In this document: one piece after another, positions 1 to 64,000 of the stretch | Position numbering within the stretch: the stretch's first letter is position 1 | Layout: each line of letters begins with the position of its first letter | NCBI RefSeq assembly: GCF_003112695.1 | Contig: NZ_BFBP01000003.1 | Span: forward strand, 231,227-295,226 | Origin: Azospira sp. I13 | GTDB taxonomy: Bacteria; Pseudomonadota; Gammaproteobacteria; Burkholderiales; Rhodocyclaceae | Length of the DNA: 64,000 nt | Direction: 5' to 3' | Notes under the pieces: generated by a model | Told to the model about the DNA's origin: nothing | Seen by the model: only the letters and a program-made list of their open reading frames with translations | Databases searched by the model: none | Made by a program: the position numbers and the translations under genes

Positions 1-228
1 GCTGGAGACGGTGTAAGGCATCTATGGCCGAATGGCTGCTTGGGGTCGTGCGCGTTCGTCGGACGAGAAAGCTGCCGTTCACGGCTGTCCGGGCTGAACA
101 GTAGATAACCTGTAGATTGCAACCCGACTTCGGCCGGACGCCCAAGGTCGGCTTTGGCCGATAAGCAGTCTGATCCGACAAAGGGCTGCTAAGCCGATTT
201 CCCGGATTTTCCGTTTGCTGAAATAAGA
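1..228. other. Left-edge stretch without a supported gene
   Basis: I find no convincing coding frame here: the possible short reading frames lack a ribosome binding site and the codon bias of the neighbouring genes. It is probably the tail of an intergenic region belonging to whatever lies left of the window. Confidence 0.4.
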
Positions 229-266
229 AGGCGCTGATTTCTGCATGAAATCAGCGCCTTTTATTT
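229..266. terminator. Bidirectional rho-independent terminator
   Basis: An 11-bp perfect stem (GGCGCTGATTT at 230-240 pairing with 248-258) encloses a 7-nt loop. It is followed on the plus strand by a T-rich tail from 259, and read on the minus strand by TTCTTATTT. It lies 50 bp beyond the stop of the minus-strand CoA-transferase operon and most likely ends that transcript. Confidence 0.85.
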
Positions 267-317
267 TTCTGACGCCCCTCACCAGCAGGGACCGTCTCTT
301 AAGCTTCCGTCCTGGGG

Positions 318-1166
318 CTACTTCTCCCGCCGCAACATCCCCGTCACATCCACCCGGCGCAGGGCTTCAACTTCGGCCACGGTGGGCGGGGCGATCATGC
401 GGGCGTGGCGGAAAACCTTGAGGTCCCAGCCGGTGTTGGCCCGCACTTCATCCACGCTGGAGAAAGGGTAGTAGGCGTCGAGCCAGAACTCCTTAGTCTC
501 GGGGTGGGGGCGCAGGATGCCCAGGGTGGTGACGATGGCGGCGGGGCCGCCGCCGACGAAGCCGTAGCGTTCCCGGGCGTCGCCGCCTTCCAGGTAGCCG
601 GGGGAGGAAATGTAGTCCACCTCGTCCACGAAGCGCTTCGGTTCATGGGTGACCATGATGACCGTGCGCTTGGCGCCGCAGGCGATGTCGTTGGCGCCGC
701 CGGCGCCGGTGAGGCGGGTCTTGGGCGGGGTGTAGGTTTCGCCGAGGCCGTTGCCCTTGCTGCGGTCCCAGATGCCTGTCGTATTGACGTTGCCGAACTT
801 GTCCACCTGGGCGGCGCCGATGAGGCCCACGTCCACCCGGCCGGAGGCGACAAGGAAGCCCAGGGCATCCAGGCCGCCGGTGAAGCTGGTGGCGTTGGCG
901 GAGAGGCGGTTGCACTCGATGCCCCAGGGCAGGCCGCCGATGGGCGTGGCGCCGTAGATGCCGCCTTCGGTCATGGAGCGCACGTTGGGGGCGTGGTGTT
1001 CCTGGGCGAAGAAGCCGGCCAGCAGCGACAGGCCGACACCGAAAATGGCCAGTTCACCGTCCTTGATTTCCCGGCCGGCAGCAATGGCCATCATTTCCTG
1101 GCGGGAATAGCGCAGGGGGCCCTTGCGTTCGGTGGTATCTGCACGTGTTGCGGTCGCGGTGCTCAT
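318..1166 (-). CDS. CoA-transferase subunit B (GctB/IpdB-like)
   Basis: 282 residues, family I CoA-transferase beta-type subunit, expected to pair with the upstream-encoded subunit A in moving CoA between acyl carboxylates in the cytoplasm. Visible family features are the glycine-rich GVGLSLLAG stretch near residue 43, a TEGG motif with Glu67 where class I transferases carry the E-(S/N)-G catalytic glutamate, and a GAGGANDIACGA loop. The catalytic assignment is inferred from position. The start is the ATG whose A is also the last base of the upstream TGA (TGATG overlap), so translation is probably coupled. This is the last gene of the transporter/SCO/CoA-transferase operon. The substrate cannot be read from sequence; glutaconate-type or IpdAB-like ring-cleavage acyl-CoAs are both possible. 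Confidence 0.8.
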   Translation of the reverse strand: MSTATATRADTTERKGPLRYSRQEMMAIAAGREIKDGELAIFGVGLSLLAGFFAQEHHAPNVRSMTEGGIYGATPIGGLPWGIECNRLSANATSFTGGLDALGFLVASGRVDVGLIGAAQVDKFGNVNTTGIWDRSKGNGLGETYTPPKTRLTGAGGANDIACGAKRTVIMVTHEPKRFVDEVDYISSPGYLEGGDARERYGFVGGGPAAIVTTLGILRPHPETKEFWLDAYYPFSSVDEVRANTGWDLKVFRHARMIAPPTVAEVEALRRVDVTGMLRREK

Positions 1167-2173
1167 CAGGCAGCCCTCTTGAGAATGTGATTTTCGGCTT
1201 GCAGCTGCTCCACCTTGGCCCGGTCGAGAATCCACTGGCGGTAGGGGTCCAGGAGGAAGCGGGTGGGGCTGTCTTCCAGCCTGGAGATGACGTCCTGGCC
1301 GATGAGGTTCAGGTAGGCATCCACGGTCTGGTAGGAAAAGATGTAGCGGTCGATGTAGCGGAAGGTGCCTTCTTCCGTGGCCAGCCATTCGTTCATCAGC
1401 TTCATGTGGGCTTCGTCCACATCATGCACGCCGGGGGAGGCCGCGGGCCAGGCGGAGAAGGGCCACCACACCACGGCATCCACGATGAGTCCGGGGATGC
1501 GCACCAGGTTGGGGTACTGGCGCATGCAGTCCGTGTCCACGATGTGGTCGGCCACCAGCACCACCCGCTTGGCGGCCCGGGAAAGCTCGAAGCGGCTCCA
1601 TTCGGAACCGATCATGATGGCGTTGCCCTCCGGGTCGGCCAGGGTGACGTGAATCACTGCCAGGTCCGGCTTCAGGGGTGAATAGGCGCCCAGGGTGCGG
1701 CCGGAGAATGGGTCGGAAATTTCCGGGATCTTGCCGATAGCCGGGTATTGCTCCGGGGCGAAGGCGCTACGGTGCTGAATGTCGGAGCCGATGCAGGTGG
1801 TGGCGGGGACGAAGGGCCAGTTGAGGGCGCCGCCCAAAAAGCGCAGGGCCATGGCCAGGTTGGAGTAATCCTCCAGGGCCAATTTGCCTTCTTCGACGAC
1901 GCGGCGCAGGCCGTTGGCGAAGCCGAAGCCTTCCAGGCCGGAGAAGCCCACCTCGGCCTTGTCCACCGTGCCGGCGGCGGCCAGCAGGTTGAGCTGCTGG
2001 GTATTGCAGTGGAAGAGGGCGTGCAGGTTGCGGCGGCCCTGGCGCACCAGTTCGCGGCCAAAGGCGATGGCGTCGGCCCCCACCGGCAGGCCGGCGCCGC
2101 TGGCGTACTGAATGCCGTCGCCGGCGTAACGCTGGGCAGCCTCGGCCAGGGTGAGGAGTTTATTGCTGGACAT
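1166..2173 (-). CDS. CoA-transferase subunit A (GctA/IpdA-like)
   Basis: 335 residues, alpha-type subunit of a family I CoA-transferase, partner of the next gene. It begins MSSNKLLTLAEAA and has a GSEWSRFELSRAAKRVVLVAD segment typical of GctA-like proteins. The ATG at 2173 is chosen because GAGGAA lies about 8 bases upstream. It overlaps the end of the SCO-fusion gene by 14 bp, and its stop overlaps the start of subunit B, so the three are tightly coupled. The presence of both subunits next to an importer suggests that an imported carboxylic acid is activated as a CoA thioester (inference). Confidence 0.8.
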   Translation of the reverse strand: MSSNKLLTLAEAAQRYAGDGIQYASGAGLPVGADAIAFGRELVRQGRRNLHALFHCNTQQLNLLAAAGTVDKAEVGFSGLEGFGFANGLRRVVEEGKLALEDYSNLAMALRFLGGALNWPFVPATTCIGSDIQHRSAFAPEQYPAIGKIPEISDPFSGRTLGAYSPLKPDLAVIHVTLADPEGNAIMIGSEWSRFELSRAAKRVVLVADHIVDTDCMRQYPNLVRIPGLIVDAVVWWPFSAWPAASPGVHDVDEAHMKLMNEWLATEEGTFRYIDRYIFSYQTVDAYLNLIGQDVISRLEDSPTRFLLDPYRQWILDRAKVEQLQAENHILKRAA

Positions 2174-3383
2174 GATGCGGGTTTCCTCGCGAGAGATGCG
2201 TGTCATGGGCGGCCGTGACGGTAGGTCCGGCCGTGGAGCGATGTTGGGAATACCGGGACTGGGGCTCGCTCGCCAGCCGGCCCAGGTCGGCGGCCAGGGC
2301 GCTGACCGGTTGGCCGTAGGGCGAGAGGCCGCGCAGCACGCCGGCCTGGTCGAAAAGGAAGACGCCGGCGGTGTGGTCCAGGGTGTAGCCCATGCTGGCG
2401 GAGGGCTGGCGTTCCGCCACGAGTTGCAGTTCCCGGATGAAGGCGGCGGTGGCCGGGCCATCGCCCCGCAGGGCCACGAAGGGGCGCCCGCCATGGGGGG
2501 CGAAGGCGGCCACGTAGTCCTTGAGCAGGGCCGGGGAGTCCCGCTCCGGGTCCAGGGTGGCGAAGAGCACTTGCACCCGGCTGCGGCGGGCAGCGGGCAG
2601 GGCTTCCACGGCAGCCTTCAGCTCGGCCAGGGTGGTGGGGCAGACATCCGGGCACTGGCTGTAGCCAACGGCCAGCGCCACGACCTGGCCGTGAAAGTCC
2701 GCCAGGCGCCGCGGCCGGCCCTGGGCGTCGGTGAGCTGGATGTCCGGGCGGCGGGGCAGGGTGGCGGCGGGCGGCTCGGCCTTGAGGCGGGGCGCATCGG
2801 CCCGGGCATTGGCACGCGTTGCACCGGCAGCGCCGGTGGCACTGGCGGCGAAGGGGCGCAGCTCGTATTCGGCCTGGGCGACGAAGCGGCCCAGGCGCTT
2901 GAAATCGGCGGCCACCAGGGTGCCGGTATGGCGATAGAGGAATTCCCCCCGGCCGTCGAAGAAGGCGAAGGAGGGCGTGGCGAAGGCGCCGAAGCGGCGG
3001 GCGAAATCCGTGGCCGGGATGGGCTGGCCATTGAAGTCGATGATGGGCGCGCTGCGCGCCAAGTCCAGCTTGATGGGGCGGAATTGCCGGGCAAAGCGGG
3101 GGGCGACGGCCGAATCCTGGAAGACGGTACGCTCCATTTCGCGGCAGCCCGGACAGTCGGGCAGGGTAAAGGCAATGGCCAGCTTCCGGCCTTCGGCCCG
3201 GGCGGCTTGCGCTTCGGCCCGCAGGTCGTCGGCTTCCCGGGAGAAGAGGGGAGAAAAGCGGGGAGAAGACTGCCCCTCCCCGGCGCCCGCCAGGGACGGG
3301 GCCAGGGAGGTCAGGGCGGCCAGGAGGGCCGCGAGGAATACTCGCGGGCCCAGCCGGCCAAAGGAACGAGACAGGGACAGCAT
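2160..3383 (-). CDS. Secreted thioredoxin-fold / SCO1 fusion protein
   Basis: 407 residues with a signal peptide (hydrophobic run about residues 14-30, cleavage near AGAG). Two thioredoxin folds are visible in tandem. An N-terminal thioredoxin_7/TlpA-like domain has CPGC at 77-80. A C-terminal SCO1/SenC domain has Cys244 and Cys248 (YSQCPDVCPT) and His337 in LDHTAG, the known Cys-Cys-His copper ligand set. An Ala/Arg-rich linker (about 178-212) joins them. SCO proteins deliver copper or reduce disulfides during cytochrome oxidase CuA assembly; the thioredoxin half could reduce the SCO half (inference). ATG 3383 is preferred to a TTG 15 bases upstream because AGAAGG sits correctly. An SCO gene inside an ABC importer/CoA-transferase operon is unusual. 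Confidence 0.8.
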   Translation of the reverse strand: MLSLSRSFGRLGPRVFLAALLAALTSLAPSLAGAGEGQSSPRFSPLFSREADDLRAEAQAARAEGRKLAIAFTLPDCPGCREMERTVFQDSAVAPRFARQFRPIKLDLARSAPIIDFNGQPIPATDFARRFGAFATPSFAFFDGRGEFLYRHTGTLVAADFKRLGRFVAQAEYELRPFAASATGAAGATRANARADAPRLKAEPPAATLPRRPDIQLTDAQGRPRRLADFHGQVVALAVGYSQCPDVCPTTLAELKAAVEALPAARRSRVQVLFATLDPERDSPALLKDYVAAFAPHGGRPFVALRGDGPATAAFIRELQLVAERQPSASMGYTLDHTAGVFLFDQAGVLRGLSPYGQPVSALAADLGRLASEPQSRYSQHRSTAGPTVTAAHDTHLSRGNPHHVQQ

Positions 3384-3394
3384 GGGGAGCCTTC

Positions 3395-4249
3395 TCAACG
3401 CACCCAGAAGAGGGCCCGGTGGCGCAGCTTGTCCAGGCCGGTCATGGCCAGCCAGGTGACCAGGCCGGTGTAGAGAATGCCGGCCACCATGCGGGGGTAG
3501 TCGGCAAAATCGGCGTAGTACTGCACGAAGCGGCCCAGACCGGCGTTGGCACCGAACAGTTCAGCCACGGTGAGCAGAATGAAGGAGAAGCCCAGGCCCA
3601 CCGCCATGCCGGAGAAAATGTGGGGCAGGCTGGCGGGGAACACCACCTTCACCAGGGTTTCCAGGCGGGAGAAGCCCAGCACCCGGGCGTTGTCCCGGTG
3701 CCGGCCTTCCACCGCCAGGGCGCCGGAAGCCGCGTTCTGGAAGACGGGCCAGAAGGCGCCGATGAAAACCACGAAGGTGGCGGAAAGGTGGAAGGTGGGC
3801 AGCACGGCGATGGCGTAGGGGATGTACACCGTCGGCGGAATGGGCGCCGCCACCTTGGCGAAGGGGAATAGCCCGCGGCCGATGCCGGGAATGACGCCGG
3901 CCAGGAGGCCCAGCACCACGCCGGCCACCACAGCCAGGGCGTAGCCGGGCACCAGGATGAAGAAGGAGGAAACGGTGCCCTTCCACAGTTCCGGCAGGGA
4001 GTCCCACAGGGCTTCGCCAACGATGCGGGGGCCGGGTAGCAGGGGGTTGGTGGTCTGGTCGATGAACAGGGTGGAGCCCTGCCAGGCCAGGAACAGCACG
4101 GCCCAGACCACGACAGCTTCCCAGGCCGGCAGGCGGGAGCGCAGGCTGGCCAGCAGGGCGCCCGGCGGGCTCGATTTGCCCGGTTGGGCCGATTTGTCCA
4201 CCAGGGAAGAGGCCAGGGCCTCGCCTTCCAGGGCAATGGATTCGGACAT
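3395..4249 (-). CDS. ABC transporter permease, SsuC/TauC type
   Basis: 284 residues, BPD_transp_1 (MetI-like) inner-membrane permease of the nitrate/sulfonate/taurine family with about six membrane segments. The EAA-type cytoplasmic loop is seen around EGRHRDNARVLGFSRLE, which contacts the ATPase. It has a long hydrophilic N-terminal tail before the first membrane helix. ATG 4249 is preceded by AAGGAG at good spacing, so it is favoured over a GTG 15 bases upstream. It lies between the ATPase gene and the SCO fusion (11-bp gap). With the neighbouring ATPase and binding protein it forms a complete importer. Confidence 0.85.
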   Translation of the reverse strand: MSESIALEGEALASSLVDKSAQPGKSSPPGALLASLRSRLPAWEAVVVWAVLFLAWQGSTLFIDQTTNPLLPGPRIVGEALWDSLPELWKGTVSSFFILVPGYALAVVAGVVLGLLAGVIPGIGRGLFPFAKVAAPIPPTVYIPYAIAVLPTFHLSATFVVFIGAFWPVFQNAASGALAVEGRHRDNARVLGFSRLETLVKVVFPASLPHIFSGMAVGLGFSFILLTVAELFGANAGLGRFVQYYADFADYPRMVAGILYTGLVTWLAMTGLDKLRHRALFWVR

Positions 4250-4297
4250 GGATTTCTCCTTCACATCAGTTCAGTACGTTGTGTCTCGGGCCGCTGT

Positions 4298-5107
4298 TCA
4301 GGCTGCCGCGAGGCCGGACAGCACGTCTGCATCCAGCAGTTCGGCGATCTCTTCGCGCAGGGCGTGGAAGTCCTGGGAGGCGAAGAGACGGGCCCGGTTG
4401 CGCGGGCGCTCGAATGGCACGCCGATCTGGGCCAGCACCCGGCCGGGGGAGGCCCCCAGCACCGCCACCCGGTCCCCCAGGTAGAGGGCTTCATCCACGT
4501 CATGGGTGACGAAGACGATGGTGCGGCGCGGGCTGGTGCTCTGCCACACTTCCAGCAGCAGGTCCTGCAACTTGCCCCGGTTGATCGGGTCGAGGGCGCC
4601 GAAGGGCTCATCCATGAGCAACACGGGCGCTTCCAGGGCTAAAGCCCGGGCGATGGCGGCGCGTTGCTGCATACCGCCGGAAAGCTGGAAGGGGTATTTG
4701 CCGGCGGCATCCGCCAGGCCCACCTTGCCCAGATAATCCCGGGCTTTATCCCGGCGTTCGCTACGGGAGAGCTTGGGGTGGGCCTTGGCCACGGCCAGGG
4801 CCACGTTGTCTTCCACCTTCAGCCAGGGGAAGAGGGAGTAGTTCTGAAAGACCACGGCCCGGTCGATGCCGGGGCCGCTGATGGTGGCGCCCTGCCAGGC
4901 CAGACGCCCGTCGGTGGGCTTTTCCAGGCCGGCGATGAGGCGCAGCAGGGTGGATTTGCCGGAGCCGGAAGGCCCCAGCAGGGTGAGAAACTGCCCTTCG
5001 GGCACCTCCAGGGCGACCTTGCGGAGAATGGCGTCTCCCTCGCCATAGGCGAAGGAGACGTTATCCACCGCCAGACCGCTGTTCTTGGTCTGGGCGGCGT
5101 GGCTCAC
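4298..5107 (-). CDS. ABC transporter ATPase, SsuB/TauB type
   Basis: 269 residues, cytoplasmic ATPase of the importer. Walker A is GPSGSGKST, the Q-loop lies in [11 protein letters not shown], the signature is LSGGMQQR, Walker B is [11 protein letters not shown] and the H-loop is [10 protein letters not shown]. All catalytic elements are intact. It starts with GTG, which overlaps the stop of the binding-protein gene by 4 bp (GTGA), indicating translational coupling. Family members import nitrate, taurine, alkanesulfonates, cyanate or aromatic acids; sequence alone does not settle the substrate. Confidence 0.88.
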
Positions 5108-6150
5108 AGGGCGTCCCTTTCCTTGAATTCCTTGAGGCGGGCCTGGTAGAAGGCGTCCTTCGGGTTTTCCTTGATCAGGGATTCCAGGGCCTTCTGGTAG
5201 AGGGAGAGTTCGAAGATGGGGGCCAGGGGGCGCTTACCCTCGATGAACTCGGAACCGATCATGGACAGCCAGAACTTCTCCACGCCCTTCACGTTGGGGT
5301 CGCTGCGCTGTTCCAGGTTGGGGGAGTAGTAGCCCTTCTCCAGGATGGCGCGATCCAGCTTGATGTACTTGGCGATGGCGTCGATGGTTTCCTTGCGGTG
5401 CTCGGCGGCGTACTTCTCGGCCTGCAGCACGGCGCGCAGGAAGTGCTCCAGGGTGGCGGCTTCCTTCAGCTTGTTGCCGGTGACAATGACGCGGCAGCAG
5501 GGGTGGCCGGGGGACAGGTCGCCGGAGCGGACGACGATCTTCAGGCCCTGCTGCTCGGCGCGCAGATCATGGGGGCCCCACACCAGGCCGGCATCCACCT
5601 GGCCGGACTTCACGGCTTCGATCACGGCGGGCGGGTTCTTCAGTTCGAAGATCTGCAGGTCGCTCTTCCAGTTGATCTTGGCGTCTTTCAGGGCGCCGCG
5701 CAGCACGGCATCGCCGGAGGCCAGGCGCACGGTGGCGACCTTCTTGCCCTTCAGGTCGTTGATGCTGCGGATGGTGCCGGCCAGCTCAGGCTTGACCACC
5801 AGGGCGGCATCCTGGCCCATGATGCCGCCGATGATCTTGATGTCGGAGCCCTTGGAGTAGAAGAGCAGGGGAGCGGTGGTGCCGAAGGTGCCCACGTCCA
5901 GCTTGCCGGCGATGACGGCATTGATGCCGTCGGCGGAGTTCTGGAATTCCACCAGTTCCACGTCCAGGCCTTCCTTCTTGAAGAAGCCCTGTTCCTGGGC
6001 GACAAAGTACTTGGCGTGGCCGGTGACGGGCAGGTGGCCTACCTTGAGGGTTTCGGCCTGAGCGCCGGCAGCGGCGGCGGCCACGGCCAGGGCGGCCAGC
6101 AGGCGCTGGGGCAGCCGGCTGGTGATGAGGCGGAGGGTTCGAGTTTTCAT
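5104..6150 (-). CDS. ABC transporter substrate-binding protein, NMT1/SsuA type
   Basis: 348 residues, periplasmic binding protein of the SsuA/TauA/NMT1 fold with a signal peptide ending at AGAQA near residue 32. Its beginning LKVGHLPVTGHAKYFVAQEQG is characteristic, as is the following GFFKKEGLDVELVEF. A Cys pair sits in GHPCCR at 218-219. First gene of the six-gene minus operon. The promoter should lie in the AT-rich stretch 6185-6262. The ligand is unknown; association with a CoA-transferase favours an organic acid over sulfonate or nitrate (inference). Confidence 0.82.
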   Translation of the reverse strand: MKTRTLRLITSRLPQRLLAALAVAAAAAGAQAETLKVGHLPVTGHAKYFVAQEQGFFKKEGLDVELVEFQNSADGINAVIAGKLDVGTFGTTAPLLFYSKGSDIKIIGGIMGQDAALVVKPELAGTIRSINDLKGKKVATVRLASGDAVLRGALKDAKINWKSDLQIFELKNPPAVIEAVKSGQVDAGLVWGPHDLRAEQQGLKIVVRSGDLSPGHPCCRVIVTGNKLKEAATLEHFLRAVLQAEKYAAEHRKETIDAIAKYIKLDRAILEKGYYSPNLEQRSDPNVKGVEKFWLSMIGSEFIEGKRPLAPIFELSLYQKALESLIKENPKDAFYQARLKEFKERDAL

Positions 6151-6333
6151 GAAGGCTCCAAGCAGAATGGGAAAGAAATCAGTGGCCCCATGGTAGTGGG
6201 GTGTTTAATAACTGAAAAATAACGAATTTAGATTTGCGTAGTTAAATTGGTTATATAAAGAACGTGGAGAGCCCTGGGCAGGGCTGCAAGCACGCAGCCG
6301 CGCCGGGTCAGCGGCGGCTGCGGGGTGTTGGGA

Positions 6334-7224
6334 CTAGGCGGCCTGCCGTTCCCGGGGAGCCAGCAGCGGCCCACCCAGGGCCACGTTCACCAGCTGGGTG
6401 CTGGTATCCAGGCAATGGCGCTCGGGTCGGGCCAGGTAGTAGCCCTGGAGCAGATCGGCCCCCGCATCCAGGGCGATGGCCAGTTGGGCTTCCGTCTCGA
6501 TGCCTTCGAAGACCACCTTGGCCTCCAGATCGTGCACGATCTCCACCAGCCGGGGCAGCACGCGCCGGGCCTTGGGGTTGCTGCTGGCCTCGGCGATGAG
6601 GGAGCGATCCAGCTTCACCACGTCCGGCTCCAGTTGCCACAGGCGGTCGAAGTTGGAGTGGTGGCGGCCGAAATCGTCGATGGCGATGCGGTAGCCCCGG
6701 GAACGGTAATTGGCCACCGCCTCCTTGATGCGGCCGGAATCGTCGATGGCGCTTTCGAGGATTTCCAGCACCACCCGCTCGGGCGTCAGGCCCAGGCGCT
6801 TGAGGATGGCCTCGAAGACCAGCCCGTGGTCGCCGGAAATGGCCAGCAGGTGGCGCGGGTGGATGTTCAGGTACAGGTCGCCGCCGGCATTGCGGGCCAG
6901 CAGCAGGTAGTTGAGGGCGTGCACCGTGCGGGCCAGGCGGTCGAGAAAGACAATTTCCTCCCCGTCGGTGGGCAGGACGAACACGGCTTCGGGGGGAATG
7001 GCGCCGCCATCGGGGGCGGTGGCCCGCAGCAGGGCTTCGTGGCCATCCACCCGGCCGCTGCGGGCATGGACGATGGGCTGATAGGCGCTATCCAGGGTCA
7101 GGCCGGCAAAACGGCCGGTGACCCGGTTGTCGGCGAGGCTGAGGGAATCGCCGGGGCTGAGGTGGGGGCCGTACTGGTTGCGGTTACGGTCGTTCAGGTA
7201 ATGGACGAGATCGGTCAAGGGCAT
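6334..7224 (-). CDS. EAL-domain c-di-GMP phosphodiesterase
   Basis: 296 residues, a stand-alone EAL domain with no membrane segment and no GGDEF partner. Signature residues appear intact: EALLR, the Asn in LNIHP, Glu in VLEILES, DDFG, Lys in VVKLDRSL, Glu in FEGIETE and Gln in LLQGYYLARP. An active enzyme cleaving c-di-GMP to pGpG is therefore likely. It is transcribed divergently from the chemoreceptor gene at 7587. The hairpin between 6293 and 6325, past its stop, has no T tract. Confidence 0.85.
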   Translation of the reverse strand: MPLTDLVHYLNDRNRNQYGPHLSPGDSLSLADNRVTGRFAGLTLDSAYQPIVHARSGRVDGHEALLRATAPDGGAIPPEAVFVLPTDGEEIVFLDRLARTVHALNYLLLARNAGGDLYLNIHPRHLLAISGDHGLVFEAILKRLGLTPERVVLEILESAIDDSGRIKEAVANYRSRGYRIAIDDFGRHHSNFDRLWQLEPDVVKLDRSLIAEASSNPKARRVLPRLVEIVHDLEAKVVFEGIETEAQLAIALDAGADLLQGYYLARPERHCLDTSTQLVNVALGGPLLAPRERQAA

Positions 7225-7586
7225 GGTCTTCTCCGGCGGCGCGAAGCGCCTGGCATAGGGAGGAAATGAGGGCGGAAATGAAGGCGGAAACTGAGGCTGA
7301 GGGCAGCGTCAAGGTCGGGGCGGACGAGGGCGTAAGGCACATTCGACAAGGCCCGGGGCGATTCCAGCGGTGCATGGTGTTCTCCTGTCTGGGGAGCGAT
7401 GCCGGCACTTTAGTCAGGATTTGTAATAGTCAAAAAGAATCAATAGTCGTTTGCTTATTCCGCATGGGAATTAAAAGTCGCCTGAGGGAATTTTTAGCCT
7501 GAGTCAATTCCGGGCTTGAGTTGTTGAGTAAAATGGTCAACTATTAAATCCCGACAAAATTAGTCGGGTAATTTCAGGAGTGAACC
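7225..7586. other. Divergent regulatory region between EAL and chemoreceptor genes
   Basis: 362 bp without a convincing gene. It is clearly more AT-rich from about 7410 on. It holds the direct repeats AATAGTC near 7426 and 7442, and the inverted repeat described separately at 7547-7571. Promoters for both flanking genes are expected here. Confidence 0.4.
7547..7571. promoter_or_regulatory. Candidate IscR type 1-like operator upstream of the chemoreceptor
   Basis: A 25-bp near-palindrome with core CCCGAC (7550-7555), AAAATTA and GTCGGG (7563-7568). It matches the published E. coli IscR type 1 consensus at 21 of 25 positions by my count, comparable to the boxes in the isc operon of this window. 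A weak -35-like TTGAGT lies at 7516. IscR control of this gene is inference; the hairpin could instead act in the mRNA leader. Confidence 0.4.
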
Positions 7587-8696
7587 ATGTTCTGGATCAG
7601 CAACAAACGGCATCAGGCGGAAACGCAGCAGGCGGCCCGACAGCATGAGGCGGCCCTGGCACAAGCCCGGGCCGAAGCGGCGCAATGGCGCGAAGCAGCG
7701 GCGCAGTGGCAGGCCCAGGCGGAAGCCGGGGCCCGGGAACGGCAGGACCTGGAGCGGGTTTTCGGCAGCCTGGAAGCCTTCGGCGCTTCCCTGGGGGGCG
7801 TCAGCCAGTCCTTCCAGGGCCTGGCCGGCCACCTCAACCAGGACAAGGCCGCCGCCGCCGAAGCAGCAACCCAGGCCCAGAGCAACCGGGAAGGCTTCGC
7901 CCGTATCGCCGACAACCTCAATGCCCTGGTGGCCCACCTGGGGGATTCCTCCCGCCGGGTGGAAGACCTGGCCCGGCGGGCCGGGGAAATCGGCGGCATC
8001 GTGCAGCTGATCAAGGAAATCGCCGACCAGACCAACTTGCTGGCCCTCAACGCCGCCATCGAGGCCGCCCGGGCCGGCGAGGCCGGGCGGGGCTTTGCCG
8101 TGGTGGCCGACGAAGTGCGCAAGCTGGCCGAGCGCACCACCCGGGCCACCCTGGAAATCGGTACCCTGGTGGGCACCATCCAGCAGGAAACCGGGGCCGC
8201 CCACGGCGCCATGCAGGCCGGGGCCGACAAGGCCGCCCGCTTCGCTGCCGACAGCGAAGCCGCCATGCGCAGCATGGAAGCCCTGCAGGCCCTCTCCGCC
8301 GCCATGGAAGCCAATGTGGATGGCGCTGCCCTGCTCGCCAACGTGGAACTGGCCAACCTGGAAGAACTGAGCCTCAAGCTGGAGGTGTACAAGGTTTTCC
8401 TCGGCCTCTCCCGCCTGCGCCCCGAGCAGGTGCCGGACGAAACCGAATGCCGCCTGGGCCGCTGGTACTACGATAGCGAAGTGAAAGCCCGCTTCGCCCG
8501 CTTGCCCGGCTACGGCGCCCTGGAATCGCCCCACCGGGCAGTGCACCAGCGGGCCCGCCAGGCCCTGGCCTTGTATTACGACGGCCGCACCGAGGAAGCC
8601 CTGCAAGCCCTGGCCGCCATGGAAACGGCCAACCAGACGGTGATGGCAGGCATGGGCCCCATGCTGGCCCACGCCCTGGGCGGATCTCCAGGCTGA
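7587..8696 (+). CDS. Soluble methyl-accepting chemotaxis protein with CZB-like C-terminus
   Basis: 369 residues with no transmembrane segment. An N-terminal coiled coil (about 5-60) is followed by a short MCP signalling domain whose hairpin tip [20 protein letters not shown] is unmistakable. The C-terminal region resembles the zinc-binding CZB domain: CRLGRW and HRAVH supply Cys and two His ligands. However, the expected first His (H-x-[WFYL]) seems replaced by Glu in LEVYK, and the spacing to Cys is slightly short. A CAGGAG ribosome site lies 6 bases before the ATG. It probably signals cytoplasmic zinc or redox state to CheA, and may work with the adjacent phosphodiesterase (inference). Confidence 0.85.
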
Positions 8697-9090
8697 CGGC
8701 CCGGAGCGGCAAGCGGGGCGCGCTTCTTCACCATGGGGTGGGGAAGAATGGCGTCCCTATTGCCTCTGCGGGGAGGTGTGGGTGAAGGCGTAGCCGGGGA
8801 TTGGGGAGCCGCTACCAGAAACCAGGAATCGTGAATCCTGACTGGGAACTGGAAGGCGGGAAGTAGGAAGTGCGAAAAGGGAAGCGCGAAGAGTGAACTG
8901 AAAACCGGGCAACCGTAGGAACGCCCCGGGCGGGCAATGGCAGCAAGGTCATCGCCGCGACGGAGGTGGACTTGGGTGACGGGAATCGCGGGTTTGCCCC
9001 GAAAAATGGAGCGGGCCAGGCAGCGGGCTGGATGCGGCCAGCCCCTGCCCAACCCGGCCTAAACCCGCTTGACCCCGCCAGCTCGCCGCT
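8697..9090. other. Gene-free spacer between convergent genes
   Basis: 394 bp between the chemoreceptor and the end of the alanine dehydrogenase gene. I see no coding bias, RNA gene or classical terminator with a T tract. Several short purine-rich repeats (GGGAA/GGAAG) are present around 8820-8900 but have no clear meaning. Confidence 0.35.
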
Positions 9091-10176
<1,086 letters not shown>

Positions 10177-10342
10177 GGCGGTTCTCCGACAAGGGCCCGG
10201 GCGGGCTCGGGCTTTCAGTGTGCCACAAGGCGCTGGCACGGCGCAGGGGCGGGGCGGCTCAGGGGGGATAAGCGATGGCGGATGAGCGGTCTCGGCAGGG
10301 GGCGGGCGGGGCGTGGAAGGGAAACCGGGTCAGAAGGCGGGA

Positions 10343-11116
10343 TCAGAAGGAATTTTCCACCGCCACCTGGCCGGGCTGGCCCCGCTTGGCCAGTACCAAG
10401 CCCCGAGCCTGCAACTGGCGCCGGGTGTCTTCCACCATCTCCGGGTTGCCGCAGACCATGAGGCGCGAGCGGGCCGTATCCAGGGGCAGGCCGATGGCCG
10501 CCTCCAGCCCGCCATTGGCCAGCAGTTCGGGAATGCGCTGCCCCAGGGCGCCGGGCCAGGCTTCCCGGGTGACGACCGGCTGGTAGTGCAGGCGCTCGGC
10601 CCAGGCCCCCACCAGAGGGTGGTGGGGCAGGGCGTCGAGCCATTCCCGGTAGCTCAGCTCGGCCCCCTGGCGCACGCTATGCACCAGCACCAACCGGGCA
10701 TATTGCCGCCAGACCGCAGCGTCGTTGAGGATGGAGAGGAAGGGGGCCAGGCCGGTGCCGGTGGCGAGCATCCAGAGGTGGTCGCCGTCCTGGAAGCGGT
10801 CGGTGGTGAGGTGACCCCAGATGCTGCGGTCCACCGCCACTTCGTCGCCCACGCCGAGACGGGCCAGGCGGGAGGTGAACTGGCCGTCGGGCACGGCGAT
10901 GGAATAGAACTCCAGGTAGTCGTCGTAGGTGGCGGAAACCATGGAGTAGGGGCGCCACACCAGACTGCCCTGACCATCGGGCAGGCCGAGGCGGACGAAC
11001 TGGCCGGGGATGAACCGAAAGCCCGGCTGCCGGGTCAGACGGAAGGAGAACAGCTTATCCGTCCAGCGCTGGATCCAGAGGATGCGCTCCACCGAGTATT
11101 TTGCCGTGGCTTCCAT
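10343..11116 (-). CDS. fpr: Ferredoxin--NADP reductase
   Basis: 257 residues, single FAD/NAD-binding reductase of the bacterial Fpr type, passing electrons between NADPH and ferredoxin or flavodoxin. The FAD-binding motif is RPYSMVSA, the pyridine-nucleotide motif is GTGLAPFLSIL, and MVCGNPEMV is the C-terminal NADP-site motif. The short aromatic C-terminus (ENSF) is typical of subclass proteins that stack a terminal aromatic ring on FAD. Upstream lies an inverted repeat resembling an IscR box (11258-11282), interesting because Fpr supplies electrons to Fe-S assembly. Confidence 0.9.
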   Translation of the reverse strand: MEATAKYSVERILWIQRWTDKLFSFRLTRQPGFRFIPGQFVRLGLPDGQGSLVWRPYSMVSATYDDYLEFYSIAVPDGQFTSRLARLGVGDEVAVDRSIWGHLTTDRFQDGDHLWMLATGTGLAPFLSILNDAAVWRQYARLVLVHSVRQGAELSYREWLDALPHHPLVGAWAERLHYQPVVTREAWPGALGQRIPELLANGGLEAAIGLPLDTARSRLMVCGNPEMVEDTRRQLQARGLVLAKRGQPGQVAVENSF

Positions 11117-11257
11117 GGCTTTCGTCTCCCTGGGCGGGCTTGGCCCGCGTGACCGGCTGCATCACAGACGCAGGCGGAAATGTTGAAAAGGGTCCAGCGT
11201 TCAAAAGAACCCCGCTGCACCGGGCCGGCTAAGTCACCGGCAAGGGCTGTAGAATCT

Positions 11258-11282
11258 AATTCTTACTAATTTAGTCGGAAAT
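11258..11282. promoter_or_regulatory. Weak IscR type 1-like inverted repeat
   Basis: A 25-bp element centred on ACTAATTTAGT matches the E. coli IscR type 1 consensus at about 19 of 25 positions. It lies between the divergent fpr (start 11116) and DUF748 (start 11394) genes. On the minus strand it overlaps a possible TTCCGA-N16-TAGATT promoter. The function is inference. The rest of the 277-bp intergenic region shows no gene. Confidence 0.3.
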
Positions 11283-11393
11283 AAGGTCGGCCAGTTCCCG
11301 ACCCGCTGCGTTGATGTGTGATGCCCTGCGCGGCGCGATCCTTGCCAACGTAATACACTTGGCACACCGATAAAAAACACAACATTCATCGCC

Positions 11394-14300
11394 ATGACGA
11401 CCACTGCCCCGCCTCCTGCTCCGTCTTCTCCCCAGCCGTCCGCCCTGCGGGCACGCCTTGCGGCCTGCGCCCGGCATCGCCGCGTCCGCCAGGGCGCCGT
11501 TGCTTTCCTGGCGCTGGTGGTGCTGTTTGGCCTGCTGGGCTACTTCTGGCTGCCGGGTTTTGCCAAGGGCAAGCTGGAATCCCTGCTGGCCGCCGAGTTC
11601 GAGCGGCCGGTGCGCATTGACCGCATCGACGTATCGCCTTACACCCTGTCGGCGACCATCAGCGGTTTTGCCGTGGGCGAGAAGGGGGCCGAGGCCGGGG
11701 TGCCGGCGGAACAGCGACTGGTGGGCTTCGACAGCCTGTATGTGAACCTTTCCGCCATGAGCCTGGCCCGGGCCCTGCCAGTGGTCAGCGAAGTGCGCCT
11801 GGTGGGCCCCTACGTGCATCTGGTGCGGGAATCGGGCAATCGCTACAACGTCTCCGATCTGATCGAGAAGTGGACCGCCAAGCCTTCCGAAGGTCCGACG
11901 CCGGCCTTCTCCGTGGCCAATGTGACGGTGCAGGACGGCCGCATCGACTTCGAGGACAAGCCGGTGAAGGTGCGCCATGAAGTGAGCGAGCTGGCCCTCG
12001 GCATTCCCTTCCTGGCGAATACCCCGGGCACCGTGGAAAGCTATGTGGAGCCCCATTTCGCTGCCAAGCTGAACGGCGCTCCCCTTTCCCTGGGCGGTAA
12101 GCTACGGCCCTTCGCGCCGGGCAAGGATGCCGTGGTGGATGTGGAAATCCGCGACTTCAACCTGGCCGGCATGGATGCCTACATCCCCGCCAACATTCCC
12201 CTGACCCTCAACGCCGCCAAGCTCGAAGGCGACCTGGCGGTGACCTTCGCCCAGGCCGAAGGCAAGACCCCGACCGTGGGTGTCACCGGCGAACTGGCGG
12301 TGACGGGCCTGGCCGCCAAGGGCGAGAAGGTGGCGGTCAATGCCGGCGCCCTGCGCCTGGCCATCCAGCAGGCCGACCTGGACCCGGCCAAGCCTTTGGA
12401 GGCAGCCCTGACCGTGCAGGACGTGGCTCTGGCGCGCCATGGTGAGAAGCAGCCCTTCCTGGGCTTCGGCGCCCTCAAGGTGGAGGGGGTGTCGGTGAAT
12501 CTGGCCAGCCACCAGGCCAAGGTGGCGGCTGTGACCCTGGAAAAGCCCCAAGCCGGCCTGCGCCGCCTCAAGGGCGGCGAGCTGGATCTGGTGCAGAGCC
12601 TGCAATCGTTGGTGCCCGGCCCCGTAGCCAAGGCTGCACCGCCTGAAAAGGGTGGCAAGGCGGATAAGGGCGAAAAGACTGAGAAGATCGATAAGGCAAG
12701 CCCCGTCGCTCCCGCAAACGCCAAGGCTGTAACGGCCTGGGCCTGGGAGGTGGGCCAGGCAAAGGTGACCGGCGGCGCCCTGCGTTACAGCGACGACACC
12801 CTGGAGAAGGTACAGCCCCTGGTGGTGGATGGCCTGGCGGTTCAGCTGGCGGGTCTTTCTTCAGCTTCGGGCAAGCGTACTACCCTGGGGGTGGAGGCCA
12901 AGATCAATGAGCAGGGCCGCTTCAAGGTGGATGGTGAAGCTGCCTTCGCCCCGGCCGGCGCCGACCTGAATCTGGACCTGGAGCAGGTGAATCTGGTGGC
13001 CCTCCAGGGTTGGGTGGCGGATCAGCTCAATGCGGTGCTGACCAAGGGCGATCTGACCATCAAGGGCAAGTTGAAGGCCGAAGGCAGCGCCGTGGCCTTC
13101 AATGGCGACGTCAATCTCACCGATTTCAACGTGCTGGACAAGCTCAACGCCGCCGACCTGCTGCGCTGGAAGAGCCTGCGCCTGAGCGGTGTGGAGGCGG
13201 GCAGCACGCCGCCCCGCTTCGCCGTGGGCGAAATCGCCCTGGCCAGCTTCTACGCCCGGGCCATCCTCTCCCCCGAGGGGCGGCTCAACCTCCAGGACAT
13301 TGTCAAGCAGGACGAGGCTCCGCCGGCCGCCGTTGCCGGCAGCGACGCCGCTGCTTCCGGCGCGGCGGCTCCGGCTGGTGCCGCCGCCGTACTGCCTCCT
13401 GCACCGGCTGCTCCTGCGGCGGCTGCCGCACCGGCCAAGGCCAAGGGGCCGGCAGCCCAGGTGCGCATCGGCAAGGTCACCCTGGCCGGCGGCAACATCA
13501 ATTTCACCGACCGCTTCATCAAGCCCAACTACAGCGCCAACCTGACGGATCTTTCCGGCCGTATCGGCACCCTGGCGGCGGGCACCCTGGCGGAGCTGGC
13601 GGTGAAGGGCAAGGTGGATCGCACGGCACCCCTGGACATCAGCGGCAAGATCGATCCCCTGGGCAAGCCCATCGCCCTCGATGTGCAGGCCCGGGCCAAG
13701 GGTATCGAGATGTCTTCCTTCACTCCCTATTCGGGCCGCTACGTGGGCTACGCCATCGAAAAGGGCAAGCTCTCGGTGGACGTGCAGTACAAGGTGGAGA
13801 AGGGCGAGCTGCAAGCCCAGAACAAGATTTTCATCGACCAGCTGACCTTCGGCGAGAAGGTGGAAAGCCCCAACGCCCTGGGCATTCCCATCGGCCTGGT
13901 GGTGGCCCTGCTGAAGAACTCCCGCGGCGAGATCGACCTCAACCTGCCGGTGCAGGGCTCCCTCAACGATCCCCAGTTCAGCATTGGCGGCATTGTCGGC
14001 AAGATGATCCTCAACCTGCTGGTGAAGGCCGTGACCTCGCCCTTTGCCCTGCTGTCTTCCCTCTTCGGCGGCGGTGAGGAGCTTTCCTACGTGGCTTTCG
14101 ATGCCGGCCACGGCCGGATCACGCCGGAGGTGGAGAAGCGCCTGGAATCCATCGCCAAGGCCCTCAATGACCGGCCTTCCCTGAAGCTGGAAATCACTGG
14201 CACCGCCGATCCCGCTGCTGAGCGGGAGGGCCTCAAGCGGGCCATTCTGGATCGCAAGGTGCGGGCCCAGAAGCTGGCCGAGCAGGCCAAGGGCGGCAAG

Positions 14301-14642
14301 GCCAGCGGCAGCCTGGCCGACGTCAGCGTCAGCGCCGAGGAATATCCCCGCTACCTGGAAAAGGCCTACAAGGAAGAGTCGTTCAAAAAGCCGCGCAACT
14401 TCGTCGGTCTGACCAAGAGCCTGCCGGTGCCGGAAATGGAGGCCCTGATGCTGGCCAACATTCCGGCCGAAGACGATGAGTTGCGCCAGCTCGCCCAGCG
14501 CCGTGGTACGGCGGTGCAGACGTGGCTGGCGGAAAAGGGTGGCGTGCCGGTGGAGCGCATGTTCCTGCTCACCCCGAAGGTGGGCGGTGAAGCGCCGAAG
14601 GGTGCGCCTGCTGGCGGTCGGGTGGAATTCAGCCTGCAGTGA
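11394..14642 (+). CDS. DUF748 / AsmA-like envelope protein
   Basis: 1082 residues. A short cytoplasmic N-terminus and one membrane anchor (about 37-57, ending in GYFWLPGF) precede a very long periplasmic repeat region of the AsmA/TamB/YdbH superfamily type. Members of that superfamily form hydrophobic grooves thought to carry phospholipids between membranes. Two low-complexity linkers interrupt it: Lys/Glu-rich near residues 410-435 and Ala/Pro-rich near 645-685. The C-terminal part (HGRITPEVEKRLESIAKAL) is the segment characteristic of DUF748 proteins. Single-gene unit with its own leader. The lipid-transport role is inferred from the superfamily and is not shown for DUF748. Confidence 0.8.
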   Translation: MTTTAPPPAPSSPQPSALRARLAACARHRRVRQGAVAFLALVVLFGLLGYFWLPGFAKGKLESLLAAEFERPVRIDRIDVSPYTLSATISGFAVGEKGAEAGVPAEQRLVGFDSLYVNLSAMSLARALPVVSEVRLVGPYVHLVRESGNRYNVSDLIEKWTAKPSEGPTPAFSVANVTVQDGRIDFEDKPVKVRHEVSELALGIPFLANTPGTVESYVEPHFAAKLNGAPLSLGGKLRPFAPGKDAVVDVEIRDFNLAGMDAYIPANIPLTLNAAKLEGDLAVTFAQAEGKTPTVGVTGELAVTGLAAKGEKVAVNAGALRLAIQQADLDPAKPLEAALTVQDVALARHGEKQPFLGFGALKVEGVSVNLASHQAKVAAVTLEKPQAGLRRLKGGELDLVQSLQSLVPGPVAKAAPPEKGGKADKGEKTEKIDKASPVAPANAKAVTAWAWEVGQAKVTGGALRYSDDTLEKVQPLVVDGLAVQLAGLSSASGKRTTLGVEAKINEQGRFKVDGEAAFAPAGADLNLDLEQVNLVALQGWVADQLNAVLTKGDLTIKGKLKAEGSAVAFNGDVNLTDFNVLDKLNAADLLRWKSLRLSGVEAGSTPPRFAVGEIALASFYARAILSPEGRLNLQDIVKQDEAPPAAVAGSDAAASGAAAPAGAAAVLPPAPAAPAAAAAPAKAKGPAAQVRIGKVTLAGGNINFTDRFIKPNYSANLTDLSGRIGTLAAGTLAELAVKGKVDRTAPLDISGKIDPLGKPIALDVQARAKGIEMSSFTPYSGRYVGYAIEKGKLSVDVQYKVEKGELQAQNKIFIDQLTFGEKVESPNALGIPIGLVVALLKNSRGEIDLNLPVQGSLNDPQFSIGGIVGKMILNLLVKAVTSPFALLSSLFGGGEELSYVAFDAGHGRITPEVEKRLESIAKALNDRPSLKLEITGTADPAAEREGLKRAILDRKVRAQKLAEQAKGGKASGSLADVSVSAEEYPRYLEKAYKEESFKKPRNFVGLTKSLPVPEMEALMLANIPAEDDELRQLAQRRGTAVQTWLAEKGGVPVERMFLLTPKVGGEAPKGAPAGGRVEFSLQ

Positions 14643-14872
14643 TGCGTAGTGGCGCCGGGGAGCCCTGGGCTTCCCGGCAAGCCTTCCGGCTCATTCCGGC
14701 TGTGGGAGTCGTTGGCGGATGCTGCTGGCAGGGCGATGATGTGATGGGGTGGCGGATCGCCTGTGGCGTTATCTGCTGGCTGATGCCAAGCCGATGAGAA
14801 ACCGATACCGAGGCTGCGTTCTGCGGCCGCGCTCACTTCCTAACGGGTCACCGGCTGCAACTACAGAGATAC

Positions 14873-14905
14873 AAAAGAAAAGGGCTGCCCGAAGGCAGCC
14901 CTTTT
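14873..14905. terminator. Bidirectional terminator between DUF748 and hupB
   Basis: Perfect 8-bp stem GGGCTGCC (14882-14889) / GGCAGCCC (14894-14901) with a CGAA loop. It is flanked by TTTT on the plus strand and by TTTTCTTTTG when read on the minus strand. It sits 20 bp past the hupB stop. Confidence 0.9.
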
Positions 14906-14924
14906 GCGTTCCATACAAGAAAAA

Positions 14925-15209
14925 TTACTTTTTCTTGGGGGCAACGGCGGCCTTGAAGGCGGCGCCGGCGCTGAACTTCGGGCTGGTGGAAGCCGGGATC
15001 TGGATGGTGGCGCCGGTCTTGGGGTTCTTACCGGTGCGGGCTGCGCGCTTCACAGCCTTGAAGGAACCAAAGCCCACCAGGGTCACGCTGTCGCCCGTGG
15101 CGACGGCCTTGGTGATGGCTTCGATGGCTGCGTCCAGGGCACGGCCGGCAGCAGCTTTGCTCAGGTCGGCGCCAGCCGCAACGGCGTCGATCAGATCGCT
15201 CTTGTTCAT
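14925..15209 (-). CDS. hupB: DNA-binding protein HU
   Basis: 94 residues, HU/IHF family histone-like protein. The beginning [19 protein letters not shown], the VTLVGFGSF core and the RTGKNPKTG arm are diagnostic. The C-terminus is Ala/Lys-rich (PKKK). It binds DNA without strong sequence specificity and compacts the nucleoid. It starts at ATG 15209 with an AAGGAG-type site 8 bases upstream, and is followed by a strong terminator. The high use of preferred codons suggests abundant expression. Confidence 0.93.
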
Positions 15210-15489
15210 TCAGAAATCTCCTTGGTTTGCGAAGGTGAGACGCGGGATTCCGCGGTCGGCAGGAATTCTGGCATATCCCAACGAGGCTGCCTAGCCTAAT
15301 TTGGCTGAAAATCAGCAGGGAAGAGGCTTTTCCCCCGGTGGCCATGACTTTGGTATGGGTGTGGCAATGCCCCGACCTGGTGCATCGGCACTGGTCAGGG
15401 CAAGGGGATGGGGTGGGGCGGTTTATCGGTGGATGCCGCTGTCTGCCGTCTTTCCCGATTCTGATCAAAGGCTTAGGGAGGTTGTCGGA

Positions 15490-17730
15490 TTAGAACTTGA
15501 TTTCTAGGCGGGCCGACAGGATGCGGTAGGTTTTCGTGCTGCTTTGCACCATCCGCTCGGTGTTACTGGTGAGGTAAGTCATCCCCGTGTCGTAGTCGGC
15601 CTGCAGCAGGTTGGCAGCGGAAAAGCGTACCTGGGTATCCGGCTGCACGCGCCAGATGGCGTACACGTCGTACACCCGTTTCAGGCTCTGGGTGTAGATC
15701 TGGGTATTGCTCTGCTGCACGGTGTAGGCGGGAATCCAGTTCATGTTGCCGCCGATGGTGAGGGGCAGGCTGCGCAGCCGGTAATCAGCGCCCAGGTTGG
15801 CGCTGTAGGTGGGCTGCTGGTCGAGGCGGTTGTTGGGGCCCATGACACCCTCAACCTCGGACCAGAAGCGGCTGACATTGGCCCGCAGGTCCAGTGGCGG
15901 CGCATTCTCAAGGAATTCGGCGAGGCGGAACTTGGCTTCCAGCTCAATGCCCCGGGTGGTGGCCTTGCCGATGTTGGTGGGGGATGTGACCCAGCGCTGC
16001 ACCGGGGACCAATCCACACTCTGCAAGGAGGTGACGCTGCGGATGAGGTTGTCGATGTTGCGCTGGAACAGGCTGGCGCTGAGGATGCCGCCCTGGGCCA
16101 GGTAGTGCTCCAGGGCCAGGTCCAGGCCCCAGGCCAGTTCCGGCTTGAGGTCCGGATTACCGGCGCTGTCGGCCTTGTCCACGGTGTTGGCGCCGCTGGC
16201 CGGATAGGTGCTGGAGAGAGTGGGGCGGGGCACCAGCTGGCCGAGGGTGGGGGCTTTGTAGCTGCGGGTCAGGCCGAGGCGGATCTGGTCCTTGCTTTCT
16301 TCAGTGAAGCGCCAGACGCTGTGGAAGAGGGGGCTGACGACGCTGCTGTCGTTGCCGGCACTGCCGCTGGCCCAAGTGCTGCGGGTGCGGATGGTTTCCC
16401 AGCGCAGGCCGCCGTAGAGGGACCAGAGGGGCGAGACTTCCCATTCATCCTGGGCGAAGGCGGCAAAGCGGCGGGTGCTGGCTTCCAGCTCGCTGCCGAA
16501 GGTGGCCAGTTGCAGCACCTCGTCTTGCAGGGTGGTGGCGCTTTCCTGGCGCTGGCCTCGTTCCACCTCCCAGCCGATGGCCATGTTGTGGTTGCCGCCC
16601 ATGGGTTGGGTGAGCTTGCCGGAAGTGCTGAAACTGCGGTCGTCGATGCCGGTGCTGCGCCAGCTGGTGTGGCTCAGCTTGCCACTGTCGTCGTATTCCC
16701 GACGGCTGGTGCTGCTGTCGCTGCTGGCCAGGCCGCCGTTGAAGCGAATATCCAGCCGGCCGCCACCTTCCAGGCGATGCTTCCAGTTGCCCATGAGCCG
16801 CAACATGCTGCTGTCGCTGTCCGTGCGCCAATGGGCGCTGGCGTAGGGGGCTGGAGTGGCACCGAGGCTTTGGTTGAGCACGGCATCGCCGGTGGTGACG
16901 CCCCGGTGCTGGGTGAAGAAGGGCTGCAGGGAGAGGGTGTCGCCGCCTCCCAGTTTCCAGTTGAGGCGGGAAGAAAGGTGCAGCCCGTCCGATTCGCTGC
17001 GGCTGCGGCTCTGCTCCTGCTGCAAGAGGGTGGTGGCACCGCTGTTGCGATCCCGTGCGGAGGTCAGGCTGTCCACCTGGCTTTCCTGGTTGCGGTGCAT
17101 GAGATTGGCGTTGAGGTTGTAGCCGAAGTTATCGAAGGAATCGCTGCGTTGCAGGGAGACGGAGGGCTGAAAGCGGCCGTTCTCCAGGGCCAGGCTCGGG
17201 CGGAAGTCGTTCTGCCGCCGGGCCAGGTCTTCCCGCAGGATGATGTTGATGGTGCCGGCGATGGCCCGGGTGCTGGGCTCTGCCACGGGAGCTCGCATCA
17301 CCTCGATGCGTTCCACCTGCTCGGGCGGAATGCTGTCCATGGAGAAGCCACGGGGTGCCGGCTCTCCATTGATGAGAATCAGGGTGTAGCCATTGCCCAG
17401 GCCCCGCATGCGGATATCTCCACCGCGCCCCGGGGTGCCGGAGAGGGTGACGCCAGGCAGACGCTTGAGCACGTCTCCCAGGGAGCTGTCGCCATAGCGG
17501 TCCAGCTCCTCCCGGCCAAAGACCATCTTGGCGGCGGTGGCGAAACGGCGCTGGTCCGTATCGCTCAGGCGATTGGCCGAGACGGTGACCTCAGCGAGGG
17601 TCCGGGTTTCCTTCGCGGTAGCAGGCGCCGAAGTGGTATCGCCATCGGCTGCGCCGGCCGTCAGGGGGAAGGCGGCAATCAACAGCGGCAGGAGGGGGGG
17701 CAAGGGAAAAACAGGACGTGACAGCGCCAT
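15490..17730 (-). CDS. TonB-dependent outer-membrane receptor
   Basis: 746 residues. A signal peptide ends near TAGAA (residue 28), and a TonB-box-like ETRTLAEVTVSA segment follows. The plug domain includes LKRLPGVTLSG, IRMRGLGNGYTLILING and RIEVMRAP, and the 22-strand barrel ends in the terminal Phe (LEIKF) expected for BamA-dependent insertion. Imports an iron complex, cobalamin or another large ligand using TonB energy. No Fur box, siderophore gene or cobalamin riboswitch was found nearby, so the ligand is open. Transcribed alone. Confidence 0.88.
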   Translation of the reverse strand: MALSRPVFPLPPLLPLLIAAFPLTAGAADGDTTSAPATAKETRTLAEVTVSANRLSDTDQRRFATAAKMVFGREELDRYGDSSLGDVLKRLPGVTLSGTPGRGGDIRMRGLGNGYTLILINGEPAPRGFSMDSIPPEQVERIEVMRAPVAEPSTRAIAGTINIILREDLARRQNDFRPSLALENGRFQPSVSLQRSDSFDNFGYNLNANLMHRNQESQVDSLTSARDRNSGATTLLQQEQSRSRSESDGLHLSSRLNWKLGGGDTLSLQPFFTQHRGVTTGDAVLNQSLGATPAPYASAHWRTDSDSSMLRLMGNWKHRLEGGGRLDIRFNGGLASSDSSTSRREYDDSGKLSHTSWRSTGIDDRSFSTSGKLTQPMGGNHNMAIGWEVERGQRQESATTLQDEVLQLATFGSELEASTRRFAAFAQDEWEVSPLWSLYGGLRWETIRTRSTWASGSAGNDSSVVSPLFHSVWRFTEESKDQIRLGLTRSYKAPTLGQLVPRPTLSSTYPASGANTVDKADSAGNPDLKPELAWGLDLALEHYLAQGGILSASLFQRNIDNLIRSVTSLQSVDWSPVQRWVTSPTNIGKATTRGIELEAKFRLAEFLENAPPLDLRANVSRFWSEVEGVMGPNNRLDQQPTYSANLGADYRLRSLPLTIGGNMNWIPAYTVQQSNTQIYTQSLKRVYDVYAIWRVQPDTQVRFSAANLLQADYDTGMTYLTSNTERMVQSSTKTYRILSARLEIKF

Positions 17731-18075
17731 GACAGGGAGACTCGCAAAAGGACGGGGAGGGGCCTTGCTAGAGGCCTTCGTAAGGCCTTAATGGCCGGAT
17801 CTTCTTGTGGGCTGGGTGGCTGGGAGGTGAACACCCCTGGCTGCCTTGCGGAGGCAAGTATACGAAGGACGGCGTCTCTGGGCAGTCACAGGTTGTAAGG
17901 AAATATTGCACCCAGGGTGGGCAGCAACCTGATTGATGCACCATGCATCCGGATTTCAAGGATAAATCCAGCGGAGGGGGGGTGGTTGCGCAAAGGGGGA
18001 GAATTGCATCCGTCGCGCCAGTCACAAATGCCACGTCGGAGGTATCCGCCGATTCACGCAAAAGTCACGCACCAA
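17731..18075. other. Upstream region of the TonB-dependent receptor
   Basis: About 345 bp without a gene. It holds short GGCCTT/AAGGCC repeats around 17761-17790 able to form alternative hairpins in the receptor leader. No riboswitch consensus or Fur box was recognised. Confidence 0.35.
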
Positions 18076-18104
18076 AGCAAAAAGGCCAATCGTGAGATTG
18101 GCCT
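18076..18104 (-). terminator. Terminator of tRNA-Arg copy 1
   Basis: Nine-bp perfect stem AGGCCAATC (18083-18091) / GATTGGCCT (18096-18104) with a GTGA loop, followed on the minus strand by TTTTTGC. It lies 17 bp past the tRNA 3' end. Confidence 0.85.
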
Positions 18105-18120
18105 AAATGCAGTGGCTGTC

Positions 18121-18197
18121 TGGCGCGCCCGGAGCGATTCGAACGCCCGACCCCTTGGTTCGTAGCCAAGTACTCTATCCAACTGAGCTACGGGCGC
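18121..18197 (-). tRNA. tRNA-Arg(ACG), copy 1
   Basis: 77-nt cloverleaf on the minus strand. The acceptor stem is GCGCCCG/CGGGCGC and the anticodon loop CTACGAA in a CTTGG/CCAAG stem gives anticodon ACG. GTTCGAATC forms the T arm and CCA is encoded. It is identical over its full length to the copy at 18493-18569. Confidence 0.96.
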
Positions 18198-18213
18198 GCG
18201 ACAGGAGGTGCGC

Positions 18214-18219
18214 ATTATA
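18214..18219 (-). promoter_or_regulatory. -10 element of tRNA-Arg copy 1
   Basis: A perfect TATAAT on the minus strand, 17 bp before the tRNA 5' end. The -35 (CTGGCG, 17-bp spacing) is poor. The GC-rich discriminator that follows is typical of stringently controlled stable-RNA promoters. Confidence 0.55.
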
Positions 18220-18447
18220 CGGATGCGGGGGAAAAGCGCCAGGGGGTACGGGGAATTTTTTCGCAGGGCCGGTACTGCGCGCAAGCAGGAGGAAAAACAG
18301 GACCAGCGCCGCGTGGCGCTGGCGGTAACAAGGCCGTATAAAACGGCAAGAGGAATGCGGCAGGAGGACGTCGCAGGAGGTCTCCGGACTTCGGAAGGAA
18401 GGCAACATCGGTGGCGGTGAGGCGCCCCGGTTTTCCTGACCCTGAAA

Positions 18448-18476
18448 AGCAAAAAGGCCAATCAATTGATTGGCCT
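18448..18476 (-). terminator. Terminator of tRNA-Arg copy 2
   Basis: Stem AGGCCAATC (18455-18463) / GATTGGCCT (18468-18476), loop AATT, then TTTTTGC on the minus strand. It has the same stem as the terminator of copy 1, so gene and terminator were duplicated together. Confidence 0.85.
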
Positions 18477-18492
18477 TGGTGCTTAAGCTTGA

Positions 18493-18569
18493 TGGCGCGC
18501 CCGGAGCGATTCGAACGCCCGACCCCTTGGTTCGTAGCCAAGTACTCTATCCAACTGAGCTACGGGCGC
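18493..18569 (-). tRNA. tRNA-Arg(ACG), copy 2
   Basis: Identical 77-nt duplicate of the tRNA-Arg at 18121-18197, including the encoded CCA. Flanking sequence differs apart from the terminator stem. Confidence 0.96.
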
Positions 18570-18617
18570 GCTGTCTTGCTTTTAACTTGCTGAACTCACG
18601 TTCAGCGAAGAAGCGAG

Positions 18618-18647
18618 ATTATATACAGCTTTCGCTTCTTTTGCCAA
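18618..18647 (-). promoter_or_regulatory. Sigma-70 promoter of tRNA-Arg copy 2
   Basis: Minus-strand TTGGCA (18647-18642), 18-bp spacer, TATAAT (18623-18618). Transcription would begin about 40 bp before the mature tRNA. Confidence 0.65.
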
Positions 18648-18691
18648 CCTTATTTTCTCGAGATCAACTGGCAATCAACAAGAAGTAAGTC

Positions 18692-18785
18692 TGGCGGAGA
18701 CGGAGGGATTCGAACCCTCGATACGAGTTTTAGCCCGTATGCTCCCTTAGCAGGGGAGTGCCTTCGACCTCTCGGCCACGTCTCC
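18692..18785 (-). tRNA. tRNA-Ser(GCU)
   Basis: 94-nt class II tRNA with a long variable arm on the minus strand. Acceptor stem GGAGACG/CGTCTCC, anticodon loop CTGCTAA in a CTCCC/GGGAG stem (anticodon GCT), TTCGAATCC T loop and encoded CCA. It lies between lysC and the tRNA-Arg genes. Confidence 0.96.
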
Positions 18786-18796
18786 GGAAGGCCAGC

Positions 18797-18825
18797 ATAT
18801 TAGCGGCTTCGCCGACCTTGGTCAA
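18797..18825 (-). promoter_or_regulatory. Sigma-70 promoter of tRNA-Ser(GCU)
   Basis: Minus-strand TTGACC (18825-18820), 17-bp spacer, TAATAT (18802-18797), 12 bp before the tRNA 5' end. Confidence 0.7.
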
Positions 18826-18891
18826 ACAAATTGCGGCGTTTGCCGCATATTTCACTTTTTCAGGGTGAAACAGGTCATGCAGGAGTGACGA

Positions 18892-20115
18892 TCAGGTCTG
18901 GTCGAGGCCGAAAGTCTTGTGCAGGATGCGCACGGCCAGTTCCAGGTACTTCTCGTCGATCACCACGGAAATCTTGATTTCGGAGGTGGAGATCATTTGG
19001 ATGTTGATGCCTTCTTCGGCCAGGGTACGGAACATCTGGCTGGCGACGCCCGGGTGGGAGCGCATGCCGACGCCGACGGCGGAGACCTTGCAGATCTTGT
19101 TGTCGCCGACGATCTCACGGGCGCCGATGTGCTGCTTGACCTGCTCCAGGATGCCCTGAGCCTTGGCGAATTCGGCGCGGTTCACGGTGAAGGAGAAGTC
19201 GGTGGTGCCATCGTGGCCGACGTTCTGGATGATCATGTCCACATCGATGTTGGCTTCGGCGATGGGGCCCAGAATCTGGTAGGCGATACCGGGACGGTCG
19301 GGCACGCCCAGCACGGTCAGCTTGGCTTCGTCGCGGTTGAAGGCGATGCCGGAAATGATCGGTTGTTCCATGTTCTTGTCATCCTCAACAGTGATCAGCG
19401 TACCTTCCCCTTCATCCTGGAAGCTGGAGAGGACGCGCAGTTTTACCTTGTACTTGCCGGCGAACTCGACGGAGCGGATTTGCAGCACCTTGGAGCCGAG
19501 GCTGGCCATTTCCAGCATTTCTTCAAAGGTGATGGTATCCAGCTTGCGAGCTTCGGGGACGACGCGGGGATCGGTGGTGTACACGCCATCCACGTCGGTA
19601 TAGATCTGGCATTCGTCTGCCTTGAGGGCGGCGGCCAGGGCAACGGCGGAAGTATCGGAGCCGCCGCGGCCCAGGGTGGTGATGTTACCGTTCTCATCGG
19701 CGCCCTGGAAACCGGCGACCACGACCACGTTGCCTTCGGCCAGGTCCTTGCGCATGCGCTCGTCGTCGATCTGCAGGATGCGGGCCTTGGTAAAGGTGCT
19801 GTCGGTCAGCACGCGCACCTGGGCGCCGGTGTAGCTCTTGGCTTTCAGGCCTTCTTCCTGGATGGCCATGGCCAGCAGGCCGATGGTCACCTGTTCGCCG
19901 GTGGAGGCGATCACGTCCAGTTCCCGGGGAGAGGGGCTGGGGGAGATTTCCTTGGCCAGGCCGATCAGGCGATTGGTCTCGCCGGACATGGCGGAGGGAA
20001 CCACCACCACGTCATGACCCATGGCTTTCCAGCGGGCAACCCGCTTGGCCACATTCTTGATGCGCTCCGTCGAGCCCACCGACGTGCCGCCGTATTTCTG
20101 AACTATCAGCGCCAT
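18892..20115 (-). CDS. lysC: Aspartate kinase
   Basis: 407 residues, aspartokinase catalysing the first step of the Lys/Thr/Met pathway. The kinase domain starts [15 protein letters not shown], contains [16 protein letters not shown], and is followed by two C-terminal ACT domains (about 265-400) for feedback inhibition by lysine and/or threonine. Length and architecture match the alpha2beta2 class in which the ACT region can also be translated separately; I did not identify a strong internal start. The lysC-tRNA-Ser order is common in related betaproteobacteria. Confidence 0.95.
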
Positions 20116-20419
20116 TCGTTATCCAATTGAGCGGAGTAAGAAAACCCGAGATTCTAACCGAAGCCTTCCCGTAACAGTAGGGTGTTGGGCGGCAAAGACT
20201 AAGTGAAATCCCTTAGTGATTTTTTGATTCATGCCACTTGCAAATATATGTGAATGGCCTATACTTACGTACTATGACTTTGGTGATATGTTTTGGGTGT
20301 CTCGATATTCGGAGTCCAGAACATGGCCAGCAAGCAGTGAATCGCTTGTCATGGTTTGCCAGAGCAGATTGACAACCCAATTCAGAAATTCAGAATCCAA
20401 TATTCGAGAGGAACACACC
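20116..20419. other. Divergent lysC / XRE-gene intergenic region
   Basis: 304 bp, AT-rich. It holds the inverted repeat ACTAAG-N8-CTTAGT (20198-20217), close to the expected lysC promoter, and a sigma-70 promoter for the plus-strand gene with a leader of about 148 nt. The leader contains an imperfect direct repeat of TTCAGAA near 20380-20396. No small gene was identified. Confidence 0.45.
20238..20265 (+). promoter_or_regulatory. Sigma-70 promoter for the XRE-family gene
   Basis: TTGCAA (20238-20243), 16-bp spacer, TATACT (20260-20265). The predicted start near 20272 leaves a leader of about 148 nt before the ATG at 20420, unusually long for a 101-residue protein. Confidence 0.5.
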
Positions 20420-20725
20420 ATGAGCAACGTCAAATTGGTCGAAAAGATCGATCCCCGTGAAATCCGTCGCAAGCTGGGCCTGAACCAGCAGCAGTTCTGG
20501 TCCAAGATCGGTGTCACCCAGAGCGGTGGCTCCCGTTACGAAAGCGGCCGCAACATGCCCAAGCCCGTGCGTGAACTGCTGCGCCTGGTGCACGTGGAGC
20601 AGGTGGACATCCAGCGTATCAAGCGTGAAGACGTGGAAGTGATCGAGTACCTGAAGGCTTTCGAACCCGAAACCCTGAAGAACCTGAAGAAGACCGCCAA
20701 GGCCAAGCAAAAGAAGGCAGCCTGA
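20420..20725 (+). CDS. Small XRE-type helix-turn-helix DNA-binding protein
   Basis: 101 residues. A Cro/CI-type HTH spans about residues 12-60 (IRRKLGLNQQQFWSKIGVTQ then GSRYESGRNMPKPV). A basic C-terminal tail (LKNLKKTAKAKQKKAA) follows. The start is ATG 20420 behind GAGAGGAAC; an upstream in-frame extension lacks coding character. It has its own promoter and a strong terminator, and codon use is that of a highly expressed gene, unlike most XRE repressors. Its target is unknown. It could be a global or nucleoid-associated regulator (inference). Confidence 0.75.
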   Translation: MSNVKLVEKIDPREIRRKLGLNQQQFWSKIGVTQSGGSRYESGRNMPKPVRELLRLVHVEQVDIQRIKREDVEVIEYLKAFEPETLKNLKKTAKAKQKKAA

Positions 20726-20770
20726 TTGGTTCAGGCAAGCGGGGCGGCTATCGCTCCGCCGGTATTCCGG

Positions 20771-20796
20771 AAAGCCCCCGTTTCGGGGGCTTTTTT
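20771..20796 (+). terminator. Terminator of the XRE-family gene
   Basis: Stem AAGCCCCC / GGGGGCTT around a GTTTC loop, then six T residues (20791-20796). It lies 45 bp after the stop. Confidence 0.92.
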
Positions 20797-20966
20797 CTTT
20801 GGCCGGATGCCCCAATCTAGTGGGAAAAGTAAGGGCTGGCCCGGGTTTGCAACTTGTTGGGGCCGCAGGTAGTCTTAGCCGTCATACCCCAGCCATTTTC
20901 CCTGTTTACATTTTTTCCCATTCACTACCTGTTGGCGCCTGTTCATCGGCGATTGGAGGATTCTCA

Positions 20967-21662
20967 ATGCAACCCCAGTTTCAAGTAACCGGCGCTTCCG
21001 GTTCCATCACCCAGTCTGCGGCGCAGAACCGGGTGCTGCGCAATACCTACCTGCTGCTGGCCCTGTCCATGGTGCCCACAGTCATTGGTGCGGTGGTCGG
21101 CGTGCAGATGGGCTTTTCCTTTTTTGCCGGCAGCCCGCTGATCTCCTTCCTGCTCTTCCTCGGCATCGCCTTCGGCTTCATGTGGGGCATCGAGCGCACC
21201 AAGGACAGCGGTATGGGGGTGGTCCTGTTGCTGGGCTTCACCTTCTTCATGGGGCTGATGCTCTCCCGCATCCTCCAGGTGGCCCTGGGCTTCTCCAACG
21301 GCGGTTCCATGATTGCCATGGCGGCGGCTGGCACCGGTGCCATCTTCTTTACTCTGGCGACCGTTGCCACCGTGACCAAGAAGGATTTTTCCTTCATGGG
21401 CAAATTCCTCTTCATCGGCATGGTGGTGATCCTGCTGGCGGCCCTGGCCAATGTCTTCTTCCAGATTCCGGCCCTGGCCCTGACCATTTCCGCCGCCGCG
21501 GTGATGATCTTCTCCGCCTACATCCTCTACGACATCAGCCGTATCGTCACCGGCGGCGAGACCAACTATGTCGTTGCCACCCTGTCGGTGTACCTGGATA
21601 TCTACAACGTCTTCGTCAGCCTGCTGAACCTGATCATGGCCTTTACCGGCGAGCGCGACTGA
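20967..21662 (+). CDS. Bax inhibitor-1 / YccA family membrane protein
   Basis: 231 residues with seven predicted membrane segments, UPF0005/BI-1 family. E. coli YccA, a member, binds and modulates the FtsH protease; other members act as pH-sensitive calcium leak channels. The final helices contain ILYDISRIVTGGETNYV with the Asp pair region typical of the family. ATG 20967 is chosen because GGAGGA precedes it by 6 bases; a longer in-frame extension is rejected. Monocistronic, with a terminator at 21682. Confidence 0.88.
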   Translation: MQPQFQVTGASGSITQSAAQNRVLRNTYLLLALSMVPTVIGAVVGVQMGFSFFAGSPLISFLLFLGIAFGFMWGIERTKDSGMGVVLLLGFTFFMGLMLSRILQVALGFSNGGSMIAMAAAGTGAIFFTLATVATVTKKDFSFMGKFLFIGMVVILLAALANVFFQIPALALTISAAAVMIFSAYILYDISRIVTGGETNYVVATLSVYLDIYNVFVSLLNLIMAFTGERD

Positions 21663-21681
21663 TTACGTTGCTCCTGGATGC

Positions 21682-21716
21682 AAAAAGGGCGGCCTGATGG
21701 CCGCCCTTTTTATTTT
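21682..21716 (+). terminator. Terminator of the BI-1 family gene
   Basis: Stem AAAAGGGCGGCC (21683-21694) / GGCCGCCCTTTT (21699-21710) with a TGAT loop and T-rich tail. The minus strand is also A/T-flanked and may serve ihfB. Confidence 0.9.
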
Positions 21717-21787
21717 CTGTGTCCGGTATCGAAAATTTCGCCGGAAAGATTCGTTACCCGCAGGCGCGCCCCTCTGTCGCGGTGGGT

Positions 21788-22111
21788 TCAGGCTGCCTGA
21801 CGCAGCCGTTGCTCCCGAGCGGCGGTTTCTGCAGCTTCCTGGACCCGTTCCCGCAGTTCCTTGCCGGCCTTGAAATGAGGCACGTGCTTGGCCGGGACTT
21901 CGACCTGCTCTCCGGTCTTGGGGTTGCGGCCCTGGCGGGCGGGGCGGAAGTTGAGGGAAAAACTGCCGAAACCGCGGATTTCCACCCGGTCTCCCTGGGT
22001 GAGGGCTTCGGCAATGGCGTCAAGCATGAGATTGACGGCAAAGTCCACATCCTTGGTCGTCAGATGGGGAAGTTTGCCCGTCAGATCGGCTACGAGTTCG
22101 GATTTGGTCAT
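21788..22111 (-). CDS. ihfB: Integration host factor beta subunit
   Basis: 107 residues, HU/IHF superfamily with the IHF-beta signature [17 protein letters not shown] and [26 protein letters not shown]. It has a C-terminal tail slightly longer than E. coli IhfB. With IhfA it bends DNA at WATCAA-N4-TTR sites. One such site stands between the GlrR boxes at 43317-43329 of this window. The usual upstream neighbour rpsA is absent; rdgC lies upstream instead. Confidence 0.88.
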
Positions 22112-22190
22112 AGGGTCCGATTTTAACCCGATTTGCGCCCCTCCGTCTCAAGAGGGGTGCGGATTCAGGGACTTATGGGGCTTGCGGGGC

Positions 22191-23093
22191 TTATTGCAGG
22201 GGTACTTCGCCGCCCAGGGCATCCACGACGGCAGGCAGCAGGCGGGAGAACTCGCCGCTCATCAGGGCGAAATCGGCCTCGAATTGCTCGGCCGCGTTTT
22301 CTGCCTGGCTTTCCGCTTCTTCCTTGACGATGTCGAGGAAGGCGACGCGCTTGATCTCCAGCTTGTCGGTGAGGATCAGGGAAACCCGGTCGCTCCAGGT
22401 CAGGGCCAGGCGGGTGGGCAGCTTGCCACCGGCGATGTGCTGGCGCACGTCGTCGCCCTCCAGGGTGTGGCGGACGTAGCGCACGGCGGATTTTTCTTCC
22501 ACCGGCGATTTCAGTTCGCAGTCCCGGTCGATGGTAAAGGCACCGGGGGCATCGCCGCCGGCCAGCCAGTCGGTCATCGCCGCCACCGGGGATTGTTCCG
22601 TGTTGAGGCGAGCGATGGGGAAGTCGTCCAGGGATTTGCCCAGCATTTCCAGCACTTCCTCGGCCTTCGAGGCATTGCTGGCATCCACCACCAGCCAGCC
22701 GCCGGTGGTGTCGATCCACACGCCGGTACGGCGGCGGCGGGTAAAGGCCCGGGGCAGCAGCTCGTCCCGTACCCGTTCCCGCAGTTCCTTCAGTTGCTTG
22801 CGGCCCACCGGATAGCCTTGCTGCACGGCCAGCTCTTCGGCCCGTTCCTGGGCCGTCTGGTTAACCACGGAGGAGGGCAGCAGCTTCTGTTCGACGGCCA
22901 GGGAGAGCAGCAGGAAAGGGCCTTGGGCGTGGGCCAGGGCCGGCTCGCCGGTGGGCGGTAGCCAGCCTTTGGTTTGCTGGTCCATGGGGCCACAGGGGTT
23001 GAAACGGTTACGTCCCAGCTGGTCTTCCAGGGCCTCGGGCTCGGGTTTCCAGCCTTGGGGCAGGCGATAGATTTGCAGGTTCTTGAACCACAT
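22191..23093 (-). CDS. rdgC: Recombination-associated protein RdgC
   Basis: 300 residues, start MWFKNLQIYRL typical of RdgC. The family forms a toroidal dimer that encircles double-stranded DNA and limits RecA filament activity. Recognisable segments are GWLPPTGE, LLPSSVVNQ and YPVGRKQLKELRE. It is preceded on the minus strand by the GGDEF-EAL gene, separated from it by a terminator, and followed by ihfB. Confidence 0.95.
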   Translation of the reverse strand: MWFKNLQIYRLPQGWKPEPEALEDQLGRNRFNPCGPMDQQTKGWLPPTGEPALAHAQGPFLLLSLAVEQKLLPSSVVNQTAQERAEELAVQQGYPVGRKQLKELRERVRDELLPRAFTRRRRTGVWIDTTGGWLVVDASNASKAEEVLEMLGKSLDDFPIARLNTEQSPVAAMTDWLAGGDAPGAFTIDRDCELKSPVEEKSAVRYVRHTLEGDDVRQHIAGGKLPTRLALTWSDRVSLILTDKLEIKRVAFLDIVKEEAESQAENAAEQFEADFALMSGEFSRLLPAVVDALGGEVPLQ

Positions 23094-23149
23094 GGGGAAT
23101 GGCCGGTGCTTGAAAAAGAGCCCGCCATTCTACGCGGAAAACCATGCGG

Positions 23150-23177
23150 AAAAACGCTGCCGCCACACCGTGGCGGC
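23150..23177 (-). terminator. Terminator of the first GGDEF-EAL gene
   Basis: Stem GCCGCCAC (23159-23166) / GTGGCGGC (23170-23177), loop ACC, followed on the minus strand by AGCGTTTTTCC. It lies just past the stop at 23184. Confidence 0.65.
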
Positions 23178-23183
23178 GCTTTC

Positions 23184-26063
23184 TCAAGCCTCCGTCGTGG
23201 CGGCCCCGGTATGGCTAGCGAACAACTCCTCCAACTGCTCTGCGGCCATGGGGCGGGCCATCAGGAAGCCCTGCATCTGGCTGCAACCCCGGGTATTGAG
23301 GAAGCTGCGCTGGGCCTCCGTCTCTACTCCCTCGGCGACAGTTGCCAGGCCCAGGTGGCGGGCGATGTCGATGATGGCCGTGGTGATGGCGGCGTCTTCC
23401 GCATCCTCTGGCAGATCCCGGATGAAGGAGCGGTCGATCTTCAGTTTGTCGAGGGAGAAGCGCTTCAGGTAGGCCAGGCTGGAATAGCCGGTGCCGAAAT
23501 CATCCAGGGCCAGGCCCACGCCCATGGCCTTGAGGCGGCTGAGGGTGGCGCTGTGGCGTTCGCCGTCTTCCATGAGCATGGATTCGGTCAACTCCAGTTC
23601 CAGCCAGCGGGGCGCCAGCCCGGATTCGGCCAGGGCCCCTTCCACCAGTTCCACCAGATTGGCCTGGCGGAACTGCACGGCGGAAATGTTCACCGCCACG
23701 GGAATCGGGGGCAGCCCCCGCTCCTGCCAGGCCTTCGCCTGGCGGCAGGCTTCCCGTAGCACCCAATGGCCGATGGGCAGGATCAGGCCGGTTTCTTCCG
23801 CCACCGGAATGAAGCGGTCCGGCCCCACCATGCCCCGTTCCGGGTGTTGCCAGCGCAGCAGGGCCTCGCACCCCACCAGGGCGCCGTCAGCCAGATCGTA
23901 CTGGGGCTGGTAGTGCAGCAGCAGTTCCTGGCGTTGCAGGGCCTGGCGCAGATCGTTTTCGATTTGCAGGCGCTGGGAAACCCGGGCGTTCATCTCCCGG
24001 GTAAAGTACTGGAAGTTGTTGCGGCCCTGCTCCTTGGCGCAATACATGGCGGCATCCGCATTCTGCAGCAGGGTAGCGCCGTCCTCCCCGTCCTCCGGGA
24101 AGAGGGAAATGCCGATGCTCGGCGTCACGGCCAGTTCGTGACCTCCGGCCAGGATGGGCTGGGCCAGGGTGGCCAGCAGCTTTTCCGCCACCGTGGCTGC
24201 TTGGGCCGGCGTCTCCAGGTCCGGCAGGAGGATGACGAACTCATCGCCCCCCAGGCGGCTCACCGTGTCGGTGGCACGCACGGCCAGAGTGAGGCGTTCG
24301 GATACCCGGCAGAGCACCTCGTCGCCGACGCTATGGCCGAGGGAATCGTTGATGTTCTTGAACCGGTCCAGGTCAATGAAGAGCACCGCCAGGTGGCCGC
24401 CGCTGCGCTTGGCCGCGGCGATGGCCTGGCTGGTGCGGTCCTGCAGCAGCACCCGGTTGGGCAGGTTGGTCAGGGCGTCGTACTCCGCCAGGTGGCGCAC
24501 CCGGGCTTCCGCCTGCTTGCGTTCGGTGATGTCGGAGAAGGCGGCGATGTGGTGGGTCAGCTTGCCGGCTTCGTCCCGCACCGTGCTGATGTTCAGCCAT
24601 TCGGGGTACACCGAGCCGTCCTTGCGGCGATTCCAGATTTCGCCGGACCAGGAGCCGTTCTCCTCCAGCAGCCGCCACATATGGCGGTAGAAATCCCGGT
24701 CGTGGCGGCCCGAGGCGAACACTGCCGGAGTCTGGCCGACGACGTCCTCCGGGGCGTAGCCGGTGATGCGGGTGAAGGCCTGGTTGACGGTGACGATGCG
24801 GTTTTCCGCATCGGTGATCACCATGCCCTCGTTGCCGCTCGAGAAAACCTGGGCCGAAAGCTTCAGCTGGCGGGCGTTTTCCACCAGCTGGGCGTTGCGC
24901 TTCTCGATGTCCTGCCGGTATTGCTGGAAGAGTCGGGCGATCCAGCGGGAGAAAAAATAGGAGAAGACCAGGGAGGTGGCCGCCGCCAGGGCCAGCACCA
25001 GCAGGGTGGTGCTGATGTGCTGGCGCACCCGGGCCTGCAGGGGCTCCCGCTGGCGGGCCAGGTCCTGCTGCAGGTCGTCCAGGTAAACCCCGGCCACCAG
25101 TACCCAACCCCAGGATTCCACGGGGCGGACAAAGGAGAGCTTGGGCTCCCGCTTGCCCGTAGCCGGGTTGAGCCATTCGTAGCGGGTCGGGCCGCCGCCC
25201 TGGCGGGCCAGGTCGAGAATCTGGGCCAGCACCTGGCGCTCGGCGGGGGAATCCACCGTCTCCTGGTTCTTGCCTTCCGAGCCCGGTGCCGAGGGGGAAA
25301 CGAGCACCTTGCCGTTTTCATGCAGTACCGCCAGATAGCCGTTGTTGCCGAAGCGCACCGAGCGTAGTCGCTCCAGGGCCTCCCGCTGCAGGTCCTCCTC
25401 CATCTTGTAGAGGTAGTCCCCGGCGCCGATGATCCAGCCGAAGGGCTCGAAGCGGCGCACGTAGGCGATCTTGTCGGCCATTTCCTTGTCATTGCCCGGC
25501 ACGTACCAGCGGTAGCGGGAATAGCCTTCGCCATGGCGGGCCGCGTCCATCAGGCCGCGCATGATGTAGTGGCCGGTATCGTCCTGGTTGTCGAGCAGGG
25601 AGCTGCCTTCCCGCTGGGGGGCGATGGGCAGCAGCACGCAGTTGCCGGCCAGGTCGTCCACGAAGAAATAGCCCCGTCCGTCGAAGAAGCGCAGGGGGCG
25701 CAGGGCTTCTGCCACCAGGCGGCGGACTTCCCGTTCCGGGCGCTTACCCTTTTCCTGGCGGTAAATGGCCTCCGCCATCTGGTAGGCCTGATCCACCTGG
25801 GCCTTCAGCTCGGCCTTGAGGACGGTTTCAGTGCGGGAGCGGACGTATTCCAGGTAATTGCGCTTGGCATCCACCTCCGCCTCCAGCAGGGATTGCTGCT
25901 GGGCCAGGGTTTCCTGCTCCAGGGCCTGCAAGCCGCTCTCGAAATCCCGCTCGTCCTGCAGGGTGAAGTGGATGCCCAGGCCCAGGGTGAACACCAGAAC
26001 CAGGGCCAGCATGCCGACGAGCTGGAGGCGAGAGAGGGATTTTTCGTTGATGGCCAGGGGCAC
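23184..26063 (-). CDS. Cache-PAS-GGDEF-EAL membrane c-di-GMP enzyme
   Basis: 959 residues. Membrane helix about 13-33, periplasmic Cache sensor (about 38-345, containing the YFFVDDLAGNCVLLP and GWIIGAGDYLYKME halves of a double Cache fold), second helix about 350-372, PAS (about 395-515), GGDEF (about 520-680) and EAL (about 695-945). GGDEF is intact, with an inhibitory RxxD (RATD) five residues before it. The EAL domain has EALLRW, DDFGTGYSSL and the later acidic residues. Both synthesis and breakdown of c-di-GMP are possible. The start is GTG 26063 with a poor ribosome site. Monocistronic, divergent from yoaA. Confidence 0.9.
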   Translation of the reverse strand: MPLAINEKSLSRLQLVGMLALVLVFTLGLGIHFTLQDERDFESGLQALEQETLAQQQSLLEAEVDAKRNYLEYVRSRTETVLKAELKAQVDQAYQMAEAIYRQEKGKRPEREVRRLVAEALRPLRFFDGRGYFFVDDLAGNCVLLPIAPQREGSSLLDNQDDTGHYIMRGLMDAARHGEGYSRYRWYVPGNDKEMADKIAYVRRFEPFGWIIGAGDYLYKMEEDLQREALERLRSVRFGNNGYLAVLHENGKVLVSPSAPGSEGKNQETVDSPAERQVLAQILDLARQGGGPTRYEWLNPATGKREPKLSFVRPVESWGWVLVAGVYLDDLQQDLARQREPLQARVRQHISTTLLVLALAAATSLVFSYFFSRWIARLFQQYRQDIEKRNAQLVENARQLKLSAQVFSSGNEGMVITDAENRIVTVNQAFTRITGYAPEDVVGQTPAVFASGRHDRDFYRHMWRLLEENGSWSGEIWNRRKDGSVYPEWLNISTVRDEAGKLTHHIAAFSDITERKQAEARVRHLAEYDALTNLPNRVLLQDRTSQAIAAAKRSGGHLAVLFIDLDRFKNINDSLGHSVGDEVLCRVSERLTLAVRATDTVSRLGGDEFVILLPDLETPAQAATVAEKLLATLAQPILAGGHELAVTPSIGISLFPEDGEDGATLLQNADAAMYCAKEQGRNNFQYFTREMNARVSQRLQIENDLRQALQRQELLLHYQPQYDLADGALVGCEALLRWQHPERGMVGPDRFIPVAEETGLILPIGHWVLREACRQAKAWQERGLPPIPVAVNISAVQFRQANLVELVEGALAESGLAPRWLELELTESMLMEDGERHSATLSRLKAMGVGLALDDFGTGYSSLAYLKRFSLDKLKIDRSFIRDLPEDAEDAAITTAIIDIARHLGLATVAEGVETEAQRSFLNTRGCSQMQGFLMARPMAAEQLEELFASHTGAATTEA

Positions 26064-26409
26064 GGCAAACGTAAGGGAAATTGGCAGAGGCGAATATTAC
26101 TATAGTTATATATTTGTATGGTATGCCTCGGCAGGGTATTCGTCAGGCTCCCTGGCAGGGCCTTGCCTGCCATACACGCTGGGTGTTCCGTCCATGCCCA
26201 CCGCCGCCGGGCCGCGCCGATGCCGGCCCGGGGGAGGGCGGCTGGCGGGCCATTGCCCCAGCGCCTGGCTATCTTCCTTATCTGGCGCCATTTCCGGGGC
26301 TGCTCCTGGGACCAGTCTCAGGGCCGGCCCGCAAGCTTTTGCCGGTGCGCCGCCGTCGGCGGCGGGCGGCTTTCTGGTAGCATTGGCAGCCTGTTTTCTG
26401 CCCGTCCCC
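26064..26409. other. Divergent region between GGDEF-EAL gene and yoaA
   Basis: 346 bp. An AT-rich island at 26095-26125 (TATAGTTATATATTTG) probably holds promoters for one or both genes. The remaining 280 bp to yoaA is GC-rich and could be read as an N-terminal extension, but that reading has no homologous character, and yoaA begins correctly at 26410. Confidence 0.45.
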
Positions 26410-28362
26410 ATGTCCGCTTCTCCCCAACTCGTTGCCGAAACCGCCGCCATTTTCGAGGCCGGCGGTGCCCTGGCAGCCAACATTCCCGGTTATCGCCCGC
26501 GCCAGCAACAGGTCGAAATGGCGGAGCGCATTGCTGCCGCCATGACGGCCTGCCACATCCTGGTGGCCGAGGCCGGCACGGGCACAGGCAAAACCTACGC
26601 CTATCTGGTGCCGGCCCTGCTTTCCGGCGGCAAGGTGATCGTCTCCACCGGCACCAAGACCTTGCAGGACCAGCTCTTCAACAAGGACATCCCCACTGTC
26701 CGCGCCGCCCTCAAGGCGCCGGTGAAGGTGGCCCTGCTCAAGGGTCGGGCCAACTACGTCTGCCCCTACCACCTGGATCGGGCCCTGCTGGATGGTCGTT
26801 TCCAGAACCGGGAGGATGTGTCCCACATCCAGAAGATTGCCCGTTTCGCCAAGGTCACCCGCAGCGGCGACAAGGCCGAATGCCTGGACGTGCCGGAGAA
26901 CGCCACGGCGTGGATGATGGCCACCTCGACCCGGGAAAACTGCCTCGGCCAGGAATGCCCCCACCACAAGGAGTGCTTCGTCCTGCAGGCTCGCAAGGAA
27001 GCCCTGGCGGCCGATGTCATCGTGGTGAACCATCACCTCTTCTTCGCCGACGTCATGCTCAAGGACGAAGGCATGGCCGAACTGCTGCCGGCCTGCAATG
27101 CGGTGATCTTCGACGAGGCCCACCAGCTGCCGGAAACCGCCACCCTGTTCTTCGGCGACAGCTTCTCCACCTCCCAGGTCCTCGATCTGGCCCGGGACGC
27201 CCGCAGCGAAGGCCTGGCCTCCGCCCGGGATTGCCTGGACCTGCAGGAAGCCACCCGCATCGTTGAAAAGGCCGCCAAGGACCTGCGCCTCACCGTACCC
27301 GTGGAACCGGCCCGCTACGCCTGGAGCCAGTTCGAAGGCAATGCCCCCTTCCTCGATGCCCTGAGCAATCTGGAAAAGGAACTTGAGCTGCTCAACGCCA
27401 TTCTGGAAAACCAGGCCGAGCGCAGCGAGGGCCTGGAGAACTGCTGGCGACGCAACGGCGAGCTGCTGCAACGCCTCGCCCAGTGGCGCCAGGAAGAGCC
27501 CGGCGTGGTGCGTTGGGGCGAAGCCTTCACCCATTCGCTGCAACTCAATTCCACCCCGCTAGACGTGGCCCGCCTTTTCCGCAAGCAGCTGGACGGCCAC
27601 CCCCGGGCCTGGGTGTTCACCTCCGCCACCCTGGCGGTGCAGGCGGATTTCAGCCACTACTGCAACGAACTGGGCCTCTGGGATGCCGAATCGGCCCGCT
27701 GGGAAAGCCCCTTCGACTACGGCCAGCAGGCCTTGCTCTACGCCCCGCAGGACATCCCCGATCCCAATCAGCCGGGTTTCACCGAAGCCGTGGTGGAGGC
27801 TGCCTGGCCCGCCCTCAAAGCCTGTGGTGGCGGCGCCTTCTTCCTGTGCACCTCGCTGCGGGCCATGCGTCGTACCCACGAATTGCTGGCCGCCAAGCTG
27901 GAGGACGAGGGCCTGGAGATGCCCCTGCTGCTCCAGGGCGAAGGCAGTAAGACCGAGCTACTGGAACGCTTCCGCCGCCTGGGTAACGCCATCCTGGTGG
28001 GCAGCCAGAGCTTCTGGGAAGGCGTGGACGTGCGCGGCGAAGCCCTCTCCCTGGTGGTCATCGACAAGCTGCCCTTCGCCCCGCCCGACGACCCGGTGCT
28101 GAAGGCCCGGGTGGAACAGCTGGAAAAGCAGGGCCGCAGCGCCTTCATGGAATATCAGTTGCCCCGGGCCGTGATCAACGTCAAGCAGGGCGCCGGCCGC
28201 CTCATCCGCGATGAGACAGATCGGGGTGTGCTGATGATCTGCGACCCCCGGCTCATCACCAAACCCTACGGCAAGCGCTTCTGGCGCAGCCTGCCGCCCA
28301 TGAAGCGCACCCGGGATTTGATCGAAGTCCTGGATTTCTACGCCACCCTGCAGCCCAATTGA
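26410..28362 (+). CDS. yoaA: DinG/YoaA family ATP-dependent DNA helicase
   Basis: 650 residues, XPD-like superfamily 2 helicase with a 5'-3' polarity and a 4Fe-4S cluster. Walker A is EAGTGTGKTYAYL; cluster cysteines occur at ANYVCPYH, ENCLGQECPHHKECF; the DEAH box is FDEAHQLPE; the C-terminal motif GAGRLIRDETDRGVL includes motif VI. YoaA helps resolve replication damage together with HolC in E. coli. ATG 26410 gives the family N-terminus. First gene of a run including an ATP-grasp-like gene (4-bp gap) and Moco genes. Confidence 0.9.
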   Translation: MSASPQLVAETAAIFEAGGALAANIPGYRPRQQQVEMAERIAAAMTACHILVAEAGTGTGKTYAYLVPALLSGGKVIVSTGTKTLQDQLFNKDIPTVRAALKAPVKVALLKGRANYVCPYHLDRALLDGRFQNREDVSHIQKIARFAKVTRSGDKAECLDVPENATAWMMATSTRENCLGQECPHHKECFVLQARKEALAADVIVVNHHLFFADVMLKDEGMAELLPACNAVIFDEAHQLPETATLFFGDSFSTSQVLDLARDARSEGLASARDCLDLQEATRIVEKAAKDLRLTVPVEPARYAWSQFEGNAPFLDALSNLEKELELLNAILENQAERSEGLENCWRRNGELLQRLAQWRQEEPGVVRWGEAFTHSLQLNSTPLDVARLFRKQLDGHPRAWVFTSATLAVQADFSHYCNELGLWDAESARWESPFDYGQQALLYAPQDIPDPNQPGFTEAVVEAAWPALKACGGGAFFLCTSLRAMRRTHELLAAKLEDEGLEMPLLLQGEGSKTELLERFRRLGNAILVGSQSFWEGVDVRGEALSLVVIDKLPFAPPDDPVLKARVEQLEKQGRSAFMEYQLPRAVINVKQGAGRLIRDETDRGVLMICDPRLITKPYGKRFWRSLPPMKRTRDLIEVLDFYATLQPN

Positions 28363-28366
28363 CCCC

Positions 28367-29725
28367 ATGACGGCTTCCATCCAGCCCCCCGTTCCCAGCC
28401 TCGCCGATCTCTCGCCGGACTGCCGGGAAGCGGCGGCCCACCTCAACCGGGAATGCCCCTGCCTGGCCCTGGACCACGCCGCCCTGGCCGCCCAGCTGGA
28501 CGGGGAGGGCGGCAACGGTGACTTTTACCGGGAACTGCGGCAGAGCCGGCCCCATCTCTTTTCCGACACCATGGTCTTCGTCGGCGAGCGCCATCTGGCA
28601 GCCATGGCCGAGCTGGTCGCGGCGGTGGACGAAGTGGCCCGTCTGCCGGCCTACCAGCAAGCAGTACTGGCCTGGGCGCCAGAAATTGCCCGTTTCGCCC
28701 CGCCCCACGCCGGCGTCTTTCTCGGCTACGACTTCCACCTGGGGGACGAGGGGCCTCGGCTCATCGAGATCAACACCAATGCCGGCGGCGGCTTGCTCAA
28801 CGCCAAGCTGGCCCGGGCCCAGCGCTCCTGTTGCAGCACCGTGCAGGAATTCCTGCCGGCGACGGGCGGCGTCGAAGAGGCCTTTCTCGCCATGTTCCGG
28901 CAGGAGTGGACGCTGGCCAAGGGCGATGCGCCCCTCAAGCGCATCGCCATCGTCGATACCGCCCCGGCAGCCCAATACCTGGCTCCCGAATTCGAGCTGT
29001 TCCGCCGCCTTTTTGAAGCGGCCGGCATGGCTGCCGTAGTGGCCGACCCCGGCGAGTTCACCTACCGCGACGGCGTGCTGTGGCACGACGGCCAGGCGGT
29101 GGACCTGGTCTACAACCGCCTCACCGACTTCGCCCTGGAAGAGGCCGCCAGTGCGCCCCTGCGCCAGGCCTACCTGGAGGGCGCAGCCGTGGTTACGCCC
29201 CATCCCCGGGCCCACGCCCTCTTTGCCGACAAGCGCAACCTGGTGCTGCTCTCGGACCCGGCGCGTCTGGCCGAACTGGACGTCCCGGAAGCGTGCCGGC
29301 GGACCTTCGCCGCCACCATTCCCACCACCCGCCTGGTCACGGCGGATCAGGCCGAGCAATGGTGGCAGCAGCGCAAGCAATGGTTCTTCAAGCCCGCCGC
29401 CGGCTTTGGCAGCCGGGCCGCCTACCGGGGCGACAAGCTGACCAAGCGGGTCTTTGAAGACATCATCGCCGCCGGCCAGAGCGAGAACACCGCCTACGTG
29501 GCCCAGGCCCTGGTACCGCCGTCGGAGCGCCGCGTCTTCTCCGACAACGCCGTGCAAGAAGGGCCGAACCACCTCAAGCTGGATATCCGCGCCTACGCCT
29601 ATCAGGGCGAGGTGCAGCTGGCGGCGGCCCGCCTCTATCAGGGGCAGACCACCAATTTCCGCACTGCCGGCGGCGGTTTCGCCGCCGTCTTTGCCGTGCC
29701 CTGCCGGGAGGAGGAGGCGGCATGA
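28367..29725 (+). CDS. Uncharacterised ATP-grasp-like enzyme
   Basis: 452 residues, no named family recognised with certainty. Two ATP-grasp-like signatures are visible in inverted order: RLIEINTNAGGG (Glu134, Asn136, Asn138), normally the C-terminal metal-binding motif, precedes FFKPAAGFGSRAA (Lys342 and the glycine loop 343-349), normally N-terminal. LKLDIRAYAY near 403-412 may supply further ligands. The order suggests a circularly permuted ATP-grasp, as in glutathionylspermidine-synthase-like ligases. It would join a carboxylate to an amine or thiol. It overlaps mobB by 4 bp (ATGA), so it is co-translated with molybdenum cofactor genes. Function unknown. Confidence 0.6.
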   Translation: MTASIQPPVPSLADLSPDCREAAAHLNRECPCLALDHAALAAQLDGEGGNGDFYRELRQSRPHLFSDTMVFVGERHLAAMAELVAAVDEVARLPAYQQAVLAWAPEIARFAPPHAGVFLGYDFHLGDEGPRLIEINTNAGGGLLNAKLARAQRSCCSTVQEFLPATGGVEEAFLAMFRQEWTLAKGDAPLKRIAIVDTAPAAQYLAPEFELFRRLFEAAGMAAVVADPGEFTYRDGVLWHDGQAVDLVYNRLTDFALEEAASAPLRQAYLEGAAVVTPHPRAHALFADKRNLVLLSDPARLAELDVPEACRRTFAATIPTTRLVTADQAEQWWQQRKQWFFKPAAGFGSRAAYRGDKLTKRVFEDIIAAGQSENTAYVAQALVPPSERRVFSDNAVQEGPNHLKLDIRAYAYQGEVQLAAARLYQGQTTNFRTAGGGFAAVFAVPCREEEAA

Positions 29726-30267
29726 ACACGCCCGACAACACGGCCGGACAGCCGCCGGAAAAATCGCCCCGGGTCTTCGGCTTTTCCGGCACCAGCGGCT
29801 CCGGCAAGACCACCCTGGTGGAGCAGGTTATTCCCCGGCTCATCGCCCGGGGCTGGAAAGTTTCCCTGATCAAGCACGCCCACCACGGTTTCGACCTGGA
29901 CACCCCGGGCAAGGATTCCTATCGTCACCGGGAGGCCGGCTGCGGCGAAGTGATGGTCACCTGCGGCAGCCGCTGGGCGCTGATGCACGAATTGCGGAAC
30001 GAGGCGGAGCCCTCCCTGGCCGAACACCTGGCCCGCTTCGCCCCCTGCGACCTGGTGTTGGTGGAAGGCTTCAAGCAGGAAGCCATTCCCAAGATCGAGG
30101 TCTATCGGGCCGCCAACGGCAAGGCGCCGCTGTATCCTGAAAATACCCACATCGTCGCCGTGGCCACCGACAGCCCGGTGCAAACTACGCTGCCGGTGCT
30201 GGATGTGAACGATGCGGAGGCGGTGGCCGCTTTCGTCATGGACTATTTCAAGCACCCACAGCGATGA
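29722..30267 (+). CDS. mobB: Molybdopterin-guanine dinucleotide biosynthesis adaptor MobB
   Basis: 181 residues, P-loop GTP-binding protein assisting MobA in attaching GMP to molybdopterin. Walker A is GTSGSGKTTL; IKHAHHGFDLDTPGKDSYRHREAG and DLVLVEGFKQEAIPKIEVYR are family signatures. Strong GGAGGAGG site before the ATG. It overlaps the upstream ATP-grasp-like gene and is followed by moeA, moaD and moaE. Confidence 0.93.
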   Translation: MNTPDNTAGQPPEKSPRVFGFSGTSGSGKTTLVEQVIPRLIARGWKVSLIKHAHHGFDLDTPGKDSYRHREAGCGEVMVTCGSRWALMHELRNEAEPSLAEHLARFAPCDLVLVEGFKQEAIPKIEVYRAANGKAPLYPENTHIVAVATDSPVQTTLPVLDVNDAEAVAAFVMDYFKHPQR

Positions 30268-30297
30268 TGCAAAGCCAAGACTCCAAGGATGACGCCC

Positions 30298-31533
30298 ATG
30301 CTCAGTTTTGAAGACGCCCTGACCCAGTTGCTGGCCGCCGCCAAGCCCGTCAGAGAAGTGCGCTGGCTGCCCACCCAGGCCGCCGCCGGCCGGGTGCTGG
30401 CCCAGGATCTGACCTCCACGGTCAATGTGCCGCCTCTGGATAATTCGGCCATGGACGGCTACGCCGTGCGTGCCACCGACATTCCCGTTCCCGGCACCGT
30501 GCTGCCGGTCTCGCAACGCATTCCCGCCGGTGCCGTCGGCACCACCCTGGAATCGGGTACCGCCGCCCGCATCTTCACCGGCGCCCCGGTGCCTCCCGGC
30601 GCCGACGCCGTCATCATGCAGGAACGCTGCGAACATGCCGGCGAAGGCCGGATCAATTTCCAGCACGTGCCCCAGGCCGGGGAGAACATCCGCCGGGCCG
30701 GGGAAGACGTGGCCAAGGATGCCCGCATCCTCTCCGCCGGCACCCGCCTGGGCCCGGCCCAGCTGGCCTTTGCCGCCTCCGTCGGCCTGGCCGAAGTGCC
30801 CGTGTATCGCCGCCTACGGGTGGCCACCTTCTTCACCGGCGACGAGCTGGTGATGCCGGGCCAGCCCCTGCCGGCAGGAGCCATCTACAACTCCAACCGC
30901 TTCGCCATCGTCGCCCTGCTGGAACGTCTGGGCTGCGAAGTGAAGGACCTGGGCCAGGTGCCCGACACCCTGGAAGCCACCCGGGCCGCCCTGCGCGAAG
31001 CCGCGGCCGGCGCCGATCTGGTGGTGACCTGCGGCGGCGTTTCCGTGGGCGAGGAAGACCACGTCAAACCCGCCGTGGAGGCCGAAGGCAGCCTGGACCT
31101 GTGGGCCATCGCCATCAAACCGGGCAAGCCCCTGGCCTTCGGCGCCGTGCGCCGTAGCGAAGGCGGCGAGGCTGGCGAAGGGTTGCCGGGCAGCGCCGCC
31201 TTCATTGGCCTACCGGGCAACCCGGTTTCCGCCTTCGTCACCTTCCTGATGCTGGTGCGCCCCTTCATCCTGCGCAGCCAGGGCGTCAGCGACGTGGCCC
31301 CCCGGGCCTACCGCCTGCCTGCTGCCGGTGAATGGAACAAGGCTGACAAGCGTCGCGAGTTCCTGCGCGCCAGCCTCACCGCTGAAGGCACCGTGGCCCT
31401 CTACCGCCACCAGGGCGCAGGCGTCATGGCTTCCCTGGTGGAAGCCTCGGGCCTCATCGACAACCCGCCGGGGCAGACCATCCAGGCGGGGGATACGGTG
31501 CGTTTCCTCCCCTTCTCCGAACTCCTGGGCTGA
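30298..31533 (+). CDS. moeA: Molybdopterin molybdenumtransferase MoeA
   Basis: 411 residues. MoeA inserts molybdate into adenylylated molybdopterin. Clear signatures are PLDNSAMDGYAVR, RIFTGAPVPPGADAVIMQE, the molybdopterin-binding domain with VTCGGVSVGEEDHVK, and GLPGNPVSAFVTFLMLV. An in-frame ATG nine bases upstream exists, but AAGGA at 30285-30289 is better placed for 30298. It is followed 9 bp later by moaD. Confidence 0.95.
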   Translation: MLSFEDALTQLLAAAKPVREVRWLPTQAAAGRVLAQDLTSTVNVPPLDNSAMDGYAVRATDIPVPGTVLPVSQRIPAGAVGTTLESGTAARIFTGAPVPPGADAVIMQERCEHAGEGRINFQHVPQAGENIRRAGEDVAKDARILSAGTRLGPAQLAFAASVGLAEVPVYRRLRVATFFTGDELVMPGQPLPAGAIYNSNRFAIVALLERLGCEVKDLGQVPDTLEATRAALREAAAGADLVVTCGGVSVGEEDHVKPAVEAEGSLDLWAIAIKPGKPLAFGAVRRSEGGEAGEGLPGSAAFIGLPGNPVSAFVTFLMLVRPFILRSQGVSDVAPRAYRLPAAGEWNKADKRREFLRASLTAEGTVALYRHQGAGVMASLVEASGLIDNPPGQTIQAGDTVRFLPFSELLG

Positions 31534-31542
31534 GGATTTCCC

Positions 31543-31794
31543 ATGATCAAAGTGCTGTATTTCGCCGGCCTGCGGGAAGCCCTGGGCACTGCCGCCGAAG
31601 AACTGGCCCTGCCTCCCGGGGTAGCCGACGTGGGCGGTCTGCGGGCCCATCTGGCGGGCCGCGGGGGCGACTGGGAAAAGCTCGCCACCACCAAGAACCT
31701 GCGCTTCGCCGTGAACCAGGACATGGCTCGGGCCGATACGCCGGTGACCGAGGGCGACGAAGTGGCCTTCTTTCCGCCGGTCACCGGTGGTTAA
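31543..31794 (+). CDS. moaD: Molybdopterin synthase sulfur-carrier subunit MoaD
   Basis: 83 residues, ubiquitin-like fold, ending in PPVTGG. The C-terminal Gly-Gly is adenylylated and thiocarboxylated to donate sulfur to precursor Z. The LRFAVNQDM and DEVAFFPP segments are typical. It lies between moeA and moaE, its synthase partner. Confidence 0.93.
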   Translation: MIKVLYFAGLREALGTAAEELALPPGVADVGGLRAHLAGRGGDWEKLATTKNLRFAVNQDMARADTPVTEGDEVAFFPPVTGG

Positions 31795-31829
31795 GGCCCA
31801 GGACAAGGGTTGAAGATCAAGGAGCCGCC

Positions 31830-32291
31830 ATGAGCATCAGCGTCCAGCACGAAGATTTCGACCTCTCCACGGAAGTCGCCGCCCTGCGCGCCGGCCAGCC
31901 GGGCGTCGGCGCCGTGGTGGCCTTTGTCGGCCTGGTGCGGGACATGAACGAAGGCAGCGGCGTTTCCGAAATGGCCCTGGAGCACTACCCGGGCATGACC
32001 GAGAAAGCCCTGGCCGCCATCGTCCACGAGGCCCGGCAGCGCTGGGATATCCTGGGCAGCCGCATCATCCACCGGGTCGGCGCCCTCCAACCCTGCGACC
32101 AGATCGTCCTGGTGGCCGTGAGCAGCGCCCACCGGGGCGAAGCCTTCGCCGCCTGCGAATTCATCATGGATTACCTGAAAACCCGGGCTCCCTTCTGGAA
32201 ACGGGAAGTGACTCCCGACGGTGCCCGCTGGGTGGATGCCCGGGAAACGGACGACAGCGCCGCCGCCCGCTGGGCGCGGCCTGAATCGTGA
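31830..32291 (+). CDS. moaE: Molybdopterin synthase catalytic subunit MoaE
   Basis: 153 residues, forms the heterotetrameric synthase with MoaD and converts cyclic pyranopterin monophosphate to molybdopterin. Recognisable segments are GAVVAFVGLVRD, LEHYPGMTEK, HRVGALQP, the catalytic-Lys region APFWKRE (Lys in FWKRE) and DGARWVDA. Last gene of the Moco operon, followed by a terminator at 32402. Confidence 0.94.
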   Translation: MSISVQHEDFDLSTEVAALRAGQPGVGAVVAFVGLVRDMNEGSGVSEMALEHYPGMTEKALAAIVHEARQRWDILGSRIIHRVGALQPCDQIVLVAVSSAHRGEAFAACEFIMDYLKTRAPFWKREVTPDGARWVDARETDDSAAARWARPES

Positions 32292-32401
32292 TCACCCCGG
32301 AGAGGCAAGCGGGACGCCATTCTCCGTGATGGCCCTGCGGAGATGGGCGTCTTTCCTGCCGCTCCGGGCAATGCTGAAAATGGTTCGGAAAATGGAGCAA
32401 T

Positions 32402-32432
32402 AAAAAAAGCCGGGAGACTTCCCGGCTTTTTT
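32402..32432 (+). terminator. Terminator of the yoaA-moaE transcript
   Basis: Stem AAGCCGGGA / TCCCGGCTT around a short GACT loop with six following T residues. A7 on the other side makes it bidirectional, serving also the minus-strand membrane gene ending at 32527. Confidence 0.9.
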
Positions 32433-32526
32433 GCGTCTACCCGTGGAGGCTGCCGCTGGCCAGCCCCGTTGGTCTGGATGCAGGAGCTTCGGCTAACGGC
32501 CTTGGCGGCTCAATTTGCCGACTGAA

Positions 32527-32901
32527 TCAGGCTGCCTGGGGAGCCTGGGCGCCCAGGGCCGCCGCCAGCTTTTCCGTCTGCACGATGGCGCTGATGCCCA
32601 CCAGCAGGTGACCGGCCTGCACCACCCAGTGATATTCCCCTGGCAGCAGGGCGCCCTGGAAGATCCCCAGGGCCAGGGTCACCACACCCCAGACCAGTGC
32701 CAGGATGGCCGCCCCAGGCTTGGCTTTCAGGGCCAGTGCGCCGAGCAGCCAGAGGGCCAGGACGAGCAGTGTGCCGGTGCCCATGTGGGCATGGATCAGG
32801 GCGCCGCCCTGGCCGAACCAGAGCATCAACCCGATGATCAGGGCAGCGGTGCCGGCGATCCGGGCCGCGATAATGGCAATGCGGGAAAGCGTGTGTTGCA
32901 T
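32527..32901 (-). CDS. Small four-helix membrane protein, unknown
   Basis: 124 residues with four hydrophobic segments (about 8-28, 38-58, 62-84 and 88-108) and an Ala/Gln-rich tail. It starts at ATG 32901 preceded by AAGGAGA, a near-perfect ribosome site, so it is a real gene. No recognised domain; the alternation of short loops resembles small DUF-type membrane proteins of Rhodocyclaceae. Monocistronic between two terminator-like structures. Confidence 0.7.
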   Translation of the reverse strand: MQHTLSRIAIIAARIAGTAALIIGLMLWFGQGGALIHAHMGTGTLLVLALWLLGALALKAKPGAAILALVWGVVTLALGIFQGALLPGEYHWVVQAGHLLVGISAIVQTEKLAAALGAQAPQAA

Positions 32902-33138
32902 GCTGAATCTCCTTTGATGTTTCTGCTTTGTTGTGACGGCGCCGCGCCAGGCGGCAACCGTAGCCTACGGGAGCTTGTTTCCCGGACCGAGGGGGATTCT
33001 AAGCGGACTTTTGTCCCCCCGTGCAAGGGTGTGGGGAAAAGGTGCCACGGAGGGTGGTGACAAGGGGAGCAGGGTGAGCATCAACTACGGCCTCACCTCT
33101 CTGTGGGTGCTACGTCTGTGGAATATGCCCAAGCAATG

Positions 33139-33170
33139 ACAAAGGCAGCGGCTCAGGCCGCTGCCTTTGT
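33139..33170. terminator. 14-bp perfect hairpin after the metallo-hydrolase gene
   Basis: ACAAAGGCAGCGGC (33139-33152) pairs perfectly with 33157-33170 across a TCAG loop. The A and T runs are inside the stem, so it is a plausible terminator for the minus-strand gene ending at 33194, though the downstream T tract is weak. Confidence 0.55.
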
Positions 33171-33193
33171 TTGGGAATGTGCCCGATGCCGTA

Positions 33194-34174
33194 TCAGGGC
33201 TTGGCGGGCAGGGGGCTGAACTCCACCGGCACCCAGGCGTAGCTGCCCTTGCCTTCGGCGCGCACGTGGCCGATGCCGGGGAAGGGCAGGTGCATGCCGG
33301 CCACCAGCACCTTGCTGGCAGCAGCTTCCTTCATCAGGGCCTTGCGGGTGGCGATGGCCTGCTTCTGGTCCACATCGAATTCGATGGACACGCCGGGCTT
33401 GGCGAACTGCACGGCGTGGGCGTGCACCAGGTCGCCCCAGATGATCAGCTTCTGGCCGGCGGATTCCACGGCAAAAGCGGTGTGGCCCGGGGTGTGGCCG
33501 TGGGCCTGCACCGCCTTGATGCCGGGCACCACTTCGCTGTTGGGGGCGAAGGTGGCCCACTGGCCCTTGGCGATGTAGGGCGCAGCGCTTTCCCGGGAGA
33601 GCTTGAAGAAGGGCTGCATGCCTTCCGGCGCGGCGGCGGCCACCTTTTCGGAGAGCCAGAAGTCGTGGTCGGCCTGGGCGGCGTAGACCTTGGCCTTGGG
33701 GAAGATGGGCTGGCCGTTGGCGTCGTTGAGGCCGCCCATGTGGTCGGCGTGCAGGTGGGTCAGCACCACCGTATCCACCTGCTCCAGGCTGTAGCCGGCG
33801 GCCTTCAGGTTGGCGGCGATGTTGCCCAGGGTGGGGCCGAAGAGCTTGGCAGCGCCGGTATCCACCAGCACCAGGTGCTTGCCGGTGTTGATCAGGTAGG
33901 CATTCACCGCCGTCTGCATTTTCGGGTTGCCGACGAACATGCGGGCCAGCAGGGCGTTCAGGTCCTGGGGCTGGGCATTCTTCAGCAGCTTGGTTTCCAG
34001 CTGAATGGCGCCGTCGAAGAGGGCGGTCACTTCGAAGTCGCCCAGTTGGGTGCGGTAGTAGCCGGGCACCTGGGTCTGTACCTGGGGTGCTTCCGCCTGG
34101 GCCAGGGGCGGCAGGAACAGGCTGGCGGCGGAAAGGGCGGTGAATACGGCAAATACGGAACGGCGCAGTCGCAT
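33194..34174 (-). CDS. Secreted metallo-beta-lactamase-fold hydrolase
   Basis: 326 residues with a signal peptide (cleavage near LAQAEA, residue 28), so periplasmic. Zinc ligands are visible: HLHADHMGG, HTPGHT, the Asp in IIWGDLVH and the terminal His in HLPFPGIGH. The spacing fits AHL-lactonase/quorum-quenching-like or arylsulfatase-like MBL proteins rather than true beta-lactamases. Two binuclear zinc sites should be active. It is divergent from the MerR gene, whose operator lies in the 153-bp interval and could affect it. The substrate is unknown. Confidence 0.85.
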   Translation of the reverse strand: MRLRRSVFAVFTALSAASLFLPPLAQAEAPQVQTQVPGYYRTQLGDFEVTALFDGAIQLETKLLKNAQPQDLNALLARMFVGNPKMQTAVNAYLINTGKHLVLVDTGAAKLFGPTLGNIAANLKAAGYSLEQVDTVVLTHLHADHMGGLNDANGQPIFPKAKVYAAQADHDFWLSEKVAAAAPEGMQPFFKLSRESAAPYIAKGQWATFAPNSEVVPGIKAVQAHGHTPGHTAFAVESAGQKLIIWGDLVHAHAVQFAKPGVSIEFDVDQKQAIATRKALMKEAAASKVLVAGMHLPFPGIGHVRAEGKGSYAWVPVEFSPLPAKP

Positions 34175-34289
34175 GGGGAAGCTCTCCTGTTATGGGTTCG
34201 GAGTGATGGGAGAAGGAGGGGAGTGTAGCCTATGACACGGGGCTGGTCGCAAGGGCAGCCGCTTCTCCTTTTGAACCTTGTTTTCACCC

Positions 34290-34320
34290 TTGACCTGGAG
34301 TGCGCTCCAGCTTTTAGGAT
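34290..34320 (+). promoter_or_regulatory. MerR-type promoter/operator
   Basis: TTGACC (34290-34295), an exact 19-bp spacer and TAGGAT (34315-34320). Between them lies the dyad CTGGAG-TGCG-CTCCAG (34295-34310). The overlong 19-bp spacer with a central dyad is the hallmark of promoters that MerR-family proteins activate by twisting DNA. Transcription would begin at about 34327, practically at the ATG. Confidence 0.8.
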
Positions 34321-34327
34321 GCCTGCC

Positions 34328-34774
34328 ATGAAGCCTTATCTCTCCATCCAGGAGGCCGCCGCCAGCACCGGCCTGAGCCCCGACACCCTGCGCTACTACG
34401 AGCGCATCGGCCTCATCGGCGCGGTGCCCCGGGGGCCGGGGGGCCAGCGCCGCTATGTGCCGGATGACATGGCCTGGCTGGCCTTCCTGCTGCGCCTGCG
34501 CAGTACCGGTATGCCGGTGCGGCAGATGCAGGCGTTTGCCGAACTGCGCCGCCAGGGCGAGGCCACGGCCGGCGCCCGCCGGGCCTTGCTGCAAGCCCAC
34601 CTGGATGGCCTGCGGCAGAACATCCGCCAACTGGAGGAGACGGCAACGGTGCTGGCCGACAAGATCGACCACTACCGTCAGCTGGAGGCTTCATGCCCTA
34701 CATCCAAGGCAAAAGGAGCCAACCATGCAAAACGATCGATATGCCCGAGGTCTGGAAAAACTCAAGGAAATTGA
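34328..34774 (+). CDS. MerR-family transcriptional regulator
   Basis: 148 residues. The N-terminal winged HTH ([26 protein letters not shown], then [13 protein letters not shown]) and a dimerisation coiled coil (about 82-118) are clear. The C-terminal effector region is short with a single Cys (ASCPTS), so it does not look like a metal sensor. ATG 34328 coincides with the predicted transcription start, suggesting a leaderless message; an ATG nine bases upstream is the alternative. Its 3' end overlaps the next gene by 50 bp in another frame. Probably autoregulated. Confidence 0.85.
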
Positions 34775-35099
34775 CGGCCAGGCCGGGGAAAAGGTGGTGG
34801 CCAGCCTGGCCGACATCGCCCCGGATTTCGCCCGCTACCTGATTGAATTCCCCTTCGGGGACATCTACAGCCGCCCGGGCCTGGACCTGCGCTCCAGGGA
34901 GATCGCCGTGGTGGCCGCCCTGACGGCCCTGGGCAATGCCACGCCGCAGTTGAAGGTGCATATCCACGGCGCCCTCAACGTCGGTGTGAGTCGGGAAGAG
35001 GTGGTGGAAACCATCATGCAGATGGCCGTCTATGCTGGCTTCCCGGCCGCCCTCAATGGCCTGTTTGCCGCCAAGGAGGTGTTTGCCGAAGCTGGGTGA
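34725..35099 (+). CDS. Carboxymuconolactone decarboxylase family protein
   Basis: 124 residues, all-helical CMD/AhpD-like fold. [30 protein letters not shown] and the [19 protein letters not shown] segment are typical of gamma-carboxymuconolactone decarboxylase. It has no cysteine at all, so it lacks the CxxC of AhpD peroxidases. AAAAGGAG precedes ATG 34725. It overlaps the MerR gene by 50 bp and is presumably its regulatory target. The actual substrate is unknown. Confidence 0.85.
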
Positions 35100-35218
35100 G
35101 GGCGGGGGCCGCCATAGGGGAGGTGCCATGAGATGGTGATGGGCGAGGGGCGCGGATTCTCTTCGGTTCCCCGCCTTGCCGCAGCGCAGGCGGTTGGGGT
35201 AGGGTGCCGGAATTGCTC

Positions 35219-35944
35219 ATGTCATGGAATCGGATGATGTTTTGCCGCCCCTTTGATCCGTCCGTTCGCGTCGCCTTGTTGCTGCTCAATACCTGGTCCT
35301 TTTTTACCGGCCTGGCCGCCTTTTTCCTCTATTGGGTGCTTTCCCTGGCGGGCACCGCGGTCATGGATGATGGCATGGCGGCCGATATCGCGCAGTTGAG
35401 CGATGTTGGCATCTTGCGACAGTTGGCGCTCGCTTTGCTGAATGCAGCGGTTGATTTCCGCCAGAGCGGAATCACCCTGGCAGTCTGGGGCCTGTCCCTG
35501 CTTTTGCTCTCGAGTGGCCTGTCCCTGCTGCTGCTGTTGCGGGAAATGCGCCGGCCAACGCAGTCTGGGGAAGCGGAGACGACGAACACCAGAAGCGGCT
35601 TCGTGGCTGACTTGCTGCTGGGGCGCCTGCCGTTGTGGAAGGCCTTCTGGCTTGTCTATGTTCCAGAACCCTTCCTCGCCGGCCTTTCCACCCAGGTTCT
35701 CATTGGGAACCTGGACGGAAAGACTCAGCTGCTACTGTCCATGTTCATGTTGCCCATGACCATCGGCTTGCTGTGGACCTTGCTCCTGAGCGTGACGGTC
35801 CTGGTCTGGCGTTGCAGTGACAATACGGCCCGACCGGTTTGGGGCAAGGTGGCGCGGGTGGTCTTGGTACTGGCCATTGCCGTGCCACTGCTGCTGTTCC
35901 TAATCCGTATGCTGCCCTTTTTGGGGCAGATTTCCCGTAGCTGA
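35219..35944 (+). CDS. Integral membrane protein of unknown function
   Basis: About 241 residues with four strongly hydrophobic segments (about 20-45, 85-105, 155-185 and 205-230) and polar loops. No recognised motif. The start is uncertain: ATG 35219 is used, but GTG 35204 and two ATGs at 35234/35237 are possible. The coding frame has lower GC3 than its neighbours. It is convergent with the LysR gene that ends 6 bp away. Confidence 0.6.
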   Translation: MSWNRMMFCRPFDPSVRVALLLLNTWSFFTGLAAFFLYWVLSLAGTAVMDDGMAADIAQLSDVGILRQLALALLNAAVDFRQSGITLAVWGLSLLLLSSGLSLLLLLREMRRPTQSGEAETTNTRSGFVADLLLGRLPLWKAFWLVYVPEPFLAGLSTQVLIGNLDGKTQLLLSMFMLPMTIGLLWTLLLSVTVLVWRCSDNTARPVWGKVARVVLVLAIAVPLLLFLIRMLPFLGQISRS

Positions 35945-35950
35945 ATCGGG

Positions 35951-36850
35951 CTAGTTCTCCCACGGTGCCTGTTCAAAGGCCGTAGCGAGGAAATTGACCA
36001 GGGCCCGCACCTTGCCGGAAAGGTGCTTGCGCGAGGGATACACCGCGTAGATGCCCAGTTCCCGGGGCTGGTATTGGCTCAGGATGGGCACCAGGCGACC
36101 GGCGGCCAAATCCTGATAAACGAGAAAGTTGGGTTGGAAGACGATGCCCTGGTGGTCCAGGGCGGCGGCCCGGCAGGTGTCGCCGTTGTTGGCGTGGAAG
36201 CGGGGTTTCAGGTTGACGCTTTCCAGGCCCGTCGGGCCCTGGAGTTCCAGGGTGTCGCCGGTGGGGGAATAGCTGTAGCCGATGAACTGGTGGTCGGTCA
36301 GGTCGGCCAGGCTGCGGGGGGCGCCGTGGGCGGCCAGATATTGGGGCGAGGCGCAGAGCAGGATGCGGGTGCTGGCCAGCCGGCGGGAAACCAGGGAGGA
36401 ATCGGGCATGCGGGTGATGCGCACCGCCAGGTCGAAGCCTTCTTCCACCAGATCCACCACCCGGTCGTTGAGGCTCACATCCAGCATTACCTCCGGGTGG
36501 GTGGCCAGGAAGGCGCCCCAGAGCGGGGCCAGATGCTGCACGCCGAAGGAGAGGGGGGCATTCACCTTGAGCCGCCCCACGGCCTGGGCCGAGGTGAGGC
36601 CCACGGCGCTGTCGGCGTCTTCCAGTTCCTCGAGAATCTGGCGGCTGCGCTCCAGGTAGAGCTGGCCGGCCTCGGTGAGGGAAAGACGGCGGGTGGTTCG
36701 GTGCAGCAAGCGGGCGCCGAGGCGGCTTTCCAGGTCCTGCACCAGGCGGGAAACCGCCGCCTTGGAACTGCCCAGCAGGTCCGCTGCCTTGACGAAGCTG
36801 CCCGTATCCACCACGGCAACGAAGGCTTCCATTTCGCGGAATCGATCCAT
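35951..36850 (-). CDS. LysR-family transcriptional regulator
   Basis: 299 residues. The N-terminal HTH (FVAVVDTGSFVKAADLLGSSKAAVSRLVQDLE) and the periplasmic-binding-protein-like effector domain (from about residue 90) are complete. It resembles the CrgA/DsdC-like group common in betaproteobacteria. Start ATG 36850 (GTG 36859 is possible). It is divergent from the dioxygenase/cytochrome b561/YceI operon with a 120-bp gap, the usual arrangement for a LysR activator and its target. Confidence 0.9.
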   Translation of the reverse strand: MDRFREMEAFVAVVDTGSFVKAADLLGSSKAAVSRLVQDLESRLGARLLHRTTRRLSLTEAGQLYLERSRQILEELEDADSAVGLTSAQAVGRLKVNAPLSFGVQHLAPLWGAFLATHPEVMLDVSLNDRVVDLVEEGFDLAVRITRMPDSSLVSRRLASTRILLCASPQYLAAHGAPRSLADLTDHQFIGYSYSPTGDTLELQGPTGLESVNLKPRFHANNGDTCRAAALDHQGIVFQPNFLVYQDLAAGRLVPILSQYQPRELGIYAVYPSRKHLSGKVRALVNFLATAFEQAPWEN

Positions 36851-36970
36851 TTGTTCCACTTTTCGAAACAGTTAGTCATTCGATTCTATATTTATCTACA
36901 AGCGTCGGTCTAATAAAGTGCATTCCATCGCGGAGCCATCGGGCTCCCGGATTTGTGAAGGACCATCGCC

Positions 36971-37795
36971 ATGCTGCCCAGCCTGTTCATTTCCCACGGT
37001 GCCCCCACCTTCGCCCTCGAGCCGGGGGAGATCGGTGCCCGCCTGACGGCCCTCGGCCGGGAACTGCCCAAGCCCCGGGCCGTGGTGGTGATTTCTCCCC
37101 ACTGGATCACCGCCGGCCTGGAGGTGGCCACCAGCCCCCAGCCGCAAACCATCCACGACTTCGGTGGCTTTCCCGAAGCCCTCTACCGCCTGGAATATCC
37201 GGCGGCAGGTTCCCCCGCGGTGGCGGCGGAAGTGGTGGAAGCCCTGGCCCAGGCCGGCTTTCCCGCCCGCAGCAATCCCCACCGGGGGCTGGACCATGGT
37301 GCCTGGGTGCCCCTGATGCACCTGTATCCAAAGGCCGACGTGCCGGTGGTGCAGCTGTCCCTGCCCATGACCTCTTCCTACCCGGTGCTGCTGGCCCTGG
37401 GCCGCGCCCTGGCGCCCCTGCGCCAGGCCGGCATCCTGGTGCTGGCTTCCGGCAGCATCACCCACAACCTGCACGATTTTCGCCTGGGCAGTGGCGAGGC
37501 CGCCTACGCCCGGGAATTCATGGAGTGGGTGGCGCAGACCCTGGCCGCCGGTGACACCGAGGCACTGCTGGACCTGCGTCGCCGCGCGCCCCATGCCCAG
37601 CGGGCCCATCCGACGGACGAGCACCTGCAGCCCCTGTTGATCGCCCTTGGTGCTGCCGGCGACGACGGCCATCAGGTGCAACGTCTGGACGGCGGCATCG
37701 TCTACGGCGTCATCGGCATGGATGCCTACCTGTTCGGCCAGACCGGCTTTGCCGCCCTTCCTGCCGCCGCTGCCCGCGAAACCGCCACCGTCTGA
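36971..37795 (+). CDS. DODA-type (LigB superfamily) extradiol dioxygenase
   Basis: 274 residues, class III extradiol ring-cleavage family including E. coli YgiD. Metal and catalytic residues are recognisable: His in FISHGAP, His in SPHW, His in GLDHGAWVPL and His in GSITHNLHDF. Members bind Zn or Fe(II) and open catecholic rings such as DOPA. First gene of a four-gene operon (cytochrome b561 follows after 13 bp), probably activated by the divergent LysR. The physiological substrate is unknown. Confidence 0.9.
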   Translation: MLPSLFISHGAPTFALEPGEIGARLTALGRELPKPRAVVVISPHWITAGLEVATSPQPQTIHDFGGFPEALYRLEYPAAGSPAVAAEVVEALAQAGFPARSNPHRGLDHGAWVPLMHLYPKADVPVVQLSLPMTSSYPVLLALGRALAPLRQAGILVLASGSITHNLHDFRLGSGEAAYAREFMEWVAQTLAAGDTEALLDLRRRAPHAQRAHPTDEHLQPLLIALGAAGDDGHQVQRLDGGIVYGVIGMDAYLFGQTGFAALPAAAARETATV

Positions 37796-37808
37796 CAAGG
37801 AGAAAAAA

Positions 37809-38342
37809 ATGCGCCAGACCTCCCGCTACACCCCCACCGCCCGGGCCCTGCACTGGCTGATGGCCCTTGGCATGATCGGCACCTTTGCCGTGGGCATCTA
37901 CATGCACGACCTACCCCTGTCGCCCCAGAAGTTGCAGATCTACTCCTGGCACAAGTGGGCCGGCGTCACCCTGTTCCTGCTGCTTCTGGCCCGCCTGGCC
38001 TGGCGCATTACCCACCAGCCGCCGGCCCCGGTGGCCATGCCGGCCTGGCAGAAGGCAGCGGCGGAGGGCGTACATCACCTGCTCTACCTGCTGATGCTGG
38101 CCATTCCCCTTTCCGGCTGGCTGATGAGTTCCGCCAAGGGCTTCCAGACCGTCTACTTCGGCGTGCTGCCCATTCCCGACCTCATCGGCAAGAACCCGGA
38201 ACTGGGCGAGCTGCTGAAGACCGCCCACATGGGCCTCAACTTCTTCATGATCGCCCTGGTGGCCGCCCACGCCGCCGCTGCCGTGAAGCACCACTTCATC
38301 GACAAGGACGACACCCTGCGGCGCATGTTGCCGGGTCGCTAA
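37809..38342 (+). CDS. Cytochrome b561
   Basis: 177 residues, four-helix di-heme b membrane protein of the prokaryotic b561 family, transferring electrons between the quinone pool and periplasmic acceptors. Heme-ligand histidines are seen in ALHWLMAL, YSWHKWAGV, GVHHLLYL and KTAHMGLN. A strong AAGGAG lies 7 bases before ATG 37809. Next to two YceI genes, an association seen in many proteobacteria, where YceI may carry the isoprenoid quinone. Confidence 0.92.
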   Translation: MRQTSRYTPTARALHWLMALGMIGTFAVGIYMHDLPLSPQKLQIYSWHKWAGVTLFLLLLARLAWRITHQPPAPVAMPAWQKAAAEGVHHLLYLLMLAIPLSGWLMSSAKGFQTVYFGVLPIPDLIGKNPELGELLKTAHMGLNFFMIALVAAHAAAAVKHHFIDKDDTLRRMLPGR

Positions 38343-38450
38343 GCCGCCAAACCAGTCAGCCACTCAACCCATCATCCGGCCCCGGCCCAAATTTTCGCCG
38401 CCGCCACCTTTCGCCGCTGCCACTTTTCCTACCCCGACGGAGATCCCCAC

Positions 38451-39029
38451 ATGATCAAGCAAACCCTCAGCGCCGCAGCCCTGGCTGCCGCCTTCATCGC
38501 CCTGCCGGCCCAGGCCGTGGAATATGGCACCGTGCAGGTGGAGAAGACCCAGGTGGCCTTCACCTACAAGCAGATGAACGTGCCCATCGACGGCAAGTTC
38601 AAGAAGACCGCCGCCAGCATCGCCTTCGACCCGGCCAAGCCCCAGGCCGCCAAGGCCACTCTGGAAATCGACCTGGCCAGCATCGACGCCGGTTCCCAGG
38701 AGGCCAACGACGAGGTAGCCGGCAAGCTGTGGTTCAACACCAAGGCTTTCCCCAAGGCCACCTTCGTTTCCAGCGGCGTCAAGGCCCTGGGCAACAACCG
38801 CTTCGAAGTGGCGGGCAAGCTGACCATCAAGGGCAAGACCCAGGATGCCACCGCCCCCTTCACCTTCAAGCAGGACGGGGCCAATGGCGTCTTCGACGGC
38901 ACCTTCACCCTGAAGCGGGCCGATTTCGCCATCGGTGAAGGCATGTGGGCCGATTTCGGCACCGTGGCCAATGAAATCCAGATCAAGTTCCACGTCGTGG
39001 CAGCCCCCGCTGCCGCGGCCAAGAAGTAA
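38451..39029 (+). CDS. YceI-family periplasmic lipid-binding protein, copy 1
   Basis: 192 residues with a signal peptide ending near PAQA (residue 22). The eight-stranded lipocalin-like barrel of the YceI family binds long isoprenoids such as ubiquinone-8. Typical features are the repeated KATLEIDLASIDAGSQEAND block, the LWFNTKAFPKATFVS strand and the LTIKGKTQDATAPFTF strand. It lies 108 bp after the cytochrome b561 gene and is followed by a second, divergent YceI gene, so the pair is a tandem but old duplication. Confidence 0.9.
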   Translation: MIKQTLSAAALAAAFIALPAQAVEYGTVQVEKTQVAFTYKQMNVPIDGKFKKTAASIAFDPAKPQAAKATLEIDLASIDAGSQEANDEVAGKLWFNTKAFPKATFVSSGVKALGNNRFEVAGKLTIKGKTQDATAPFTFKQDGANGVFDGTFTLKRADFAIGEGMWADFGTVANEIQIKFHVVAAPAAAAKK

Positions 39030-39108
39030 GCCGCACCCCAGCAACACCCCAACCCCAACCCCAAAGCGCAAACGCGTAAAAATCAGAAACCTCAACAGGA
39101 GATTCACC

Positions 39109-39675
39109 ATGATCAAGCAACTCGTCGCCGTCGCCCTGACCGCCGCTTCCTTTGCCGCCGCCGCTGCCCCCGAAACCTATGTGATGGACGGTAGCCACAC
39201 CTATCCGCGCTTCTCCTACAGCCACTTCGGCTACTCCACCCAGCTCTCCCGCTTCGACAAGACCAGCGGCAAGATCGTCATCGACAAGGCCGCCAAGACC
39301 GGCAGCGTGGACGTGGCCATCGACATGAAGTCCGTCAATACCGGCTCCGCCCTGTTCAACGAGCACATCCAGGGCGAAGACTTTCTGGATACCGCCAAGT
39401 ACCCCACCGCCACCTACAAATCCACCAAGGTGAATTTTGACGGCGACAAGGTGGTGTCGGTGGAGGGCAACCTGACCATCAAGGGCGTCACCAAGCCCGT
39501 CACCCTGGCCATCACCTCCTTCCAGTGCATGCCCCACCCGATGCTGAAGAAGGATGCCTGCGGCGCCAACGCCACCGCCGTGATCAAGCGCAGCGAGTTC
39601 AACGCCGGCAAGTACGCCCCCTACGTGGGCGACGAAGTAACCCTGACCATCGCCGTGGAAGCCATCAAGGAGTAA
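39109..39675 (+). CDS. YceI-family periplasmic protein, copy 2
   Basis: 188 residues, signal peptide to about residue 19 (AAAAA), YceI barrel. It differs from copy 1 by SHTYPRFSYSHFGYSTQLSRF near the start, the classical YceI form, and by a Cys pair (FQCMPHPMLKKDACG) absent from copy 1 that may form a disulfide. AACAGGAG precedes ATG 39109. Last gene of the operon, with the terminator at 39779. Confidence 0.92.
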   Translation: MIKQLVAVALTAASFAAAAAPETYVMDGSHTYPRFSYSHFGYSTQLSRFDKTSGKIVIDKAAKTGSVDVAIDMKSVNTGSALFNEHIQGEDFLDTAKYPTATYKSTKVNFDGDKVVSVEGNLTIKGVTKPVTLAITSFQCMPHPMLKKDACGANATAVIKRSEFNAGKYAPYVGDEVTLTIAVEAIKE

Positions 39676-39778
39676 TCGCTACCCCGCGCTTTGTGCGGGG
39701 TTCGGCGATTTCTCTCGCTCCGCAGGGCCTGCGGCAGCGGCCCGGCGGCTTCATTCCGGGCCGCTATCGTCGGCCACC

Positions 39779-39815
39779 GCCCGCCCCGCGCCTTGGCGCT
39801 GGGCGGGCTTTTTCT
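39779..39815 (+). terminator. Terminator of the dioxygenase-YceI operon
   Basis: Outer stem GCCCGCCC (39779-39786) / GGGCGGGC (39801-39808), inner stem GCGCC / GGCGC and five T residues (39809-39813). A second, T-less hairpin with 10-bp arms (39736-39745 / 39756-39765) precedes it. Confidence 0.85.
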
Positions 39816-39839
39816 CGATGGGCGTGGGGATTGTTTAGA

Positions 39840-41336
39840 ATGGGCATTCCGGCTGCGGCCCTTACAGTCATTTCCCTGCGCCCCGTGCTTGCCCGCTTGT
39901 CCTCTCTCCTGAGCGCCCGCCTCTATCCCCGCTCTTTCCTCAAGCTGCTGCTGCTGGCGTTCGGGGCGGCGGCCTTGCCCCTGGTGATCGCTCTGGTGCA
40001 GACCGCCCTGGAGGTGGATCTGCTGGTGCAGCAGAGCCGCCAGGCGGTGGGCCAGACGGCTCAGGCGGCCCGGGCCAGCCGCCAGTTGCTGGAGCAGACC
40101 GTGGCCCTAGAACGGGCCGCCCGCCAGTATCTGGTGCTGGGGGACGCCGGCCTGCTGGCGGATTACGACACCCTGCGCAGCGGCTTCAAGGCCACCTCCA
40201 GCGAGCTTTCCCTACTGCCCCTGGACGAAGCCCAGCTCACCGAGCTCAACCGCACCATCGATACCGAAGCCGCCCTGCACGAGCGCCTGCCGGCCATGTC
40301 TGGCGGCAAGACAACCCTGGCCCGGGATTACGCCGACCTCTCGGAACTGGCCCGGGGCGTGCAACGCATCAGCGATGCCCTGACCGACCGGGAAATGGCG
40401 CGCCTTGGCCAGCTCGCCGGGGAGGCGGAACAGCGCCTGTGGAAGCAACTGCTGGCCATGCTGCTGCTGGGGGCGGGGGTCTTTGCCCTGGCCGCGGCCC
40501 TCATTGCCCGTCCGGTGCGGGAGCTGGAGGCCGCCGTGAGCCGCCTGGGAGGCGGCGATTTCCAGGCCCCGGTGGCCGTGCACGGCCCGGCGGACCTTGA
40601 ACGCCTGGGGGAGCGCCTGGAATGGTTGCGCCAGGAACTGAACGCCCTGGAGGCCCAGAAGGCTCGCTTTCTGCGCCATGTCTCCCACGAACTGAAAACT
40701 CCCCTTACGGCCCTGCGGGAAGGGGCGGAGCTGCTGGCCGACGGCAGCGTCGGCAGCCTTTCCGAGGGGCAGCGGGACATCGTGGCCATCCTCCAGGGCA
40801 AGAGTCGCCAGCTCCAGGGCATGATCGAAGGGCTGCTCAATGCCCAGCGCGCCCTGGACGATCTGGGGCGCCTGCAGCGCCAGCCCCTGGACCTGGCCGA
40901 AGTGCTGCGCCAGGGGGTGGAGGCCCATGCCCTGGCGGCCCAGGCCCGGGATCTGCGTTTTGCCCTGGAATGCCCGTCCCTATTGGTTTCCGGCGATCGG
41001 GCCAAGCTCGCCACGGTGGTCGATAACCTGCTCTCCAACGCGGTCAAGTATTCCCCTGCCGGTGGTATCATCGCCGTCGCCTTGCAGGCCCGGGGCCGCC
41101 AGGCCTGGCTGGAAGTGCGGGACCAGGGGCCCGGTGTGGCCCCCGCCGACCGGGAACGCATCTTTGACTGGTTCGCCCAGGGCGGCAATCGCCCCCTCAT
41201 GGCCGGTGTGGCCGGCAGCGGCCTGGGCCTGGCCATCGCCCGGGAACTGGCCCAGGCCCATGGCGGCCGCCTCGAACTGCTGGCCGAAGGCCCGCCTGGC
41301 GCCGCTTTCCGCCTGGTACTGCCCCTGGAACCCTGA
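39840..41336 (+). CDS. glrK: Sensor histidine kinase GlrK (QseE)
   Basis: 498 residues. Membrane helices at about 33-55 and 203-223 flank a periplasmic helical sensor domain, followed by HAMP (about 223-275), the dimerisation helix with His283 in FLRHVSHELKTPLTALREGAELL, and the ATPase domain with N box (DNLLSNAVKYSP) and G boxes (DQGPGV, GSGLGLAIA). The H-box region matches enterobacterial GlrK/QseE closely. The ATG at 39840 overlaps a TAGAAT -10-like element, so a slightly later start is possible. Operon with qseG and glrR. Confidence 0.9.
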   Translation: MGIPAAALTVISLRPVLARLSSLLSARLYPRSFLKLLLLAFGAAALPLVIALVQTALEVDLLVQQSRQAVGQTAQAARASRQLLEQTVALERAARQYLVLGDAGLLADYDTLRSGFKATSSELSLLPLDEAQLTELNRTIDTEAALHERLPAMSGGKTTLARDYADLSELARGVQRISDALTDREMARLGQLAGEAEQRLWKQLLAMLLLGAGVFALAAALIARPVRELEAAVSRLGGGDFQAPVAVHGPADLERLGERLEWLRQELNALEAQKARFLRHVSHELKTPLTALREGAELLADGSVGSLSEGQRDIVAILQGKSRQLQGMIEGLLNAQRALDDLGRLQRQPLDLAEVLRQGVEAHALAAQARDLRFALECPSLLVSGDRAKLATVVDNLLSNAVKYSPAGGIIAVALQARGRQAWLEVRDQGPGVAPADRERIFDWFAQGGNRPLMAGVAGSGLGLAIARELAQAHGGRLELLAEGPPGAAFRLVLPLEP

Positions 41337-41360
41337 GTCGTCTGCCTCGCTCCCCATCCC

Positions 41361-41888
41361 ATGACCCACACCTTCTTCCCTGCTGCCATTCGCCGTGTGC
41401 TCCTGCGCTTGCTGGTGTTGGGCCTAGGGCTAGGCGTGGCCGCCTGTAGCCATGTGCCCGCCGGTTCCGGCGTGGACGATGGCCGCGTCGATCACAGCCG
41501 TCTGGTCCTCGATACCCTGGCCCTGGCGCAGAAAACCGCCACAGCCTCCGCCGAGGAGCAGCGCCGGGAACTGGCCGCCGCCCAGCAGGCCTTCACCCGG
41601 GAACGCAGCCTCACTCACCGCCTGCGCCTGGGAACGCTGCTGGCCCTGCCGCTGCCCAACCTGGAAGACGAGGCCCGGGCGGTGCAGGTGCTGGAACCCG
41701 TGGCGGCCCAGGCCGGCCCGGGCAGTCCGGCAAGCCAATTGGCCGCCCTGCTGCTGGGCCAAGTCAATGACCGCCTCAAGCAGGCCCGCCGCGCCCAGCA
41801 GTTGAAGGAACAGCTGGACGAACTGAAGAACATCGAGCGCCAGCTCATCGAACGGGGCCGCCGCAGCGCCCCGCCCACCCGCCCCTGA
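41361..41888 (+). CDS. qseG: QseG-like outer-membrane lipoprotein
   Basis: 175 residues. A lipoprotein signal peptide has lipobox GVAAC (Cys at about 29). The rest is helical and charged, with a predicted coiled coil at about 135-165 (LKQARRAQQLKEQLDELKNIERQLIERG). Position between kinase and regulator, size and lipobox match QseG, which in enterobacteria lies in the outer membrane and contacts QseE/GlrK. Sequence identity appears low; the name rests mainly on synteny. Confidence 0.75.
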   Translation: MTHTFFPAAIRRVLLRLLVLGLGLGVAACSHVPAGSGVDDGRVDHSRLVLDTLALAQKTATASAEEQRRELAAAQQAFTRERSLTHRLRLGTLLALPLPNLEDEARAVQVLEPVAAQAGPGSPASQLAALLLGQVNDRLKQARRAQQLKEQLDELKNIERQLIERGRRSAPPTRP

Positions 41889-41919
41889 GGGGTGGGGCAC
41901 GCCCTGCCAAGGAGAGTCT

Positions 41920-43278
41920 GTGGCTGAACTGCTGTTGGTGGACGACGATCCCGACATCCTCAAGCTGCTGGCCATGCGCCTGGCCACCGCCGGCCATCGG
42001 GTGCGCACCGCCGACAGCGGCGAACAGGCCCTGGTGATGTTCCAGGCCCAGCGGCCCCAGCTGGTCATCACCGACCTGAAGATGGGGGCCATGGACGGCC
42101 TTGCCCTGTTTGACGAGATCCAGCGCCGGGCGCCGACCCTGCCGGTGATCGTGCTCACCGCCCACGGCACCATTCCCGATGCGGTGGATGCTACACGCCG
42201 CGGTGTCTTTGGTTTCCTCACCAAGCCCTTCGACGGCAAGGCCCTGCTGGAGCAGGTGGAGCAGGCCCTGCGCCTTTCCGTGCCGGCGGGGCAGGGCGCT
42301 GCCCTGGAACCCTGGCGAGCAGAACTGGTGGGCGCCAGTCCGGCCATGCAGGAACTGCTGGAGCGGGCCCGCCTGGTCGCCGCCTCCGAGGCCAGTGTCT
42401 TCATCGCCGGGGCCAGCGGTACCGGCAAGGAGCTGCTGGCGCGGGCGGTGCACCGGGCCAGTCCCCGGGCCGGCAAACCCTTCGTCGCCATCAATTGCGC
42501 CGCCATTCCCGAGCATCTGCTCGAATCCGAACTGTTCGGCCACCGCAAGGGGGCCTTTACCGGCGCCGCCTACCACCACACCGGCCTGTTCCTTGAGGCG
42601 GATGGCGGCACGGTCTTCCTCGACGAAATCGGCGACATGCCCCTGGCCCTCCAGGCCAAGCTGCTGCGGGTGCTGCAGGAGCGCCAGGTGCGGCCCGTGG
42701 GGGCCACCCAGGCGGTGCCGGTGGATGTGCGGGTGGTTTCGGCCACCCACCGCAACCTGGAGGAACTGCTGCAGGGCGGCCAGTTCCGCGAGGACCTTTA
42801 CTACCGGCTCAACGTGGTCTCCCTGCACTTGCCGGCCCTGGCCGAGCGGCGGGAGGACATTCCCCTGCTGGCTAACCATTTCCTGCAGAAGACCGCGGCC
42901 CGCTACGGCAAGCCGGTGACGGCCTTCGCCCCCGAGGCCATGGAGGCTTTGGTGACTGCGCCCTGGCCGGGCAACGTGCGGCAATTGCAGAACGCCGTGG
43001 AGCAGGCCGTGGCCCTGGCGCCCGTGGGGGGCGGCCTGGTGCCCCTGGCCCTGATCCAGGGGGCCCTGCGCTCCGGCGATAATGCCTTCACCTCTCTGGA
43101 TGAAGCCAAGAAGGCCTTCGAGCGGGATTACCTGGTGCGCCTGTTGCGCCTCACCGAGGGCAGTGTCAGCCAGGCAGCCCGCCTGGCCCAGCGCAACCGC
43201 ACCGAGTTCTACAAGCTGCTGGAACGCCATCAGCTGGAACCCGGGCAGTTCAAACCGGGTGGCGCTGACCCGGCCTGA
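41920..43278 (+). CDS. glrR: Sigma-54-dependent response regulator GlrR (QseF)
   Basis: 452 residues. Receiver domain with Asp52 (VITDLKMG); AAA+ domain with Walker A GASGTGKE (164-171) and the sigma-54-contacting GAFTGA loop (211-216); Fis-type HTH at the C-terminus (SVSQAARLAQRNRTEFYKLLERH). The RNRTEFYKLL helix is characteristic of GlrR. It starts with GTG behind AAGGAGAG. Its operators lie directly downstream of its own stop codon, in front of the glycine-zipper genes. Confidence 0.93.
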   Translation: MAELLLVDDDPDILKLLAMRLATAGHRVRTADSGEQALVMFQAQRPQLVITDLKMGAMDGLALFDEIQRRAPTLPVIVLTAHGTIPDAVDATRRGVFGFLTKPFDGKALLEQVEQALRLSVPAGQGAALEPWRAELVGASPAMQELLERARLVAASEASVFIAGASGTGKELLARAVHRASPRAGKPFVAINCAAIPEHLLESELFGHRKGAFTGAAYHHTGLFLEADGGTVFLDEIGDMPLALQAKLLRVLQERQVRPVGATQAVPVDVRVVSATHRNLEELLQGGQFREDLYYRLNVVSLHLPALAERREDIPLLANHFLQKTAARYGKPVTAFAPEAMEALVTAPWPGNVRQLQNAVEQAVALAPVGGGLVPLALIQGALRSGDNAFTSLDEAKKAFERDYLVRLLRLTEGSVSQAARLAQRNRTEFYKLLERHQLEPGQFKPGGADPA

Positions 43279-43282
43279 TCGG

Positions 43283-43300
43283 CGTCGGGCCGGCCCGACA
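43283..43300. promoter_or_regulatory. GlrR-type binding site 1
   Basis: CGTCGGGCCGGCCCGACA, a near-match to the known GlrR operator TGTC-N10-GACA, with a 16-bp perfect palindrome inside (43284-43299). It begins 5 bp after the glrR stop and lies about 168 bp upstream of the predicted transcription start. Confidence 0.75.
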
Positions 43301-43316
43301 GCTGAAATCATCGTTA

Positions 43317-43329
43317 AATCAATGTATTG
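43317..43329 (+). promoter_or_regulatory. IHF consensus site
   Basis: AATCAATGTATTG fits WATCAA-N4-TTR exactly. It lies between the two GlrR sites, in an AT-rich segment, where DNA bending would assist an enhancer-bound sigma-54 activator, as described at E. coli glmY. Confidence 0.65.
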
Positions 43330-43348
43330 CATTTGTTGAAGGGGAACC

Positions 43349-43366
43349 TGTCGGGCCAGCCCGACA
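43349..43366. promoter_or_regulatory. GlrR-type binding site 2
   Basis: TGTCGGGCCAGCCCGACA, an exact TGTC-N10-GACA match, extended to 20 bp of symmetry by flanking C and G. Its centre is 66 bp from site 1 and about 102 bp upstream of the predicted start. Confidence 0.85.
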
Positions 43367-43432
43367 GGCAGGCCGTGATCGCGCGGTGGCAGTTCTTCTT
43401 CAATGCATTGAATTCAAAAGAAATTTCTTTCC

Positions 43433-43448
43433 TGGCACAGCCGTTGCA
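43433..43448 (+). promoter_or_regulatory. Sigma-54 promoter
   Basis: TGGCAC, 5 bp, TTGCA: the GG (43434-43435) and GC (43446-43447) of the -24/-12 elements are 10 bp apart as required. The predicted start is near 43459, 45 bp before the glycine-zipper gene at 43504. Confidence 0.9.
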
Positions 43449-43503
43449 ATAACGGTGTCAAGCCGCGTCATCAACGACGGGCGTTTTGCACAGGAGAAGA
43501 AAA

Positions 43504-43836
43504 ATGAACCTCAGACAGATTGCTGCCGCGGCCGCCCTAGTGGTGGCCAGCGGCCTGGCCCAGGCCCATGGCGGTATCGACGGCGATGCCGTGATTGGCG
43601 GCGCCCTGGGCGGTGCTGCCGGTGCTGCCGTCGGCTCGGCTGTCGGCGGACGCGATGGGGCCATCGTGGGCGGTGCCCTGGGGGCGGCTGCCGGTGTTTC
43701 CCTCAACACCTCCAGCCCGCGCTACGGCGGCTACGGTGGCTATCGAGGCGATGACCGCTACTACTACCGGGAACGCCACGACCGGGGCCGCCACCTGGGC
43801 CACTACAAGCATCGCCATCATCACCATCACGACTGA
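43504..43836 (+). CDS. Glycine-zipper protein with histidine-rich tail
   Basis: 110 residues. A signal peptide ends at AQA-HGG (residue 22). A glycine zipper (GGALGGAAGAAVGSAVGGRDGAIVGGALGAAAG, described by its Gly spacing at about 31-63) may form a membrane hairpin. The Tyr/Gly-rich linker leads to a His/Arg tail with five consecutive His. First gene behind the GlrR/sigma-54 promoter, with AGGAGAAG before the ATG. It is probably an envelope protein made under stress; the tail could bind metal (inference). Confidence 0.8.
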   Translation: MNLRQIAAAAALVVASGLAQAHGGIDGDAVIGGALGGAAGAAVGSAVGGRDGAIVGGALGAAAGVSLNTSSPRYGGYGGYRGDDRYYYRERHDRGRHLGHYKHRHHHHHD

Positions 43837-43868
43837 GTCTGCCTCACCGTTCAACGGAAGGAGCCGCC

Positions 43869-44519
43869 ATGGAACCCACCTTTACTTTCGCCCGGGCCCC
43901 GCTGCCCCGGCACTATCTTTCCCGCCAGCCGACGACTTTGCATCCCCTGCTCAAGGTGGCTGCGGTCTCCTTGACGGTGTTGAGCCTGCTGGGCATCGGC
44001 GCCATCACCGGCCTCATCCCCACGGCCTCTTCCCAGCCTGAAGCGGCGGGCGAGGCCATCGCCGCCGAGGCGGTGGGCACTCCCGCCAGCCACCGCGCCG
44101 GGGCGGAGAAGGGTGCTTCGAGCCAGTCTTCCGGCAAGAGCAGCGGCCAGGGGGGCGCCACACCGGCCAAGGCCAAGGCGGCCTGCGCCAGCTGCGGCGT
44201 GGTGGAAACCGTGCGTACCGTGCAACTGGAAGGCAACGCCAGCGGCATCGGTGCCGTGGCCGGGGGCGTTACCGGCGCCCTGGTGGGCAACCAGTTCGGC
44301 CGGGGCGGCGGCAACACGGCCATGACCCTGATCGGTGCCGCCGGCGGTGCCTATGCCGGCAACAGCATCGAAAAGAACATGAATCGCCAGACCGCCTACC
44401 GCATCACCGTACGCATGGATGACGGCGCCTACCGCACCATTTCCCAGTCCCACGTGCCCTCTGTGGCCGCCGGGGACAAGGTGCGGGTGATCAACGGCAA
44501 CGTCAGCGCCATTCCCTGA
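43869..44519 (+). CDS. Glycine-zipper 2TM (17 kDa antigen-like) protein
   Basis: 216 residues. N-terminal membrane anchor (about 28-50), an Ala/Ser/Gly-rich spacer, a CASCG motif near residue 110, then the glycine-zipper 2TM domain (AVAGGVTGALVGNQFG and LIGAAGGAYAGNSIEKN) and a C-terminal RITVRMDDGAYRTI domain typical of the rickettsial 17 kDa surface antigen/SlyB family. It lies 32 bp after the first glycine-zipper gene and is presumably co-transcribed from the sigma-54 promoter. Likely an envelope-integrity protein. Confidence 0.85.
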   Translation: MEPTFTFARAPLPRHYLSRQPTTLHPLLKVAAVSLTVLSLLGIGAITGLIPTASSQPEAAGEAIAAEAVGTPASHRAGAEKGASSQSSGKSSGQGGATPAKAKAACASCGVVETVRTVQLEGNASGIGAVAGGVTGALVGNQFGRGGGNTAMTLIGAAGGAYAGNSIEKNMNRQTAYRITVRMDDGAYRTISQSHVPSVAAGDKVRVINGNVSAIP

Positions 44520-44597
44520 GTTCCGGGGCTTGCGGCCTGACCATCATCCACTCCCCATGGCAGCGCCATGGACCCAATCCACAATCAGGAGAACATC

Positions 44598-44825
44598 ATG
44601 AAAACAATATTCCGCCCCTTGGCCGCCATCCTGCTGGCCCTTAGCCTGAGCCTTTCCCTGGGGGCCTGCAGCAGCAATCCGACCCGCCAGCAGGTGGGAG
44701 TGGCCACCGGCGCCGTGGTCGGTGGCGTGGTGGGTGCCGCCCTCACCGGCGGCAGCACCACCGGTACCGTGGCCGGTGCTGCTGCCGGTGGCCTGGTGGG
44801 CAATGAACTGTCGAAGCGGCGCTAA
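44598..44825 (+). CDS. Small glycine-zipper lipoprotein (OsmB-like)
   Basis: 75 residues. A lipoprotein signal with lipobox LGAC (Cys about 25) is followed by QQVGVATGAVVGGVVGAAL and a second glycine-zipper half, then a basic end (SKRR). ATG 44598 follows CAGGAG, in preference to an upstream in-frame ATG. Third member of the cluster, 78 bp after the second. It resembles osmotically induced OsmB in size and layout. Confidence 0.85.
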   Translation: MKTIFRPLAAILLALSLSLSLGACSSNPTRQQVGVATGAVVGGVVGAALTGGSTTGTVAGAAAGGLVGNELSKRR

Positions 44826-44832
44826 AGAGCTG

Positions 44833-44870
44833 GGCGGCATCGAGGCACCGAGCTGATGCCGCCTTGCTGA
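44833..44870 (+). terminator. Possible terminator after the glycine-zipper cluster
   Basis: GGCGGCATC (44833-44841) pairs with GATGCCGCC (44855-44863) across a 13-nt loop, followed by TTGCTGATTT. The T tract is interrupted. Confidence 0.45.
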
Positions 44871-45092
44871 TTTCCCGGCTGCGATGACCCTGGGCCGGCG
44901 GCTGCCTCTTGCTGCCGGCCCACTGCCTGTCGCCTGGGTCGATCGTTTCCTGTTTCCTTACTTGCCTGACTTTTCCACTTACCACTCCGCTTCCGCCACT
45001 CCGGCGACTCCCGCTCCTTCCGCCGTTTTCTCCCCAAGCTCCCGTCCCGGGAGCGTGTCCTACCGCACGGAGCCCCAAAAAGGGCCGTGCTA

Positions 45093-45115
45093 GTATTTGT
45101 CGCAAGCACAAATAC
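45093..45115. repeat. Inverted repeat GTATTTGT-N7-ACAAATAC
   Basis: Eight-bp perfect arms with a 7-bp spacer in otherwise GC-rich DNA, about 310 bp before the GGDEF-EAL start. A candidate operator; no matching regulator is known to me. Confidence 0.45.
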
Positions 45116-45423
45116 ATAACCGGCTCCCCCCGCCGGCAGGATGAGGGATGTCTCTGTTGTCTTGGAAAATTCCAGTCAGATGCCTGGCCCCGGTCTTTTT
45201 GACTACCGGGAGGCCACCTCTTTTTTGGGGTACGCGGCAGCTGTCCTGTCCTGGGGAATGGGCTGTTGCCGAGGTGGCGGCAGCGATGGCCGCCACGACG
45301 ACCACGACCACCTCCTCGATCACCTTCACGATTGCCACCAGCATTTCTTCCTGGATGGCTTGCTGTTTCGCCCCAGCTGGCTGCCTTGCCCGGCCCATGG
45401 CGTCGGGTATCCGGGGCTGATCC

Positions 45424-48381
45424 ATGGGCTGGATGCCGAGCATAAAGGCCAAGCTGCTGACCTTGCTGCTGCTGACCATCTTTTCGGTCCTGGCGGTGGT
45501 GGGCACCCTGCTTTCCATCGGCGTCGAACGTTTCCATCGGGAAGAAACCCTGGAGGTCTTTGCGGCGGCCCAGCGGTCCCTGCGCCTGGAACTGGAAAAC
45601 CGCCAGGGGCTGCTGGTCCAGGCAGCCAACCGGCTGGCGGCTGACGAGCTGCTGCAAAATTCCCTCCACCAGATTTCCCTCCGCGGCAGCCAGGCCGGCA
45701 GCAACCCCCGCGCCCTGGATGGCGAGAAGAAACGCATTGCCGTGGAATTGGCCCGTGGGGGGGGCAGCACCCAGCAGGCCTTGCTGGCCGCCTTGGACGG
45801 GGCGGGCCAGCTGGTGGCCTTTGGCCGTGCCGACGGGAACAGCGTGGCCGTGGGCTTGCTGGCTTTCGATGCCGCCGGAATGCCCGTGCCCAGCCTGCAG
45901 GACCCTTCTCACCCCAGCCGCTGGCGCCCCGGGGCCGTGGGGGAGGAGATCAAATTTATGGCCCAGCGGGGGCGCCAGGCCTTGCCGGCCATGACCCTGG
46001 TGCGTACTCCCCGGGGGCTGATGCTGTTGGCCAGCGCGCCGGTATTCCGTCTTGACGGCGTGGGGGAGGAGCGCGGGGCGGAGGGAATCGAACGGGAGCC
46101 GGGCGAGGGCCGGGAACGCCCCGTGGGCCGCATTCTGGTGGGGCAGGTGCTGGGGGAGGAATTTTTGACCCAGATTGCCCGCTATACCCCCATCCGTTTC
46201 GGCCTTCTCTTTCAGGGCGGTGATGCCCTGGGCGAGGTGGCGGGGGCGGCACTCCAGGGGCTGAATTTGACCCGCTCGGCACCGCTGCTGGCGGATGGGG
46301 ACGACCTGCGCCAGGGCTGGCAGGAACTGCCGGCCCACTTTCTCAAGCTGCTTTCCCTGCCGTTGTCCGATGGCGAAACCGCCTACCCGGTGCTGGTGTT
46401 GGAGAAGGAGGCGGTCAACAAGCAGATCCACCAGACCCTGCGGGTGCTGCTGCTGGTGCTTCTGGCCTCGGCTGCCCTGGTCATTCCCATGGGCCTGGCG
46501 GTGGCCAACCGGGCTATCACCCGGCCGGTGGTGAATCTGGTGGAGAGCGTCGACCTGGTGAAGGAAGGGCGTTACGAGCAACTGCCCGGAGCGCCCGAGG
46601 GGCGGGGGGAATTCGCCCGGCTGTTTTCTTCCCTCAAGGACATGGCCGACACCATCCGCAGCCGCGAGGAACAACTGCGGCTCTGGGCCAAGGTGCTGGA
46701 GCAGAGCCGGGAGGCCATTTTCGTCACCGACGAGGCTAGCCGCATCCTGCTGGTGAATCGAGCCTTCGTTGCCATCACCGGCTACGCCCCCGAGGAGGCC
46801 CTGGGCCAGACGCCGAAGTTTCTGCAATCGGGCCGGCATGATGCCGAGTTCTACCGCGCCATGTGGCAGTCCCTGCGGAGCAACGGCCACTGGCAAGGCG
46901 AGCTGTGGGACCGGGCCAAGGATGGCCGCATCTATCCGCAGTGGGTGGCCATTACCGCCGTGGCCGACGAGCCGGGCGTGGTGACCAACTACATCGCCAT
47001 CTTTTCCGATCTGACGGAACACAAGGCGGCCCAGGAGCGCATCCAGTTCCTGGCCCAGCACGATTCCCTTACCGAACTGCCCAACCGCCTGCTGCTGCAG
47101 GACCGCCTGGCCATGGCGGTAGCCGTGGCGGCCCGGGATGGGCACCAGGTGGGGGTGCTGTTCGTGGATCTGGACCGCTTCAAGACCATCAATGATTCCC
47201 TCGGTCACACCGTGGGGGACGAACTGATCAAGGAAGCCACCCGGCGCCTCAAGGATGCGGTACGGGAATCGGATACGGTGGCCCGCCTGGGGGGCGACGA
47301 ATTCATCGTCGTGCTTCACCGCATCCGCCAGGCCGAGGATGCGGGCCATGTGGCCGACGGTATCCTGGCCCATCTGGCCCAGCCTTTCAGCGTGGCCGGG
47401 CAAGAGCTGCGGGTCACCGCCTCCATCGGCATCAGCCTTTTTCCCAGCGATGGCGAGGATGCGGAGGGGCTGATCAAAAATGCGGATACGGCCATGTTCC
47501 ACGCCAAGGAACGGGGCCGTAACAACTACCAGTTTTTCCGCCGGGAAATGAATGCCAAGGCCGGGGAGCGCCTGGCCCTGGAGAACGCGCTGCGGGGCGC
47601 CGTGGCGCGCCATGAATTTGTACTCTTTTACCAGCCCCAGGTGGAGATCCGCTCGGGTCGGGTGATCGGTGCCGAGGCCCTGATCCGCTGGCAGCGGGAG
47701 GAAGGTTTTGTTTCCCCCGCCGATTTCATCCCCCTGGCCGAGGAGACTGGCTGCATTCTCGAGATCGGCGACTGGGTGCTGCGGGAAGCCTGCCGCCAGC
47801 AGCAGGTGTGGGACGAGGCCTGGCCAGCCCGGGGCCTGCGGCCGGTGCCGGTGGCGGTCAATCTCTCGGCCCTGCAGTTCCGCCAGAAGCTCTTCCGCGA
47901 GACCCTGCTGGATATTCTCGCCGAGCATCCCCTACCTGCCGGGCGCATCGAACTGGAACTGACTGAAAGCATCGTCATGGAAGACCCGGAGCAGGTGGAA
48001 ACCCTGCTCGACAGCCTGAAGCAGGCCGGTCTGCGCCTGTCCATTGACGATTTTGGCACCGGTTATTCCAGCCTTTCCTACCTCAAGCGTTTTCCCCTGG
48101 ACAAGCTGAAGATCGACGCTTCGTTTGTGCGTAACATCGTGAACGACTCGGCTGACCTGGCCATCGTCCATGCCGTGGTCTCCCTGGGGCATAGCCTGGG
48201 GCTGCGGGTGGTGGCGGAAGGGGTGGAGGGGCCGGCGGAGTTGCAGATTCTCCACGGCATGGGTTGCGATGTGGCCCAGGGCTACTACTTCAGCCGCCCG
48301 GTGCCGGCGGCAGAATTCGAGGCCTGGCTGGCCAGCTATGCACCTCAGCGCATGGTGGGCAGCCTGACCGTTGGTGCCTGA
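45424..48381 (+). CDS. Membrane sensor GGDEF-EAL protein with HAMP and PAS
   Basis: 985 residues. Membrane helix about 9-31, periplasmic sensor domain about 32-335, second helix about 340-362, HAMP about 362-415, PAS about 425-540 (FVAITGYAPEEALGQTP), GGDEF about 550-705 and EAL about 715-965. GGDEF is intact with an RESD (RxxD) inhibitory site. EAL shows EALIRW, LELTESIVMED and DDFGTGYSSL. Both activities are possible. ATG 45424 is used; ATG 45433 is the alternative. It is a paralogue of the protein at 23184-26063 but differs in the sensor and in having HAMP. Confidence 0.9.
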   Translation: MGWMPSIKAKLLTLLLLTIFSVLAVVGTLLSIGVERFHREETLEVFAAAQRSLRLELENRQGLLVQAANRLAADELLQNSLHQISLRGSQAGSNPRALDGEKKRIAVELARGGGSTQQALLAALDGAGQLVAFGRADGNSVAVGLLAFDAAGMPVPSLQDPSHPSRWRPGAVGEEIKFMAQRGRQALPAMTLVRTPRGLMLLASAPVFRLDGVGEERGAEGIEREPGEGRERPVGRILVGQVLGEEFLTQIARYTPIRFGLLFQGGDALGEVAGAALQGLNLTRSAPLLADGDDLRQGWQELPAHFLKLLSLPLSDGETAYPVLVLEKEAVNKQIHQTLRVLLLVLLASAALVIPMGLAVANRAITRPVVNLVESVDLVKEGRYEQLPGAPEGRGEFARLFSSLKDMADTIRSREEQLRLWAKVLEQSREAIFVTDEASRILLVNRAFVAITGYAPEEALGQTPKFLQSGRHDAEFYRAMWQSLRSNGHWQGELWDRAKDGRIYPQWVAITAVADEPGVVTNYIAIFSDLTEHKAAQERIQFLAQHDSLTELPNRLLLQDRLAMAVAVAARDGHQVGVLFVDLDRFKTINDSLGHTVGDELIKEATRRLKDAVRESDTVARLGGDEFIVVLHRIRQAEDAGHVADGILAHLAQPFSVAGQELRVTASIGISLFPSDGEDAEGLIKNADTAMFHAKERGRNNYQFFRREMNAKAGERLALENALRGAVARHEFVLFYQPQVEIRSGRVIGAEALIRWQREEGFVSPADFIPLAEETGCILEIGDWVLREACRQQQVWDEAWPARGLRPVPVAVNLSALQFRQKLFRETLLDILAEHPLPAGRIELELTESIVMEDPEQVETLLDSLKQAGLRLSIDDFGTGYSSLSYLKRFPLDKLKIDASFVRNIVNDSADLAIVHAVVSLGHSLGLRVVAEGVEGPAELQILHGMGCDVAQGYYFSRPVPAAEFEAWLASYAPQRMVGSLTVGA

Positions 48382-48446
48382 TTTTCCCTCCGGGCCTGAA
48401 TGGAAGCGGTGGATGGAAAAGGCCGCAAGAAAAAGCTCGGGGGAAA

Positions 48447-48480
48447 AACAAAACGGCGCCGCAAGACGGCGCCGTTTCGG
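48447..48480. terminator. Bidirectional terminator between GGDEF-EAL gene and suhB
   Basis: Eleven-bp stem AAACGGCGCCG (48451-48461) / CGGCGCCGTTT (48467-48477) with a CAAGA loop. The minus strand continues TTTTGTTTTTCC, favouring suhB termination. Confidence 0.85.
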
Positions 48481-48525
48481 CAGGGCAGGCGGAGAGCGCC
48501 TACCCGGGGCGTTGCTGTTCCGGAA

Positions 48526-49329
48526 TTAGCGGGGCAGGGCGCTGCCTTTGTAGTTCTGTACGGTCTGCAGCAGCTGGGCGAAGATACGGGGGCTGCCGGC
48601 TACGATGTTGCCGCTGTCCAGATAGTCGGGTTCGCCGGCCAGGTCGGTGGCCAGGCCACCGGCCTCGGTGATGAGCAGGGTGCCGGCGGCCATATCCCAG
48701 GGGGAAAGGCCGAATTCCCAGAAGCCATCGAGACGGCCGCAGGCCACCCAGGCCAGATCCAGGGCGGCAGCGCCCGGACGGCGAATGCCGGCGCAGCTCT
48801 GGGTCAGTTCCTTGAAGATGGCGAGGTAGGCATCCACGTTGTCAAAACTGCGGTAGGGGAAACCGGTGCCGATGAGGGCATCCTGCAGCTTCACCCGCTT
48901 GCCGACGCGGATGCGGCGATCGTCGAGGAAAGCACCGGCGCCCTTGCTGGCGGTGAACATCTCGTTGCGGATGGGATCGTAAACCACGGCCTGGGTTACC
49001 TGACCGCGATGGGCCAGGGCGATGGAGATGGCGTACTGGGGAAAGCCGTGGATGAAGTTGGTGGTGCCATCCAGGGGATCGATGATCCACTGGTATTCCT
49101 CATCCCGCCCGACGGTGGCGCCGCTCTCCTCTGCTAGAATTCCGTGGCTCGGATAAGCCTCCCGCAGGGTCTCGATGATGGCGGCCTCGGCGGCCCGATC
49201 CACTTCGGTGACGAAGTCGCTTTGTTGCTTGGCGACCACCTTGAGCAGGTCCACGTCGTTGGACGCGCGGTTGATGATCTGGCCGGCCCGACGGGCAGCC
49301 TTGACGGCGATGTTCAGGGTAGGATGCAT
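48526..49329 (-). CDS. suhB: Inositol-1-monophosphatase family protein SuhB
   Basis: 267 residues, Mg-dependent, Li-sensitive phosphatase fold. Metal-binding motifs are [19 protein letters not shown] and [20 protein letters not shown] plus the later [15 protein letters not shown]. In bacteria SuhB also binds NusA and ribosomal-RNA antitermination complexes. It is divergent from trmJ with a 113-bp gap, a synteny conserved from E. coli. Confidence 0.94.
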
Positions 49330-49442
49330 ATGGCTTTTGTAAAGAACTCGAAGGGGCAGTTGCCGGTCGTCCGGTCTTGTCTTGTAGACACGACCCGCCT
49401 GGTGACTGCCCTAAGCATTTGGATAAACCGGCATTTTACACC

Positions 49443-50228
49443 ATGAACCCGACTAACCCCATTGAGACGCTGGGACGCGTACGCGTCGTGCTCTGCAACA
49501 CCAGTCACCCGGGCAATATCGGCGCAGCGGCCCGGGCCATGAAAACCATGGGCCTGACCCGTCTGACCCTGGTCAATCCGAAGCAGTTTCCTGATCCCGA
49601 GGCCACCGCCCGGGCCTCCGGCGCTGCTGACGTACTGGAAAACGCCCGTGTCGTCGCCGGCCTTGACGAGGCCCTGGAAGGCACCATTCTGGCCGCCGCC
49701 CTGTCGGCCCGGCAGCGGGATCTGGGGCCCATCCCCCAGTCGGCCCGCCAGGCGGTGCCTGAATTGCTGCAATGGGCGGGGCAGGGCGAGATTGCCCTGG
49801 TCTTCGGCGGCGAGACTTCCGGCCTGACCAATGCGGAGGTGGAACGTTGCCAGCGCCTGGTGACCATTCCGGTGAATCCCGAATACAGCTCCCTCAACCT
49901 GGGGGCGGCGGTACAGGTGCTGTGCTACGAATTACGCCAGGCTGCCTTCGCCGATGCGCCGCCCGTCTCTTCCGTGGCTACCCCCTTTGCCACGCCGCCG
50001 GCCAGCCATGAGGAAGTGGAGGGCTTCTACGCCCACCTGGAACGGTTGATGACAGCTACCGGCTTCCTCAACCCCAACAGCCCCCGCCGCCTGATGCCCA
50101 AGCTGCGTCGCCTTTTCGGCCGGGCGAGCCTGGAGAAGGACGAAATCAACATCCTGCGCGGCATCATCGCTGCCGCCGAGACGCCCCTGCCTGGTGCCAA
50201 GGGGCGGGCGGGCGAGCCGGAGCGGTGA
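49443..50228 (+). CDS. trmJ: tRNA (cytidine/uridine-2'-O-)-methyltransferase TrmJ
   Basis: 261 residues, SPOUT-fold methyltransferase that 2'-O-methylates position 32 of tRNAs. SAM-knot motifs are visible: VRVVLCNTSHPGNIGAAARAMKTMGL, LVFGGETSGLTN and IPVNPEYSSLNLGAAVQVLCYEL. The C-terminal dimerisation extension (RLMPKLRRLFGRASLEKDEINILRGI) is present. It lies upstream of cysE-iscR as in many proteobacteria. Confidence 0.95.
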   Translation: MNPTNPIETLGRVRVVLCNTSHPGNIGAAARAMKTMGLTRLTLVNPKQFPDPEATARASGAADVLENARVVAGLDEALEGTILAAALSARQRDLGPIPQSARQAVPELLQWAGQGEIALVFGGETSGLTNAEVERCQRLVTIPVNPEYSSLNLGAAVQVLCYELRQAAFADAPPVSSVATPFATPPASHEEVEGFYAHLERLMTATGFLNPNSPRRLMPKLRRLFGRASLEKDEINILRGIIAAAETPLPGAKGRAGEPER

Positions 50229-50254
50229 AGCCGGGCGTTACACAAAATCGGCTA

Positions 50255-50279
50255 ATAGTTGATTAAAATAGTGGGATAT
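50255..50279. promoter_or_regulatory. IscR type 1 box upstream of cysE
   Basis: A 25-bp element beginning ATAGTTGATT and ending GGGATAT matches the IscR type 1 consensus at about 22 of 25 positions. It covers the -35 and spacer of the cysE promoter (50259-50287), so binding should block RNA polymerase. Confidence 0.75.
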
Positions 50280-50287
50280 TTTAAGAT
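50259..50287 (+). promoter_or_regulatory. Sigma-70 promoter of cysE
   Basis: TTGATT (50259-50264), 17-bp spacer, TAAGAT (50282-50287). Predicted start about 50294, 23 bp before the cysE ATG. Confidence 0.75.
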
Positions 50288-50316
50288 AACCCCACAAATC
50301 CAAGGAGTATTGCCCC

Positions 50317-51072
50317 ATGTTTGCCCGCCTGCGTGAAGACATCCACTCGGTATTCGACCGCGATCCTGCGGCCCGGTCCGTGCTGGAGGTGCTCACCTGT
50401 TATCCGGGCATCCATGCCGTCACCCTGCACCGCCTGGCCCACTGGCTGTGGGGCCACCGGCTGCGCTGGCTGGCCCGCTTCCTGGCCCATTTCTCCCGCT
50501 TCCTGACCGGCATCGAAATCCATCCGGGGGCCACCATCGGCCGTCGGTTTTTCATCGACCACGGCATGGGGGTGGTGATCGGCGAGACCGCGGTGATCGG
50601 TGATGATGTCACCCTCTACCACGGCGTGACCCTGGGCGGCACTTCCTGGAACAAGGGCAAGCGCCACCCCACGCTGGAAAATGGCGTGGTTATCGGGGCT
50701 GGTGCCAAGGTGCTGGGCCCCATCACCATGGGGGCTGGCGCCAAGGTGGGCTCCAACGCCGTGGTGGTGCGGGATGTGCCTGGCGGAGCCACCGCCGTGG
50801 GCAACCCGGCCCGCATTATTCAGGGCGAGCAGGAACAGAAGCGGGAAGAGAAGGCCGTCAAGATGGGGTTCTCCGCCTATGCCGTGGCCCAGCAGAACCA
50901 GGACGACCCTCTGGCCAAGGCTATCCACGGTCTGCTGGACCATGCAGTGGAGACCGATCGCCGCATTGAAGCCTTGCTGCACAAGCTGGAACAGGCCGGC
51001 GTTCGGGTGGAAGACGAGCTGGCCGTGGCCGACCGTTTTGACCCGAAATACCTGAGCAAAATAGTTGACTAA
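50317..51072 (+). CDS. cysE: Serine O-acetyltransferase
   Basis: 251 residues. Makes O-acetylserine, the precursor of cysteine, which the desulfurases encoded next use as sulfur source. The left-handed beta-helix hexapeptide repeats begin near [24 protein letters not shown] and end at [20 protein letters not shown]. The short N-terminal helical domain matches the NifP/EpsC-like shorter class. A C-terminal charged extension ([10 protein letters not shown] onward, about 60 residues) is longer than usual. The start of iscR follows after 59 bp carrying two IscR boxes. Confidence 0.93.
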
Positions 51073-51085
51073 TATTTACGGGTTT
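51061..51085. promoter_or_regulatory. IscR type 1 box 1 upstream of iscR
   Basis: Begins ATAGTTGACTAAT and overlaps the last codons of cysE; about 21 of 25 consensus matches. It covers the -35 TTGACT of the iscR promoter. Confidence 0.75.
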
Positions 51086-51094
51086 CAGTATAGT
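51065..51094 (+). promoter_or_regulatory. Sigma-70 promoter of iscR
   Basis: TTGACT (51065-51070), 18-bp spacer, TATAGT (51089-51094). Predicted start near 51101; iscR ATG at 51132. Confidence 0.75.
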
Positions 51095-51114
51095 TGACTC
51101 AAATTCTCGGGTAT
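51090..51114. promoter_or_regulatory. IscR type 1 box 2 upstream of iscR
   Basis: Begins ATAGTTGACTC and ends TCGGGTAT; about 22 of 25 consensus matches. It overlaps the -10 and start site, so the two boxes bracket the promoter as in the autorepressed E. coli isc operon. Confidence 0.8.
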
Positions 51115-51131
51115 TACCTGGAGGCCCTCCC

Positions 51132-51608
51132 ATGCGTTTGACCACCAAAGGACGTTTCGCCGTGACCGCCATGATCGACCTTGCCATCCGTGGCGGGGAA
51201 GGGCCAGTTACCCTGGCTGGCATCAGCGAGCGGCAGAAGATTTCCCTCTCCTATCTGGAGCAGTTGTTCGGCAAGCTGCGTCGCCACAATCTGGTGGAGA
51301 GTGTGCGGGGACCCGGCGGCGGCTACTGTATCGCCCGCCCCCTGGAGCAGGTGACCGTGGCCGACATCATCCGCGCCGTGGATGAACCTCTGGATGCCAC
51401 CCAATGCGGTGGCAAGGAAAACTGCCACGAGGAACACCGCTGCATGACCCACGACCTGTGGGCCACTCTCAACGCCAAGATGTACGAATACCTGGCCTCC
51501 GTCACCCTGCACGACCTGGTGGCCAAGCAGCAGGACAAGGTCGCCCTCATTACCGGCCAGCGCATCGGTCCCCGTCCCCGGGTCAAGGAAATCCTGGTTC
51601 GGGCCTGA
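51132..51608 (+). CDS. iscR: Fe-S cluster-sensing repressor IscR
   Basis: 158 residues, Rrf2 family. Winged HTH at the N-terminus (MRLTTKGRFAVTAMIDLA). The [2Fe-2S] ligands Cys92, Cys98, Cys104 and His107 fall at exactly the residue numbers of E. coli IscR. It represses the isc operon when cluster-loaded, through the type 1 boxes upstream, so supply follows demand. It lies 12 bp before the first desulfurase gene. Confidence 0.96.
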   Translation: MRLTTKGRFAVTAMIDLAIRGGEGPVTLAGISERQKISLSYLEQLFGKLRRHNLVESVRGPGGGYCIARPLEQVTVADIIRAVDEPLDATQCGGKENCHEEHRCMTHDLWATLNAKMYEYLASVTLHDLVAKQQDKVALITGQRIGPRPRVKEILVRA

Positions 51609-51620
51609 GACGGCATCGCC

Positions 51621-52778
51621 ATGTTTGCCCCGGTCTACTTCGACCACAACGCCACCACTCCCCTGCACCCGGCGGTGCTGGAGGCCATGCTGCCCTTCTT
51701 GCGGGAACAGTACGGCAACGCATCGAGTCGCCACGAATATGGTCGGGCAGCCCGGCGGGCGGTGGATGAGGCACGGCAGCAAGTGGCCGAAGCCGTTGGC
51801 GCCCATGCTACGGAAGTGGTGTTCACCAGCGGCGGCTCCGAGAGCAACAACCTCTTCCTCAAGGGGGTGGCAGCCAGCCGGCGGCCCGGCGTTCTGGCGA
51901 TCTCCGCGGTGGAGCATCCCTGCATTGTCCGGCCCGCCGAACAATTAATTCGCCAGGGTTGGGAACTGCACACCCTGGCTGTGGACCAAGACGGGCGGGT
52001 GGATGGTGAAGACTTCGTCACCGCCCTGCGCAAGAAGCCGGCCCTCGTTTCGGTGATGCTGGCCAACAACGAAACCGGCGTCCTTCAGGATGTGGCGGGC
52101 CTGGCTGAAGCGGCCCGCGCCACCGGCGCTTGGTTCCACAGCGATGCGGTGCAGGCCCTGGGCAAGTTGCCGGTGGATTTTCGCGCCCTCAACAGCGCCG
52201 GCGTTCACGCCCTTACCGTATCCAGCCACAAGATTGGTGGCCCCAAGGGTGCCGCCGCCCTGGTGCTGGACAAGCGGGTGGAACTGCAAGCCCTGATCGC
52301 CGGCGGTGGACAGGAACGGAACTTGCGTTCCGGTACGGAAAACGTCCCGGCTATTGTCGGATTCGGTGTCGCCTGTGGGTTAGCTGCCGAAAACGTGAAG
52401 GAAAACCGACGCCGGCTGGCAGATTTGCGACAGCAACTGGAAGCAGGTCTGGTACAGCAGGGCGCCAGGATTTTCGGCGCCGCGGCGGAACGCCTGCCCA
52501 ACACCAGCTACTTCGCCTTTCCCGGTGTGGATGGCGAAACCCTGGTGGGTTACCTGGACCGGGCCGGTTTTGCCGTCGCCAGCGGTGCGGCCTGCTCTTC
52601 GGCCAATCCGGAGCCTTCCCGGGTCCTCATGGCCATGGGCGTGGCACCGGAGCTGGCGCGGGGCGCCGTGCGGGTGAGCCTTGGGGCCACCAGCACGGCG
52701 GCCCAGATTGATGAATTTCTCGGTGTGCTGAAAGGCACGCTGGAACGCCTGACCAGCCTCACGGCCATGGCGTCGTAG
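51621..52778 (+). CDS. Cysteine desulfurase, second NifS/IscS-type copy
   Basis: 385 residues, PLP-dependent class V aminotransferase fold. The PLP lysine lies in [10 protein letters not shown] and the catalytic Cys in [16 protein letters not shown]; both are intact. It is clearly different from the classical IscS encoded next (52820) and closer to NifS-like group I enzymes. Tandem desulfurases in one isc operon imply either different sulfur acceptors or a backup. It ends 41 bp before iscS. Confidence 0.9.
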
Positions 52779-52799
52779 TTGATAAAAATACGGTGCAAT
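52775..52799. promoter_or_regulatory. Degenerate IscR-like box before iscS
   Basis: Begins GTAGTTGATAAAAAT. The left half fits the type 1 box well, the right half poorly (about 17 of 25). It may be a relic of a duplication of the upstream regulatory segment together with the desulfurase gene (inference). Confidence 0.3.
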
Positions 52800-52819
52800 C
52801 CCTTTTGGAGCGACGTGAC

Positions 52820-54028
52820 ATGAAACTGCCCATCTACCTTGATTACTCGGCCACCACCCCGGTGGATCCCCGCGTGGCGGAGAAGATGATCCCCTACCTG
52901 GTGGAGAAGTTCGGCAATCCCGCTTCCCGCTCCCACGCCTACGGCTGGGAAGCCGAAGCTGCGGTGGAAGAGGCCCGGGAGCAGGTCGCCGCCCTGGTCA
53001 ATGCCGACCCGAAGGAAATCGTGTGGACCTCCGGTGCCACCGAGTCCAACAACCTGGCCATCAAGGGTGCTGCCAATTTCTACTCCGGCAAGGGCAAGCA
53101 CATCATCACCGTCAAGACCGAGCACAAGGCCGTGCTGGATACCGTGCGGGAGATGGAGCGTCAGGGCTTTTCCGCCACCTACCTGGACGTGCTGGAAAAT
53201 GGCCTGATCGACCTGGAGGCTTTCAAGGCCGCCATTCGTCCTGATACCGTCCTGGTTTCCGTGATGTTCGTGAATAACGAAATCGGTGTCATCCAGCCCA
53301 TCGCCGAGATCGGCGAGATCTGTCGCGAGAAGGGCATCATCTTCCACGTCGACGCCGCCCAGGCCACCGGCAAGGTGGAGATCGACCTGGACAAGCTCAA
53401 GGTGGATCTGATGAGCTTTTCCGCCCACAAGACCTACGGCCCCAAGGGCATCGGCGCCCTCTACATCCGCCGCAAGCCCCGCGTCCGCCTCGAAGCCCAG
53501 ATGCACGGCGGTGGCCATGAGCGCGGTTTCCGCTCCGGCACCCTGGCCACCCACCAGATCGTCGGCATGGGCGAAGCCTTCCGTCTGGCCAAGGAAGAAA
53601 TGGTCGAGGAAAATAAGCACATCGCCGCCCTGCGGGATCGCCTGATGAAGGGACTTTCCGACATGGAAGCGGTCTACGTTAACGGGGACCTGGAACAGCG
53701 CGTCGCCCACAACCTGAACATGAGCTTTGCTTACGTGGAAGGGGAATCCCTGTTGATGGCCATCAAGGACGTGGCGGTTTCCTCCGGTTCTGCCTGTACT
53801 TCCGCCAGCCTGGAACCTTCCTACGTGCTGCGCGCCCTGGGGCGTGAAGACGAACTGGCCCACAGTTCCATCCGCTTCTCCATCGGCCGCTTCACCACCG
53901 AGGAAGAGGTGGATTACGTGGTCAAACTGCTGCACAGCAAGGTGGGCAAGCTGCGGGAACTGTCGCCCCTCTGGGACATGTTCAAGGAAGGCATCGATCT
54001 GAATACCGTCCAGTGGGCTGCCCACTGA
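52820..54028 (+). CDS. iscS: Cysteine desulfurase IscS
   Basis: 402 residues, close to the 404 of E. coli IscS. Start [22 protein letters not shown] lysine in [12 protein letters not shown], catalytic loop [17 protein letters not shown], and the C-terminus ending LNTVQWAAH, which contacts IscU, are all typical. It removes sulfur from cysteine and passes persulfide to IscU and other acceptors. ATG 52820 is chosen by homology; upstream in-frame codons lack support. Confidence 0.97.
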
Positions 54029-54052
54029 ACCTGCATTAAAGGAGTATTAGTC

Positions 54053-54442
54053 ATGGCATACAGCGTCAAGGTCCTGGACCACTACGAAAATCCCCGCAAC
54101 GTCGGTTCCTTCACCAAGGAAGAAGAGGGCGGCGTCGGCACCGGCATGGTGGGCGCTCCCGCTTGCGGCGACGTGATGAAGCTGCAGATCAAGGTCAACA
54201 AGGAAGGCGTCATCGAAGACGCCAAGTTCAAGACCTATGGCTGTGGCTCCGCCATTGCCTCCTCCAGCCTGGTGACCGAATGGGTCAAGGGCAAGAGCCT
54301 GGATCAGGCCCTGGAGATCAAGAACACCGACATCGCCGAAGAGCTGGCCCTGCCGCCGGTGAAGATTCACTGCTCCATCCTGGCGGAAGACGCCATCAAG
54401 GCCGCAGTGGCCGACTACAAGAAGAAGCACGGAGACAACTGA
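54053..54442 (+). CDS. iscU: Fe-S cluster scaffold IscU
   Basis: 129 residues. Cluster ligands Cys38, Asp40, Cys64 and the His106-Cys107 pair are present, and [11 protein letters not shown] contains the LPPVK motif bound by HscA. AAGGAG lies before the ATG. It lies 24 bp after iscS. Confidence 0.98.
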
Positions 54443-54542
54443 TCGGGCCACCATTCAGCCGTCCGGCACCGCTGACCTTGCCGGCCGGTTGAATGCCAAG
54501 CCCTATGAGCTTCATTCTTTTGTTTTCCAAGGGGAACACATC

Positions 54543-54866
54543 ATGGCGGTAACTCTGACCGAGCAGGCGGCGAAGCACGTCGCCAACTACATCACCAAAC
54601 GCGGCAAGGGCATCGGCCTGCGCCTGGGCGTGCGCACCAGCGGCTGCTCCGGCATGGCCTACAAGCTGGAGTTCGCCGACGAGCTGGCGGAAGACGATCA
54701 GATTTTCGAGTGCCACGGCGTCAAGGTGCTGGTGGACCCGAAGAGCCTGCCCTATCTGGACGGTACCGAACTGGATTACGCCCGCGAAGGCCTGAACGAG
54801 GGGTTCAAGTTCAACAACCCCAATATCAAGGATCAGTGCGGCTGCGGCGAAAGCTTCAAAGTCTAG
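54543..54866 (+). CDS. iscA: A-type Fe-S carrier IscA
   Basis: 107 residues with the three conserved cysteines in TSGCSGMAY and the CGCGESF C-terminus. It delivers clusters to apo-proteins. The 100-bp gap after iscU is the largest within the core operon; AAGGGGAA precedes the ATG. Confidence 0.97.
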
Positions 54867-55031
54867 TTCTTTCTCGCTCGCTGGGGCGGCGTTGCAGCCT
54901 GCTTGCCGTGCTACTCGCACTGTCCCACAGGGATTCCCTGGGGTCATCTGCGCAGGCTGCGCCTAGCCCCAGCTTCGCTTTGGCGTTTGCTGAAGTCTGA
55001 ATCGCCGAAAAAAACTACAATCGGGGCCGCC

Positions 55032-55561
55032 ATGGATTTCAACGCTGATCATTTCACCCTCTTCGGGCTTCCCCGGGTCTTCAATGTGGACCAGGGCATT
55101 CTCGATGTTCGCTTCCGCGAAGCCCAGGCCCAGGTGCATCCGGACAAGTTCGCCGACGCTTCCGACGCGGATCGGCGCCTTTCCATGCAATGGGCCACCC
55201 GGGTCAACGAGGCCTACCAGTCCCTGAAGAAGCCGCTGCCGCGGGCCCAGTACCTGCTGCATCTGGCGGGCCACGACGTGGGTGCCGAGAACAACACGGC
55301 CATGCCCGTGGATTTCCTCATGGAACAGATGGAATGGCGCGAAGCCGTGCAAGAAGCGCGGCAGGCCGGCCAGGTGGATGAACTGGAAGACCTGCATTTC
55401 CGTCTGCGGGACCAGATCGCCGAACGCTATGCGGAACTGGGAGCCCTGTTCGACCAGCAGGCCGACTACTCCGCGGCGGCCGACCTGACCCGCCGCCTGA
55501 TGTTCCTGGAAAAGCTGCAACACGATATTGACGAGGCCCTGGTGGCCCTGGAAGACCAATA

Positions 55562-55562
<1 letters not shown>
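55032..55562 (+). CDS. hscB: Fe-S co-chaperone HscB
   Basis: 176 residues. N-terminal J-domain with HPD (QVHPDKFAD) and the helical IscU-binding C-terminal domain. It stimulates HscA ATPase and brings IscU. The 165-bp gap after iscA contains no gene. The stop TAA shares its last A with the hscA ATG. Confidence 0.95.
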
Positions 55563-57438
<1,876 letters not shown>

Positions 57439-57442
<4 letters not shown>

Positions 57443-57780
57443 CCCAGATCATCGTCCTGCCCCATGAGGAACTATGCCCCGAGGGCGCTGTGATCGAGGC
57501 CGAGCCCGGCACCAGCATCTGCGATGTCCTGCTGCAGCACGACATCGAAATCGAGCATGCCTGTGAGAAATCTTGTGCCTGCACCACCTGCCACGTTGTC
57601 ATTCGGGAAGGCTTCAATTCCCTGGAGGCCGCCGAGGATCTGGAAGAGGACATGCTGGACAAGGCCTGGGGCTTGGAGCCTCATTCCCGCCTGTCCTGCC
57701 AGGCCATCGTCAAGACCACGCCTCTGGTGGTGGAGATTCCCAAGTACACCATCAACATGGCCAAAGAAGGCAAGCACTAG
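57439..57780 (+). CDS. fdx: [2Fe-2S] ferredoxin of the ISC system
   Basis: 113 residues, adrenodoxin-type. Cluster ligands lie in [12 protein letters not shown] and the later SRLSCQA. It supplies electrons for cluster assembly, in turn reduced by ferredoxin-NADP reductase (an fpr gene is at 10343-11116 of this window). Overlaps hscA. Confidence 0.97.
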
Positions 57781-57791
57781 AGGAGACCGCC

Positions 57792-57986
57792 ATGAAATGG
57801 ACTGACATCAACGATATCGCAATTGAACTGACTGACACCCACCCGGATGTGGACCCTACCAAGGTCAACTTCGTTGATCTGATGAACTGGGTCATGGCCC
57901 TGCCGGGGTTCAGCGACGATCCCAAGCACTGTGGCGAAAAGATTCTTGAGGCAATCCAGGGAGCATGGATTGACGAAGTTCAGTAG
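57792..57986 (+). CDS. iscX: IscX (YfhJ)
   Basis: 64 residues, acidic. MKWTDINDIAIELTDTHPDVDPTKVNFVDL and LEAIQGAWIDEV are the family signatures. It binds IscS and iron and tunes cluster assembly. It follows fdx by 11 bp with AGGAGA in between. Confidence 0.96.
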   Translation: MKWTDINDIAIELTDTHPDVDPTKVNFVDLMNWVMALPGFSDDPKHCGEKILEAIQGAWIDEVQ

Positions 57987-58037
57987 CAGCTGCCCATAAC
58001 AATCCGTATGAATCTGCTTTAGAGGGGAGTGGACGCC

Positions 58038-58370
58038 ATGCAACAACGTTTTACCGACCAGCAACTGGAGCGGATTGTCGATGAGGCGACGATTTACATG
58101 TGCGCCTGCCCAGCCCAGGTGGCCGCCTCCATCCGTGATCTTCGCGGGCTTTACCGCTATCAGCTCGATTGCCTGGAATCGCCGGACAATGAGATGCCGG
58201 TGCATCAACTGATTGCCCAATCCACCCAGCAAGCCCATGCCGAACTGGAATCCTGTCTCGACAAGGTGCTGGAGATGGAAGGCTGGGACCGGGAAACCCT
58301 GCGCATGCCGGAAGGCCTGCGCAAGAAGCGCCAGGATGCCCTGGAACAGGATTTGGGCACCCGCCTCTGA
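58038..58370 (+). CDS. Unknown 110-residue protein ending the isc operon
   Basis: 110 residues, helical, no signal peptide. A short Cys motif MCACPAQV near residue 20 and further single cysteines (LDCLES, LESCLD) stand out. GAGGGGAG precedes ATG 58038 at good spacing; a GTG nine bases upstream is the alternative. It lies 51 bp after iscX and before the shared terminator, so it is probably part of the isc transcript. I do not recognise the family. A role in Fe-S biology is suggested only by position and cysteines. Confidence 0.7.
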   Translation: MQQRFTDQQLERIVDEATIYMCACPAQVAASIRDLRGLYRYQLDCLESPDNEMPVHQLIAQSTQQAHAELESCLDKVLEMEGWDRETLRMPEGLRKKRQDALEQDLGTRL

Positions 58371-58513
58371 AACATTGTCGCGGCGTTGCTGCCGCTTTCC
58401 GCGGATCATGCGCCCGCGCCAGCTCCGGTGTGGAAGTCGCTTGGATCAGTCACGCATCTTCCCGACTTGATGCATGCTGCGCCAATGGATTTTTCCTCCA
58501 GTTTCAGGCAAAG

Positions 58514-58540
58514 AAAAAGCCGCCCTTGGGCGGCTTTTTC
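58514..58540. terminator. Bidirectional terminator between isc operon and dctA
   Basis: Stem GCCGCCC (58519-58525) / GGGCGGC (58528-58534) extended by A5/T5 arms; T tract on both strands. It ends the isc transcript and dctA. Confidence 0.92.
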
Positions 58541-58561
58541 ATGGGTAGCACAGGGTCCCGA

Positions 58562-59917
58562 TCAGGCAGCGGCCGGGGTGCTGGGTTTGACGATGGCCAG
58601 ATCGACGGCAGCCAGGGTTTGATCCGCCACTTCCTCCGGCTCGTCAGCTTCTTCCACGGTTTCACCGTTCAGCACGCGGGTCATGCGGTCCGTATTCAGG
58701 GCATTTTCCCACTTGGAGACCACCACGGTGGCCACACCGTTGCCGATCAGGTTGGTGATGGCGCGGGCTTCGGACATGAAGCGATCCACCCCCAGAAGCA
58801 GGGCCAGGCCTTCCACCGGCAGCTTGCCGCCTAGGGTGGCCAGAGTGGCTGCCAGGGTGATGAAGCCACCGCCAGTCACCGCAGCAGCACCCTTGGATGT
58901 GAGCAACAGTACGCCAAGGATGGTCAGCTGTTCGGAGAGGGTCAGGGGCACGTTCAGGGCCTGGGCGATGAAGATGGCCGCCATCGTCAGGTAGATGGAG
59001 GTGCCGTCCAGGTTGAAGGAGTAGCCGGTGGGGATGACCATGCCGACCACGGGCTTGTGGCAGCCCAGGTTTTCCAGCTTGGTCATCATGCGGGGCAGGG
59101 CGGATTCGGAGGAGGAGGTGCCCAGCACGATGAGCAGTTCTTCCTTGATGTAGGCCAGGAACTTGAGCAGGGAGAAGCCGGTGAACTTGGCGATCAGGCC
59201 CAGGATGACGAAGACGAACAGGGCACAGGTGATGTACACGTTGGCCATGAGGAAGCCCAGCTGCTTCAGGGAACCGATGCCGTACTTGCCGATAGTAAAG
59301 GCCATGGCCCCGAAGGCGCCAATCGGGGCGAAGTGCATGATCATGCCGATGACGCCGAATAGGCCGTGGGAGAACTCGTCCAGGATCTTCACCAGGGGCT
59401 GGGCCTTGGCGCCGAGACGGGAGAGGGCCAGGCCGAAAAGTACGGAGAACAGCAGCACCTGGAGGATTTCACCCTTGGCGAAGGCATCCACCACACTGTT
59501 GGGGATGATGTTCATGAGGAAATCGACGGTGCTCTGGTTGTGGGCTGCCGCGGCGTAGTTGGCGATGGCCTTGGTGTCCAGGGTCGCCGGGTCCACATTC
59601 ATGCCGGCACCGGGCTGCAGGATATTGACCACGATCAGGCCGATCGCCAGGGCCACGGTGGAGACGACTTCAAAGTACACCAGGGCTTTCAGGCCGACCC
59701 GGCCCACTTCCTTCATGTCGCCCATCTTGGCGATACCGACCACCACGGTGGAGAAGATGATCGGGGCGATCATCATTTTGATCAGCTTGATGAAGGCGTC
59801 GCCCAGGGGTTTCATGGTGGCGCCGGTCTGGGGGTAGAAGGCGCCGAGGGCGACACCCAGAACGATGGCGAACAGCACCTGAACATACAGGCGCTTGTAG
59901 AAGGGTTTGTGGGACAT
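58562..59917 (-). CDS. dctA: C4-dicarboxylate transporter DctA
   Basis: 451 residues, DAACS family sodium/proton symporter for succinate, fumarate and malate. It starts [21 protein letters not shown]. Core motifs are [13 protein letters not shown] (the re-entrant serine-rich loop) and [16 protein letters not shown], with [12 protein letters not shown] near the second hairpin. A somewhat longer acidic C-terminal tail ([13 protein letters not shown]) is present. ATG 59917 is set by homology. Divergent from dctS-dctR, which presumably activate it. Confidence 0.95.
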
Positions 59918-60253
59918 GGAATCTCCGATCGGAAAAGGTGGCGCTGGCTGTCGAGCGCAAGTGGTCGGATTTCCCATATTTCCCACTCCGGCACGGCGGC
60001 TGCCACAATGGACGCGAATTCTTACGTACGTAATAGTCTTGGACCATTGTGGATATCCGACATCCTGCGCTGCTGAGCAATCGGCAGGAGGCGGTGAGTT
60101 GGCGCCGGTTTGGTGAGAAGAGGCTCCGTCCGTGGCGCGGGGCAGGGGATTGCAGTGGTTTGCCGCCGCCATGCTGGCAGGTGCGGCAAATGGGGTGAAA
60201 AGGTGATCCGTTTCAAGTAAACGGCGACCCGCCTGGGGTAACATGCCGCCCAT
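59918..60253. other. Divergent dctA / dctS control region
   Basis: 336 bp with no gene. The operator-like double inverted repeat at 60003-60052 lies 86 bp from the dctA start and 202 bp from the dctS start. No sigma-54 promoter was found, consistent with a FixJ/NarL-type rather than NtrC-type regulator. Confidence 0.5.
60003..60052. promoter_or_regulatory. Concentric double inverted repeat, candidate DctR operator
   Basis: Outer arms CCACAATGG (60003-60011) and CCATTGTGG (60044-60052) are exactly concentric with the inner 12-bp palindrome TTACGTACGTAA (60022-60033), 10 bp of spacer on each side. Total length 50 bp. It fits two dimers of a NarL/FixJ-type regulator; the DctR protein encoded at 62310 is the obvious candidate (inference). 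Confidence 0.65.
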
Positions 60254-62305
60254 ATGAGAACTTTTCCCAATGACACGGAAGCCGGTACGGCCCGGAGCGG
60301 CAAGGGCAGCCCCCTGAGTTCGCCCTTTGCCAGCCTGCACTGGCCGCGTTGGACGTTGCTGATGCCCAAGCTCGCCGTCGGCCTGCTAGTGGTGTCGCTG
60401 GTTAGCCTGCTCTGGCTGTTGCATCGCAACGACGTGGAGGAACAGCGGGATACCTTGATCGCTGACATTCTCTGGATTGAACAGAGTTTCCGCTTCCATC
60501 TTGCCGGTAATGAGGAGCTGGTCAACCAGACCGGCCTGGATATGGGTACGGCCGCCGCCGAGAGAGGCAAGCAGCGGGAGCGCAGCCCGGCCCATATCTT
60601 CAAGGTGCGGGCCCAGCATATCGTCAAGAACAATCCGGAGGTGGAGCAACTGATCTGGCTGGACGCCTCCGGCAAGGTGGTGGATGCCTACCCCAACCAG
60701 GTGTCGGACCATCAGGAGGTGGATATCTTCGGCTCCCCCGTCACCCGGGATGCCTTTGATTTTGCCCACAAGCTGGGCAAGGCTACCTATACCGATCCTT
60801 ACCAGGCAGCACCCCTGGGGGCCCAGATCGAGTTGTTTGTGCCCATTTACCATCAGGGGGAGTTTGCCGGTGCGCTGGTCACCGTCTATTCCCTGAAGTC
60901 CATGCTGACCCACCTGGTGCCCTGGTGGTTTGCTGAAAAGTATCAGCTACGCATCCTCGACGACAGCGGCAGCGTCCTCGCCAGCAAATCCAATATCCAG
61001 GGGGAGCCGGGGCTGTCCTATTCCCTGCCGTTCGATCCCCCGGGCCACGGCCTGATGCTTGAAGGCATTGCCTATCGGGGGGCAGGCAATCCGGCCCAGC
61101 TGGTGCTGGCCGGGGCCATCATCGTACTGGCCGGAGCAGTGTTCTGGAGCCTGTTTGCCATCCGCAGCCTGATCCGCAAGCGCCTGGCGGCTGAGCAGGC
61201 CCTGCGGGATGAACATGCCTTTCGACAGGCCATGGAGGATTCCATGATCATCGGCATGCGGGCGCGGGACATGGAAGGGCGCATCACCTACGTCAACCCT
61301 GCCTTCTGCCGCATGTGCGGCTATGCCGCTGAAGAACTGGTGGGGCGTTTGCCGCCCTTGCCCTATTGGGACCCCAATAGTCTGGATACCCACGAAGAGC
61401 AAAATGCCTTGGTACTTACCGGCCACGCACCTAACGAAGGTTTTGAGGCGGGCATCCGTCATCGGGATGGCCATACGGTGCACACCATGGTCTACGCCAC
61501 TCCCCTGATCGATGCTGCCGGGCGCCAGACCGGCTGGATCAGTTCTGTAGTGGATATTTCCGAACGCAAAAAGGCCCAGGCCTTGCAGCGACAGCAGCAG
61601 GAAAAACTGGAATTGACGGCACGTCTGGTGACCATGGGGGAAATGGCCTCCACCCTGGCTCACGAACTGAACCAGCCGCTTTCTGCCATTGCCAGTTACA
61701 CCACGGGCTGCCTGAATCGTCTCGAATCCGGCGCCTACTCCAGTGATGAGCTGTCCGGCGCCCTGCAGAAGCTGGCTTTGCAGGCCCAGCGGGCGGGACG
61801 CATCATCCGGCGGGTGCATGATTTTGTCCGCCGCCGAGAGCCCCAGCGGGTGATTTGCCAGCTCTATGACGTCATTGACGACAGTATTGCCTTCGTCGAA
61901 CCCCTGGCCCGCAAGCAGCAGGTGCAGGTCTTGCGACTGCTGCCACCCCATTTGCCGAAACTGCTGGCCGACCCGGTGCTGTTGGGCCAGGTCATGATCA
62001 ATCTGATGCGCAACGGCATCGATGCCATGGCGGCCACCCCGGTGGAGCGCCGGCAATTGATCGTCGAAGCCCAGGTGCTGGAAGGGCAGGTCGAAGTCTG
62101 CATTGCCGACCGGGGCTGCGGCATTGGGCCGGAAGTGGCGGAAAAGCTGTTTTCCCCTTTTTTTACCACCAAGACGGAAGGCATGGGCATGGGGCTCAAC
62201 ATATGCCGATCCGTCATAGAATTCCACGGGGGGCGCCTCTGGTTCGAGCCGGGGGCGGAAGGCGGAACCGTGTTCATCTTTACTTTGCCGCTGGATTGGG
62301 AGTGA
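60254..62305 (+). CDS. dctS: C4-dicarboxylate sensor histidine kinase DctS
   Basis: 683 residues. Membrane helix about 38-58, periplasmic Cache-like sensor domain about 60-275, second helix about 280-302, PAS about 330-450, dimerisation helix with His in [17 protein letters not shown] and ATPase domain ([35 protein letters not shown]). Architecture and partner match DctS of Rhodobacter rather than the NtrB-like DctB. It overlaps nothing but is 4 bp from dctR. Confidence 0.88.
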
Positions 62306-62309
62306 TGGC

Positions 62310-62912
62310 GTGAGTGCAAAAGTCCATATCATCGACGACGACGAGGCCATCCGTGATGCCTTGTCCTGGCTGCTGCAGTCCCGGGGCGTGGAAAGCACCA
62401 CCTGGTCCAGCGCCAAGGGCTTCCTCGATGCCTGGGAGCAGGCCGAGGCGGATTTCCAGGGATGTTTGCTGTTGGATATCCGTATGGACGGCATGAGTGG
62501 CCTGGAGCTGTTCGACCTGCTGCAAGGGCGCGGGCTGGCCTTGCCGGTGATATTCCTGACGGGGCACGGCGATGTGCCCATGGCCGTCTCGGCCCTCAAG
62601 AAGGGCGCCTTCGACTTCGTGGAGAAGCCCTTCAACGACAACGAGCTGGTCAATCGGGTCATTGAAGCCATGGATACGGATGCGCGTAATCAGGCCAAGC
62701 AGGCCATCAACGCCTCGGTCCAGTCCCGTCTCAACACCCTGACCACCCGGGAGCGGCAGATCATGGATCTGATCCTGGAGGGAAAATTCAACAAGGTCAT
62801 CGCCGATGACCTGCAGATCAGCATGCGTACGGTGGAAGTGCATCGGGCCCACCTGTTCGAGAAAATGGGAGTCCGCACTGCAGTGGAACTGGCCCAGTTG
62901 CTCAAGCCCTGA
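62310..62912 (+). CDS. dctR: FixJ/NarL-family response regulator DctR
   Basis: 200 residues. Receiver domain with phosphorylation site Asp56 (LLLDIRMDG) and the LuxR-type HTH (LTTREREQIMDLI-like segment, then IADDLQISMRTVEVHRAHLFEKMGV). It starts with GTG behind GGGAGTGA. Expected to activate dctA in response to external dicarboxylates sensed by DctS. The nearby concentric inverted repeat is its probable target. Confidence 0.9.
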   Translation: MSAKVHIIDDDEAIRDALSWLLQSRGVESTTWSSAKGFLDAWEQAEADFQGCLLLDIRMDGMSGLELFDLLQGRGLALPVIFLTGHGDVPMAVSALKKGAFDFVEKPFNDNELVNRVIEAMDTDARNQAKQAINASVQSRLNTLTTRERQIMDLILEGKFNKVIADDLQISMRTVEVHRAHLFEKMGVRTAVELAQLLKP

Positions 62913-62930
62913 TTCCCTCCCGGCGGCCTG

Positions 62931-62939
62931 TGCTATGAT
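62931..62939 (+). promoter_or_regulatory. Extended -10 promoter of tRNA-Ser(UGA)
   Basis: TGC-TATGAT at 62931-62939, an extended -10, about 60 bp before the tRNA. There is no good -35 at 17 bp. Confidence 0.5.
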
Positions 62940-63000
62940 CCGCCCCCGATTCTGCTTCCCGTTGCTGTTTTCTCCTGGCCGGCGGGCAAATCGAAAGTCT

Positions 63001-63088
63001 GGAAGCGTGGGGGAGTGGTTTAACCCAGCTGTCTTGAAAACAGCCGGCTCGCAAGGGTCCGTGAGTTCGAATCTCACCGCTTCCGCCA
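63001..63088 (+). tRNA. tRNA-Ser(UGA)
   Basis: 88-nt class II tRNA. Acceptor stem GGAAGCG/CGCTTCC, anticodon loop CTTGAAA in a GCTGT/ACAGC stem (anticodon TGA), long variable arm, GTTCGAATC T arm and encoded CCA. Its 3' end faces the integrase gene and is the likely attachment site of an integrated element. Confidence 0.97.
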
Positions 63089-63098
63089 GAACACCCAG

Positions 63099-63130
63099 AA
63101 AACGGCCCTTTCCAGGGCCGTTTTCTTTTG
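63099..63130 (+). terminator. Terminator after tRNA-Ser(UGA)
   Basis: Stem AAAACGGCCCT (63099-63109) / AGGGCCGTTTT (63114-63124), loop TTCC, then CTTTTG. Confidence 0.9.
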
Positions 63131-63273
63131 CTGCTTCCTTCCGTAAGGAACATGCCGCTGGCCCACTGAAAAATTCTTCCGTCTGCGCCATGCTCCTGTA
63201 CTAGCAGGGCTTTCCCCTATTTCTCCAGAAGCTGTCTGAAGCAACGCCGTTTTTTCCGTACTACGTGAACTTG

Positions 63274-63294
63274 CCTTGCTAACTTCATGCAAGG
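63274..63294. repeat. Inverted repeat over the integrase stop codon
   Basis: CCTTGC (63274-63279) and GCAAGG (63289-63294) flank a 9-nt loop containing the integrase stop. It may be a weak terminator or a recombinase arm-site element. Confidence 0.35.
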
Positions 63295-64000
63295 AAATCA
63301 TCAAGGATTTGAACGGCCTTATGCAGCCCACCCGGGGCTAGATGCGCGTAACGCTCGGTCTGTGTAATCGACGAGTGCCCCAAGAGATCCCGCAACTCTG
63401 ACAGCGGAACCCCCTCCTGCACCAACCAGCTCGCGAAGGTATGCCGCATATCGTGAATGTGGAAATCTTCGATCCCCGCTTTTTCCAACGCCTGCCGAAA
63501 CGCAAAACCCACTTGAAGAACAGGCTTGCCATTTTTTTGTAGAAACACCCACGGCGACCCCGGAACCTTCTGATCCCTGAAATGCAACCTGGAGCGCAAC
63601 GCATCCAGCGCAGTACGATTTAGCGGTACGTAACGCCGCTTCCCATTCTTGGTGTGAATTCCCTCAAGCAAAATACGCTTTGCCGTGAAATCAACACGGC
63701 GCCACTCTAGGCGCAGCATTTCACCCCGCCGCATCCCTGTATTAAGGGCGAGCCTAATAAAGTCGTGGAGATGGATTGCGCGGCTTTCCCGGGCCACTGA
63801 CAACAACCTGGAAGCCTCTTCTCTTGTCAGCCACCGCGTACGACCTTCGGGCATCTTGAGATAGAGCCCGGAAACGGGGTTAGAAATGTTCCAGCCCCAA
63901 CGCTTGACCGCGTAGTTAATCGCGGCACTCAGAACGGATATTTCGCGGTTAATGCTTGAGTTAGACAAGCCATGCATACGGCGAAAATCAATGTAGCGGC
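63285..64000 (-). CDS. int: Tyrosine recombinase/integrase (5' part outside window)
   Basis: 238 codons are visible and the frame stays open to the window edge, so the N-terminus is missing. The core-binding domain end (SNSSINREISVLSAAINYAVKRWGW) and the complete catalytic domain are seen: Arg in NTGMRRGEML, Lys in HTKNGKRRYVPL, His-x-x-Arg in HDMRHTFASW, His in LLGHSSITQ and the nucleophile Tyr in TERYAHLAP. All catalytic residues are intact. Lower GC than the rest of the window, and location next to a tRNA 3' end, mark an integrated element extending to the right. Confidence 0.9.
   Translation of the reverse strand, partial: RYIDFRRMHGLSNSSINREISVLSAAINYAVKRWGWNISNPVSGLYLKMPEGRTRWLTREEASRLLSVARESRAIHLHDFIRLALNTGMRRGEMLRLEWRRVDFTAKRILLEGIHTKNGKRRYVPLNRTALDALRSRLHFRDQKVPGSPWVFLQKNGKPVLQVGFAFRQALEKAGIEDFHIHDMRHTFASWLVQEGVPLSELRDLLGHSSITQTERYAHLAPGGLHKAVQILDDFLA

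Follow-up and report, generated by a model that had tools for sequence, protein, structure and literature searches.

A likely output module of the GlrK-QseG-GlrR system in Azospira sp. I13: predicted GlrR operators, IHF-like sites and a sigma-54 promoter between glrR and three genes for exported or membrane proteins

The 64 kb stretch of DNA analysed in this study (the window), from the 3.79 Mb genome of Azospira sp. I13, carries predicted GlrR operators, IHF-like sites and a sigma-54 promoter directly behind glrR and in front of three genes for exported or membrane proteins. This arrangement is likely a cis-linked output module of the GlrK-QseG-GlrR system. The anatomy of the module, its conservation and its spacing pattern are shown below, as are its resemblance to E. 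coli glmY and the homologies of its products. The regulator and the operator were already known; the place of the operator and its payload are new. Most work on the signal and core function of QseE-QseG-QseF has concerned enteric bacteria, by way of small RNAs and virulence. With a conserved output next to the sensor genes, the purpose of the system elsewhere would seem to lie in envelope-protective proteins. The module also offers ready reporters and a simple in-vitro promoter, and through it a SlyB relative would become connected to a sigma-54 pathway.

The gene order on the plus strand is glrK, a lipoprotein gene in the qseG position, glrR, 225 bp of intergenic DNA, GZ1, GZ2 and GZ3, and the glrK-lipoprotein-glrR order typical of GlrR (QseF) regulators is thereby present. 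The sensor histidine kinase gene glrK (qseE; 39840-41336, plus strand) encodes HAMP, HisKA and HATPase_c domains, and its product shares 33% identity with E. coli GlrK across 482 columns; the start codon was picked by eye, and the translation analysed started 7 codons upstream, in frame. The response regulator gene glrR (qseF; 41920-43278, plus strand) encodes receiver (Response_reg) and sigma-54 activator (Sigma54_activat) domains with the motifs ESELFGH and GAFTGA. Over 444 aligned columns, its product and E. coli GlrR share 57% identity, and the sequence RNRTEFYKLL in the HTH region is unchanged. NCBIfam GlrR was the best of 112 models for this protein, at 622 bits, which is under the equivalog cut-off of 763; our guess is that this cut-off may be tuned to enteric sequences. 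Orthology is based on the identity to E. coli GlrR and on synteny. The gene between glrK and glrR (41361-41888, plus strand) encodes a QseG-like lipoprotein with the lipobox-like motif GVAAC. No Pfam match was found for this product up to E 0.01, its BLASTP similarity to E. coli QseG was not significant, and a 20-sequence profile matched E. coli QseG weakly (probability 52.6, E 1.4e-4); a KLxxLxxIERxL-type C-terminal motif is common to both proteins. Because the BLASTP similarity was not significant and the profile match was weak, the name QseG, used in the initial annotation, held only partly and is mostly positional, with the lipobox and the C-terminal motif in addition. The genome encodes rpoN, ihfA and ihfB.

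The elements of the switch lie in the 225 bp behind glrR. The first predicted GlrR operator, IR1 (43283-43300, plus strand; CGTCGGGCCGGCCCGACA), has one mismatch to TGTC-N10-GACA and contains a perfect 16-bp palindrome at 43284-43299. The second predicted operator, IR2 (43349-43366, plus strand; TGTCGGGCCAGCCCGACA), is an exact TGTC-N10-GACA, 66 bp from IR1 start to start, and an exact IHF consensus (43317-43329, plus strand; AATCAATGTATTG) is found between the two. After a gap of 66 bp, IR2 is followed by a -24/-12 promoter of the sigma-54 type (43433-43448, plus strand; TGGCACAGCCGTTGCA), the sole exact match in 64 kb, and the end of its -12 element is 56 bp from the GZ1 start codon. A second IHF-like site (43401-43413, minus strand; CAATGCATTGAAT, one mismatch to YAANNNNTTGATW) lies downstream of IR2, before the promoter, with an offset of -32 relative to the -24 element. 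The consensus sequences for IHF and sigma-54 applied to the window are general knowledge. The initial annotation had described, from sequence alone, two palindromes, one of them exact, an IHF consensus and a -24/-12 promoter in this region; each was confirmed at its position when the letters were re-read, with IR2 as the exact palindrome.

Single motifs are weak evidence here; the weight rests on the combination, spacing and recurrence of the motifs. Exact TGTC-N10-GACA occurred twice in the window versus 0.54 expected, a count reached by 8 of 100 shuffles, and the longer palindrome gave 13 loose matches versus 10.5 expected, which is chance level. The sigma-54 promoter with one mismatch allowed gave 4 matches versus 3.2 expected. 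Across the genome, TGGCAY-N5-TTGC was found at 28 sites versus 7 in the reversed control, and only one of the 28, that of the window, had a pair of operators in the 300 bp upstream of it; at each of two more, a single poor match was present. A relaxed search of the genome for the composite of operator and promoter returned 4 matches versus 2 in controls, and the three outside the module looked chance-like by eye. Since only the window promoter had paired operators and the relaxed matches were chance-like, no wider GlrR regulon was found in this genome by the promoter and composite searches, which weaker promoters would escape. The other exact TGTC-N10-GACA of the window is located at 53961-53978.

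The module resembles the glmY enhancer set before protein genes. The region upstream of glmY in E. coli K-12 carries a sigma-54-like site at -27, preceded by exact operators at -230, -197 and -134; like the window, this locus combines TGTC-N10-GACA operators and a sigma-54 site in the neighbourhood of the glrK-qseG-glrR genes. Two of the glmY operators are spaced by 63 bp versus 66 bp for the pair described here. The E. coli glmY locus has three operators in all and an 89-bp gap, whereas the window has only the pair and a 66-bp gap. At Proteus mirabilis glmY, three QseF sites and two IHF sites have been described, with TGTCN10GACA as the QseF consensus (PMC8745638), and IHF helps QseF to activate transcription of glmY in E. 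coli (PMC6075780). The enteric glmY switch lies upstream of glrK and yields a small RNA, whereas the window switch lies downstream of glrR and faces protein genes. The view that no description of the linked arrangement was known held within the open-access literature searched: no GlrR-controlled protein operon beside glrR was found there, nor in the sections bearing on it of PMC3162934, PMC8895600, PMC12194929, PMC12316311 and PMC11722255, with most subscription papers outside the scope of the search.

The likeness to glmY raises the alternative that the main product of the switch is a GlmY-like small RNA or a 5' leader, the proteins being secondary. In favour of this alternative, a very similar enhancer drives glmY in E. 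coli, and no ORF is near the promoter in some motif loci (for instance L059 and L056). Against it, Rfam returned nothing but four tRNAs for the window at gathering level, the 56 bp before GZ1 compare with 184 nt of annotated glmY, and a candidate ORF was present in every locus examined, although several such assignments are doubtful. We consider a small-RNA output very unlikely.

In the preferred reading, that of a protein output under GlrR, phosphorylated GlrR would bind IR1 and IR2, and IHF would bend the DNA at the site following each operator. The bend would let the GlrR AAA+ assembly contact sigma-54 RNA polymerase at 43433-43448 and open the promoter, and the three genes for exported or membrane proteins would then be transcribed as an operon. 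Their central, SlyB-related product would probably shield or cluster envelope proteins in membrane stress, and the small OsmB-like lipoprotein and the His-tailed zipper protein would act alongside it. The claim that GlrR with sigma-54 and IHF drives linked envelope genes was supported by sequence tests; binding and activation are inferred, with no binding or expression data, as are the operon structure, the inducing signal and the protection of the envelope, the last being the least certain step.

Conservation of the switch was investigated in an order-level sample of 300 genomes, 120 of which held a GlrR orthologue (E <= 1e-140). In total, 141 glrR loci that retained 300 bp or more of downstream sequence were analysed; a 142nd, L021, was dropped as too short, and G320 (contig end) and second copies in G305, G132 and G033 remained outside the sample. 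Seven of the 141 loci entered through the motif search, and glrR was also detected in their genomes. A dyad scan that assumed no motif (256 tetramers x 25 spacings as inverted repeats) placed GTCG-N8-CGAC first, in 84 of the 141 downstream regions, and TGTC-N10-GACA second, in 63; ranks 3-5 were shifted registers of the GlrR palindrome, and unrelated dyads among the top 15 reached at most 16 loci. The scan for operator plus promoter proposed in the initial annotation was run with a composite defined as an operator (<=2 mismatches) and a sigma-54 site (>=9/12) at 58-82 bp. This composite was detected in 67 of the 141 downstream regions, versus a mean of 0.3 (maximum 2) in shuffles and 0 in reversed sequences, and inside glrR itself in 0 of 61; operators paired at 60-72 bp were detected at 73 of the 141 loci. 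Absence of the sites at orthologous loci, which would have spoken against control by GlrR, was also examined: a composite or an operator pair was present at 92 of the 141 loci, and neither was found downstream at 49. Each of the 25 pair-only loci has a sigma-54 site scoring 10-12 of 12 at other distances. Because the composite thresholds had been fixed after inspection of the first 30 loci and 30 motif loci, the counts were redone on 105 later loci, which include a few genomes already met under other ids (for instance L083 = L058 and L085 = L048); GTCG-N8-CGAC was again first (59 loci), with 41 composites and 65 loci with composite or pair. The loci are related by descent, so the counts are not independent.

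Across genomes, the composite was tied to the presence of GlrR. The strict composite pattern was found in 53 of the 300 order-level genomes, at 69 places versus 3 in the reversed control, and occurred in 44 of 120 genomes with GlrR versus 9 of 180 without it (odds ratio 11, p 2e-12). In a selection made on GZ2 only, comprising the best-scoring 80 loci of a longer list, 27 had glrR on the same strand no more than 2.5 kb upstream, and the composite was present in 16 of these 27 loci versus 4 of the 53 without an upstream glrR. A different sigma-54 activator, rather than GlrR, might use the palindromes; for this alternative speak the 11 further matches to the GlrR query in the genome at E <= 1e-30 and the composite matches in 9 genomes without a GlrR orthologue. 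Against it, the motif is the QseF/GlrR consensus TGTCN10GACA (PMC8745638) and is present at E. coli glmY, a composite or pair stands behind glrR at 92 of 141 loci, the HTH sequence is the same in E. coli GlrR, and the odds ratio ties the composite to GlrR; use by another activator is judged very improbable. As to individual loci, L209, one of the 16 linked to glrR, looks accidental; among the four unlinked ones, the L214 stretch is truncated, and L207 contains a glrR match at another place in the locus.

The spacing between operator and promoter favoured a helical period. A strong sigma-54 site with an operator upstream of it was available in 99 loci, where the gaps clustered near 53, 64, 75, 84 and 95 bp, with a best period of 10.4-10.5 bp (R 0.65). 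For gaps outside 58-82 bp (n = 37), R was 0.64, which 0 of 5000 uniform random draws reached; R was 0.49 when distinct gaps were counted once (n = 33) and 0.63 at 10.5 bp in the later loci alone (n = 71). One helix face is preferred, as a looped activator predicts, and since the loci are related, these figures describe rather than prove. IHF-like sites with at most one mismatch were found between IR1 and IR2 in 31 of 49 loci versus 3.5 expected, and between IR2 and the -24 element in 39 of 67 versus 7.2 expected; 11 of the 12 exact sites in the latter interval were at offset -32, as is the second site of the window. Such phased distances represent a natural series on loop geometry in sigma-54 activation.

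These patterns also bear on the alternative in which terminators or repeats following glrR account for the palindromes and an ordinary promoter serves the zipper genes. The GC-rich inverted repeats near the stop codon favour it; against it, 43279-43503 contained no terminator-like site and 43200-45450 no sigma-70-like promoter, and the repeats recur as operator pairs with near-fixed spacing, phased to the -24/-12 site. We regard it as very unlikely. Chance palindromes, another candidate, were rejected by the dyad scan, the composite controls, the spacing and the repeat on later loci.

The three ORFs behind the switch, predicted as a GlrR-controlled set, are open and preceded by AGGAG-type ribosome-binding sequences. 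They had been annotated as three glycine-zipper genes, which held for the ORFs; GZ2 and GZ3 are above their Pfam cut-offs, whereas GZ1 is just under its own (24.2 versus 28.9 bits). GZ1 (43504-43836, plus strand) encodes an exported glycine-zipper protein with a His/Tyr-rich tail (YMGG-like Gly-zipper, E 2.8e-5), and relatives of it follow glrR in L009 and L010, while L058 carries one as a later gene. GZ3 (44598-44825, plus strand) encodes a small lipoprotein with the lipobox-like motif LGAC that matches Rick_17kDa_Anti at 29.1 bits versus a cut-off of 24.2. Its match to the NCBIfam OsmB model is near full-length, at 50.3 bits and under the cut-off of 98, so the earlier label OsmB-like held as no more than that; GZ3 shares a lipobox-like motif and a glycine zipper with OsmB and differs from it in this score and in the promoter found, which is of the sigma-54 type.

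GZ2 (43869-44519, plus strand), previously labelled 17 kDa-antigen-like, is better termed SlyB-related on the basis of its family profile and predicted fold. The profile match to SlyB (PDB 7ojf) has an E of 1e-9 and spans both the zipper and the C-terminal domain. A structure model from the window protein and 28 relatives was of moderate quality (mean pLDDT 72.7, pTM 0.44); SlyB was its one PDB match at E <= 0.001 (1.4e-9), with TM 0.39 by query length and 0.56 by target length. The glycine-zipper hairpin and C-terminal domain of the two proteins align (PDB 7ojf/7ojg), whereas GZ2 has an N-terminal hydrophobic segment and CxxCG and no lipobox, its first Cys being residue 106. Because the lipobox is missing, GZ2 is related to SlyB and is not a SlyB. 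The motif LPxAxS, common after the hydrophobic segment, is possibly a cleavage site, by inference. CxxCG was invariant in 25 of 25 aligned sequences, as were, close to the C-terminus, one Pro and one Gly. The idea of the glycine zipper as a constant feature failed, since it was missing by eye in about 10 of these 25 relatives, which kept CxxCG and the C-terminal domain. The two cysteines were nearly, not fully, invariant in a wider 29-sequence set, and CxxCG was missing in 4 of the best-scoring 80 GZ2-selected stretches, one of them a faulty reading. E. coli SlyB, a lipoprotein of the outer membrane, has been described as a stress protein by which the proteins of that membrane are encapsulated under stress (PMC13082787, PMC11825808); it is under PhoP (PMC11825808), whereas GZ2 is predicted to be under GlrR and sigma-54.

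The initial annotation had taken the linkage of the zipper genes to GlrR as a feature of the lineage, and this failed; other lineages place other envelope genes behind the switch. When first genes were called automatically among the 92 loci with composite or pair, small exported BON/EF-hand proteins came first in 32 (BON was found by Pfam in 30 and EF-hand in 14 of the 33 members of this cluster). The first gene was of the GZ2 type in 23 loci, to which L010 (GZ1, then GZ2) is added, giving about 24, and OpgH- or OpgG-like, of the periplasmic-glucan type, in 11 (8 and 3). Small MKRFDT-type proteins accounted for at least 4, and the remaining first genes were assorted or doubtful, with bactofilin, CsbD-like and DUF1328 among them. 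One OpgG-like representative matched MdoG (E 5.5e-139) and one OpgH-like representative a family-2 glycosyltransferase; first genes of the latter kind are named OpgH-like here. Pfam was applied to 10 single representatives and the 33 BON-cluster members, not to all first genes. The automatic calls skipped GZ1 in L001 and L009 and missed the true first ORF in L065 and L066, and several first genes classed as other are probably not genes; L068, L119, L159 and L116, chained into the GZ2 cluster by similarity grouping, were excluded from the GZ2 count. A search at class level gave matches in 25 of 274 genomes, at 33 places versus 4 in the control. Two of these genomes belong to the order of the window, and several matches precede genes that look EF-hand-like by eye.

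A bolder reading, which taken as a whole could as readily prove wrong as right, is that the ancestral role of GlrK-QseG-GlrR in this part of Gammaproteobacteria was that of a cis switch for whatever envelope effector follows glrR, be it SlyB-like, BON/EF-hand or a periplasmic-glucan enzyme, and that the enteric glmY small RNA is a derived payload on the same IHF-looped, helix-phased enhancer.

Exchangeable envelope genes behind the same type of switch recur beside the sensor in many related bacteria. Whether the zipper genes stay beside glrR was also examined: the GZ2 family does so in the loci counted above, and the full three-gene set was observed within the genus only. The complete GZ1-GZ2-GZ3 set was found in one relative, L009, of the same genus; another relative, L010, has GZ1 and GZ2, and its stretch ends before the GZ3 position. 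GZ2 is the member that persists, and a GZ3 relative adjoins GZ2 in L011 and L033.

In other lineages, genes of the periplasmic-glucan type were found as the first genes behind paired GlrR sites (two palindromes of the TGTC-N10-GACA type) and a sigma-54 site. These were OpgH-like at eight loci (L102, L115, L146, L157, L160-L162 and L164) and OpgG-like at three (L076, L100 and L167), with the Pfam basis for the assignment resting on L102 and L076 only. The distances from operator to sigma-54 site at the periplasmic-glucan-type loci were about 83, 94, 107 or 117 bp, compared with the common gaps of 64 or 75 bp. At four further loci (L055, L059, L300 and L304), the composite of operator and sigma-54 site was located 5' of glrK and divergent from it, and not behind glrR; the gene that it faces in L055 resembles bactofilin by eye.

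Operator-like matches with TGTCA...TGACA ends were detected at L050 and L051 and among the composite matches in the genomes G141, G217 and G247. Four of these five were derived from genomes without a GlrR orthologue, and the matches may be sites of another regulator.

In the window, two HU/IHF-type genes were located at 21836-22111 and 14937-15206 (minus strand): the first is of the ihfB type and scores above the NCBIfam cut-off, and the second is HU/IHF-like and falls short of that threshold; two matches exceeded the ihfB cut-off in the whole genome. The gene directly 3' of the zipper operon (45424-48381) encodes a GGDEF-EAL protein that also carries PAS and HAMP domains, and it does not appear to belong to the GlrR switch. 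GZ1, the first gene of the operon (43504-43836), encodes a natural histidine run at its C-terminus. His-rich ends were also present in the GZ1 relatives of L009 and L010, and metal binding by this tail is a tentative suggestion.
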